Source: a virus | IMG/VR virus record: IMGVR_UViG_3300017963_000554 | Coordinates: 1 to 32,856 of that record | DNA: 32,856 nucleotides | Strand: one strand, 5' to 3' | Shown: positions 1 through 32,856 of the stretch, one piece after another | Position numbering within the stretch: the first letter of the stretch is position 1 | How the letters are laid out: each line of letters begins with the position of its first letter | The notes under the pieces: generated by a model | The model's input: the letters and a program-made list of their open reading frames with translations, nothing else | What the model was told of the DNA's origin: nothing | Databases searched by the model: none | Made by a program: the position numbers and the translations under genes

Positions 1-20
1 CTTTGACGGGAGATCAACTG

Positions 21-209
21 ATGACTAGTTGGAATGCGAAAGATATCTATTGTCCAAAGTGCGGCGCCGCGCCCGGTGCCGATTGCCGTGATCTGGCTCA
101 AGGCAACTCGACAAACAACGGCCCGCATTGGTATCGGCACGCAGCGGCGCGGGCGATTGCGAGAATCAAAAATAGCGATACTTGGCAGCAGGGCGAGGCC
201 AACCAATGA
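21..209 (+). CDS. Small phage zinc-finger protein (62 aa)
   Basis: A 62-residue protein with CPKCGAAPGADC near the N-terminus and a later HWYRHAAAR stretch, giving a C-x2-C-x7-C...H pattern. This matches the small phage zinc-binding family that carries CPxCGAxPGxxC followed by H and R residues. The role is unknown; nucleic-acid or nucleotide binding is only suggested by the fold type. The ATG at 21 is chosen over the TTG at 3 because GGGAG lies at 8-12 at normal spacing. The stop overlaps the next start (ATGA at 206-209), so it is translationally coupled to the next gene. Confidence 0.75.
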   Translation: MTSWNAKDIYCPKCGAAPGADCRDLAQGNSTNNGPHWYRHAAARAIARIKNSDTWQQGEANQ

Positions 210-412
210 GACCGCAACAACGTCTAGCAGGCTGCCTTTGCGGCGGCTGCGCTAGTTGCCTGCGAGCGCAAGGCGAACCAACCGAGCCCTGCCCGCATTG
301 TGACAACGGGTGGCACCACGATCCAGACGAGCGGCGCAACTCGGTCAGGTGTCGCAAGTGCGGTGGTAGAGGTTGGGTGATTAGCGATCGGCTCGAGGTG
401 TCGGCTAGATGA
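206..412 (+). CDS. Small cysteine-rich protein with DnaJ-like zinc motif (68 aa)
   Basis: The protein has a cysteine-rich N-terminus (GCLCGGCASC) and then CPHCDNGWHH and CRKCGGRGWV. The last two resemble the CxxCxGxG repeats of DnaJ-type zinc-finger domains. It is basic and short, with no enzymatic motif. It starts at the ATG at 206 inside the overlap with the upstream gene, and its stop overlaps the RusA start (ATGA at 409-412). Its function is unknown; its place beside a Holliday junction resolvase suggests a DNA-metabolism operon. Confidence 0.65.
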   Translation: MRPQQRLAGCLCGGCASCLRAQGEPTEPCPHCDNGWHHDPDERRNSVRCRKCGGRGWVISDRLEVSAR

Positions 413-819
413 GATTCACGATCCACGGCAGCGTGCCAAGCTGGAAAAACAACCGGCGCATCGTGACGAATCCAGCGAACGGCAAGCGACGGATGATCAA
501 GAGCGATGTTTGCGAGCGTTGGTTGCGTGATGCCGTGTTCGAGCTCGCATCTCAGCGCAACCGATACGCGCGCGAGGGTGCTACGTTTCCGATCGATGGC
601 TGGCTAGATGTCGAGGTCTGGTTTTTCTACAAGGGCAAGCGTAGGCCCGACCTAGACAACAGTCTCGGTGCGCCGCTGGACGCGCTTCAGGCTGCCGGCA
701 TCATTCGCAACGATAGCCAGGTTGTGAGAGTCACGGCCGAGGTGTGGTGGCAGACGGGAGACGAGTCTTATTGCACGGTCGAGATTAGGCCGACGGGAAG
801 GGGTGACGAAAATGGCTAG
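409..819 (+). CDS. rusA: RusA-family Holliday junction resolvase
   Basis: A 136-residue protein, close to the length of E. coli RusA (120 aa). RusA enzymes are dimeric metal-dependent endonucleases that cleave four-way DNA junctions. The signature RRPDLDNSLGAPLDAL is followed by GIIRNDSQV, giving acidic residues D81, D83 and D102. Their spacing equals that of the catalytic D70, D72 and D91 of RusA. The N-terminal PSWKNNRR also fits the family. Likely jobs are resolving recombination or replication branches before packaging, consistent with the nuclease/RecT pair at the other end of the window and the terminase just downstream. Confidence 0.9.
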   Translation: MRFTIHGSVPSWKNNRRIVTNPANGKRRMIKSDVCERWLRDAVFELASQRNRYAREGATFPIDGWLDVEVWFFYKGKRRPDLDNSLGAPLDALQAAGIIRNDSQVVRVTAEVWWQTGDESYCTVEIRPTGRGDENG

Positions 820-1009
820 GGTCTATGGCATGCACGACCAGTGGAGCGGATACGTCGAAGGCGAATCGCGATATGCTAGATCGTTCTGCGTGCCCGATGA
901 CATTTGGGATCGATACTTGAAAGCGGAGCTATTTTTTGAGCTGGCGTTGATCGAGATTAGCGAGATCGAGGCCGAAGCGTTGAAGCGCAAGCGGGAGGGT
1001 GGGGAGTGA
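812..1009 (+). CDS. Hypothetical protein (65 aa)
   Basis: I do not recognise this protein. It begins MARVYGMHDQWSGY and ends in an acidic/basic helix (EISEIEAEALKRKREGG). The ATG at 812 is preferred over the in-frame GTG at 803 because GGAAGGGG lies at 796-803 at good spacing. It overlaps the end of rusA by 8 bases and its stop overlaps the GTG of the next gene. Compact overlap on both sides supports it being a real operon member. Confidence 0.6.
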   Translation: MARVYGMHDQWSGYVEGESRYARSFCVPDDIWDRYLKAELFFELALIEISEIEAEALKRKREGGE

Positions 1010-1185
1010 CCGAATCAACGCGGAAGGAGATCGCCGCAGCAATTTACCAGGCGCGGCTATGCCTGGATAAATCATCAGAGCTAGATGTCTGGGGCAAGAT
1101 AACCTGGTTGGCGCAAGCGTTCCGAGAGTTGACGTATGCGGCGCAGATGATTGAGAGACTAGACAACTCCCGCCCGGGGCGGTAG
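1006..1185 (+). CDS. Hypothetical helical protein (59 aa, GTG start)
   Basis: This short gene starts at a GTG that overlaps the preceding stop (GTGA at 1006-1009) and ends with TAG at 1183-1185. GGGTGGGGA just upstream can serve as the ribosome binding site. The 59 residues (starting MTESTRKEIAAAIYQARLCL) look all-helical, with no known motif. It fills the gap exactly between its upstream partner and the small terminase gene. It has no identified family; the support is the overlap, the ribosome binding site and the uninterrupted frame. Confidence 0.5.
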   Translation: MTESTRKEIAAAIYQARLCLDKSSELDVWGKITWLAQAFRELTYAAQMIERLDNSRPGR

Positions 1186-1196
1186 CGTTAGAAGCA

Positions 1197-1649
1197 ATGG
1201 TCAAGGGTAAGAGCCCGAAATGCGGTAGGTGCGGCGAGTTTGGGCACAACGCCAGAACGTGTAAGGGCGAGCCAAAGAAACCGCCGGTTGATGACAAGCC
1301 GTCCAAGCGAGATCGGACCGGCAAGTTTCTCCCCGGCAACAAGGGCAACCCGGGCGGGTGGAACAAGGCGACCCAGGAGGCAAGGCAAAAGGTCTCTGAT
1401 ATGGTGCGCGGTCGTATCGAGATGACCGACGCGCATCTGGTGTTTGATCGGTTGGTTGAGATCGTGACTTGCGGCGAGCCGAAAGACAGCGTGTATGCCG
1501 GCAAGGTGCTTTTGGAATACGCCTATGGTCGACCGACCCAGCAAGTTGAGCACAAGGGTAGCGTGGGGATGATCCATGAAGTCCGTGGCAATATCGCTAG
1601 CACACTCGATGGCCTTGCTACCAGAATCGAAGCGGCTCGAGATTCTTGA
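1197..1649 (+). CDS. terS: Probable small terminase subunit with N-terminal zinc knuckle
   Basis: A 150-residue protein directly upstream of and overlapping the large terminase, the usual place for the DNA-recognition subunit. Residues 9-22 form a CCHC zinc knuckle (C9, C12, H17, C22; CGRCGEFGHNARTC). Next is a basic DRTGKFLPGNKGNPGGW segment of the type found at the start of many phage small-terminase-like proteins (DUF5681-like). The rest is helical, plausibly DNA binding and oligomerisation. The zinc knuckle is nearly the same as one in the RecT-like protein at 28389. The terS call rests on position and the GN-GNPGG motif, not on a fold match. Confidence 0.7.
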   Translation: MVKGKSPKCGRCGEFGHNARTCKGEPKKPPVDDKPSKRDRTGKFLPGNKGNPGGWNKATQEARQKVSDMVRGRIEMTDAHLVFDRLVEIVTCGEPKDSVYAGKVLLEYAYGRPTQQVEHKGSVGMIHEVRGNIASTLDGLATRIEAARDS

Positions 1650-2904
1650 CGAGCTTACAGACAAGCAAATCCAGCAACTAAAATTCGCCTGGCAGTTCTG
1701 GGCGCGACCGTCGCAACTCCCGCCTGACGGTGACTGGCAAGTGTGGCTTGTCATGGCGGGCCGGGGTTTTGGCAAGACGCGCATTGGTGCCGAGTGGGTG
1801 AGAGATGAGGTTGAGTCTGGCCGGCGCAAGCGGATCGCTCTTGTTGGCAGGACGGCTGCCGATGTGCGGGACGTAATGATCGAGGGCGAGTCTGGGATCA
1901 TGGCTTGCTGCCCCCCGTGGTTTACGCCGATCTATGAGCCAAGCAAGCGGCGCGTTGTCTGGCCTAATGGCGCTATCGCTACTGCATACTCTGGCGATGA
2001 GCCCAACCTATTGCGCGGACCTCAGCATGATGGATTCTGGTGCGATGAGTTGGCGGCGTTTCGATACCGCGACGCTTGGGACATGCTGTTGCTTGGCTTG
2101 CGTCTCGGAGCGGACCCGCGTGGCGTTGTGACGACAACCCCGAGACCGAAAGCCGTTGTGCGGGAGCTCACCAAGGATTCAACTTGCGTGGTCACACGAG
2201 GCAGCACTTACGACAACGCAGCCAACCTGGCACCGTCGTTTCTGTCGCGCATTGTCTCGCGGTATGAGGGCACGTCACTTGGACGCCAAGAGCTTTACGC
2301 TGAGTTGCTTGACGATATGCCGGGAGCGTTGTGGACGCGCGGGTTGATTGACGCCAACCGAGTAGCGCAAGCTCCAGGGCTGCGGCGCATTGTCGTAGGT
2401 GTCGACCCAGCGATTAGCAACACGGGAGATAGCGATTACACCGGGATCGTTGTCTGCGCGATTGGTCAAGACGGCCACGGTTACGTCCTCGAGGATCGAT
2501 CGGTTCGCGGCACGCCAGAACAATGGGCCAGCCGCGCGGTTGCTGCGTACCACGACCACAAGGCCGACCGGATCGTTGCCGAGAAAAATCAGGGTGGCGA
2601 TATGGTTGAGTCCACGATCCGGCACGTTGATCCAAACGTTGCCTACCGTGGCGTGCATGCGAGCAAGGGCAAGCTGCCGAGGGCCGAGCCGATTAGCGCG
2701 CTGTATGAGCAGGGTCGTTGCCATCACGTTGGCGTATTTGCCGGCCTAGAAGAAGAGATGTGTAACTACGTCCCGGGGGCCGAGAAAAGCCCCGACCGGA
2801 TGGATGCAGCCGTTTGGGCATTTACTGAGTTGTTCGACTTCGGCGCTATCCTCGCCGCCCCAGTTGGCATGGGCGACGGTTCGACCTATCGCGGGCACCT
2901 ATAG
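1576..2904 (+). CDS. terL: Terminase large subunit (packaging ATPase and nuclease)
   Basis: A 442-residue packaging motor. Walker A is AGRGFGKT (residues 61-68), Walker B is the CDELAAF region (D157, E158), and the coupling motif is TTTPRP near 187. The C-terminal RNase H-like nuclease has candidate metal ligands D277 (VGVDPA), E336 (VAEKNQGG) and D410 (RMDAAVW). The FWARPSQLPP-GDW lead-in and AGRGFGKTRIGAEW are typical of the HK97/gene-transfer-agent-like terminase group. The ATG at 1576 has GGGGA nearby (1566-1570); an alternative ATG at 1609 lacks a ribosome binding site. The gene overlaps terS by 74 bases. Confidence 0.95.
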   Translation: MKSVAISLAHSMALLPESKRLEILDELTDKQIQQLKFAWQFWARPSQLPPDGDWQVWLVMAGRGFGKTRIGAEWVRDEVESGRRKRIALVGRTAADVRDVMIEGESGIMACCPPWFTPIYEPSKRRVVWPNGAIATAYSGDEPNLLRGPQHDGFWCDELAAFRYRDAWDMLLLGLRLGADPRGVVTTTPRPKAVVRELTKDSTCVVTRGSTYDNAANLAPSFLSRIVSRYEGTSLGRQELYAELLDDMPGALWTRGLIDANRVAQAPGLRRIVVGVDPAISNTGDSDYTGIVVCAIGQDGHGYVLEDRSVRGTPEQWASRAVAAYHDHKADRIVAEKNQGGDMVESTIRHVDPNVAYRGVHASKGKLPRAEPISALYEQGRCHHVGVFAGLEEEMCNYVPGAEKSPDRMDAAVWAFTELFDFGAILAAPVGMGDGSTYRGHL

Positions 2905-2938
2905 TTGTGCGGTTGTCTACGGTTTGGTATTAGCGCCT

Positions 2939-3136
2939 ATGCCTAAACAGTCCCTCAGAAAAGCCGTTGATGCACACTGCCGAGACTGCGTGTATGACCC
3001 GAACGAGCCTGGCGCGTGGCGTATGCAGGTTGACGCCTGTACGTGCCGAGATTGCAGCTTGTACCCGGTTCGCCCCCGGTCCCAGAGGCGCAAGACGGTC
3101 AACGGTGATAGGGAGAAGCGTGCACCGCTGGGCTAG
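2939..3136 (+). CDS. Small cysteine-rich protein after terminase (65 aa)
   Basis: A 65-residue basic protein with HCRDC, CTCRDC and LYPVRP. It resembles a widespread but uncharacterised phage family with two cysteine pairs and a C-PLYPxR motif, often found near terminase or head genes. Two CxxC pairs suggest one bound zinc. The ATG at 2939 follows a 34-base gap after terL. Its role is unknown. Its position between terminase and the head morphogenesis gene suggests a packaging or head accessory function, which is inference. Confidence 0.6.
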   Translation: MPKQSLRKAVDAHCRDCVYDPNEPGAWRMQVDACTCRDCSLYPVRPRSQRRKTVNGDREKRAPLG

Positions 3137-3191
3137 AATCGCCGTAGGCTTTCGCCTTGACCTCGGCAGCCCCATAACCCCATAACGGGCT

Positions 3192-3998
3192 ATGCCCGCC
3201 CCTAGACGCTTCCTCGGCGAACAAGCCCAAACGGTCGAGACTCGCGCCGCTGCTATGCGCAAGCCGCTTGAGCAATGGCTGGAACGCTATGCCGCCAGAG
3301 CCAGGGCCGATGCGTTGCGCCGGTTGCGGGAGGGCTCGTTAGACTCGATCACCAAAGCCGCGCCGCCTGATTATGAACGTCTAGCCCTGGAGTTGCGCGA
3401 GCTTCTGGCGCGCTACGGTCTGCGCCAACTGCAACAAGCTGCCGAGACAGGAGCCGCAACCATTGGCGCCGAGGTATCGCTGACCGATCAACTTGTCCTC
3501 GAGTTCTTTGAACAAAAGGAAATCAAGGTTGTCGAGATCATGGAGGCGACCCAACGGGCCAGCCAGAATGCCATCCGTCAGATTATGACCGAGGCGTTGA
3601 CCGAAGCCGTGCGCCCGTCGACAACCGAGATCGGAAGGCGGCTAATGAATCGGCTACGGTTTGGCTCGACGGTTGATGGCGCGGCGTCAGCCTTCTCGCC
3701 AGAGCGAGCCCAACTAATCGCACGAACCGAGATGGTCCAAGCGCAAAATACGGGCATCGTGAACGGCTATCGGCTCGCCGGAATACGCCGGCACCGATGG
3801 ATAGCATACGACGACGGGCGCAGCGGTCGCGGGCATGATGTCATGGGTCGGGAGAAACAGACGCGAGAGATAGGCGAGCCGTTCGAGACGCCAGACGGGA
3901 CGTTGCTAATGTATCCAGGCGACCCTAACGCACCGATCCGCCACACTGCTAATTGCCGTTGTACGACGGTTCCGGTAGTATCGCCAGCGGAGGCGTAG
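3192..3998 (+). CDS. MuF-type head morphogenesis (minor capsid) protein
   Basis: A 268-residue protein whose C-terminal half matches the phage Mu F-like minor head protein family. It has ARTEMVQAQNTGIVNGY, then RHRWIAYDDGRSGRGHD, then YPGDPNAPIRHTANCRC at the end. These proteins are injected or portal-associated minor head components needed for head assembly. The N-terminal half is helical and charged. The start at 3192 has no strong ribosome binding site. In most phages this gene follows the portal; here it precedes it by three bases. Confidence 0.85.
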   Translation: MPAPRRFLGEQAQTVETRAAAMRKPLEQWLERYAARARADALRRLREGSLDSITKAAPPDYERLALELRELLARYGLRQLQQAAETGAATIGAEVSLTDQLVLEFFEQKEIKVVEIMEATQRASQNAIRQIMTEALTEAVRPSTTEIGRRLMNRLRFGSTVDGAASAFSPERAQLIARTEMVQAQNTGIVNGYRLAGIRRHRWIAYDDGRSGRGHDVMGREKQTREIGEPFETPDGTLLMYPGDPNAPIRHTANCRCTTVPVVSPAEA

Positions 3999-4001
3999 AC
4001 C

Positions 4002-5387
4002 ATGGCTGATACATACACCCTGCCGATCGTCAAGCAAGACGAAGAGAAGCAAGAGCACTTGCTAGCCGAGATCGGAGATAGCGGCCTCAAGCGGTTCGGC
4101 GGGTTGATTGATGAGGAATGGCATCCAGACCTGCGCGGCACCCGTGCGGTCAAAGTGTTTCGCGAGATGGCCGACAATGATCCGATCATTGGCGGGACGC
4201 TCTACATCATCGAAATGCTTTTGCGCCAGACCCCCTGGCGAGTCGAGCCGGCAGACGATAGCCCGCAAGCAAAAGAGGTTGCCGATTTCATCGCCGAGGC
4301 AATCGAGGATATCGAGGGCGGCTTTGGCGGCTTTATGACCGAGATGCTGACCTCTCTCACTTTCGGCTGGAGCTACCATGAAAAGCTATTCAAGCGCCGC
4401 CTCGGCCCTGACTCCCCGGTGCCCCAGCTCCGATCGCGCTATAACGATGGTCGGATCGGCTGGCGTAAGTGGCCACTGCGTGGTCAAGACTCGCTCGAGC
4501 GTTGGCACCTAGACGATCATGGCGAAGTGCTTGGCATGGTGCAGACCGCGCCGCCTAAGTATGAGAGCAAAGAGATCCCACGTAGCAAGGCGCTCCACTT
4601 CCGCTTGCGCAAGTTCAAAAACAACCCAGAGGGCTACAGCCTTTTGCGGCCGATCTACACGACTTATTACCTCAAAAAGAACGTGCAGATCTTCGAGGCG
4701 ATCGGCATCGAACGCAACCTGGCCGGAATGCCGGTAATGCAGTTGCCGCCCGAGGTGATGCACCCTAACGCCGATCCAGCACAACGCGCCATCCGATCGC
4801 AATATGAGACCATGATCCGCCGGATCAAGATGGACGAGAATTATGGGATTGTGATTCCGGCCGAAGTAGGCAGAGACAACAACCCAACCGGATACAAGTT
4901 TGACCTGGCGAGCTCCGGCGGTGACAAGCCGGCAGATGCAAATCCGGTTGTGCAGAGATACGACAGCCGGATCGCAATGGCCATGCTGACGCAATGGTTG
5001 CTCTTGGGCCAGGATAAGGTTGGCTCATTTGCCCTCGCCAGCAACAACACAGACATGATGGCGATCGGTCTCGGAACCGTGCTCGATATGAGAGACGAGG
5101 AGATTAACGAGCACGCGATCCCGGAGTTAGTCAGTTTGAACGGATGGCCGGCAGAGTTGGCGCCGATGCTGGTTCATGGCGACATAGAGACGCCTGACCT
5201 GCAACAGCTTGCGCAATATGTGACTGCACTTGCTGGCTCCGGCGCGTTGGTTGTTGACGACAAGCTCGAGGAGCATTTGCGCGACTTAGGCAGTCTGCCG
5301 CAACGCGAGCACTCGTCACCTCGCCCGGTGACTCAGCCGGCGCAGATTTTCGGCGTTGACGACAGCGGCCAAGGCGAGTTGTTCTAG
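4002..5387 (+). CDS. Portal protein (Mu gp29-like, DUF935 type)
   Basis: A 461-residue protein with the profile of Mu gp29-like portals: an N-terminal REMADNDPIIGGTLYIIEMLLRQ region, a central beta-rich portion, and the IFEAIGIERNLAGMPV and WLLLGQDKVGSFALASNN stretches. Portals form the dodecameric ring through which DNA enters and leaves the head. It starts at 4002 just after the MuF gene. The last 18 bases (5370-5387, encoding QGELF-stop) are nearly repeated at 8548-8565 at the end of the 61-aa gene. Confidence 0.9.
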   Translation: MADTYTLPIVKQDEEKQEHLLAEIGDSGLKRFGGLIDEEWHPDLRGTRAVKVFREMADNDPIIGGTLYIIEMLLRQTPWRVEPADDSPQAKEVADFIAEAIEDIEGGFGGFMTEMLTSLTFGWSYHEKLFKRRLGPDSPVPQLRSRYNDGRIGWRKWPLRGQDSLERWHLDDHGEVLGMVQTAPPKYESKEIPRSKALHFRLRKFKNNPEGYSLLRPIYTTYYLKKNVQIFEAIGIERNLAGMPVMQLPPEVMHPNADPAQRAIRSQYETMIRRIKMDENYGIVIPAEVGRDNNPTGYKFDLASSGGDKPADANPVVQRYDSRIAMAMLTQWLLLGQDKVGSFALASNNTDMMAIGLGTVLDMRDEEINEHAIPELVSLNGWPAELAPMLVHGDIETPDLQQLAQYVTALAGSGALVVDDKLEEHLRDLGSLPQREHSSPRPVTQPAQIFGVDDSGQGELF

Positions 5388-5446
5388 CGTCAACGCAACA
5401 TTGCCTTGACAGCGTTGCTCGCAATGGGCGACAAAACCGAAACACT
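5370..5446 (+). repeat. Left copy of imperfect direct repeat flanking the head accessory block
   Basis: Three ordered blocks recur at 8548-8629. Block one is CAAGGCGAGTTGTTCTAG (5370-5387), 16 of 18 identical to the second copy. Block two is TTGACA-N14-GGGCGA (5406-5431), with identical spacing in both copies. Block three is AAACACT (5440-5446). The gap between blocks one and two is 18 bases here and 30 in the other copy. The whole of genes 5475-8565 lies between the two copies. Confidence 0.65.
5406..5434 (+). promoter_or_regulatory. Possible promoter: TTGACA-N17-CGACAA
   Basis: A perfect -35 hexamer (TTGACA, 5406-5411) is followed after 17 bases by CGACAA, a poor match to TATAAT. The same arrangement occurs at 8596. 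The hexamer sits among small inverted repeats (CAACGC/GCGTTG and CATTGC/GCAATG). It lies in an 87-base gap before a gene with a strong ribosome binding site. Conservation of both copies is the main argument; the -10 match is weak. Confidence 0.3.
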
Positions 5447-5474
5447 CTTACCCACCTAATCGGAGGGCCGATCG

Positions 5475-7109
5475 ATGGCTTATGATTTCACCGTTAACCT
5501 GACTGCAACTGGTGTTTATGGAACCGATCAACCGGCCCTCGCCGGGATCCGAACGTCTGGCGAAAACGGGTCCGCTGCGTCGATGGTGCAGGGGACCGTT
5601 GACAATACGAAAGTCAAAGTCACCGGCCTTACCGGCATGACCGGCTTTGCTGGCAAAACTCTTTATATCACGGGCGCCGCAACCGGCGGCTACAACGGCA
5701 CCTGGGAGATCCTTACCGTTGCCAGTGCGACCGAGGTTGAGATCGATCTCGCCTATGCCGGCGACGACGGCAACAACGGATCGATCGTGTGGGATCTGAC
5801 TTCCATCTCGATCTTGGTTAACCTGATTCCTGGTGCGAGCGGTGAGTATTTCGAGCTCGACAACGGCGGTACGCCAAGCGCCCCGATCGTCTATTCGGCA
5901 AACGGCGCACAGGGCGGCCCGGCCCTCAACAAGTCGATCACCATTCTCGGAGACTCTGCCGAGAAGACCCGGATCAACAGCGGTAAACAACCATTCTTGG
6001 TTGAGAACCTCGGCACCGAATCGGATTTTTATATCGAGGATGTTTGGTTTACCGACACCTGGCATATGCCCGTTCACTTGCGCAAGATGCGCAACGCCAC
6101 TGTGATCAACAACAAGGTTACGATGACCGATCCCGTTGGCAAGAATGTGCCGCAGAAGAATAACAGCGGGCAGCTAGAGGGTGAGGTCTGGGGTGTGAAG
6201 GTTGGCTGTTACAAGGCAAACGACGGCCCGCACAACCTTGTCCTAATCGAGGGCAATGAGATTGATATGTATACCGGGACCTACGCCGGCTCTGGCGTGG
6301 AAAACTGCCAGAGCAAAGCGATCCAGGTCATGGTATGCCCGCCAACTTCTCGGATCACAGTGAAGGACAACACGATCCGTCACCCCGCGCACCGAGGGAT
6401 CCACGTTGTTGACGCGCGCGGCATCGTGCAGGTGCACGGCAATGTGGTTTACATGGATGCGCCATATCTCCATAAGGGAGATCTGAGCGAATACCATGAT
6501 CGCGGAATCGCTGCCGGCTCCGGTCTCGGAGCGGTCAACGGATTCTCTACCGTTAACGAGCCGCTCGACAATGGCAAGGTCGATTTCTGGGATAATCACG
6601 TTTACATCAAAAACAAGGATTTTCTCGGGCTCCAGGTTCAGGGACTTCGGCGCACCAAGGTCGGCCCGATCACTGCTCGGCAGAATACGTTTTCGTTCGA
6701 GGGCGCGGCTGCCGTTCGCCCGCTGGCCCCTGTGATTTACCACGGGATCGATCGTGGCGCGTTGGCCGGCAACGTCTTCTCGGGATATACCCAAGTCGGG
6801 TTCCTGGTCGGCGCAAACAAGGCGGTTTACCAGTGGGGCACGACGCTCAATCAATTCGAGTCGAGCGACGTTAGCCGGCTGGCGGTCGACTCTCCGATCA
6901 TGGCGTTCTTTGGCCTCGACGCCGATTACAATACCATGGTCGGCGGCGGCACCTCGATCGAGACCTACCAGCATGAGCCAGACAGCGAGGGGATCGCGGA
7001 CAATACCGGCAACAGCGTGTATGGTTATGCGATGGTAGCCGGCGACGTAGACGCTACTTTGCAGGCTGTGCTTACTGCGTTGCAGGCGAACGGCATCGGC
7101 TCCAACTAA
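5475..7109 (+). CDS. Right-handed beta-helix protein in the head gene cluster
   Basis: A 544-residue protein. Residues 1-110 form a beta-rich domain with Gly/Thr-rich turns. Residues 150-420 show repeated short strands with N/V/I ladders (NATVINNKVTM, LVLIEGNEIDM, RITVKDNTIRH, IVQVHGNVVYM), typical of pectate-lyase-like parallel beta helices. The C-terminus (TLQAVLTALQANGIGSN) is a short helix like those that end trimeric fibres. GGAGG at 5462-5466 precedes the ATG. Such folds are usual in tailspikes; between portal and protease a head-bound fibre or decoration is more likely. I see no clear catalytic signature. Confidence 0.65.
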   Translation: MAYDFTVNLTATGVYGTDQPALAGIRTSGENGSAASMVQGTVDNTKVKVTGLTGMTGFAGKTLYITGAATGGYNGTWEILTVASATEVEIDLAYAGDDGNNGSIVWDLTSISILVNLIPGASGEYFELDNGGTPSAPIVYSANGAQGGPALNKSITILGDSAEKTRINSGKQPFLVENLGTESDFYIEDVWFTDTWHMPVHLRKMRNATVINNKVTMTDPVGKNVPQKNNSGQLEGEVWGVKVGCYKANDGPHNLVLIEGNEIDMYTGTYAGSGVENCQSKAIQVMVCPPTSRITVKDNTIRHPAHRGIHVVDARGIVQVHGNVVYMDAPYLHKGDLSEYHDRGIAAGSGLGAVNGFSTVNEPLDNGKVDFWDNHVYIKNKDFLGLQVQGLRRTKVGPITARQNTFSFEGAAAVRPLAPVIYHGIDRGALAGNVFSGYTQVGFLVGANKAVYQWGTTLNQFESSDVSRLAVDSPIMAFFGLDADYNTMVGGGTSIETYQHEPDSEGIADNTGNSVYGYAMVAGDVDATLQAVLTALQANGIGSN

Positions 7110-7140
7110 TCATAGCCCCTAGGCAGAAAGGAGGCGTGAT

Positions 7141-7911
7141 ATGTTTGGAGAGAACAAAGCAAGGATCGCAACGCTACAACAGGGGCAAACAGCCTCGGCT
7201 GCTAGCGTTGCGGCAGCATTGCGCCAGACTGCGGAATTAGGCGAGCTTGTTAGTGCCCTGACGAGCAATGCGGCTCGGGCTGATTCCGTGCTCGAGCAAA
7301 CGATCCAGGGACAGATTGACGGCCTGTCCCTTTCGTTGCGCGAGATTAGCAGGATGCAGGGAGATCAGGCCGCAGAGGCACGGGAGGCGATTGACGCCGC
7401 CCGGAGTGCTGCGGTCCAAGCGATCAAGCGGGCCAAGGCTGAGTTGTGGTCAGCTTACAATCTGGATTTTAAGATGATCACCCCGGCCGCCGAGAATTTG
7501 AGCATCGGCGGATTGGGGCTCAACACGGCGGCGGCGGATAGCGTTGTTGTCTGGTTTGCCGTGCCCCTGGTGAATGCGGCAGAAGATATCTGGCATGACG
7601 GATACGAGAACGCGGGCGCGACTTCGATCGCGTCCGTGTTTGCTGACGCCGCCCCACCAAGCGATCCAACGCTCAAGCGGTTTATCGGAACCGATCCGTT
7701 TACCGCCGAAGTGGATTATGGGGCCGGCGCTCCGGCTTGGGAGGATGGCGTTTTTCCGGTTGCGGTGATCCTTGACACCGACACCAACCCGGCAACCAAG
7801 GTCTATACGATCGGGGACACGATCGATATTACCTGCAAGGTATCGTCAGGTAGCTCGATCCATGGCCAGGCTGTTGCTGATGTGGTCAAAGCCTACACGC
7901 TGGTAGCTTAG
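7141..7911 (+). CDS. Coiled-coil plus beta-domain protein, possible head fibre (256 aa)
   Basis: Residues 1-105 are alanine/glutamine-rich and helical with heptad-like spacing, compatible with a trimeric coiled coil. Residues 110-256 are beta-rich (VVVWFAVPLVN..., KVYTIGDTIDITCKVSSGS). I do not recognise a family. A near-perfect Shine-Dalgarno sequence (AGAAAGGAGG, 7125-7134) six bases before the ATG predicts high expression, as for virion proteins. Its place between two other beta-rich genes suggests a fibre-and-adaptor set carried on the capsid; this is inference. Confidence 0.6.
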   Translation: MFGENKARIATLQQGQTASAASVAAALRQTAELGELVSALTSNAARADSVLEQTIQGQIDGLSLSLREISRMQGDQAAEAREAIDAARSAAVQAIKRAKAELWSAYNLDFKMITPAAENLSIGGLGLNTAAADSVVVWFAVPLVNAAEDIWHDGYENAGATSIASVFADAAPPSDPTLKRFIGTDPFTAEVDYGAGAPAWEDGVFPVAVILDTDTNPATKVYTIGDTIDITCKVSSGSSIHGQAVADVVKAYTLVA

Positions 7912-7922
7912 GGAGGTAACCA

Positions 7923-8372
7923 ATGGGTGCTATTGCTAGGTCTCTCAAGCTACACGGTGGTTTGCCGACTGGGACCGCTGTCACAATCGAGAACGCGATC
8001 GATGAGATTTTGAATGTATCGATGATCGATGCTCCCGATGTGTCGGGCGGCGCTACGACGCAAACCGTGGGCTTCCAGATTACAGACTTTGCCGGAGCCG
8101 CCAAGGCTGGAGAGTTCAAGCTGGAGATGGGCGCCTTTGACGATGCCGATCTTGGCGTATCGTCTGTGATCGGCAAGCTTGCGACCGCAACTAAGGGCTC
8201 GATCGTAGCCAACGAAGGGACATCCACAATCAAGGTCAAGACCGACGCCACGGGCGCTTTTGAGTGTACGCTCACGGGCGCCACGGGCTTCGATATCTTC
8301 CTTGGCTGCGCTGTCACTTTCGGCGGATCGGTGCTCGATTGCCGGTCGATCGATTCTGTGACGTTTAGCTGA
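7923..8372 (+). CDS. Hypothetical beta-rich structural protein (149 aa)
   Basis: The gene starts 11 bases after the previous one, behind GGGAGGT, another strong ribosome binding site. The 149 residues are rich in Gly, Thr, Val and Ala. They contain FQITDFAGAAKAGEFKLEMG and VKTDATGAFECTLTG, resembling immunoglobulin-like or jelly-roll phage structural modules. No enzymatic motif is seen. It is probably a virion protein working with the two upstream proteins. The exact family was not recognised. Confidence 0.6.
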   Translation: MGAIARSLKLHGGLPTGTAVTIENAIDEILNVSMIDAPDVSGGATTQTVGFQITDFAGAAKAGEFKLEMGAFDDADLGVSSVIGKLATATKGSIVANEGTSTIKVKTDATGAFECTLTGATGFDIFLGCAVTFGGSVLDCRSIDSVTFS

Positions 8373-8379
8373 TCGCGCA

Positions 8380-8565
8380 ATGCCAACCGCAGTGCATGAT
8401 ATGCCGCCTCTTTCCGTTGACGATCTCAGCGAGGACGAGCGCGACGCCTTTGAGGAAAGAGCGGCTATCATGCAATACTCTGCCGGCGTTACCCGAGAGG
8501 AAGCCGAGGCACGCGCGCTCGAGCGGATTGATTACGCGCGCAAGGGTCAACGCGACTTGTTCTAG
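8380..8565 (+). CDS. Small conserved acidic protein (61 aa)
   Basis: A 61-residue protein. The core FEERAAIMQYSAGVTREEAE matches a short helical motif (ERAAIxExxGGxxRxEAE) seen in many small phage and mobile-element proteins of unknown function. It ends GQRDLF, and the DNA for this end (8548-8565) is the right copy of the repeat also found at the portal 3' end. It sits seven bases after the previous gene, in a region where structural genes would be expected, which is odd for this motif. Confidence 0.6.
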   Translation: MPTAVHDMPPLSVDDLSEDERDAFEERAAIMQYSAGVTREEAEARALERIDYARKGQRDLF

Positions 8566-8570
8566 TTGCG

Positions 8571-8613
8571 TTAGTGTCTACGGCACAATAAGTAATTGAC
8601 ATCCGTACACTAA
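8571..8613. repeat. Imperfect inverted repeat in intergenic gap
   Basis: TTAGTG-TC-TACGG (8571-8583) can pair with CCGTA-CACTAA (8603-8613), giving 11 base pairs with a two-base bulge around an AT-rich loop that contains TTGACA. It has no T-tract, so it does not look like a simple terminator. It could be an operator or a weak terminator for the upstream block. Confidence 0.4.
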
Positions 8614-8624
8614 TCGGGCGAAAA
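8596..8624 (+). promoter_or_regulatory. Possible promoter: TTGACA-N17-CGAAAA
   Basis: A perfect TTGACA (8596-8601) with CGAAAA 17 bases downstream, in the 65-base gap before the protease gene. It parallels the element at 5406-5434, including the GGGCGA that overlaps the -10 position. The -10 is unlike TATAAT, so a host sigma factor with relaxed -10 needs, or a phage-specific one, would be required. Confidence 0.3.
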
Positions 8625-8630
8625 ACACTT

Positions 8631-9185
8631 ATGCCCGTTCTTGGACCCATGAGCTTTGATGCGTGTATGGCCCGCGATTGGCCAGGCGTCGAAGACAAAG
8701 AGGCGTTTTGCGCAACGCTCGAGCGTGGCGAGATTCAGCGCGGCGGCCTCAAGATCGACTTGTCCAAGTGCTTCCCGGTTCCGAGCGTTGGCAAGCGGCT
8801 GTCGTTCGAGGTAATCGCCAAGCAAGACGAAAAGCGGATCGTTACCGCGTGGGCTAGCGTTGTCACAAAAGACGACGGCACGCCAATCGTTGACGCGCAA
8901 GGTGACGTGATTTCGATCGAGGACCTGGAGCAAGCCTTTATCCGTTCGTTCGCTGATGGCGGCTTGAATCGCGGTAAGGTTATGCACAACGGTGGCCCCA
9001 AGGCTGATATCGTGCAAGCGATCACCCTTAGCAGCGCGGAACGGGAAGCCCTTGGCTTTGGCAAAGGGCGGGAGGGCGCTATTGTCAAAATCCGCGTTAA
9101 CGATAGCGAAACATGGGAAGCGGTAAAGGCGGGATCGTTGCCAGAGCTCTCGATTGGTGGGTCAGGCAACCGGGAGGCTCTCTGA
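8631..9185 (+). CDS. XkdF-like prohead serine protease, N-terminal and catalytic part
   Basis: A 184-residue protein. From about residue 65 it matches the phage XkdF-type putative serine protease family: a WASVVTKDDGTPIVDAQGDVI strand pair, the VMHNGGPKADIVQA region with the candidate catalytic histidine, and ELSIGGSGNRE with the candidate serine. These enzymes mature the prohead by cleaving scaffold and capsid precursors. In most homologues the chain continues as EISxVDKGA; here a stop (TGATG at 9183-9187) puts that strand at the start of the next gene. The N-terminal 60 residues are not conserved in any pattern I know. Confidence 0.75.
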   Translation: MPVLGPMSFDACMARDWPGVEDKEAFCATLERGEIQRGGLKIDLSKCFPVPSVGKRLSFEVIAKQDEKRIVTAWASVVTKDDGTPIVDAQGDVISIEDLEQAFIRSFADGGLNRGKVMHNGGPKADIVQAITLSSAEREALGFGKGREGAIVKIRVNDSETWEAVKAGSLPELSIGGSGNREAL

Positions 9186-9931
9186 TGCCAGCCAAGCTCA
9201 AGCCGCTAGTGATCGAGGAAATCAGCTTTGTTGACAAGGGCGCGTCTGGCGATGACAGCCATAGGCCCGAAATCGTTTTCTGGAAAGGCGATACCATGCC
9301 GATCGATGCAAGCAAGGTCGAAGCGATCCTAGCCCGTATGGACGAGGAAGATCGCAACGTGATGATCGAAGCCCTCGCAGCGGCAAAGCAAGACGAGCCC
9401 GCCGCGCCCGAGCCGGAGGAAAAGCAGGAGGATGAAGAGGAAAAGCCCCCGATGCCGCCGGCCGATGAAGAAGAGAAGATGGAAGGCGAGGACGAAAAAG
9501 AGAAGGTAGACAAGCGGGCGGTTGAGATGCGGAAGCAGCTCGACGACGCCAACGCGAAGATCGCCAAGCTCGAGGGCGAGCAAAAGCTGGCTTCGTTCGT
9601 CAAGACTGCCAGCGAGGATATGGCGCACGTTCCAGGCATGGCACCGGAGGACCTGGGGGCCGTGCTCAAGGCTTGCAGTGAAGCGTTGCCGGAAGAGACT
9701 TTCGGCAAGCTCAAAACGACTTTGACCGCTTGCAGCCGAACGATCGAAAAGGGCGATCTTTTCGTCGAGATCGGCGGCTCCGGTGAGGCGTCTGGCGCAC
9801 TCGATAAACTGCGCAAGCTCGCCAAGACCCTGCACGATGAAACCCCAGATAAGTCCTATGAGCACTGCTACACCAAAGTAGTGAAGGCTCACCCCGATCT
9901 TTATGCAGCCGCCAAGGCTGAGGAGGCGTAA
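9185..9931 (+). CDS. Scaffold-like protein beginning with the protease C-terminal strand
   Basis: A 248-residue protein. It begins MPAKLKPLVIEEISFVDKGASG, which equals the conserved C-terminal strand of XkdF-like proteases. It continues with a highly acidic, proline-rich segment (residues 70-115) and a charged coiled coil, the composition of a phage scaffold, then a helical C-terminal domain. The ATG at 9185 overlaps the upstream stop by one base, and GGGAGG (9171-9176) precedes it, so coupled reinitiation is likely. It probably guides capsid assembly and is a substrate of the protease. A -1 frameshift could also fuse the two ORFs, but no slippery heptamer was seen. Confidence 0.65.
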   Translation: MPAKLKPLVIEEISFVDKGASGDDSHRPEIVFWKGDTMPIDASKVEAILARMDEEDRNVMIEALAAAKQDEPAAPEPEEKQEDEEEKPPMPPADEEEKMEGEDEKEKVDKRAVEMRKQLDDANAKIAKLEGEQKLASFVKTASEDMAHVPGMAPEDLGAVLKACSEALPEETFGKLKTTLTACSRTIEKGDLFVEIGGSGEASGALDKLRKLAKTLHDETPDKSYEHCYTKVVKAHPDLYAAAKAEEA

Positions 9932-9933
9932 CA

Positions 9934-10308
9934 ATGGCTAGCGAAAACACCCTCGGCTATCTGACCTACCAGGCGGCCGGCGATCTCTCTGCAAAGCAAT
10001 TCTGCCTGGTCAAGCTGTCTGCGGCGGATACCGTTGACACAGCCGGCGCGGGCGAGCTTTGCATTGGTGTGTTGCAGAACAACCCCAACGCGGCTGGTCT
10101 CGTGGCTACCGTTTCCAGAGATGGCGATGTGACCCGCGTTGTTGCCGGCGCCGCATTCTCGGCCGGCGTCAAGCTGGCCTCGGATGCCAACGGAAAAGCC
10201 GTTCTGGCGACGACGGGCGATGAGGTGATCGGCATCTCGAATCAGGCCGCAACCGCACTAGACGAGGTTGTGGAAATGACCCAGACTCACGGCGGCATTG
10301 CTGCTTAA
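9934..10308 (+). CDS. Head decoration protein (DUF2190-like)
   Basis: A 124-residue protein with GYLTYQAAGDLSAKQFCLVKL, VVAGAAFSAGVKLASDANGKAV and GISNQAA. This is the pattern of small capsid-associated beta-barrel proteins (DUF2190-like) that sit beside the major capsid gene. Such proteins often trimerise on the capsid surface and stabilise it. The gene starts three bases after the scaffold stop, whose last codons include GAGGAGG as ribosome binding site, and lies directly before the capsid gene. Confidence 0.7.
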   Translation: MASENTLGYLTYQAAGDLSAKQFCLVKLSAADTVDTAGAGELCIGVLQNNPNAAGLVATVSRDGDVTRVVAGAAFSAGVKLASDANGKAVLATTGDEVIGISNQAATALDEVVEMTQTHGGIAA

Positions 10309-10333
10309 CCAGTGACAGGAAAGGATAAGACCA

Positions 10334-11278
10334 ATGCCTAAGCCTACCGCTCGCGATATGCACGTTGACGAGGCGCTGTCAAACATCTCGATCAACTGGG
10401 CACAAGAGCAAAACAAGTTCATTTGCAATGCGTTCTCAAACGTGTCGAGCGACTTTCAGAGCAACAAGTTTCACGTCTGGAGCCGAGAGGACATCCTGCG
10501 ATCCGAGGCCAAGAAAGTTGGTCCGGGCGGCATGGCCCCGATCCGTGGTGAGGGTCTCAGCCAGGATACTTTCTTTTGCGATGTGTGGAAGGTCCGCGAG
10601 CTGTTGGACCAGCAACGCCAGGCGAACGCCGATGCCGCGTTGAATCTGCGCGAGACCGCAACCAAGAATTGCACCAATGACGTGCTGACCCGCATTGATG
10701 CGGACTGGGCTACGGAGTTGTTCACTCCCGGCAAGTGGGCAACGGACATCACCCCGGCCGTGCTTTGGGACAACTCTACTTCGACCCCGATCGAGGACAT
10801 CCGGGCCGGCGTTCGCGCCATGGCATCCGGCACGGGCTATGCGCCAAACGTTCTGGTCATGGGGCCGGAGGTAATGGACGCAATCGCAGACCACCCCGAT
10901 TTCCTCGAGCGCATCAAGTATACGCAGAAGGGGATCGTTTCGGCAGATCTGCTAGCGTCCATTTTCGGGCTTGAAAAGGTTGTTGTTGCCGAAGCCGTGC
11001 GCAACACGGCGGTTGAGGGCGCCACCGAGGCCACCTCGCACATTCTCGGCAAGAATGCTTTGCTGGCGTACAAGCCAGACACCGCGAGTATCAACACCCC
11101 GAGCGCGTGGTATTCGTTCGTATGGACCGGATTCGGGATCAATAACTCCGGTATGCGGATCCGCAACTACGATCTGCCAGAGCGCGACAATTCCAACGTT
11201 GTCGAATGCGAAGCGGCCTATGATCACCACCTCGTTGCGCGTGATCTCGGCTATTTCTTTAGTACCGTTGTGAGCTGA
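10334..11278 (+). CDS. Major capsid protein
   Basis: A 314-residue protein that follows protease, scaffold and decoration genes, the canonical capsid position. Supporting stretches are the early SNKFHVWSREDILRSEAKKVGPGGMAP, the central YAPNVLVMGPEVMDAIADHPDFLERIKYTQKG typical of HK97-fold capsid proteins of the E-like type, and FGLEKVVVAEAVRNTA. The C-terminal WYSFVWTGFGINNSGMRIRNYDLPER region also recurs in this family. No long N-terminal delta domain is present, consistent with a separate scaffold. GGAAAGGA lies upstream of the ATG. Confidence 0.85.
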   Translation: MPKPTARDMHVDEALSNISINWAQEQNKFICNAFSNVSSDFQSNKFHVWSREDILRSEAKKVGPGGMAPIRGEGLSQDTFFCDVWKVRELLDQQRQANADAALNLRETATKNCTNDVLTRIDADWATELFTPGKWATDITPAVLWDNSTSTPIEDIRAGVRAMASGTGYAPNVLVMGPEVMDAIADHPDFLERIKYTQKGIVSADLLASIFGLEKVVVAEAVRNTAVEGATEATSHILGKNALLAYKPDTASINTPSAWYSFVWTGFGINNSGMRIRNYDLPERDNSNVVECEAAYDHHLVARDLGYFFSTVVS

Positions 11279-11520
11279 TGCCTTACAAGCTCAAAAAGAG
11301 GGTGCGCCGGTCATGGGGAAACTTCCGAGAGGTGGGCGAGGTCTACCCTGATTCGGAGTTTCCAAAGCCGGCATCCCTCTTGAAGATCGGCGCGATCGAG
11401 AAAGTGGACGATCCGGTTACTCCTAAGCCGATGGCAGATGAGCCAACCCCGACCGATCCACCCGCGCCAACGAAGCGCAAGCGGGGCAGGCCGCGCAAGA
11501 AAAAGCCGGATGGTGAGTAA
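11278..11520 (+). CDS. Small AT-hook protein next to the capsid gene (80 aa)
   Basis: An 80-residue protein. The N-terminal half (YKLKKRVRRSWGNFREVGEVYPDSEF) looks like a small beta fold. The tail is proline-rich and ends KRKRGRPRKKKPDGE, with a clear AT-hook core (RGRPRK, residues 69-74) that binds the minor groove of AT-rich DNA. It overlaps the capsid stop by one base (TGATG) and the connector start (TAATG). A head-completion protein touching packaged DNA fits, but that is inference. Confidence 0.6.
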   Translation: MPYKLKKRVRRSWGNFREVGEVYPDSEFPKPASLLKIGAIEKVDDPVTPKPMADEPTPTDPPAPTKRKRGRPRKKKPDGE

Positions 11521-11915
11521 TGACCTGGAGCTATTCGGGCAACCCCGACACCGACATAAAACAGGTTCGCCTGTTGATCGGGGACACGAATAGCCAGGAT
11601 CAGTTACTCACTGATCCCGAGATTGAATTTATTTTCGGTCTCACTGCGGACATCTTTCTGGCGGCTGCTGATGCTTGCGATGTAATCATTGGCAAGCTGG
11701 CCAGGGATGTCGATCGCAATGATATTGGAATGTCGGCCACGAGGTCTCAGCAAATCCAACACTACACAGACCTAAGAGACAGCCTGCGGCGTCGTGCCGA
11801 CACCAATGCGGAGAACTACGTTGGAGCTCAGTCGGTAGACGAAAAAGAAAGCGATCGGGAAAACGTGAATTTGCCGCAGCCGGCGATCCGTCGCGGTATC
11901 TTTGATTACCGATGA
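11520..11915 (+). CDS. Head-tail connector protein
   Basis: A 131-residue protein starting MTWSYSGNPDTDIKQVRLLIGDTNSQDQLLTDPEIEFIF. This is the typical opening of helical head-tail connector (adaptor, gp6-like) proteins that dock under the portal. The remainder is helical (AADACDVIIGKLARDVDR). It sits immediately after the capsid genes in the expected order and overlaps its upstream neighbour by one base. Confidence 0.75.
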   Translation: MTWSYSGNPDTDIKQVRLLIGDTNSQDQLLTDPEIEFIFGLTADIFLAAADACDVIIGKLARDVDRNDIGMSATRSQQIQHYTDLRDSLRRRADTNAENYVGAQSVDEKESDRENVNLPQPAIRRGIFDYR

Positions 11916-11921
11916 TGTCCA

Positions 11922-12503
11922 ATGGCAAGGCAGATCCCACTGGCAGAGTTTCCGGCGTTTATCGAAGATGTGGCCAAGGAAACCGAGAAGCAACTAGCGG
12001 CTGGCGTTTTGAATAGCGCGCAAGTGCTGGCTGGCCATATCGCAGAAACAATCATCACGGAACAGAAAGCACCGCACCCGGCAAACATTCGCACGGGCGC
12101 GTTGTCTCGGTCATTCCTCGAGGGGGTTAAGTTTCTCGGCATGAGTCGCGGCAAAGTCGCTGCCAAAACGTCGAGCCGTTTGCCTTATGCGCGAATTCAG
12201 GATCTCGGCGGTATCATCACCCCAAAGACGCGGCAAAATCTGTCCGTGCCGCTCAACTCTAGCGCCGCCAAGCGTTGGCCACGCGACTGGGGCCGGGAGT
12301 TGTTTTTTGTCAAGAGCAAGCGAGGCAACAAGCTTTTGGTTACGCGATCCGGCCGAGGCAAGCGGGCTAGAATCGATCCTCAATACGTGCTCAAACATCA
12401 GGTCTATATCGAGGGCAAAGAGTATCTGGCCAGGGCATTGCTAAAGGCCAGGGACGCGCTTGATCAGATCATCGGCCGCGCGTTGATTGAAGGGGTCAAA
12501 TAA
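11922..12503 (+). CDS. Head closure/tail completion protein (HK97 gp10-like)
   Basis: A 193-residue basic protein with IRTGALSRSF, LPYARIQDLGGIITPK and a helical C-terminus (ARALLKARDALDQIIGRAL). This pattern is shared by HK97 gp10-like and virion-morphogenesis proteins that join head and tail. It lies between the connector and a tail-terminator-like gene, which fits that role. The ATG at 11922 has only a weak ribosome binding site; translation may be coupled to the connector gene six bases upstream. Confidence 0.65.
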   Translation: MARQIPLAEFPAFIEDVAKETEKQLAAGVLNSAQVLAGHIAETIITEQKAPHPANIRTGALSRSFLEGVKFLGMSRGKVAAKTSSRLPYARIQDLGGIITPKTRQNLSVPLNSSAAKRWPRDWGRELFFVKSKRGNKLLVTRSGRGKRARIDPQYVLKHQVYIEGKEYLARALLKARDALDQIIGRALIEGVK

Positions 12504-12973
12504 TGGCCAAGACCCCACGAGGCAAAAGCCTAGACAACCTGATCGCGTTGCTGCAATCAATCCAGCCGCCGGCATACAAAACTCACGTCCGTTGTGTCGC
12601 GCGCAAGGTGCTCGACTGGCAAGGGGCGCCGCTGGACGGGCCGTTACCATACATCGGAATCAAGCCCGAGGCACTCACACCGCAATACTTGCCAGGCCAG
12701 CACTTGCGCAATGTGCAGATCGTTTCGCTTGGCTGCCATCTCAAGGCGACGGCTAGCGATGAGGTTGCTTGGCAACGTATGGACGATTTAATCGATGATA
12801 TCATTGCGGCTATTGATTCGGATATGAACTTGGGCGGTTGCGCGGTATCGTGTAAAGTGCAGCGGGTTGTTACCGATGAGGGCGACCCTAACCGGATGGA
12901 TTCCCACGGCGGGATCATCTCGGCAGTAATCACGCTTGAGATAGTCACGCAGAGAGACACGGGGCCACAATGA
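12503..12973 (+). CDS. Probable tail terminator protein
   Basis: A 156-residue alpha/beta protein with an early helix (SLDNLIALLQSIQ), a central IGIKPEALTPQYLPGQHLRNVQIVSLG strand region and a final strand IISAVITLEIVTQRDT. This matches the size and layout of lambda gpU-type tail terminators, which stop tail tube polymerisation. Position just before the tail tube gene supports the call. It overlaps its neighbours by one and four bases. Confidence 0.55.
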   Translation: MAKTPRGKSLDNLIALLQSIQPPAYKTHVRCVARKVLDWQGAPLDGPLPYIGIKPEALTPQYLPGQHLRNVQIVSLGCHLKATASDEVAWQRMDDLIDDIIAAIDSDMNLGGCAVSCKVQRVVTDEGDPNRMDSHGGIISAVITLEIVTQRDTGPQ

Positions 12974-13149
12974 AACTCAGATTTAATGGCGGGGCTGCGG
13001 TGCGGTACAATGATCGGTTGCTCGCCGAGGGCGACATCATCGACGCAGACGCCAGCCTTGTCGAATTGGTTTGGTTCGAATCGGCAGAGGAAAAAAAAGA
13101 AGACGCGCCCGAGCCGGCTGAGCTCGAGCCTGATTCGGAGGATGATTGA
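12970..13149 (+). CDS. Small acidic protein before the tail tube gene (59 aa)
   Basis: The ATG at 12970 overlaps the preceding stop (ATGA) and the TGA is at 13147-13149. The 59 residues start MKLRFNGGAAVRYNDRLLAEGD and end in an acidic tail (EEKKEDAPEPAELEPDSEDD). The tail may be disordered. Its own coding end supplies the GGAGG (13138-13142) used by the tail tube gene. No family was recognised, but overlap on the left and the two-base gap on the right support a real gene. Confidence 0.55.
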   Translation: MKLRFNGGAAVRYNDRLLAEGDIIDADASLVELVWFESAEEKKEDAPEPAELEPDSEDD

Positions 13150-13151
13150 TC

Positions 13152-14309
13152 ATGGCTTGCGGAAACCCCCACGCACTCGGACGCACCCAGAGATTTTACG
13201 TTGCATACGAGACCGTATGCGGCACCCAGGTTAGGCCGGTTTCGACCGATGCGCTCAAGGTGCTAAACGCCAGCCTGGCGGTTGAGCAAGAGCGCAAGTC
13301 TCGCGACGATAAGCGCCTGACAAGATCGTTGCTCGAACGCATCACCGGCAAGGCGTCGGCGCCGTGGTCGGCTGAAATGTATGTGCTCCCGAGCGGAGTT
13401 GCCGGAACGCCGCCAGATGCACACCTGTTGCTATATGGGGCTTTCGGTGCTTACACCAACACGCCCGGAACGTCCGACGCATACACGCTGGGGTCGTTCA
13501 CCGCATTGCGCACGCACTCGATCTACGCCTCGACAGATGGCGGCGACGGCGATCCGATCGTCCAAGAGATGATCGATGGCGCCCTTGTCGACACCTGGGG
13601 GCTTAGTGTCTCGGGTGGTGATGAGCCCAAGATGACCTTTGAGGGCTGGGGTTTTGGTCACGTCCACACCGGCAACAGCCTGCAAGTTGGCGCACCTGTC
13701 GGCAATGACATTACCGTGACCGCTGGCGAGGGTGCCAACTTTGAGGTTGGCTCGCTAATTCAAGCCGGGAGCGACGACAACGGTGGAACCGGGTTTTTGG
13801 TAACTGCCGTTTCCGGCGATACCCTGACGCTAGACGCTGCCCCGACATCCGTTAACGCCGATCCGGTGCGCGGCTTCGTGCCGGCAGAGACCACGGCCGG
13901 CAATCCGGTGAATGGAGTAATCGGCAGCATTTCGATCGACGGGACCGTGCTCCCGATCACCGCTTTTGATGTGACGCTCAACAACCAATTCAAGCCGACC
14001 GATGATGAGGCTTTTGAGCAGTATCCGACTGACGCCATCGTGCAGCGGCGCACAGTGACTGGCAACGTCAGCATGAGGGCGCGCAAGGATCAAATTCTCA
14101 AACTGGGACAGCGCAAGCTTTTCGGAACGCACCCGATCGTTGTCACCATGGGCACGGGCGCCGGGACAACCGTAACCGTCAACGTGCCCTATGCCGAATA
14201 TGACTTTGCGGCCCTTGAGGTTCCAGAGGCCGATGAGGCTGTGATTTCTCTCCCGTTCACCGCCCTCGGTTCGAGTGGCGATGATGAGCTATCTTTGGTA
14301 TTCGCGTAA
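13152..14309 (+). CDS. Major tail (tube) protein
   Basis: A 385-residue protein starting MACGNPHALGRTQRFYVAYE at the ATG at 13152, ten bases after GGAGG. The sequence is beta-rich, as expected for tail tube subunits that stack as hexameric rings: an N-terminal tube-like half, an inserted Gly/Thr-rich module (residues 170-240, with AGEGANFEVGSLIQAG), and C-terminal strands (GSISIDGTVLPITAFDVTLNNQFKPTDDEAFEQYPTDAIV in part). The length suggests an extra surface domain. The gene lies directly upstream of the frameshifted chaperone, the usual order. Confidence 0.8.
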   Translation: MACGNPHALGRTQRFYVAYETVCGTQVRPVSTDALKVLNASLAVEQERKSRDDKRLTRSLLERITGKASAPWSAEMYVLPSGVAGTPPDAHLLLYGAFGAYTNTPGTSDAYTLGSFTALRTHSIYASTDGGDGDPIVQEMIDGALVDTWGLSVSGGDEPKMTFEGWGFGHVHTGNSLQVGAPVGNDITVTAGEGANFEVGSLIQAGSDDNGGTGFLVTAVSGDTLTLDAAPTSVNADPVRGFVPAETTAGNPVNGVIGSISIDGTVLPITAFDVTLNNQFKPTDDEAFEQYPTDAIVQRRTVTGNVSMRARKDQILKLGQRKLFGTHPIVVTMGTGAGTTVTVNVPYAEYDFAALEVPEADEAVISLPFTALGSSGDDELSLVFA

Positions 14310-14339
14310 AACGTCAGGCATACAGAAAGGCTCCAACCA

Positions 14340-14897
14340 ATGCCATTGATCGTTGATCGCTTTGATGACTGGGCGGAATACATCCCCGATGTGGGGGACA
14401 ACCGCCTAGAAGAAACCCCGATGTCGGTAGAGATCCGAGCGATGTCTACCGCAGAATACAAGGCAGTGCAGCGCCGCTGGGGTCCGAAGCTCCAGGGTAA
14501 GCAAGCTCTAGGCCGCGCGCAACGTATGGTAGAAAAGATCATTGCCGAACGAGTGCGGGACGTGCGTCACTGCATCGTTGTCAATCACACGACTGGCGAT
14601 GAGGTCATACCAAAGACCGCCTCAGACTTGCTCGAGCACGCGCCGGCATCGTTGATTGATGACATCTTTGCGGCGATTATCGACGCCTCGCACCTGTCTG
14701 CTGGCCTGAGAAAAAACTTGCAACGGCAGTCCGATTCTTCCTCTCGGACGATCCCGCCCTCGCCTGGGACTGCCGAGAATGCAAGCGGGAGAGTCGCAAG
14801 CAAGCCGGCCAACCCGGCAGAAAAACCCTTCGCTGGCTCCGAAACTGCGACCGAGAAAGCAACTCAAGCGTTGCTTGGGGATTCGCTCCCGGGCTGA
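14340..14897 (+). CDS. Tail assembly chaperone, short form (G-like)
   Basis: A 185-residue zero-frame product, located between the tail tube and tape measure genes as for lambda G. The first 125 residues are an acidic/helical domain (MSVEIRAMSTAEYKAVQRRWG, HLSAGLRKN). After the slippery site at 14711-14717 the zero frame becomes low-complexity (Ser, Pro, Ala, Thr), as expected where the -1 frame is under selection. These chaperones coat the tape measure during tail assembly and are absent from the finished virion. Confidence 0.8.
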   Translation: MPLIVDRFDDWAEYIPDVGDNRLEETPMSVEIRAMSTAEYKAVQRRWGPKLQGKQALGRAQRMVEKIIAERVRDVRHCIVVNHTTGDEVIPKTASDLLEHAPASLIDDIFAAIIDASHLSAGLRKNLQRQSDSSSRTIPPSPGTAENASGRVASKPANPAEKPFAGSETATEKATQALLGDSLPG

Positions 14898-15163
14898 GAC
14901 GATGCCCATGGTCAATCGTCAAACAGCCAGACGTTTCGACCGCGCTGCAATGGTGGCAGGACTGGGAACGGTTCGAGCTGTTACCTGGCGGGAGCGCGAA
15001 TATCGGCGAGGAGCCGCATACTGTCTATGAGGCTCTGAGTCTGTGTGAAGACACGAAAGCCGAGGTGCTGAGGAAGCGACACGAAAAGCAGCAAGCCGAC
15101 CTAGAGAAAGCAAGGAAGAAAGCCGAGGCCGATGGCAGACGCAACCCGAGAGGTAGGATTTAG
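14340..15163 (+). CDS. Tail assembly chaperone, -1 frameshift fusion (GT-like)
   Basis: Ribosomes slipping -1 on A AAA AAC (14711-14717) leave the zero frame after 126 codons. They then read 148 more codons to TAG at 15161-15163, giving a 274-residue fusion. The T part begins LATAVRFFLSDDPALAWDCR and has a CxxC pair, tryptophan-rich segments and a charged coiled coil (VLRKRHEKQQADLEKARKKAEA) before its end. It overlaps the tape measure start by 32 bases, as in other phages. The T frame has no good start of its own. Joined segments are 14340-14717 and 14717-15163. Confidence 0.85.
14711..14775 (+). promoter_or_regulatory. Programmed -1 ribosomal frameshift signal
   Basis: The heptamer A AAA AAC (14711-14717) is phased X XXY YYZ in the zero frame, the strongest class of -1 slippery site. 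After a 6-base spacer, CGGCAGTCC (14724-14732) pairs perfectly with GGACTGCCG (14767-14775) to form a 9-bp stem around a 34-base loop. That is the ideal position for a stimulatory structure. The loop is pyrimidine-rich and could allow further tertiary pairing. Confidence 0.85.
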
Positions 15164-17429
15164 AATCACCGCCGACAGCTCTGATGCTGTTGACGCCTAC
15201 CAGGATACCGCCAAAGCGAGCAAGGCTGCTGGCAAGGCCGTGGAGGTTTTCGGCAAGCGCAGCAACAAAGCGTTGATGGCGATCCGCAAGGTCGGCGGCA
15301 AAGTCGCTGGTATGTTCAAGGGCATCGGGTCTGCCCTAACTAGCCTCAAGGGTCTCGTGGCCGGCTTCGTTGCTTTCATGGCTGCCCGGGGTCTCGTGTC
15401 ATTCTTCCGCGAGTCGATCCGGCTGGCACAAGTGCAAGAGCAGGCGATCGTTGAACTAGGGGCAACACTGGCGCAAGTCGGCGCCACGGATGTCGAGGGT
15501 GCATCTCAGCGATTGAGAGAATTTGCCAGCGGATTGCAGGCAATAACGGTTTTCGGGGATGAAGTAATCCTATCGGTTGCTACGCTTGGCTTGCGTATGG
15601 GGGTTGCGCAAGAGGACATTGAGAAAACGACAGAGGCAGCCGTGCAGTTGTCGGCCGGTCTCAAGATCGATTTGCGGTCGGCCATGCAGTTGGTTGCGAA
15701 GGCATCCCAAGGCAATACGGATGCACTATCGCGCTACGGGTTGGCGGTAGACAAATCGTTGCCGAAGACAGAAAAATTTGCCGCCGTGCTAGAGATGGTC
15801 AATAGACAATTCGGCGGCGCGGCCCAAGCGCAGGCCAGGACTTTCGCAGGGGCCATAGCACAGCTCGGAAACACTTGGGGCGATTTGCGTGAACAGATCG
15901 GCGGCGTGATCACGGCAAACAAAACCGTGCGAGCTGCCATTATCCAGCTAAATAAGTTTCTCGGGGTGCAGTCCGAGCAACTAAAGAAGAATCAACAGGG
16001 CGCGTCTGACCTCGTTAGCCGTGGGCTGGTCCAGGTCCTAGACGCCATGGGTAAGATCGTTAAAATCGGCGCTTTCGTTGTTAACGCTTTCCAGGGTGTG
16101 GTGCTTGCCGGAAAGGGGCTTGGCGTTGCGTTGTCGATCGCGTTTGCCGGGATCGTCAAGTCGGTGGAATTCCTTTTGCTCCCGCTGGATCAAGTGCTTG
16201 AGGCGCTCAAGACTCTCGGAGCGATTGACACCAACCCGATCTCTGATGGTCTGGGCGGCATTGCAGAGCAGGCTATGGCTGCTGCTGATGCGCTTGCAGA
16301 CGATATCGTCAAGGGCGCCGACGGCATGGTCGAGGTCAAGCTCGCAGCAGAGGAAGCGGCACGGGATATCGGCAACTTCAAAAACAGCGTGCTGCGAACC
16401 GCTGAGACGCTGGACGATGAATATACGCCGGCCGCCAACCGGGCAGCCAAATCCACCCGTGAGCTCGGCGAGGGATGGGACTTCGCGGGTGAGAGCGGGG
16501 CCAAGCTGTTCGAGGGGATGGGAGCGATCGGAGACGGAGCAGACAAAGCAACCGAATCGATCCGAAATCTGAATCTAGCAGCCGCGGAAGTCTCCGGTCT
16601 GCGTCTCGTCGATGCTGTTCGTGGCTTTGCAAACGCCCAAAGAGAAGCCGGGATTGAAGCCGAAAAGCTCGGGGATAAGCTGGCCAACAACGAAATAACG
16701 CAAAAAGAGTTCAACAAAAGCGTGCAGGAGCTAGAGGATTCGCTGCATAAGCAAGCGGTAACCGTCGCCTCGGAATGGGTCGGAGCGTTCGCCGAAGCCG
16801 GGAACGCCCTCGGTCAAATGATTGCCGCTGTCCTTCTCGGCCAGAAAAAGCTAGAGCAGGCGCTGGCCGAAATCGGCGTTGCCATGCTCCAGAATATCGT
16901 GATGGTCGTAGAGCAAGCGGTCTTGGCGTTTGCTGTCCAAGCGGCTGCGGCCCAGTTGGCGGCGCACGCTTTCCTGCCGTTCATTGGTATCGCGGTTGGT
17001 GCAGCTGCTGCGGCAACCGTGTTTGGTCTGGTCAAGGCATTGATCGGTAGCATCCCGACCGCGGCTGATGGTGGCGAAGTGGTTGGCGGCATTCCGGGCA
17101 AGGATAGCGTCCTGGTGAATGCCATGCCTGGAGAGCGCATATTGACCGTGCGTGAAAACCGAGACCTGAAGCGGTTTGTAAAGTCCCTCGTTGGGCCGGG
17201 CGCTGGCGGAGTCGATTCGTCTTCTGCGCCGATTTTGGGAATGGCTCAGGGCGGCACGGTGCCGCAGATGGCCATGGCCGGGGCAGGCGGTTTCGGTGCC
17301 CCGGCAATCAACGTCCAGTTCAACAGCGTTGTCCCGTCCGATATGACCCAACGCAAGCGGGCATTCCGCCAGGTCGAGCGGGAGCTGGTACGCAACCGGG
17401 CACGCCAACCATTTAGCGGGAGTCGATAG
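15132..17429 (+). CDS. Tape measure protein
   Basis: A 765-residue protein directly after the frameshifted chaperone. It starts MADATREVGFRITADSSDA and has alanine-rich helical segments, hydrophobic stretches near residues 65-95, 310-345 and 595-640, and a central SAGLKIDLRSAMQLVAKASQGNTDALSRYG region common in tape measures. The C-terminal GGEVVGGIPGKDSVLVNAMPGERILT module is widespread at tape measure ends. At about 1.5 angstrom per residue the tail would be roughly 115 nm. The protein sets tail length and enters the host envelope with the DNA. GAGG at 15125-15128 precedes the ATG. Confidence 0.9.
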   Translation: MADATREVGFRITADSSDAVDAYQDTAKASKAAGKAVEVFGKRSNKALMAIRKVGGKVAGMFKGIGSALTSLKGLVAGFVAFMAARGLVSFFRESIRLAQVQEQAIVELGATLAQVGATDVEGASQRLREFASGLQAITVFGDEVILSVATLGLRMGVAQEDIEKTTEAAVQLSAGLKIDLRSAMQLVAKASQGNTDALSRYGLAVDKSLPKTEKFAAVLEMVNRQFGGAAQAQARTFAGAIAQLGNTWGDLREQIGGVITANKTVRAAIIQLNKFLGVQSEQLKKNQQGASDLVSRGLVQVLDAMGKIVKIGAFVVNAFQGVVLAGKGLGVALSIAFAGIVKSVEFLLLPLDQVLEALKTLGAIDTNPISDGLGGIAEQAMAAADALADDIVKGADGMVEVKLAAEEAARDIGNFKNSVLRTAETLDDEYTPAANRAAKSTRELGEGWDFAGESGAKLFEGMGAIGDGADKATESIRNLNLAAAEVSGLRLVDAVRGFANAQREAGIEAEKLGDKLANNEITQKEFNKSVQELEDSLHKQAVTVASEWVGAFAEAGNALGQMIAAVLLGQKKLEQALAEIGVAMLQNIVMVVEQAVLAFAVQAAAAQLAAHAFLPFIGIAVGAAAAATVFGLVKALIGSIPTAADGGEVVGGIPGKDSVLVNAMPGERILTVRENRDLKRFVKSLVGPGAGGVDSSSAPILGMAQGGTVPQMAMAGAGGFGAPAINVQFNSVVPSDMTQRKRAFRQVERELVRNRARQPFSGSR

Positions 17430-17431
17430 CC

Positions 17432-18370
17432 GTGGCTTATTCATTCGCCGAAATCAGCGCAACAGAGATCGCGCTGCGTGACGCGGACAAGCCGCAGTTG
17501 ATCGCACAGGCAATCCCGACAACGCCCGCCTTTGTCGGCTGGAATACGGCGGGCACGGTTGGCGGCGGTGACTCGAGCGATTCGGGCTATCCGGCATCTC
17601 GGTCAATCGACGGATTCGCACACCTCTACACTCGGCCCGACACGGCGCAGGTTGATTGGTATCTGGTTTTCGACTTCGGCACCGGCGTCGAGTTTGATTG
17701 GATCGGCCTCATTGGCGGCAGCGAGACCATGCGATCGGTGTTTGACTCGTGGGACCTCCAGATCGCAGATGATGGCGCGTTTACCGTCAATCTGATTACG
17801 ATCCCGATCGGCGTCTCGACATCGCAGGCGGTGAGGATCACGCAAGCCGTTCCGAGACACGCAGCGGCTGCCGGGACCGACGCCAACCGTTACAGCAACG
17901 TGCAATATGCGCGGCTGCGGTTCAGAGCCAATCTCGGCACAAACCAGCCCGAGATCGGCGAGGTGGTTCTGGGCCGGCGCCGACAACTCAAACACAAACC
18001 ACGCACGCCATACGATGACAACACACTGACCGGCGAGCATAGCGATACGGTGACCGCTGCCGGCGTTCGCCATCGGTACACCTACAACGATGGCAGGCGG
18101 CGGCTTTCGGCGGCAATCAATCCGAGCGAGGAGCCCTATCTATCAGACGTGCCGGCATGGTACCGCACGGGGCAACGCTTCGGCCGTTCGCCTTTCGCAT
18201 GGGCAGAGAATCCGTTTAGTGACCCAGGCGGCGTGTCTGGCGGTGGTTGGCATTTCATGCAACTAGAGATCCCGGATCTGGTCTACCCTTGCCAGGATTT
18301 CGTTGAACGCACATTCGACATCATCGCAGACGAGCAAGGACCGGAGCGCTTCTATCTGGAGAGGGAATGA
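17432..18370 (+). CDS. Distal tail/minor tail protein with discoidin-like domain
   Basis: A 312-residue protein starting at a GTG (17432) behind GGGAG (17418-17422). Residues 30-160 contain GYPASRSIDGFAHLYTRP and WYLVFDFGTGVEFDWIGLIGG, resembling a discoidin (F5/8 C-like) jelly roll. The C-terminal half includes GRSPFAWAENPF and FDIIADEQGPERFYLERE. It sits immediately after the tape measure, where distal tail or tip proteins are encoded, so a tail-tip structural role is likely. A sugar-binding role for the discoidin-like part is possible. Confidence 0.6.
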   Translation: MAYSFAEISATEIALRDADKPQLIAQAIPTTPAFVGWNTAGTVGGGDSSDSGYPASRSIDGFAHLYTRPDTAQVDWYLVFDFGTGVEFDWIGLIGGSETMRSVFDSWDLQIADDGAFTVNLITIPIGVSTSQAVRITQAVPRHAAAAGTDANRYSNVQYARLRFRANLGTNQPEIGEVVLGRRRQLKHKPRTPYDDNTLTGEHSDTVTAAGVRHRYTYNDGRRRLSAAINPSEEPYLSDVPAWYRTGQRFGRSPFAWAENPFSDPGGVSGGGWHFMQLEIPDLVYPCQDFVERTFDIIADEQGPERFYLERE

Positions 18371-18373
18371 GCA

Positions 18374-20533
18374 ATGCTCACTCTCCCGACCAACTTTGTA
18401 GCGGCTTTCGAGCGTGCTGACGTTCGCCCTAGGTTCTGGGTCGAGATAGACAACGGGGTAACGCAATGGACTGCCGTTAGCGGGAGCATGGATCCAGACT
18501 CGGATCTGTATGCCGTGCCCGAGGGTGTTGTATCAGTCTCATCAATCGGCTCAGAGCTCGACCCGCTAACGCGCATTCGGGACGTTTCAGAATGCGTGGT
18601 TACGTTCGAGGACGCCTACCTTCGCCCGATCATCGTAGCCAATCGGTTACGCGGCAAGCGGATTTCGGTCAAGCTGGGCACGGCCGAGCTGAGTCTTGCT
18701 GATTTCGTCGAATACTTTTCGGGCTCAATCGAGGAGCTACAGCCAGATCCGAGCGGCGAGACGATCCAGATTGCCGTGATGGATGTGTTTGCTATCCTCA
18801 AAAACACGACCATCACCCACACCGTCTGGAACAAGCACCCACTGGAACACATCGAAGCGGCGCTAGTCGAATCCGACGTTGCTGCATCCCTCTACGATGC
18901 AACCAGCCTGGACCCGTCGCAGCCAGAGTATGCCACCATTAGTCACTATGTGGTGTCCAAGAATGCCAACTTGAACGAGCCAAACAGCGGCGCAATCGCG
19001 ATCCCGGTGCCGGCGTTCGATATCATTTCGGAGCTTGGGCAGTTGCTGTTTGGTCAGTTGGTGGTGCGTGAGGATGGCAAGTTACGTTTCGTTCTCTACG
19101 ATCCGGCGGCGTCGCCAGTGGCTCATTGGGGAAGCGATCAAATCCTGGCGGATACCTTCCAACAAACAGAGGACCCACTAGACAACCTGATCAATCAAGT
19201 GCAGCTATCATTCTGGCTCGACTTCGATCTAAAGACGGTTAACACGTTGTTTCTGTCCGACACTGCGAGCCAATCGAACTACGCCTATCCCGGCACCACC
19301 GGGCGCGTGGCTACCTGGGAGTATTCAACCAAATGGGTCAACGGCTGGTGTCATTTCATCGGCGACGCTGACGGCCTGATCCAGATCGCAGATACGACCA
19401 TAGAGGCCGAGGGCGGGATCCTGCACCACTTCACCGGCTTCAACCAATGGAACGCCGGCCCGCAGCCGGCATGGGCGCAAGTTGGCCCGACCCGACCCGC
19501 CTATTTACAACTCCGGGATTTCGATCGCCGCAGCCTCAAGGGCCAAGAGACGGTCAAGTGTGAACAGATCAACTTTGGCCCTGACTTCTCACACCTATCG
19601 GTTGAGGACTTGCCTAGCGGTGGCGGAGCTCAATCGTTCAACCCGGACAGGCAGCCGACTAACGCAACGTTTGCCAGTTTGACGCGCGGATTTCTGGCTA
19701 CGCCCCAAGTCTGGGATCGTGACTACTCGGCGATCTGGGATATCACGATCCTATATGACCTTGGTGTTAAGATCCTCGAGCGGTTCGCTGACGGCTTCTA
19801 TCGAGTCGAGCTCGAAACCTCATTCTCCGAATATGCGATTCAAGTCGGGGATGTAATCACCCTGACCTGGCCGCAGTTTGTTGGGTACAATCTCGATGGT
19901 CTAGACTCCTCATTTAAATGGGAAGTGATCGACAAGGAACCCGACGTGTATGCCGATCCGCCGCGCATCAAGTGGACGCTGGCCAGCATAGGCGCGAATA
20001 CGCCAACGGTCGGGGTCGGGACATTTGACAACGGAACGCGATCGGCAAAAGAGGGATTCGGTCAGGCCAACGGAGCGACGTTTACGCCATACGTGCTAGA
20101 CCAATCGGCGGCGTTGAATACTCGGAGCTCGGATTACTCCGTGACGGACTCAGGCGGTTTGACGATCGATGTCACGCCAGGAACGGCATCGGATGGCAGG
20201 GGCGCGATCGAGCTGTTGAACGGCTACACCGGGATTCCCGTCCTCGCCAGCAAAGACAATTACGTGTATGTCGACACCCGCGCCGGAGCGGTCAACATCA
20301 AATCCAAGACACTCGGAGCCGCGCCGCCGGTAACGCAGTTGACCGAGGCCCCGATTGCGAAAGTCGTAACTGATGCAACGTCGATCGTCCATATCGAGGA
20401 CCTGCGAACGTCGGGCAGCTTGAGCGGCACGCGGCTTTCGGATGATTCCGCAGCTACCGGGATCCAGCAAAACGAAACCGGACGCGCCGCCCTCAACCAA
20501 AACTTCAACTTTAGCCAACGGAGCCGGGGCTAA
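18374..20533 (+). CDS. Tail hub/tip protein (baseplate-like, 719 aa)
   Basis: A 719-residue protein, the largest after the tape measure. The N-terminal part (FERADVRPRFWVEI..., VVTFEDAYLRPIIVANRLRGKRISVKLG) and the middle VREDGKLRFVLYD resemble hub-like tail tip proteins of siphophages. The last 150 residues are Gly/Thr/Ser-rich (GGLTIDVTPGTASDGRGAIELL) and end NFSQRSRG, a likely fibre attachment region. It probably caps the tube and anchors the receptor-binding proteins encoded just downstream. No hydrolase motif was recognised. Confidence 0.6.
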   Translation: MLTLPTNFVAAFERADVRPRFWVEIDNGVTQWTAVSGSMDPDSDLYAVPEGVVSVSSIGSELDPLTRIRDVSECVVTFEDAYLRPIIVANRLRGKRISVKLGTAELSLADFVEYFSGSIEELQPDPSGETIQIAVMDVFAILKNTTITHTVWNKHPLEHIEAALVESDVAASLYDATSLDPSQPEYATISHYVVSKNANLNEPNSGAIAIPVPAFDIISELGQLLFGQLVVREDGKLRFVLYDPAASPVAHWGSDQILADTFQQTEDPLDNLINQVQLSFWLDFDLKTVNTLFLSDTASQSNYAYPGTTGRVATWEYSTKWVNGWCHFIGDADGLIQIADTTIEAEGGILHHFTGFNQWNAGPQPAWAQVGPTRPAYLQLRDFDRRSLKGQETVKCEQINFGPDFSHLSVEDLPSGGGAQSFNPDRQPTNATFASLTRGFLATPQVWDRDYSAIWDITILYDLGVKILERFADGFYRVELETSFSEYAIQVGDVITLTWPQFVGYNLDGLDSSFKWEVIDKEPDVYADPPRIKWTLASIGANTPTVGVGTFDNGTRSAKEGFGQANGATFTPYVLDQSAALNTRSSDYSVTDSGGLTIDVTPGTASDGRGAIELLNGYTGIPVLASKDNYVYVDTRAGAVNIKSKTLGAAPPVTQLTEAPIAKVVTDATSIVHIEDLRTSGSLSGTRLSDDSAATGIQQNETGRAALNQNFNFSQRSRG

Positions 20534-21420
20534 TGGGCACCTCGTTTGTCCCAGACTCCTGGATCGTTGGCGGCAATGGTGTTGTCTGGGGCGTTGATCT
20601 AGATATCAACACGGTTCTGACCAGCAAATCGGGCGACGCGGTGATCGAGTTCTTCCCGACCACGCCGCCCGACGATCCGGGGCTGCTATATCGCAATTAT
20701 ATTCCTGTAGAGACCGGGGATCCATACGTTGTGTCTGCCGTAGTCCAAGCCGACAGCATTGCGGCCGGCAATTATGTTGCCGTTGCGGTCGGCTGGTACA
20801 ATGCGAGCCAGGCCCTGATCTCGGTGTCGTATGCGTGGAACGCGCCGCTACCCAGCACCGGGGCATGGCACAACCTGGAGGGCGAGTTTGACGCGCCGGC
20901 CAGTGCGCGCTATGCACGCCCACTATTCTTCAAAGCCAACAACGCATTTACCGCGTATCTCGATACGCTCGTTATGGACAACGGGCGCATTAAATCATCG
21001 GCCACGCTATCGACAACGCACGTTATCGGCGCCGGGATCTACACGATTCATTTCGATTTGGAAAATTACGACTTTGGCGGAAATTACAATACTGGCACCT
21101 ACAAATTTACCGTGCCTAGTCTTGGCGTCTATTCACCGGCATCCCTGATTAGTGCATCGGTTAACCCAATGCCGGCGAACGGCTATTGGCTTGCTGAATT
21201 CTACGTGTCTGGAGGTGGGCTGCCGGCTGCAAATTACACTTTTTCGTCTAGCACAAAGGGGACATCCGTCTCCATTGCTGGACTTGATACGTGGGTTGTT
21301 AGCGGCACGTTTCCGCTTGCATTGCAAGCCGGCCAGACAATCGAAACACGGATAAATAATCAAACTGGTAAGCTGTTGACTGTGGCTGTCACGTCTCTGT
21401 TTACCGTAACTAGGGGTTGA
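20533..21420 (+). CDS. Tail fibre protein with carbohydrate-binding-like and C1q-like domains
   Basis: A 295-residue protein. Residues 40-160 resemble a carbohydrate-binding jelly roll (YVVSAVVQADSIAAGNYVAVAVGWYNASQ, GAWHNLEGEFDAPASARYARPLFFKA). Residues 165-295 resemble a C1q/TNF-like trimeric jelly roll (YTIHFDLENYDFGG, NTGTYKFTVPSLGVYS, AGQTIETRINN). Both are common in receptor-binding tips. The start overlaps the hub stop by one base (TAATG). It is a good candidate for a host surface sugar binder, though the target cannot be read from sequence. Confidence 0.6.
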   Translation: MGTSFVPDSWIVGGNGVVWGVDLDINTVLTSKSGDAVIEFFPTTPPDDPGLLYRNYIPVETGDPYVVSAVVQADSIAAGNYVAVAVGWYNASQALISVSYAWNAPLPSTGAWHNLEGEFDAPASARYARPLFFKANNAFTAYLDTLVMDNGRIKSSATLSTTHVIGAGIYTIHFDLENYDFGGNYNTGTYKFTVPSLGVYSPASLISASVNPMPANGYWLAEFYVSGGGLPAANYTFSSSTKGTSVSIAGLDTWVVSGTFPLALQAGQTIETRINNQTGKLLTVAVTSLFTVTRG

Positions 21421-21423
21421 CCG

Positions 21424-21741
21424 ATGGCGGTAGCAAGCGCAAACGGTGGACCGACCTGGAAATGGGTAGCGGGCGTTTTGTTGGCGGGGATCCTTGGGTT
21501 GGTTGGCTATATGGTTCCGAATATGTTTTTTTCGCGAGCGGAAGGCAAGGGGCTCGAGGAAAGGCAAGCGGCGCACGAGACGGACTCAACGTACCGCTGG
21601 CGAGAACAGTCGAGGGTAAACGCAAGCGTTAACCAATCGGTGAGCGAGATCCGAACAGAGCAGCGCCGCATAAGCGACAATATCATACGCATCGGCGAGA
21701 AACTCAGAGTGCGGGATCTGGATACAGGTGACGAACAATGA
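21424..21741 (+). CDS. Membrane-anchored coiled-coil protein (105 aa)
   Basis: One transmembrane segment (about residues 14-36, VAGVLLAGILGLVGYMVPNMFF) is followed by a charged helical tail (TYRWREQSRVNASVNQSVSEIRTEQRRISDNIIRIGEKL) that can form a coiled coil. AGGGG at 21411-21415 precedes the ATG. The topology resembles phage haemolysin/XhlA-like and holin-accessory proteins, but its place among tail fibre genes is unusual. The function is uncertain. Confidence 0.55.
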   Translation: MAVASANGGPTWKWVAGVLLAGILGLVGYMVPNMFFSRAEGKGLEERQAAHETDSTYRWREQSRVNASVNQSVSEIRTEQRRISDNIIRIGEKLRVRDLDTGDEQ

Positions 21742-22079
21742 GCCAAGACAGCACCTATGATCGGTTGCCTCATCGCTACACGGAGGGCGATACAGCCCCG
21801 GCTATCGCTGGCCAGCTTAGAGACGACGGCGGCAACCCGATCAACATAGCCGGCTACCAATTCACATTGAGGCTTGAGCGTGCGTCTGGTGACGTGCTGA
21901 TCAAAGCCGGCGCCATCACGGACGCGGCTAACGGGCGCTTTGTGTTTGGCGATCCGTGGCTCGCCACCGACTTTATCCCCGGCTTTGCTCAAGTTGCATC
22001 GATCGAAGTCGAGGACGCTGGAGGCAACATCCAGACGCTACCCAGGTTTTTGATTGATGTAGAGAGGCGTCTAGCGTAA
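21738..22079 (+). CDS. BppU N-terminal-like baseplate/receptor-binding component
   Basis: A 113-residue protein with YTEGDTAPAIAGQLRDDGGN, GYQFTLRLERASGDVL, NGRFVFGDPW and IEVEDAGGNIQTLP. This layout matches the BppU N-terminal domain family (upper baseplate protein), a beta-sandwich that ties receptor-binding proteins to the tail tip. It overlaps the upstream gene by four bases and the tail fibre gene by one, suggesting joint assembly with that fibre. Confidence 0.65.
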   Translation: MSQDSTYDRLPHRYTEGDTAPAIAGQLRDDGGNPINIAGYQFTLRLERASGDVLIKAGAITDAANGRFVFGDPWLATDFIPGFAQVASIEVEDAGGNIQTLPRFLIDVERRLA

Positions 22080-23065
22080 TGGCCAGCCTAATCCTCACGA
22101 CGACGGATAGCCCGGTGGCCCTGTCGGCCGATGGAAACTCGCTAACGCTCGACGTTGCCATTAGTGGCGAGTCAAACACTGGCGCCAATGTTGGCGGCGG
22201 CGCAGGGGAGATCTACCGCAATAAGACCGGGGCGGCGCTCAATCTAAAGACGCTCGAGGCTGGAGCAAATGTCGCCATTACGAACAATGCCGATACGGTC
22301 GAAATTGCCTCCGATGATCCCGCGCCGGCAGGGGCAGACACACAGGGACAGTACAATGACTCGGGCTCGTTTGCCGGTGCTCCAGAGTGGCGCTATGAAA
22401 AAGCCACCGGGCGCACGTTGATCGGGCCAAGCGCAGGATCCGTTTTCGCGCCGTACACCAAAACAGTCGTTTCGCAGTCCAACTATCACAACGCCTCGCA
22501 ATCAAGAAACGGCGCATTGGTTGCCGAGGCGGAAGCCAGTGCGGCTGATAGCCGTGACTGCGAGGCGATAACGGCGATTGCCTACACCGAGGGCGGTAGG
22601 TCGGCTTTTGGATTTAACTCCCGTGTGCGGGCGAAAAGTCCTAGCGATGCTGGATCGGCATACGGTGGTTACATACTGGTGCAGGCGTCACACGTTGGCC
22701 CAAACACCGGCTTGCTCCTGGGTGCATTTGGATCTAGTTCAAGCAATCATGCGCTAGAGATCTTACTTGGGGATGTCCGGTTTTGGCAGTCACAGAAAAT
22801 TGTCATAAACCCGAACGACAGTGACGCGGTTGAGTTTGAAACCTACACCGGCGGCGTTGTCGTGGCCAGGATCGATAGCACGACCGGCGCCGAGGCATTG
22901 GTTGCAGAGAAGGAGCTGCATCACAAGGGTGATAAGGCAGGATTCTACAATGCCACGCCGACAACAAAGCCGACTGTAACCGGGAGCAAGGGCGGCAACG
23001 CTGCCCTGGCATCCCTGATTTCGGCCCTTGCGCAGCTCGGGCTAATCACCGACTCGACCACTTAG
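22079..23065 (+). CDS. Tail fibre protein
   Basis: A 328-residue protein. The N-terminal GEIYRNKTGAALNLKTLEAG and NVAITNNADTVEI stretches are common in phage tail fibre repeats. The middle is beta-rich with an unusual variable portion (residues 110-270). The C-terminal HHKGDKAGFYNATPTTKPTV and GNAALASLISALAQLGLITD form a tail widely shared among phage fibre proteins and probably drive trimerisation. The overlap with the BppU-like gene (TAATG) suggests the two are made and used together. Host receptor contact is likely. Confidence 0.75.
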   Translation: MASLILTTTDSPVALSADGNSLTLDVAISGESNTGANVGGGAGEIYRNKTGAALNLKTLEAGANVAITNNADTVEIASDDPAPAGADTQGQYNDSGSFAGAPEWRYEKATGRTLIGPSAGSVFAPYTKTVVSQSNYHNASQSRNGALVAEAEASAADSRDCEAITAIAYTEGGRSAFGFNSRVRAKSPSDAGSAYGGYILVQASHVGPNTGLLLGAFGSSSSNHALEILLGDVRFWQSQKIVINPNDSDAVEFETYTGGVVVARIDSTTGAEALVAEKELHHKGDKAGFYNATPTTKPTVTGSKGGNAALASLISALAQLGLITDSTT

Positions 23066-23073
23066 AGGAAAAA

Positions 23074-23406
23074 ATGCCATACTCACCAACCAACCCGACC
23101 ACAGAACAGGTTATGGTGCCCGAGGATCACTCACTCGACGTGTACCATATTCACAGTTTCATGGTGTCGATCGACCCAAACGATCCGCAAGCCACCTCGA
23201 TCCATATCGCCTGGAGCAAGGGCTTTATCGAGAATGACACCTATTACCCATGCTTTCAGTATACCAATGACTTCACCGGGCAGACTGCCATCGATGCAGT
23301 TATGGCCGAAGTGACGCCAGGCAATACGCGGTACACAGAAGATAAGATCGCGTTGTGGACGCTGCTGCAAGACGGTGGCTATGTCGGGCCTGGGTCGATC
23401 ACATAA
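23074..23406 (+). CDS. Hypothetical protein, possible tail accessory (110 aa)
   Basis: A 110-residue protein without a recognised family. It contains DVYHIHSFMVSIDPNDPQAT and IDAVMAEVTPGNTRYTEDKIALWTLLQDGGYVGPGSIT. It begins eight bases after the tail fibre gene, with GAGGAAAA as ribosome binding site. It may be a fibre chaperone or a small tail component; nothing in the sequence decides. Confidence 0.6.
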   Translation: MPYSPTNPTTEQVMVPEDHSLDVYHIHSFMVSIDPNDPQATSIHIAWSKGFIENDTYYPCFQYTNDFTGQTAIDAVMAEVTPGNTRYTEDKIALWTLLQDGGYVGPGSIT

Positions 23407-23591
23407 TGGCGATGAACCCGAAAGCAAAATGGATCGCCGATGACATCTGTCAGATCGTCAAGGCTTGCTTGTTGGCATTGGTGCTTTCTGGGCTTGGCTT
23501 AATGGTAGCCCTCGCAATCTGGCGTCACGGATACGACGCTGGCCAGGCTAGCGGCTTTTCTGTTTGTGAACGATTGGAGAGATCTAAATGA
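23406..23591 (+). CDS. Small single-pass membrane protein (61 aa)
   Basis: A 61-residue protein with one strong transmembrane helix (about residues 18-39, IVKACLLALVLSGLGLMVALAIW) and a short soluble end on each side. It starts at the ATG at 23406 in a one-base stop/start overlap (TAATG) and overlaps the next gene by four bases. Size and topology fit a holin-accessory or antiholin protein, but no family signature is visible. Confidence 0.5.
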   Translation: MAMNPKAKWIADDICQIVKACLLALVLSGLGLMVALAIWRHGYDAGQASGFSVCERLERSK

Positions 23592-23977
23592 GTGTTTCAC
23601 CAAAAACAGCCGGGGCATTGGTTGCCACCGGGATCACTGGCGCGGATTTGAGCACCAATCCGGTAACGGATCCCATGCTCGCTGATGGGTATTCAACGCT
23701 GAAACTGCGGGTTGACCTTACCCGTGGTGGCGCGGCGACAGATGTCGGCGTCAGCAAGCTCGAGGAGTCTGACGACGGGGTTACCTGGAGTCGAGTGCAG
23801 CGAGATACCGCAGGGGTGCTCGTCAATTACGCGGCAACCCACGCGACAACCGCAAACTCCGTCGTTTCGATCATCCTCGACGTGTCGCCTTATGTCTATG
23901 TCCGCGCAACGATCTCCGGGACGGCAGCCACATCCAGCGATCTGGTGACGGCAACGGCTCGTCTGGTGCAGGGTTAG
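23588..23977 (+). CDS. Hypothetical beta-rich protein (129 aa)
   Basis: A 129-residue protein rich in Val, Thr, Ala and Gly with several short strands (YSTLKLRVDLTRGGAATDVGV, SVVSIILDVSPYVYVRATISG). It resembles small beta-sandwich virion proteins found beside tail fibre genes, but I cannot name a family. GGAGAGATC precedes the ATG and the start overlaps the previous gene by four bases. It lies between two small membrane protein genes at the tail/lysis boundary. Confidence 0.55.
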   Translation: MSVSPKTAGALVATGITGADLSTNPVTDPMLADGYSTLKLRVDLTRGGAATDVGVSKLEESDDGVTWSRVQRDTAGVLVNYAATHATTANSVVSIILDVSPYVYVRATISGTAATSSDLVTATARLVQG

Positions 23978-23979
23978 CC

Positions 23980-24195
23980 ATGTTTGGGCGCAAGCAATGG
24001 ATCGTAGTGGGTGGCGGCGCCGTGATTCTGTTCGCCGGCCTTGCCGCGTTGTTCACTCTCGATCTGGAAGCGGCAAAGGCGTTTTTGGATTTTGCGGGCT
24101 CGTTTGGTTGGAAGGTGATCGTTGGCGCCACCGGGAGCGCAGCCCTGGCAGACGGGGCCAAGGCGATCGCCGGCAGACCTCCGGGCGGATCATAG
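23980..24195 (+). CDS. Small membrane protein, holin candidate (71 aa)
   Basis: A 71-residue protein with a basic start (MFGRKQW), a transmembrane helix at about residues 8-26 (IVVGGGAVILFAGLAALF) and a second, more weakly hydrophobic segment at 42-60 (FGWKVIVGATGSAALADGA). Small size, two possible helices and position a short way upstream of the endolysin fit a holin, which opens the inner membrane at lysis. The 24200 gene product is an alternative holin. Confidence 0.45.
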   Translation: MFGRKQWIVVGGGAVILFAGLAALFTLDLEAAKAFLDFAGSFGWKVIVGATGSAALADGAKAIAGRPPGGS

Positions 24196-24199
24196 TCCG

Positions 24200-24559
24200 A
24201 TGCCTATCGGTGCCGCTATCGCGATCGGCGCGTTGATCGTGTCGGTCCTCATTGGTTTCGACGTGTACCTTGCATTGGATGGCAAGGCCGGCAATACCTG
24301 GAGCGAGATCGTGCGCGATTGGTCTGGCGAGACTCCGATCGTCCCGTGGATCTGCGGTGTGCTCACTGGGCATTTTTTCCACCCGGAAAGCATTGCGCAG
24401 CCGTTGCTCGGGCAGCCTAACTCGATCGCGTTGCTGATTTGGCTCACCGTTGCGGTTGCCATTGTCGGGCTAGTGGCGCTACGGCTTGGTGTCTATCCAG
24501 AGCCATGGCTGCCGTTGTTGCCGGCGTTTATTGCGGGGGCTCTGCTATGGCCGGTCTGA
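24200..24559 (+). CDS. Multi-pass membrane protein, holin candidate (119 aa)
   Basis: A 119-residue protein with hydrophobic segments at about 4-26, 75-95 and 102-118, and a central ETPIVPWICGVLTGHFFHP motif. I have seen this motif type in small membrane proteins near phage lysis genes. Three helices would fit a class I holin topology. The ATG at 24200 is five bases after the previous stop, and the gene overlaps the spanin-like gene by 13 bases. Holin assignment is by topology and context only. Confidence 0.5.
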   Translation: MPIGAAIAIGALIVSVLIGFDVYLALDGKAGNTWSEIVRDWSGETPIVPWICGVLTGHFFHPESIAQPLLGQPNSIALLIWLTVAVAIVGLVALRLGVYPEPWLPLLPAFIAGALLWPV

Positions 24560-24843
24560 GATGGTATCACTGGCTATTGCTGCCTGTGGTAATAGCCGTT
24601 GCGTTTCTGGCTTACATGATGGGGAGACGTAATCCTGTGGACATTGCGACAGAGATCGAGGCGTACACCGCGCGGGCGGAAGCGGCGCGGGCGATTGCCG
24701 AGAAGGATCACGAATACGCCGTCAGTGAAATCGAGCGGCGCTACCATGAGAAAATGGAGAGGCTCACCAATGACCAAGCTGCTTTGGCTGATACCTTGCG
24801 CGGCGATCCTGTGGCTTTGGCCGACTGGCTTGCGCGCCTCTGA
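24547..24843 (+). CDS. Inner-membrane spanin-like protein (98 aa)
   Basis: A 98-residue protein with an N-terminal membrane anchor (about residues 7-24, YHWLLLPVVIAVAFLAYM) followed by a charged coiled coil (AYTARAEAARAIAEKDHEYAVSEIERRYHEKMERL) and a C-terminal DPVALADWLARL. That is the architecture of lambda Rz-type i-spanins, which link the inner to the outer membrane in the last step of Gram-negative lysis. The next gene starts inside it in another frame, as Rz1 does in Rz. Confidence 0.6.
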   Translation: MAGLRWYHWLLLPVVIAVAFLAYMMGRRNPVDIATEIEAYTARAEAARAIAEKDHEYAVSEIERRYHEKMERLTNDQAALADTLRGDPVALADWLARL

Positions 24844-25198
24844 CCGAATCGATCCGCAACACTGGCCGATCAAAAAGGGGCAATACTCACCGCTCGACGG
24901 GCAGTGCATGACAACTGAGCGCGCAATCTATCTCGGCAACAAAGCGGCTGCATGCGATGATCTGTTACAGATTGAACTCGAACGTTGCCAGGCTCGCGCT
25001 TCCAATGACCTGGAGCTAATGCGCAGACACAAAAACATAGACACGCAACTACAACGCGAGACCGTAACGCTGCTGCGCAAGCGGCTCGAGCAATCGCAAG
25101 CGTGGCACCGATCGCCAGAGTTTGTTGCCACGGTTGCCGTGGTCGTGACGATCGGCGTTATGCTTGGCGCGCGGGCGATGGTCGTGGGGCTGCAATGA
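24770..25198 (+). CDS. Signal peptide plus C-terminal TM protein, spanin partner candidate (142 aa)
   Basis: The start at 24770 lies 74 bases inside the i-spanin-like gene, out of frame. Residues 1-23 form a signal sequence (MTKLLWLIPCAAILWLWPTG) with a cysteine at position 10 in LIPC, a non-canonical lipobox. Residues 45-75 hold four cysteines, residues 80-112 a charged helix, and residues 118-138 a transmembrane segment (FVATVAVVVTIGVMLGARAM). An N-terminal export signal with a C-terminal anchor matches unimolecular spanins. It could be the outer spanin, a stand-alone u-spanin or an unrelated envelope protein. Confidence 0.5.
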   Translation: MTKLLWLIPCAAILWLWPTGLRASDRIDPQHWPIKKGQYSPLDGQCMTTERAIYLGNKAAACDDLLQIELERCQARASNDLELMRRHKNIDTQLQRETVTLLRKRLEQSQAWHRSPEFVATVAVVVTIGVMLGARAMVVGLQ

Positions 25199-25785
25199 GG
25201 TTGGCCCTAGATCCCGGCCATGGTGGCGAATCAACCGGCGCGGTTGGCAACGGCATCGTTGAAAAAGATTGGTGCTTGTCGTTCTGCCGGTTGGTCGCAG
25301 CGCGGATCTCTTCGTGTGAGCTGCCCGAGATTGCCGACATCTTGCTAACGCGCAACTCTGACGTTGATGTGTCGCTATTGGAGCGAGGCGCGCAGACAAA
25401 TGCGTGGGATGCCGATCTGGTGATCAGCGTACACGTCAACGCGCATCCATCGCCGTCGATTGCAGGGGCCATGGCGTTCCACTGGCCTGGCAACGATCGC
25501 GGGCAGGCGGTTGGGGGTGCGATCATGCGCGCGGTGCCGTCGCCTCTGCACCGAAAACGCAACCGGCTGTTTGCCGCGACCGACGATCCAGCACCGGACG
25601 ACAACTGGCTACAACGCCCGCGCAATGTACTAGCGCCGCACAACGCAACTGCCGTGCTAGTCGAGGCTGGGTATCTGAGCAACGAGTTCGATTCGTTTTG
25701 GTTGCTGGAGCCAGCGGTGCAGGATGGCTTAGCGTTCGCCGCGATCTGCGGCGTGCTGGAATTTGCGCGTAAGTTTGACCCGTAG
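25195..25785 (+). CDS. Endolysin: N-acetylmuramoyl-L-alanine amidase (Amidase_3)
   Basis: A 196-residue zinc amidase that cuts the bond between muramic acid and the peptide stem. DPGHGG gives zinc ligand H9, VEKDW gives E23, SVHVNAH gives H80, and LVEAGYLSN gives the catalytic E157; all family key residues are present. There is no signal peptide and no cell-wall-binding domain, so export needs a holin. The ATG at 25195 overlaps the previous stop (ATGA). The stop (25783-25785) lies inside a long inverted repeat shared with the converging regulator gene. Confidence 0.9.
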   Translation: MRLALDPGHGGESTGAVGNGIVEKDWCLSFCRLVAARISSCELPEIADILLTRNSDVDVSLLERGAQTNAWDADLVISVHVNAHPSPSIAGAMAFHWPGNDRGQAVGGAIMRAVPSPLHRKRNRLFAATDDPAPDDNWLQRPRNVLAPHNATAVLVEAGYLSNEFDSFWLLEPAVQDGLAFAAICGVLEFARKFDP

Positions 25786-25848
25786 GGGGTTGTCAGCTTC
25801 GATCGGGAGCCGTCGGAGGGAGACAACGCCGAAACCCCTACGGGTCAA
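25775..25848. terminator. Long inverted repeat between converging genes
   Basis: TTGACCCGTAGGGG (25775-25788) pairs perfectly with CCCCTACGGGTCAA (25835-25848). Inside it GTTGTC (25789-25794) pairs with GACAAC (25822-25827), and CTTCGA can pair with TCGGAG. The endolysin stop (25783-25785) and the regulator stop (25845-25847, minus strand) both lie in the arms. A bidirectional transcription stop between converging transcripts is the simplest reading, although no long T-tract follows either arm. Confidence 0.6.
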
Positions 25849-26072
25849 TCTGGCGCGTCCGTTGCGGCCTCTAGTGGGATCCAATCCTCGATCTGGATAG
25901 CGCCGTTAGTCTCGCGCTCGATTGCCGCCGCTTGCTTGATCGTGGGCGTTCTGCGCTGTCTCTCGATATGACAAAGCACGTCCCGGCCTACGCCGATCGC
26001 TGCCGCAAACTCAGATTTCGGCCTGTCGTAAGTCTTTAAAAACTCGACTATTTTAGTGTGCCCGTTGGTCAT
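25845..26072 (-). CDS. Small Cro/CI-type helix-turn-helix regulator
   Basis: A 75-residue protein starting MTNGHTKIVEFLKTYDRPKS. The helix-turn-helix is KSEFAAAIGVGRDVLCHIERQRRTPTIKQAAAIERET, typical of Cro/CI or YdaS-like single-domain DNA-binding proteins. It is the only leftward gene and separates late from early genes, the usual place of a phage switch. There is no C-terminal dimerisation or self-cleavage domain. The preferred start is 26072; an in-frame ATG at 26081 would add three residues but would overlap the predicted -10. The predicted transcript is leaderless. Confidence 0.8.
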   Translation of the reverse strand: MTNGHTKIVEFLKTYDRPKSEFAAAIGVGRDVLCHIERQRRTPTIKQAAAIERETNGAIQIEDWIPLEAATDAPD

Positions 26073-26093
26073 GCGTATCATTATAATACGTAT
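26071..26093. promoter_or_regulatory. Candidate operator overlapping regulator start and -10
   Basis: ATGCGTAT (26071-26078) and ATACGTAT (26086-26093) form an inverted repeat with one mismatch around a 7-base centre. The right half is itself a perfect 8-base palindrome. The site covers the regulator start codon and the -10 box of its promoter, so binding would block its own transcription. No second copy was seen in the rest of the intergenic region. Confidence 0.5.
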
Positions 26094-26109
26094 GTAGACA
26101 ATTCCGCAA
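26080..26109 (-). promoter_or_regulatory. Leftward promoter of the regulator gene
   Basis: On the minus strand a perfect TATAAT (26080-26085) lies 18 bases downstream of TTGCGG (26104-26109). Seven bases separate the -10 from the ATG at 26072, so transcription should begin at or next to the start codon. No ribosome binding site precedes that ATG. ATTATAAT is symmetric, so a TATAAT can also be read rightward (26082-26087), but no matching -35 was found on that strand. Confidence 0.5.
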
Positions 26110-26216
26110 CCGGGCGCCTCACCCATTAGCCGAAAATGCGAGAATGCCCCGTGTCGTTTGTTGTTGTGCGAGGCGCTACAGTATGAGAGCATGGATATCA
26201 GAAAGGGGACCACACC

Positions 26217-26420
26217 ATGAACGATCACACTGCCGATTATTGGTCTGAGATTGCTGCTGCCGAAGGTGATGACCGTTGGGCGTTTGAGGCTCAACTTGAG
26301 GTTGAGATTATCGAGCAAGATGCCGATGCCGCCATAGATGATAGGCTTGGCTCCTGGGTTGTCGGTGGTTGCGACATCGATCGCGCATGGGCCGTGGCTT
26401 TTAATCCCTGTCCGTTTTAG
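26217..26420 (+). CDS. First rightward early gene, acidic hypothetical protein (67 aa)
   Basis: A 67-residue very acidic protein (starting MNDHTADYWSEIAAAEGDDR) behind a strong GAAAGGGGA box (26201-26209). Its position next to the regulator is where Cro, antirepressor or host-takeover genes usually lie, but no helix-turn-helix is visible. The acidity would suit a DNA mimic, which is speculation. A nine-codon reading frame starting at 26191 ends on its start codon (ATGA). Confidence 0.6.
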   Translation: MNDHTADYWSEIAAAEGDDRWAFEAQLEVEIIEQDADAAIDDRLGSWVVGGCDIDRAWAVAFNPCPF

Positions 26421-26425
26421 CCAAC

Positions 26426-26469
26426 CCACCAACCCAGCCAAATCGCCCCGCTAGTCGGGGCTTTGGTGG
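26426..26469 (+). terminator. Nested hairpin between two early genes
   Basis: GCCCCG (26445-26450) and CGGGGC (26456-26461) form a 6-bp stem with a 5-base loop, followed by TTT. An outer pair, CCACCAA (26426-26432) and TTGGTGG (26463-26469), closes around it. The structure fills the gap between the first two early genes and ends next to the next ribosome binding site. It may attenuate transcription or protect the message. The T-run is short for a full terminator. Confidence 0.5.
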
Positions 26470-26484
26470 TGAAAGGGGAGCGAC

Positions 26485-26667
26485 ATGAGCGCAGACACTT
26501 CGATTTTTGACGGTTGGTATGACGACGGCACGTATCGGGTGGAGGATTGTGGGTGCGATGTGTACGCGATCTATGTGCGCGACGGGGATGCATACGTGCA
26601 CGCCGCCCGCGTTATTGCGGACAGCGCCGAGGACGCGATCGATCGCTACTACACATCGGGCAAGTAG
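26485..26667 (+). CDS. Hypothetical early protein (60 aa)
   Basis: A 60-residue acidic protein (starting MSADTSIFDGWYDDGTYRVE) with a beta-like DVYAIYVRDGDAYVHAARVIADSAEDAI stretch. The GAAAGGGGA ribosome binding site (26471-26479) matches that of other early genes. The family was not recognised. Small acidic early proteins often modulate host functions, but nothing here is specific. Confidence 0.6.
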   Translation: MSADTSIFDGWYDDGTYRVEDCGCDVYAIYVRDGDAYVHAARVIADSAEDAIDRYYTSGK

Positions 26668-26676
26668 GGGGACACC

Positions 26677-26928
26677 ATGACCAAAAAATCACGCTATATC
26701 GGCAGCAAGATGATGGAAATTGCGACTCAGGTTGAGATCTGTCCTGGTGAGACTGCTCACTGGTACGGATCCAGATGGTCTCGGCGTTGGCGGTGGGGTC
26801 GCGTCTACGACGCATTTGCCCGAGCCGCTGCCTACGGGATGATCCGGGCCGAATCTGACGGATCCAAGACGCGCTATTACCCGGTGCCCAACTGGCGCGA
26901 CCAGTATCCGGAGCTGTCCAATGGCTAA
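26677..26928 (+). CDS. Basic hypothetical protein, possibly winged-helix-like (83 aa)
   Basis: An 83-residue basic, tryptophan-rich protein (AHWYGSRWSRRWRWGRVYDAFARAAAYG) ending in SKTRYYPVPNWRDQYPELSNG. The helix plus a strand pair ending in RYYPVP could be a small winged helix that binds DNA; this is a weak impression. AGGGGGA precedes the ATG and the gene overlaps the next one by eight bases. Confidence 0.55.
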   Translation: MTKKSRYIGSKMMEIATQVEICPGETAHWYGSRWSRRWRWGRVYDAFARAAAYGMIRAESDGSKTRYYPVPNWRDQYPELSNG

Positions 26929-27145
26929 TCGCACGCACAAGCCAGAGCCGGTGCAATACCTCTACCGCGATCATTTTATCACGCGCGAGGATGCGGCGGA
27001 TTACGTTGTGGCCGAGGACGCTGGGATTGACTCGACGGATGTCGGATGGCTAATCAGCCTCTCGGACGGCGGCGGAATCGTCGGCGTCGGGCAGTCCGTG
27101 GACGATTGCATGGCCGCGATTGATGAGACTCTAGACGACGCATAG
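26921..27145 (+). CDS. Hypothetical early protein (74 aa)
   Basis: A 74-residue acidic protein starting MANRTHKPEPVQYLYRDHFI and containing TREDAADYVVAEDAG. It overlaps the previous gene by eight bases, and its ribosome binding site lies in that gene. The family was not recognised. It is the last gene before a 149-base non-coding stretch. Confidence 0.55.
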   Translation: MANRTHKPEPVQYLYRDHFITREDAADYVVAEDAGIDSTDVGWLISLSDGGGIVGVGQSVDDCMAAIDETLDDA

Positions 27146-27294
27146 CAGACTCGCCGCACCGCTAACGCGGACGTGGGGCAGAGCGCCGGGGATGGTAGCC
27201 GAGTCCTAGCCGTAGGACCAGGGCCGGGAGACTCCGGGCGGTGATTTGAATTGTCAGACCGCTGCGGCATAGTGTCTGGCTGAAAGGGGATCCG
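27146..27294 (+). other. Non-coding stretch with several hairpins upstream of the nuclease gene
   Basis: I see no credible gene in these 149 bases. Possible stems include CCGC-TAAC-GCGG (27159-27170), GTCCTA-GCCG-TAGGAC (27203-27218, perfect 6 bp with a tetraloop), and CCGG/CCGG (27224-27237). GCGGT (27238-27242) can pair with ACCGC (27258-27262), competing with CAGAC/GTCTG (27255-27278). The last 14 bases hold the ribosome binding site of the nuclease gene. It could be a leader RNA or a small RNA. A tRNA was considered and rejected because it has no T arm. Confidence 0.45.
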
Positions 27295-28392
27295 ATGACA
27301 ATCTGTCGCACCAGTGCGCTGCCGTATTTCCGGCTCTGCGCATCGTACATCCAAGACCGAGACTATCAAATCCGAGAGCCGTCCGAGCCAGCCGACAACG
27401 GCAGCGCAACTCACGATCTGCTAGCGCCGCATATCCTAGGCGTGGATGTCGACTTCGGCGCCATCCTCGAGCAATACCCAGACGCAGATCGCGCCGAGGT
27501 TGCCAAGCTATTCGCTTTCGGCAAATCAGCCTGGCGTCGGCTATCCGCTTTTTTCCCAGCACCGCAAACCGAGATCCGCCTAGAGTCTGATCTGACCGCC
27601 GGAACGTGTGACGTGTTGGGGCGCGGCTGGCTAGAGTCGGTTGGCGATTTGCTTTCGGTTGGCGACTGGAAAACTGGCTATCGCTACGCCGATCATGCTT
27701 GGCAACTTGGCGGCTATGCGTATTCTGCCCGCGAGAATTTCGGGATGCCTGACAGCGGCACGATCAAGACCGTAACGATCTGGCTGCGCCTCGGTGAGAT
27801 TGAGGTTAGAGACTGGGATGATCAAAAACTCGATGCGTTCGCCGGGTTGGTGCGAGCGCAAGCCAAGGGCATCGGCTCTGCGTTCAACCCGGGTGAGCAC
27901 TGCCGATTCTGTCACGGCCGGAACGATTGCGCCGCTCGTGATGATTGGCTGCGCGCATCCCATGCCGCGCTAGTCGAGACCGAAAGCACAGACCTTGCGC
28001 CGGAAACATTGGCGCGGCTATACCCGCAAGCCAAAGCGTTACGGGATATGCTCGATCAATACGACAAAGCGTTGCGCTCGACCGTGGCCGAAGTTGGCGA
28101 GCTCCAGCTACCGGACGGGCGCAAGCTGGTCATGGGCGAGAAAACCTACAAGTCTGTATTGCCCCGTGAGGCGTGGCCGATCCTGCAATCTGAGTTTTCG
28201 TTTTCGGATCTGGATATGGCCCGATGTCTCAAGATGTCGAAAAGCGAGGTTGAGAAAATCGCAGCAGAGAAAGCGCCGGCCCGGGGCAAGGGCAAGGCGA
28301 AAGTCGAGATCATGGCGCGGCTCGATTCTGTCGGGGCCGTGGTGCATACCAAGCGGCAGTCGCTGACTGTCAAGAAAGGGGATCCGAAATGA
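27295..28392 (+). CDS. Cas4/RecB-like PD-(D/E)XK exonuclease with Fe-S cysteines
   Basis: A 365-residue protein. The N-terminal RTSALPYFRLCASYI (C15) and the later C203-x2-C206-x5-C212 match the four-cysteine iron-sulfur layout of Cas4/AddB-type nucleases. The PD-(D/E)XK core shows H40 (SATHDLL), D106 (TCDVLG), D124-x-K126 (VGDWKTG) and Q137xxxY141. The C-terminal third is a charged extra domain. It overlaps the RecT-like gene by four bases, so the two probably form a recombination pair: the nuclease exposes single strands and the partner anneals them. GAAAGGGGA precedes the ATG. Confidence 0.85.
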   Translation: MTICRTSALPYFRLCASYIQDRDYQIREPSEPADNGSATHDLLAPHILGVDVDFGAILEQYPDADRAEVAKLFAFGKSAWRRLSAFFPAPQTEIRLESDLTAGTCDVLGRGWLESVGDLLSVGDWKTGYRYADHAWQLGGYAYSARENFGMPDSGTIKTVTIWLRLGEIEVRDWDDQKLDAFAGLVRAQAKGIGSAFNPGEHCRFCHGRNDCAARDDWLRASHAALVETESTDLAPETLARLYPQAKALRDMLDQYDKALRSTVAEVGELQLPDGRKLVMGEKTYKSVLPREAWPILQSEFSFSDLDMARCLKMSKSEVEKIAAEKAPARGKGKAKVEIMARLDSVGAVVHTKRQSLTVKKGDPK

Positions 28393-29417
28393 GCAACGCA
28401 CTAATCAAGAAAACCGCCGACTTCCTACAGCAACCGAAGCAAGTTGATTTCCTGGCTGGCCTCCTGGCATCTACGCCGGAGGAAGCCGCGCGGGTGGTCA
28501 AGACTGCCATTGTGCAGATCATGGCCAACCCGACGCTTGCCAAGTGTGAGCCGCTGTCGGTTTTTCGCGCCGTCGCGCAAGCCGCGCAACTTGGCCTTGA
28601 GCTTGGCCAGGAGGCGCACGTTATCCCCTACGGTGGACAAGCCACCATGCAAGCCGACTATAAGGGGCTGATGCGTCTAGCAGTCGGCAACGGGATCGCC
28701 AAGGTTCGCGGGGATGTCGTTTATGCTGCCGATGGATTCGACTATACGCGCGAGCCGCTATCACTCAAACACAAACCACACCTCGGCGATGATCGCGGGG
28801 ACTTCCGGCTTGCCTATGCTGTCGCGTATGATACCGAGGGCAGGCAGATTGAGGCAACGATCATTCTCGCCAGCGAGCTAGCCAGGCTCCAAAGCAAATC
28901 GAGATCGCCAGCGTGGAAAGAATGGCCCGACCGTATGCGGATCAAGTCAGCGATCAAGCGTTGCTGCAAACATCTCCCGCTAAACACGCGGGCCGCGCGG
29001 CTGATCCGAATCGAGGACAACGCCGACGCTGGTCAATTCGTCGACCCCGAGATTGATGACCTCGGCAAAGTTATCGACGCGCCGAGGCTCGAGGAAGGCA
29101 GTCACCGTATCCGGGACCTCGGAACCGAGGCGGGCGAGCAAACCGAGACCCCTGCGGTCGAGCCCGACCCCGAGATGGATAAGCCAAAGCCAAAGCCGAA
29201 GCGCAGCAGCAACGGCAACGGCAAGCGCAAGTGTTCCGTATGCGGTGAGACGGGCCACAATGCCCGGAGCTGCCCCGAGAAAGACGGCAAGCAAACCGAG
29301 GAAGAGCGGCTAGAGGAAACCCGGCAGGCGGTCAGGGAAGCACAGGCCGAGACGCAGAGCGAGCCGCCGCCTCCTGGCGATAGCGATCGGCCCGGGTGGG
29401 GCTTCGGAAATGGCTGA
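28389..29417 (+). CDS. recT: RecT-like single-strand annealing protein with C-terminal zinc knuckle
   Basis: A 342-residue protein. Residues 1-230 match the RecT/Bet-type annealase family (TLAKCEPLSVFRAVAQAAQLGLELG, AHVIPYGGQATMQADYKGLMRLA, KSAIKRCCKHLPL). The tail is a disordered proline/lysine/glutamate region carrying a CCHC zinc knuckle at C282, C285, H290 and C295 (CSVCGETGHNARSC). It ends in a Gly/Pro-rich stretch, GDSDRPGWGFGNG. The knuckle may strengthen single-strand binding. It is almost the same as the one on the small terminase, which is unusual. Confidence 0.85.
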   Translation: MSNALIKKTADFLQQPKQVDFLAGLLASTPEEAARVVKTAIVQIMANPTLAKCEPLSVFRAVAQAAQLGLELGQEAHVIPYGGQATMQADYKGLMRLAVGNGIAKVRGDVVYAADGFDYTREPLSLKHKPHLGDDRGDFRLAYAVAYDTEGRQIEATIILASELARLQSKSRSPAWKEWPDRMRIKSAIKRCCKHLPLNTRAARLIRIEDNADAGQFVDPEIDDLGKVIDAPRLEEGSHRIRDLGTEAGEQTETPAVEPDPEMDKPKPKPKRSSNGNGKRKCSVCGETGHNARSCPEKDGKQTEEERLEETRQAVREAQAETQSEPPPPGDSDRPGWGFGNG

Positions 29418-30231
29418 GACTGGCGACGTTTGGGTCAGTCCGTGCGGGCGCATGAAACTGTACTGCGGGCGTTGGCAGGATGTGTTGTCCGATGTGTCTG
29501 AGTGCGATGCGGTGATCACGGATCCGCCGTATTCGCCAAAATCTCATAGCGGATTCAGGAGCGCCGACGACTACCAGGCACACTATCGACAGAATCTAAA
29601 CGGCCGACGCACACAATGGGGAAAGGATGGGCAAAAGCGCCACGGCGGTGCGTCGTATGGCGGCATCCCGTATTCGCCGATCGATCGCCATCAGGCGATG
29701 GAGTTGGCCGGGATGTACTTGCCGTTGTGGTGGGTGATATTCGGCGATCACATCTCATTCGGAATCTGGGAACACGCGTTGCGCACATACGACTGGTATA
29801 CCTTTGCGCCGGTTGTCTGGTGGCGCACTGGTGGGACCCCTCGTTTTCAGGGAGACGGCCCAGCGTCTGCTGTTGAGCAGATCCTAATTGCGCGAGTCAA
29901 AACGCAAACCAAGTGCGGTAGCCTACCTGGGATCTACGTTCACCCTCAGGTCAAGGGCAATGCGGCAGAGAAAGTGTTGAAGGGGCAGAAGCCAGTACCG
30001 CTGATGCAGGAGATCATTCGCGACTACTCCCGCCCAGGCGACCTAATCGTAGATCCATACGCCGGCAGCGGCACCACCCTCCTAGCCGCCGCGATCGAGG
30101 GACGCAGAGAAATCGGCGCCGAGATGGATCCCAATACATTCGAGCTTGCGGTCAAGCGGTTGAGCAAGGGCTACACCCCGCGATTGCAGTTGCCAGATCG
30201 GCCTAAACCAAAGCAAGGGGATTTGCTATGA
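29410..30231 (+). CDS. Beta-class DNA methyltransferase (N6-adenine or N4-cytosine)
   Basis: A 273-residue enzyme with catalytic DPPYS (38-42) before the S-adenosylmethionine site DPYAGSGTT (215-223), the beta-class order. It would methylate an exocyclic amino group (N6-adenine or N4-cytosine) in a short DNA site; the specificity cannot be read. No restriction partner is present, so it is probably an orphan that protects phage DNA or marks it for regulation. It overlaps the RecT-like gene by eight bases. Confidence 0.85.
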   Translation: MAETGDVWVSPCGRMKLYCGRWQDVLSDVSECDAVITDPPYSPKSHSGFRSADDYQAHYRQNLNGRRTQWGKDGQKRHGGASYGGIPYSPIDRHQAMELAGMYLPLWWVIFGDHISFGIWEHALRTYDWYTFAPVVWWRTGGTPRFQGDGPASAVEQILIARVKTQTKCGSLPGIYVHPQVKGNAAEKVLKGQKPVPLMQEIIRDYSRPGDLIVDPYAGSGTTLLAAAIEGRREIGAEMDPNTFELAVKRLSKGYTPRLQLPDRPKPKQGDLL

Positions 30232-30370
30232 TCGATTTGCCCGGAGCACCACCGGGCAAGGCCCGACCTCACGGATCCCCCCCTTTCTCCCGGGGGTCGG
30301 GCCACTATCGCGCCGGCAATTCCGCCGGCCAGGCGAGGCCAAGGATTCTCTTGTCTGCAACCTCGCCAAC

Positions 30371-30413
30371 CCCCCGCCAGTGCGTCTGGGTCAACACTGC
30401 TCGCTGGCGGGGG
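30371..30413. repeat. 10-bp inverted repeat CCCCCGCCAG/CTGGCGGGGG
   Basis: The arms at 30371-30380 and 30404-30413 pair perfectly around a 23-base loop. The right arm is followed with no gap by a second hairpin, TATCAA-CGATT-TTGATA (30414-30430). A strong GC stem next to a weak AT stem is uncommon in coding DNA and could form a cruciform or an RNA double hairpin. Confidence 0.7.
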
Positions 30414-30497
30414 TATCAACGATTTTGATATGCGTTTTCAGTAGACGCCTATCGGCTGTTGTGCGATAACCAACACGCGCGGCGATGATGCCGCATG

Positions 30498-30593
30498 GCT
30501 CTGGGGAGCTTTCTTGATCGTAGCCTTTCCGTCCCGGCCCCTTTGGTAATTCCCTCCCCCCAGAGCGCCGGGGGGGTCGGGGCGGAAATTTTT
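30498..30593 (+). terminator. Terminator-like hairpin with crossing (pseudoknot-capable) stem
   Basis: TTTCCGTCCCGGCCCC (30526-30541) pairs with GGGGTCGGGGCGGAAA (30573-30588) over 16 pairs, two of them G-T, and TTTTT follows at 30589-30593. A second stem joins GCTCTGGGG (30498-30506) to CCCCAGAGC (30558-30566), which lies in the loop of the first. The two stems cross, so they could form a pseudoknot or act as alternatives. It ends only a few bases before the ribosome binding site of the replication gene, as an attenuator would. Confidence 0.65.
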
Positions 30594-30608
30594 GCCCGGA
30601 GGTCCGAT

Positions 30609-31376
30609 GTGTCGTGGGCGCGGATAGATGATCAGGCGTGGCACCACCCGAAATTTGAGGCGCTACAATCCGAGGGCCTCGAGGGCATGGCCGCGATCGG
30701 CCTATGGGCAATGGCAATATCCTTTACTGGACAAAAACAAGAGCCTCGAATCACGTTGAATCAGGCCGCCATGCTTTGCGGCGGGGACAAAGATCTTGCT
30801 TCAATCTGCTTCGATTTGCTTCGAAGCAGAGGGTTGATTGATAGTGATTCTGCTTCGAAGCAGACAGTCATACACGACTGGTCGGAGTACCGAAGCAAAC
30901 GCGAAGCAAAGGTTAATGCCGGAAGGAAGGGCGGCATAAAGTCTGGGGAATCCAGGCGAAGCAAAGGCGAAGCAAGCCCGGAACCAACTAAGCGTTCTGC
31001 TTCGAAGCAAACCCGAAGCCCCGATCCCGATCCCGTACCCGATCCCGTACCCGATCCCGTTCCTAAAGAAGAAGAAGAAGAAGAAGCGATCGAGGTTATT
31101 GGCTGTTCCGGCGGCGAGCGTTTCGTTGTCACCCGTCCGATGGTTGATAATTGGGCCGGCGCTTTTCCGGGTGTCGATGTTTTGGCCGAAATCAAAAAGG
31201 CCAAAGTTTGGCTTGCCGATAATCCGACAAAAGCGAAAACCAGGCGAGGGATGCGCCGTTTTTTGGGTGGGTGGATGTCTAGGCAGCAAGATAAGCCGAA
31301 GCCGAAAAGGGCAGATTCAAAAAGAATCGAAACCGGCAGCTTGCCATTAGGGCCAGACGTTAGCCGGCAGCTCTGA
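30609..31376 (+). CDS. Replication initiator protein (lambda O-like role)
   Basis: The GTG at 30609 is chosen because GGAGG (30598-30602) lies six bases upstream and the protein then begins MSWARIDDQAWHHPKFEALQ, the usual opening of phage replication proteins. The N-terminal 100 residues look like a winged helix (LWAMAISFTG, LNQAAMLCG, SKQTVIHDWSEYRSKREAK). A basic linker, a DPVP repeat and a poly-glutamate run follow. The C-terminal FPGVDVLAEIKKAKVWLADNP...MRRFLGGWMSRQ domain resembles helicase-loading ends. The gene contains an array of GCTTC/GAAGC repeats, so it probably binds its own origin. The DnaB-type helicase gene follows after 11 bases. Confidence 0.75.
   Translation: MSWARIDDQAWHHPKFEALQSEGLEGMAAIGLWAMAISFTGQKQEPRITLNQAAMLCGGDKDLASICFDLLRSRGLIDSDSASKQTVIHDWSEYRSKREAKVNAGRKGGIKSGESRRSKGEASPEPTKRSASKQTRSPDPDPVPDPVPDPVPKEEEEEEAIEVIGCSGGERFVVTRPMVDNWAGAFPGVDVLAEIKKAKVWLADNPTKAKTRRGMRRFLGGWMSRQQDKPKPKRADSKRIETGSLPLGPDVSRQL
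30797..31020. repeat. Iteron-like array of GCTTC/GAAGC repeats (candidate origin)
   Basis: Thirteen GCTTC or GAAGC cores lie within 222 bases. Three form the perfect palindrome GCTTCGAAGC (30818-30827, 30852-30861, 30999-31008). Others are direct repeats one helical turn apart: starts 30798, 30808 and 30818 (10 bases), 30892 and 30903, 30958 and 30969, 31004 and 31015 (11 bases each). Many are followed by AAA or AGA. Regular spacing of this kind is typical of initiator-binding iterons. Part of the pattern could reflect repeated SK/EA codons. Confidence 0.75.
31022..31087 (+). repeat. Tandem GATCCCGTACCC repeat and purine tract beside the iterons
   Basis: From 31022 to about 31060 a 12-base unit (GATCCCGTACCC, encoding DPVP) repeats about three times. 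A pure purine run made of GAA/AAG triplets (about 31066-31087) follows. In lambda the origin in gene O also has iterons next to an asymmetric purine-rich, easily melted stretch. Here the purine run could be the unwinding region. Confidence 0.6.
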
Positions 31377-31387
31377 AAGGGGGAGTT

Positions 31388-32629
31388 ATGGATTCTTTCG
31401 ATCGAATGCTCGAGGAAGCCGTGATCGGCGGCACGCTGCTGGCGGACAAGCTACCGCCCGAAGTGTTGCTGGTTGAGCCGGAGTATTTCACCGGGCGCGG
31501 TCATGGGGAGATTTGGACCGCCATAGCCGATTTATTGCAGCAGGGATCCGATGTGGATGAGGTGACGGTTAGCAAGGCAATCGGCAAGCCGGGATTGTTC
31601 GTCTACCTCAATCGCCTAGCGGAAGATTGCCCTACATCGCAAAACCTCGGCGCGTGGTGCAAACGGCTAATTGATTTCGGCAGCAAGCGGCTTGCCGATA
31701 ACCAGATCCGCCAGGTCATGCTTGACGGCGGGGATCCTGCCGATCTCGCACAAAGGGTCGATCAAATCGCGCGGCAATATCGAAAAGACAAGGCAGATGG
31801 TCTGCGCCACGTATCCGGGCCGCTCAAGGAATTGGTGCGGAAATTAGAGGCAGAGCAAAAAGGGGAAGCCGGAATGATTGCGGCTAAGACTGGATTACAA
31901 GCCGTCGATCAATGCGTCCGAATGGAGCCGCACGGGCTGACGATAATTGCCGCCAGGCCAGGCATGGGTAAGACCGCCTTTGCCGGCAATATCGTCTCAG
32001 AGTGCGCGGCCCGCAAAGATGGCGCGGTTGTTCTTTTCTCGCTTGAGATGGATGCAGTTGCGATAGTGCGCCGGATGGTTGCCGGGGCTGCCGGATTGCC
32101 GACCGATAAGCTAATGAGCAATCCGGCCAAGCTGGCTCATGCTATGAATCAGATCCACGGGCTCGACTTCTACGTTGACGATCGCCCTGGGTTGTCAACG
32201 GCAGACATCCGATCGGCTCTTTCTCGCATGGGCAAGATCAGCCTTGTGCTTGTTGATTACATCCAACTAGCCAAAATGGACCAGAAGATCGAACGGCACG
32301 ATCTGCGGGTCGGGCAAATCACGAAGGACCTAAAGGCGATTGCTAAGCATTACAACTGTCACGTGATCGCGCTGTCGCAGCTCAACCGATCTGTGGAGCA
32401 GAACAATCCGCCGATCCCTCGCCTAAGCAATCTGCGCGACTCCGGCAACCTCGAGGAAGACGCGGATATTGTGTTGATGCTTTATCGACCAGGCTATTAC
32501 GACGCCGACGCTGGCGATGAGGCCAGCGTTTACATCCCGAAGAATCGCAACGGGCCGACCGGCGAGGCAAAAGTTTTCTGGGATGCCAAGCGGCAGCGGT
32601 TCCATGATGTGGAGAGGTGGCGCCAATGA
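31388..32629 (+). CDS. dnaB: DnaB-type replicative helicase
   Basis: A 413-residue protein with DnaB features: an N-terminal helical domain (EEAVIGGTLLADKLPPEVLL, EYFTGRGHGEIWTAI), Walker A AARPGMGKT (188-196), Walker B LVLVDYIQL (286-294), and ALSQLNRSVE and SNLRDSGNLEEDADIVLML in the C-terminal RecA-like domain. It unwinds the fork 5' to 3' as a hexameric ring. GAAAGGGGGA lies just before the ATG. Together with the initiator upstream it gives the phage its own origin recognition and helicase; polymerase would come from the host. Confidence 0.93.
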   Translation: MDSFDRMLEEAVIGGTLLADKLPPEVLLVEPEYFTGRGHGEIWTAIADLLQQGSDVDEVTVSKAIGKPGLFVYLNRLAEDCPTSQNLGAWCKRLIDFGSKRLADNQIRQVMLDGGDPADLAQRVDQIARQYRKDKADGLRHVSGPLKELVRKLEAEQKGEAGMIAAKTGLQAVDQCVRMEPHGLTIIAARPGMGKTAFAGNIVSECAARKDGAVVLFSLEMDAVAIVRRMVAGAAGLPTDKLMSNPAKLAHAMNQIHGLDFYVDDRPGLSTADIRSALSRMGKISLVLVDYIQLAKMDQKIERHDLRVGQITKDLKAIAKHYNCHVIALSQLNRSVEQNNPPIPRLSNLRDSGNLEEDADIVLMLYRPGYYDADAGDEASVYIPKNRNGPTGEAKVFWDAKRQRFHDVERWRQ

Positions 32630-32856
32630 GTGACGGCATCTTGTGCCCAGATTGCGGTGAGCTTGTGTCTGTTTGCGGTTGCGGCGGCGAGACGGTGACG
32701 GATGGGGAGAAGTATCGAGCATTGCAAGCGCAGCAATTCTCGGACGGGTCACGCGGGCAACTCGACGCATGGGCGACGTTGCAAGCCAGGATGCAGCGAG
32801 CCGAAGCCGAGGTGTATAGGTTGCGGGCGGCGCTGGCTGAATGCTCACCATGCAAA
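32626..32856 (+). CDS. Partial zinc-ribbon plus coiled-coil protein (cut by window end)
   Basis: The ATG at 32626 overlaps the helicase stop (ATGA) and the frame stays open for 77 codons to the window edge. It starts MSDGILCPDCGELVSVCGCG, with cysteines at 7, 10, 17 and 19 that could bind zinc, then a charged helix (WATLQARMQRAEAEVYRLRAAL) and CSPCK. No family was recognised. If the window is circular the frame reads CTT TGA at 1-6 and ends, giving a 78-residue protein. Confidence 0.6.
   Translation, partial: MSDGILCPDCGELVSVCGCGGETVTDGEKYRALQAQQFSDGSRGQLDAWATLQARMQRAEAEVYRLRAALAECSPCK

Follow-up and report, generated by a model that had tools for sequence, protein, structure and literature searches.

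The window analysed here is the whole 32,856-bp record of an unclassified Caudoviricetes-type phage, which encodes a terminase, portal, capsid-E major head protein, tape measure and endolysin. On the plus strand, 3' of the endolysin gene, lies an early operon for an exonuclease, RecT, an N6/N4 DNA methyltransferase (29410-30231), a replication initiator of the phrog_2447 family (30609-31376) and a DnaB-like replicative helicase (31388-32629). The PHROG profile matches the initiator from its GTG start (30609-30611) onward, and a Shine-Dalgarno motif, GGAGGT, can be read from the sequence at 30598-30603. The early gene order agrees with that of actinophages such as Microbacterium phage Blett (exonuclease and RecT, followed by initiator, loader and DnaB), at low protein identity. 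Neither of two such phages has a gap comparable to the one found here between the methyltransferase and initiator genes: 25 bp precede the initiator gene in Blett, and in phage Ribeye the genes overlap. This gap is the largest in the window that no plausible open reading frame overlaps; the other long gaps overlap frames of 110-184 codons. A same-species contig (L102) reaches 2.3 kb past the left end of the window and encodes, at L102:968-1651, a tyrosine-integrase-like protein recognised by eye; the phage is therefore probably temperate.

The gap is predicted to be strongly structured. All of the inverted-repeat stems that an earlier, sequence-only reading had named between 30232 and 30608 are present, and this interval folds beyond chance (z -5.9) and ranks first among 342 windows of 377 nt in a genome-wide, G+C-corrected scan of both strands. 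With boundaries tuned after inspection of the data, although the unbiased scan had by then placed the region first, the element spans 30225-30593 on the plus strand and reaches a minimum free energy of -197.9 kcal/mol (z -8.5 against dinucleotide shuffles), with a centroid close to the minimum-free-energy structure. The predicted fold is also unusually well defined. Its mean base-pair distance is 22.5. The corresponding values are 87 for shuffled sequences, none below 38, and 84 for 178 other windows of the phage, none below 28. Where shuffles contain 1.9 non-overlapping hairpins of 6 bp or more, the element contains six. The flanks are unstructured (z +1.1 for 29850-30218 and -0.2 for 30100-30224).

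Two parts make up the element: a branched domain, 30225-30524, and a terminator-like hairpin, 30526-30593. The domain is predicted to be closed by helix P1, in which 30225-30235 (GCTATGATCGA) pairs with 30514-30524 (TTGATCGTAGC) over 11 bp, two of them G-U. The 5' arm of P1 begins in the last methyltransferase codons and overlaps the stop codon; P1 is a prediction from the folds and is not significant by itself. Within it, the folds place hairpin H1 (30237-30244/30252-30259, 8 bp), hairpin H2 (30260-30270/30293-30303, with inner pairs 30272-30274/30290-30292), and a branched subdomain (z -6.4 when folded alone) whose closing pairs, 30306-30311/30463-30468, enclose four hairpins at 30312-30329, 30332-30367, 30371-30413 and 30419-30462. 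A hairpin at 30479-30483/30490-30494 and hairpin H10 (30497-30501/30506-30510, -4.9 kcal/mol) complete the domain. Most junctions leave 0-5 bases unpaired, the longest 10. A pairing that would sequester the Shine-Dalgarno sequence (30252-30259/30592-30599) was considered and rejected; it has a probability of 0.68 within 30232-30608 and of 0.002 once the flanks are included.

One base 3' of P1 begins the terminal hairpin, with a core stem (I1, 30526-30541/30573-30588) of 16 pairs, two of them G-U, that can be extended to 22 bp (30526-30547/30567-30588). Much about it resembles an intrinsic terminator. The stem is G+C-rich and stable beyond chance (-41 kcal/mol; z -4.3 on the plus strand and -0.6 on the minus strand), a U-tract of minimal length, TTTTT, follows it directly at 30589-30593, and a d'Aubenton-type terminator discriminant gives d = +13, with a cut-off of 0. 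The apical loop, however, is 19 nt long, partly closable by 3 bp, where intrinsic terminators have loops of about 3-10 nt, and for this reason we call the hairpin terminator-like rather than a proven member of that class. A consensus terminator scan does not list it, because the loop exceeds that scan's 3-8 nt limit. The earlier description of a last stem of 16 pairs followed by TTTTT is accurate; the spacing from there to the ribosome binding site is four bases (30594-30597) and not five. Only 15 nt separate the end of the U-tract from the initiator GTG, which leaves no room for a promoter, and therefore every transcript that reaches the initiator and DnaB genes must read through the terminator-like hairpin. 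The broader claim of a non-coding, structured and terminator-like region directly before the initiator gene is supported.

The loop of the terminal hairpin had been said to be complementary to 30498-30506, and it is: 30498-30506 can pair with 30558-30566 over nine perfect base pairs, crossing the terminal stem to form a possible pseudoknot. This duplex (-17.9 kcal/mol) would replace the weaker local hairpin H10, its competitor. In a test chosen after the data had been inspected, the match to the terminator loop had a shuffle P of 0.023 when the whole upstream domain was considered and of 0.0025 for the adjacent 36 nt. We regard the crossing stem as a candidate control element. It can form before the 3' arm of the terminator has been transcribed, and so could help or hinder termination. 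The earlier suggestion of an attenuator holds in part. The element does sit in a gating position; the nested predicted ensembles contain no antiterminator fold that would compete, although the 9-bp crossing stem could act as one. The upstream domain is predicted to fold in the same way whether or not the terminator has yet been made, which suggests that the terminator should form by default.

The likely replication origin lies further downstream, in the initiator gene itself. Between 30797 and 31009 there are 12 copies of GAAGCA/TGCTTC, compared with an expectation of 1.6, and none of 5000 synonymous-codon shuffles reached this number. Three TGCTTCGAAGCA palindromes (at 30817, 30851 and 30998) are part of this iteron-like array, so that 12 half-sites and three palindromes provide the multiple inverted-repeat iterons within an initiator gene that characterise a lambda-type origin. 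In lambda, the origin likewise consists of inverted-repeat iterons inside the O gene and requires transcription across it (PMC5043065). By this analogy the array is probably a lambda-O-type replication origin. The hairpin cluster is unlikely to be the origin, since the iterons sit in the initiator gene; it is situated a short way before them, on the route that transcription takes to reach them. With the iterons downstream of the hairpin, synthesis of the initiator and transcription through the origin would both be gated by it.

We therefore favor, with about an even chance of being right, a model in which a leader or small RNA, structured and ending in a terminator, gates the initiator-DnaB module. 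In early-operon transcripts carrying the exonuclease, RecT and methyltransferase genes, 30225-30524 would take up its branched fold, and some of these transcripts would end at 30589-30593, which would free an RNA with a structured 3' end. The initiator and DnaB messages would be made, and the iteron array transcribed, only by polymerases that pass this point, and such read-through might be constitutive at some level or might follow a phage or host antitermination event. The gate would thereby limit both the supply of initiator and the transcriptional activation of the origin; even partial termination at the hairpin would, through geometry and nothing else, determine how strongly the replication functions are expressed. 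Termination, regulated read-through and a regulatory role of the domain, perhaps by way of the 9-bp crossing stem, are what we infer from this arrangement. Several roles are conceivable for the upstream domain: it could serve as the sensor, modify the polymerase, shield the released RNA through its fold, or stand as an RNA of its own. Against a gate stand the U-tract of just five bases, the 19-nt hairpin loop, and an upstream domain much bigger than a simple attenuator would require.

The edges of the element may hold a trace of its history. An 11-bp direct repeat, TTTGCCCGGAG, occurs on the plus strand at 30236-30246 and again at 30591-30601, where it overlaps the initiator Shine-Dalgarno sequence; edges sharing an 11-mer arise in 0.02% of shuffles (P 0.0002). 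If one copy and the intervening sequence are removed, the methyltransferase stop comes to lie about two dozen bases from the initiator start, close to the 25 bp seen in Blett. This suggests, and no more than suggests, that a cassette was gained between the two genes, because TTTGCCCGGAG also permits competing pairings, either in H1 or in a long-range pairing that covers the Shine-Dalgarno sequence. It is possible that the pair is an insertion scar or a duplicated ribosome-binding region.

Could the region instead act as protein-coding sequence or as DNA? A 66-codon open frame on the plus strand (30228-30428) had been named as the coding alternative. Its ATG overlaps the methyltransferase stop (ATGA) and AAGGGG lies eight bases upstream, as might be expected if a small gene or leader peptide were translated here and its codons were complementary by coincidence. 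Its codon score, on the other hand, is that of non-coding sequence: -0.10 per codon, compared with 0.42 +/- 0.17 in real genes and just under the lowest of 104 real-gene chunks of 66 codons (minimum -0.09). The frame has no PHROG or Pfam match, and the structure extends well past its end. We judge it not to be a gene, and a translated product there to be extremely improbable. The minus-strand frames of the region gave no convincing family match either. Many inverted repeats, with 11-bp direct repeats at the edges, would also suit an element that works as DNA, such as a palindrome-rich replication or recombination site or the remnant of a palindromic mobile element, and a structured DNA site used in replication had been among the early proposals. 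A cruciform should fold symmetrically; the two strands of the whole element are very unequal (z -8.5 on the plus strand and -3.2 on the minus strand), which favors RNA over a DNA palindrome. The plus-strand fold is 27 kcal/mol better because 19 of its 124 predicted pairs are G-U, and these become mismatches on the opposite strand, a bias unexpected for a palindrome in DNA. The initiator gene behaves differently: over its first 370 nt, where the iterons are, the strands fold about equally (z -3.9 and -5.0), as is expected of DNA palindromes. With the lambda-O-like iterons located in that gene and no second copy of the element found in the phage, the strand bias of 30225-30593 points to RNA, and we consider a DNA-level element improbable.

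Two other readings accept the RNA and differ from the gate in what it does. The domain 30225-30524 reaches a z of -8.1 by itself and is predicted to fold independently of the terminator, so it might be a structured non-coding RNA of the phage that stands alone between two genes by chance of location, carries its own terminator and works in trans or as an RNA machine, with an effect on the initiator that is incidental. The TTTGCCCGGAG repeats at the edges, as if a cassette had been inserted, and the lack of such a gap in Blett and Ribeye would be consistent with this. Yet a sigma-70 scan of the plus strand returned no promoters between 27727 and 32856, and hence no recognisable promoter before the element; no copies occur elsewhere in the phage or in any collection searched, and P1 includes the last codons of the methyltransferase gene, which ties the fold to its site. 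A free-standing RNA is accordingly a possible but doubtful explanation. Alternatively, the elaborate structure immediately 5' of a terminator in an early operon may be a cis-acting, polymerase-modifying RNA that directs put- or EAR-like processive antitermination. The put RNAs of HK022, which are likewise structured RNAs ahead of terminators in a phage early operon, work there without a phage protein (PMC9378689). They are, however, promoter-proximal early leaders of about 70 nt with two stem-loops (PMC9378689), whereas the element here differs in both size and position: it measures 300 nt and sits some 4 kb into the operon, and no Rfam family matches it. We think a put- or EAR-like function very improbable.

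Searches for relatives of the RNA yielded no homolog. Against Rfam, at gathering and at permissive thresholds, there were only implausible eukaryotic or sub-threshold matches. The GOLLD, ROOL and OLE covariance models gave no match, and neither did HEARO or the omega RNA of IscB-TnpB in Rfam; the neighboring genes are a methyltransferase and an initiator, not a nuclease. Neither an Rfam riboswitch family nor an aptamer conserved in homologs was found, there being no match in the first case and no homologs in the second. In IMG/VR, no relative reached through the initiator, methyltransferase, DnaB, RecT or capsid covers the region, and the only two same-species fragments (L007 and L008) match other parts of the phage. 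Two scans of bacterial and archaeal genomes recovered no relative; a BLAST search of phages and plasmids with the region gave chance matches only; nhmmer and the single-sequence covariance models R1 and R2 over 0.8 Mb of loci, as well as R1 over 50 related records, found nothing convincing; and a pattern scan for the region found nothing homologous. A 17-mer from the longest predicted linker was found in five viral contigs, four of which share one related, coding-like context, and none has the structure; we dismissed it as chance. The sequence upstream of the initiator gene in distant homologs is not unusually structured. This absence of RNA relatives is weak evidence, because the initiator, methyltransferase, DnaB and RecT of the phage are also without close relatives in the collections searched.

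Comparisons with described systems suggest parts of known kinds. The lambda PR-O-P region has an early-operon terminator, tR1, upstream of the initiator and helicase-module genes, in a position comparable to that of the terminator-like hairpin. That terminator lies ahead of cII and not immediately ahead of the initiator gene; it depends on Rho, and no folded domain of 300 nt accompanies it. We identified no system like lambda N/nut in the present phage. A precedent for the proposed gate is IsrK of prophage Gifsy-1, a small RNA with an intrinsic terminator whose read-through yields a downstream mRNA (PMC4825925); it is short, has its own promoter and controls an antirepressor/antiQ pathway, and no relation to it in sequence or structure was seen. 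GOLLD and ROOL are, like the element as predicted here, encoded by phages or prophages, non-coding, heavily branched and very stably folded (PMC12286853). Many GOLLDs, however, exceed 800 nt, compared with about 300-370 nt for this element, which is not near tRNAs and has no Rfam match.

No described family matches either the combination of parts or the RNA; known from one sequence, the element establishes no class, and may be a novel phage RNA or an isolated case. An ornate and undescribed class of phage RNA, in which P1 closes a multi-branched domain of 300 nt and a pseudoknot links that domain to the terminator, the whole acting as a dedicated replication switch over initiator synthesis and origin transcription, seems to us unlikely. 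If the gate is real, it would be a compact, RNA-level control of the replication decision of a phage, unlike the N/nut/tR1 layout of lambda, with a large folded domain and a terminator placed directly at the initiator ribosome-binding site and a likely origin in the same gene. Orphan structured RNAs of this kind are missed by annotation because no Rfam family matches them, and this case offers exact boundaries, a predicted structure and a predicted 3' end at 30589-30593.

Some minor observations concern other parts of the phage. A second gap, of 149 bp (27146-27294), precedes the exonuclease gene and has no coding-like open frame; it was rejected as another structured element (z +0.16). A 13-mer, CAGAGCGCCGGGG, is common to this gap (at 27179) and to the loop region of the terminal hairpin (at 30561). 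ARAGORN called a tRNA-Arg (gcg) on the minus strand at 19403-19502, antisense within a tail-protein gene, and the call is probably a false positive. Contig L104 and the window share 99.7% identity as far as about 12.9 kb; the figure is 74.7% over 13235-15126 (L104:240-2125), a drop that, on this alignment, reads as a mosaic exchange with a sister phage.

Follow-up and report, generated by a model that had tools for sequence, protein, structure and literature searches.

Does the array of short repeats in the middle of the replication initiator gene of this phage serve as its origin of replication? Origins inside initiator genes have long been known. The DNA analyzed, here called the window, was the entire IMG/VR virus record IMGVR_UViG_3300017963_000554 (32,856 bases), and a search of the record for a terminal repeat found none. 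The initiator, its gene neighbourhood, the repeats and their recurrence in other viruses were analyzed, and the features are collected in Table 1.

Table 1. Coordinates of the initiator locus in the window
Feature	Position	Strand or orientation	Remarks
Replication initiator gene	30609..31376	+	phrog_2447 match; alignment with W-x-K-V-D-D family
Iteron array	30798..31019	both orientations	13 GCTTC/GAAGC cores, consensus (T/C)TGCTTCG; codons 64-137
Palindrome 1, GCTTCGAAGC	30818..30827		exact
Palindrome 2, GCTTCGAAGC	30852..30861		exact
Palindrome 3, GCTTCGAAGC	30999..31008		exact
Second block	31020..31063	+	six-base tandem CCCGAT/CCCGTA, coding PDPDPVPDPVPDPVP; directly after array
Purine tract	31065..31086	+	(AAG)7; codes for glutamate run
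DnaB-type replicative helicase gene	31388..32629	+	PF03796 E 1e-66, phrog_19 E 4e-89; next after initiator

The initiator gene and its neighbourhood

The record carries a tailed-phage gene set comprising terminase, portal, head morphogenesis, major head protein and tape measure genes. The structural genes are followed by exonuclease, RecT, a DNA methyltransferase (29410-30231, just upstream of the initiator gene), the initiator and the DnaB helicase. All major annotated genes point in one direction, and GC skew was therefore of no help in placing the origin. A search against Rfam gave no match. ARAGORN called a tRNA-Arg at 19403-19502 on the minus strand, within and antisense to a long ORF (18374-20533), which is probably a false call.

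The original prediction that the gene encodes an initiator agreed with the profile searches. The gene starts with GTG, has a ribosome site GGAGG at 30598-30602 and belongs by profile match to phrog_2447, 'replication initiation protein' (E 1.1e-13, residues 38-273 of the longer ORF), and the DnaB gene lies next to it. On these matches the gene is a replication initiator. An AlphaFold2 model built from 26 window and contig sequences had a mean pLDDT of 83 and placed a winged helix at about residues 1-90, a helix at 91-122 and a C-terminal domain at 160-228. The linker between them (residues 123-159) was modelled with low confidence and predicted to be disordered. Among viral models, the Foldseek neighbours included 'replisome organiser', 'Replication initiation and membrane attachment', Lin1244-like, DUF1376 and DUF6291 proteins, while the comparison with the PDB returned only generic winged helices without significance. 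Pfam matches among the relatives of the initiator were Phage_rep_org_N in one and DnaT, a DNA-binding domain, in one. Membership of RepA_N was rejected, as the Pfam search of the initiator gave no RepA_N (PF06970) match.

The core array is selected at the DNA level

Thirteen GCTTC/GAAGC cores within the initiator coding sequence, as originally predicted, were located at 30798, 30808, 30818, 30823, 30852, 30857, 30892, 30903, 30958, 30969, 30999, 31004 and 31015. The three palindromes expected among them are exact copies of GCTTCGAAGC, and they are unique in the record even when one mismatch is allowed. The predicted spacing of 10-11 bases applied to only five or six of the gaps (10, 10, 11, 11, 11); the others measured 5, 29-35 and 55 bases, those of 5 bases being the gaps within palindromes. 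The cores occupy codon phases 0, 1 and 2 and are read as A-S, C-F, L-L-R, E-A, K-Q and R-S-K. Part of the array falls within codons of the folded domain (LASICFDLLRS), the first cores being in winged-helix codons.

The number of cores far exceeded what the protein sequence requires. With the protein fixed and codons drawn according to phage codon usage, GCTTCG/CGAAGC occurred 3.1 times on average and at most 10 times in 20,000 redraws, compared with 13 observed. When the synonymous codons of the gene itself were shuffled, the mean was 2.1 and the maximum 8. Under codon-preserving nulls, about one YTGCTTCG and about 0.05 GCTTCGAAGC palindromes were expected in the gene, versus 11 and three found. 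Elsewhere in the 32.9 kb, GCTTCG reached no more than two copies per 230-bp window, and the most frequent of all hexamers reached six. The initiator coding sequence thus contains repeated sites of the size bound by initiators, selected at the DNA level, as in origins of the lambda kind.

The cores were also predicted to be followed by a 12-base tandem repeat and a purine tract. Both were located, the former (CCCGATCCCGTA) at 31026-31060 within the six-base array of the second block. The second block is GC-rich, the lowest GC content per 60 bp was 42%, and no strongly AT-rich stretch was found adjacent to the array that would correspond to the unwinding region of origins of the lambda kind. The purine tract is possibly an easily melted stretch.

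The GCTTCG dimer in other initiator genes

Close relatives of the initiator or the helicase were not found in genome contigs, nor were close relatives of the helicase in viral contigs. The only sequence relatives of the initiator found by search were two sequences at 32% identity (L002 and L003), and the core array is absent from both. Since the collections held no close relative of the initiator, the search was done with the motif instead. The search word was the 11-bp dimer CGAAGCAAANNCGAAGCAAA and the control a scrambled pattern. The palindrome alone (TCTGCTTCGAAGCARA, 18 loci) was dropped as a search word, as its loci were mostly background with few extra cores.

The dimer matched 77 viral contigs and the scrambled control 22. 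ORFs matching initiator N-terminal profiles contained 60 of the 77 dimer loci versus one of the 22 control loci; some of the seed sequences for these profiles came from these very loci, with the motif excluded, and in one seed (L051) the insertion carrying the motif was removed by hand. Extra cores within 250 bp were also more frequent around the dimer (mean 3.6 vs 1.0 in the control). Three types of initiator carried it, namely the winged-helix type of the window, a DUF6291-like type (phrog_15768) and a DUF1376-like type (phrog_4118/9327, 'primosomal protein'). Profile comparison of the three N-terminal types found no relationship (17% and 4% probability).

All 60 copies in initiator genes lay on the coding strand. 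After dereplication, the three frames were used 17/6/2 times in the winged-helix type, 0/1/10 times in the DUF6291-like type and 4/1/0 times in the DUF1376-like type. Because the strand is always the coding one and all three frames are used, the linker words RSKxEAK (or RSKxEAN), KQxRSK and EAKxKQ represent one DNA repeat. Third codon positions varied less inside the cores than outside in the L008 family (2/13 vs 86/224) and the L022 family (6/36 vs 87/337), and did not differ in the L010 family (2/6 vs 70/206), the members of each family having been chosen for one core pair. The constancy in the first two families may lend slight support to conservation at the DNA level.

In GTDB genomes the dimer was found at 59 loci, of which 12 were initiator genes and the remainder near background. 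The 12 were from Kibdelosporangium, Bifidobacterium, Cutibacterium, an Armatimonadetes MAG, Clostridia, Bacteroidales, Kiritimatiellae and Rickettsiales, and the hosts of integrated copies include Actinomycetota, Clostridia, Bacteroidales, Kiritimatiellae and Armatimonadetes. Annotated phages and plasmids yielded one record, itself unannotated.

Several other arrangements of the word were observed. In a DUF6291-like gene from Clostridia (L110, 3361-3512, and L194), GCTTCG is repeated about 16 times in near-perfect tandem, which is likely a recent iteron expansion. In L051 (8801-9730), an insertion coding KIEANDEATSQANGEANAKQLAS, in which the same word is abundant, lies inside the winged-helix domain of the initiator, as do the first cores of the window. 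The dimer CGAAGCAAA, coding RSKSEANPKQIRSK, was also present in another kind of gene on archaeal and WOR-3 contigs (L101, L103, L106, L118, L149, L152 and L157; ANME-1, Thermoplasmata, Woesearchaeota and WOR-3), which we take to resemble AlbA_2/HATPase_c_4 regulators.

Relatives chosen without the motif and the CCCGA block

An N-terminal consensus lacking the linker was used as the query for actinophage relatives. It matched 516 actinophage records, of which 18 were fetched, and ten of these had CCCGA repeated in tandem in the linker, with 3-6 copies spaced at 5-6 bp. GCTTCG iterons and (CCCGA)n occurred together in two relatives selected by the motif (L004 and L008). The 15-mer CCCGACCCGACCCGA, an exact (CCCGA)3, was present in 11 of 13 whole records tested, and in all 11 it was confined to the coding strand of the initiator gene; its reversed controls were absent from the whole records. 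Among the matches listed for CCCGACCCGACCCGACCC in viral contigs, 40 of the 80 loci examined belonged to the initiator family of the window. Reading frame was rejected as evidence for (CCCGA)n, as the same cyclic peptide PDPTR results in any frame; the DNA-level case rests on exact codon choice and confinement to the gene. The CCCGAT/CCCGTA block of the window corresponds to the (CCCGA)n runs in the initiator genes of its relatives.

Just upstream of the CCCGA block, clade-specific repeats were found, including GCGTGAC/GTCACGC, GCGTTAC/GTAACGC, GTGGACA/TGTCCAC, CGGGACA, CGAACG, GATAACAAA and GATGGCAAA. Repeated or inverted 7-mers in this position exceeded the codon-preserving null (p<0.05) in 28 of 38 genes. 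The layout of iterons followed by a short tandem block is kept in relatives while the iteron word changes by clade. A gene for DnaB or a helicase loader lies downstream in several relatives. GCTTCG was absent from most of the Actinobacteria and Clostridia prophage relatives picked without the motif, and it is therefore not universal even within the family. Other repeats were observed in or near the matched stretch of such prophages, namely a GATACT tandem (L203), AACCAACA (L201/L190) and AAGCAAA with AATGTAAA (L192).

A perfect hairpin with a stem of 7-10 bp and a loop that is often TAAC, TGAC or TAA directly follows CCCGA in some relatives, among them L004, L274, L286, L294, L232, L254, L239 and L220. 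It was found in 13 of 44 initiator genes versus 1.4% of random 60-mers from the same loci, and was looked for in the window without being found there. It is possibly a primase or helicase loading site.

Comparison with known origins

The origin of lambda lies in gene O, where four iterons, each an 18-bp hyphenated inverted repeat, occur with an AT-rich region (PMC6022878). The parallel to lambda drawn in the original prediction holds for the intragenic plan, but the contrast it made between the iterons was overstated, as those of lambda also have inverted symmetry. Both proteins combine an N-terminal DNA-binding domain, a linker coded by the origin and a C-terminal partner domain (origin, linker and domains being predicted in the window), and in both genomes a helicase-handling gene is directly downstream. 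However, the AT-rich region of lambda spans 39 bp and its iterons number only four, whereas in the window 13 short GCTTCG half-sites are followed by repeats of six bases, which are GC-rich, and by a purine tract. The gene that comes next encodes a loader in lambda and DnaB itself in the window.

In pSK41 the Rep boxes are central in rep, the N-terminal part is a winged helix, and ori codes for a central domain that acts as a linker and can be dispensed with (PMC5703833). The window resembles this RepA_N system in its central boxes, predicted N-terminal winged helix and putative ori-coded linker; however, the box sequence differs and the protein of the window has no RepA_N Pfam match. Actinophage initiators of the phrog_2447 type share with the window the N-terminal family, the gene position and intragenic iterons followed by (CCCGA)n, whereas their iteron word varies by clade and their tandem unit is five-base instead of six-base. 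For other mycobacteriophage RepA genes, an origin has been suspected within the gene or a short way upstream, and no repeats were reported from the regions examined (PMC7157519).

Alternative explanations

The cores could instead be operators through which the initiator or a repressor controls its own operon, with replication starting elsewhere. Short-palindrome arrays would suit repressors too, and Foldseek gave a weak resemblance (E above 0.04) of the winged helix to MarR/CRP-like regulators. However, the array occupies about base pairs 200-400 of the gene, a search of the region for a promoter-like site found none, and the array recurs at the same place in the initiator genes of unrelated phages, beside a second repeat block; we consider operators unlikely. 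That methylation or partition explains the array, as a target of the upstream methyltransferase or a parS-like site, appears the least credible proposal. The methyltransferase gene does adjoin, as it does in several actinophage relatives, and TTCGAA is palindromic, but among the window genes tested no match was named a partition protein, the array is inside the initiator gene and not beside a par operon, and other clades have different iterons in the same place.

The repeats might also matter at the protein level, as a basic low-complexity linker (RSK, EAK, KQ) providing charge or flexibility, the DNA repeat having arisen by slippage. This would fit the predicted disorder of the linker, and 11-bp repeats of the word are free of stops in all frames and could spread in this way (L110, L142). 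It is nevertheless very improbable, given that the cores of the window occupy all three phases and extend into codons of the folded domain, that the codon-preserving nulls were rejected, and that the frame in which this DNA is read differs between phages.

An origin of theta type embedded in the gene of its own initiator, of the lambda/RepA_N kind, is in our judgement the probable reading of the array. DNA-level selection of the motif, its recurrence in the initiator genes of unrelated phages, the two-block layout in relatives and the similar plan of the lambda and pSK41 origins point to it, origin activity being inferred by analogy. Against it count the lack of a strongly AT-rich stretch, the missing array in L002 and L003, and the rarity of GCTTCG in prophage relatives picked without the motif.

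Proposed mechanism and significance

In the proposed mechanism, the N-terminal winged helix would bind the GCTTCG half-sites. The spacing of copies by about one helical turn, combined with the palindromes, would enable multiple initiators to assemble on the DNA and bend it. The CCCGAT/CCCGTA block and the purine tract may be the site of strand opening; alternatively, the C-terminal domain of the initiator may meet single strands there and hand over DnaB. The DnaB to be loaded would be the product of the next gene. The recurrence of the GC-rich block in relatives suggests that it has a specific role, perhaps contact with the initiator C-terminal domain. The DNA need would override the protein need in the linker, so that peptides such as RSKREAK would be readings of the iteron.

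A broader reading seems to us about evenly balanced. GCTTCG/CGAAGCAAA would serve as an origin iteron in a wide range of phages, shared by three or more initiator families without detectable sequence relationship and by phages of several host phyla. It would form with a CCCGA-type five- or six-base block a two-part linker origin module, with the low-complexity peptides RSK-EAK-KQ and PDPTR marking phage origins in databases. No description of a shared GCTTCG iteron or CCCGA block was found in the non-subscription literature searched, and both the iteron common to several families and the pentamer/hexamer block look new.

It is uncommon for the origin of a phage to be located, and most initiators of this superfamily bear the annotation hypothetical. 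A word that recurs in all frames of initiator genes at the DNA level would offer a direct route to both origin and initiator in thousands of uncultured phages, and a shared word allows comparison of iteron/initiator pairs across clades. The locus would also show clearly how a DNA site can dictate the sequence of a protein linker, and (CCCGA)n raises the question of what role a GC-rich repeat beside iterons may have in opening or helicase loading.
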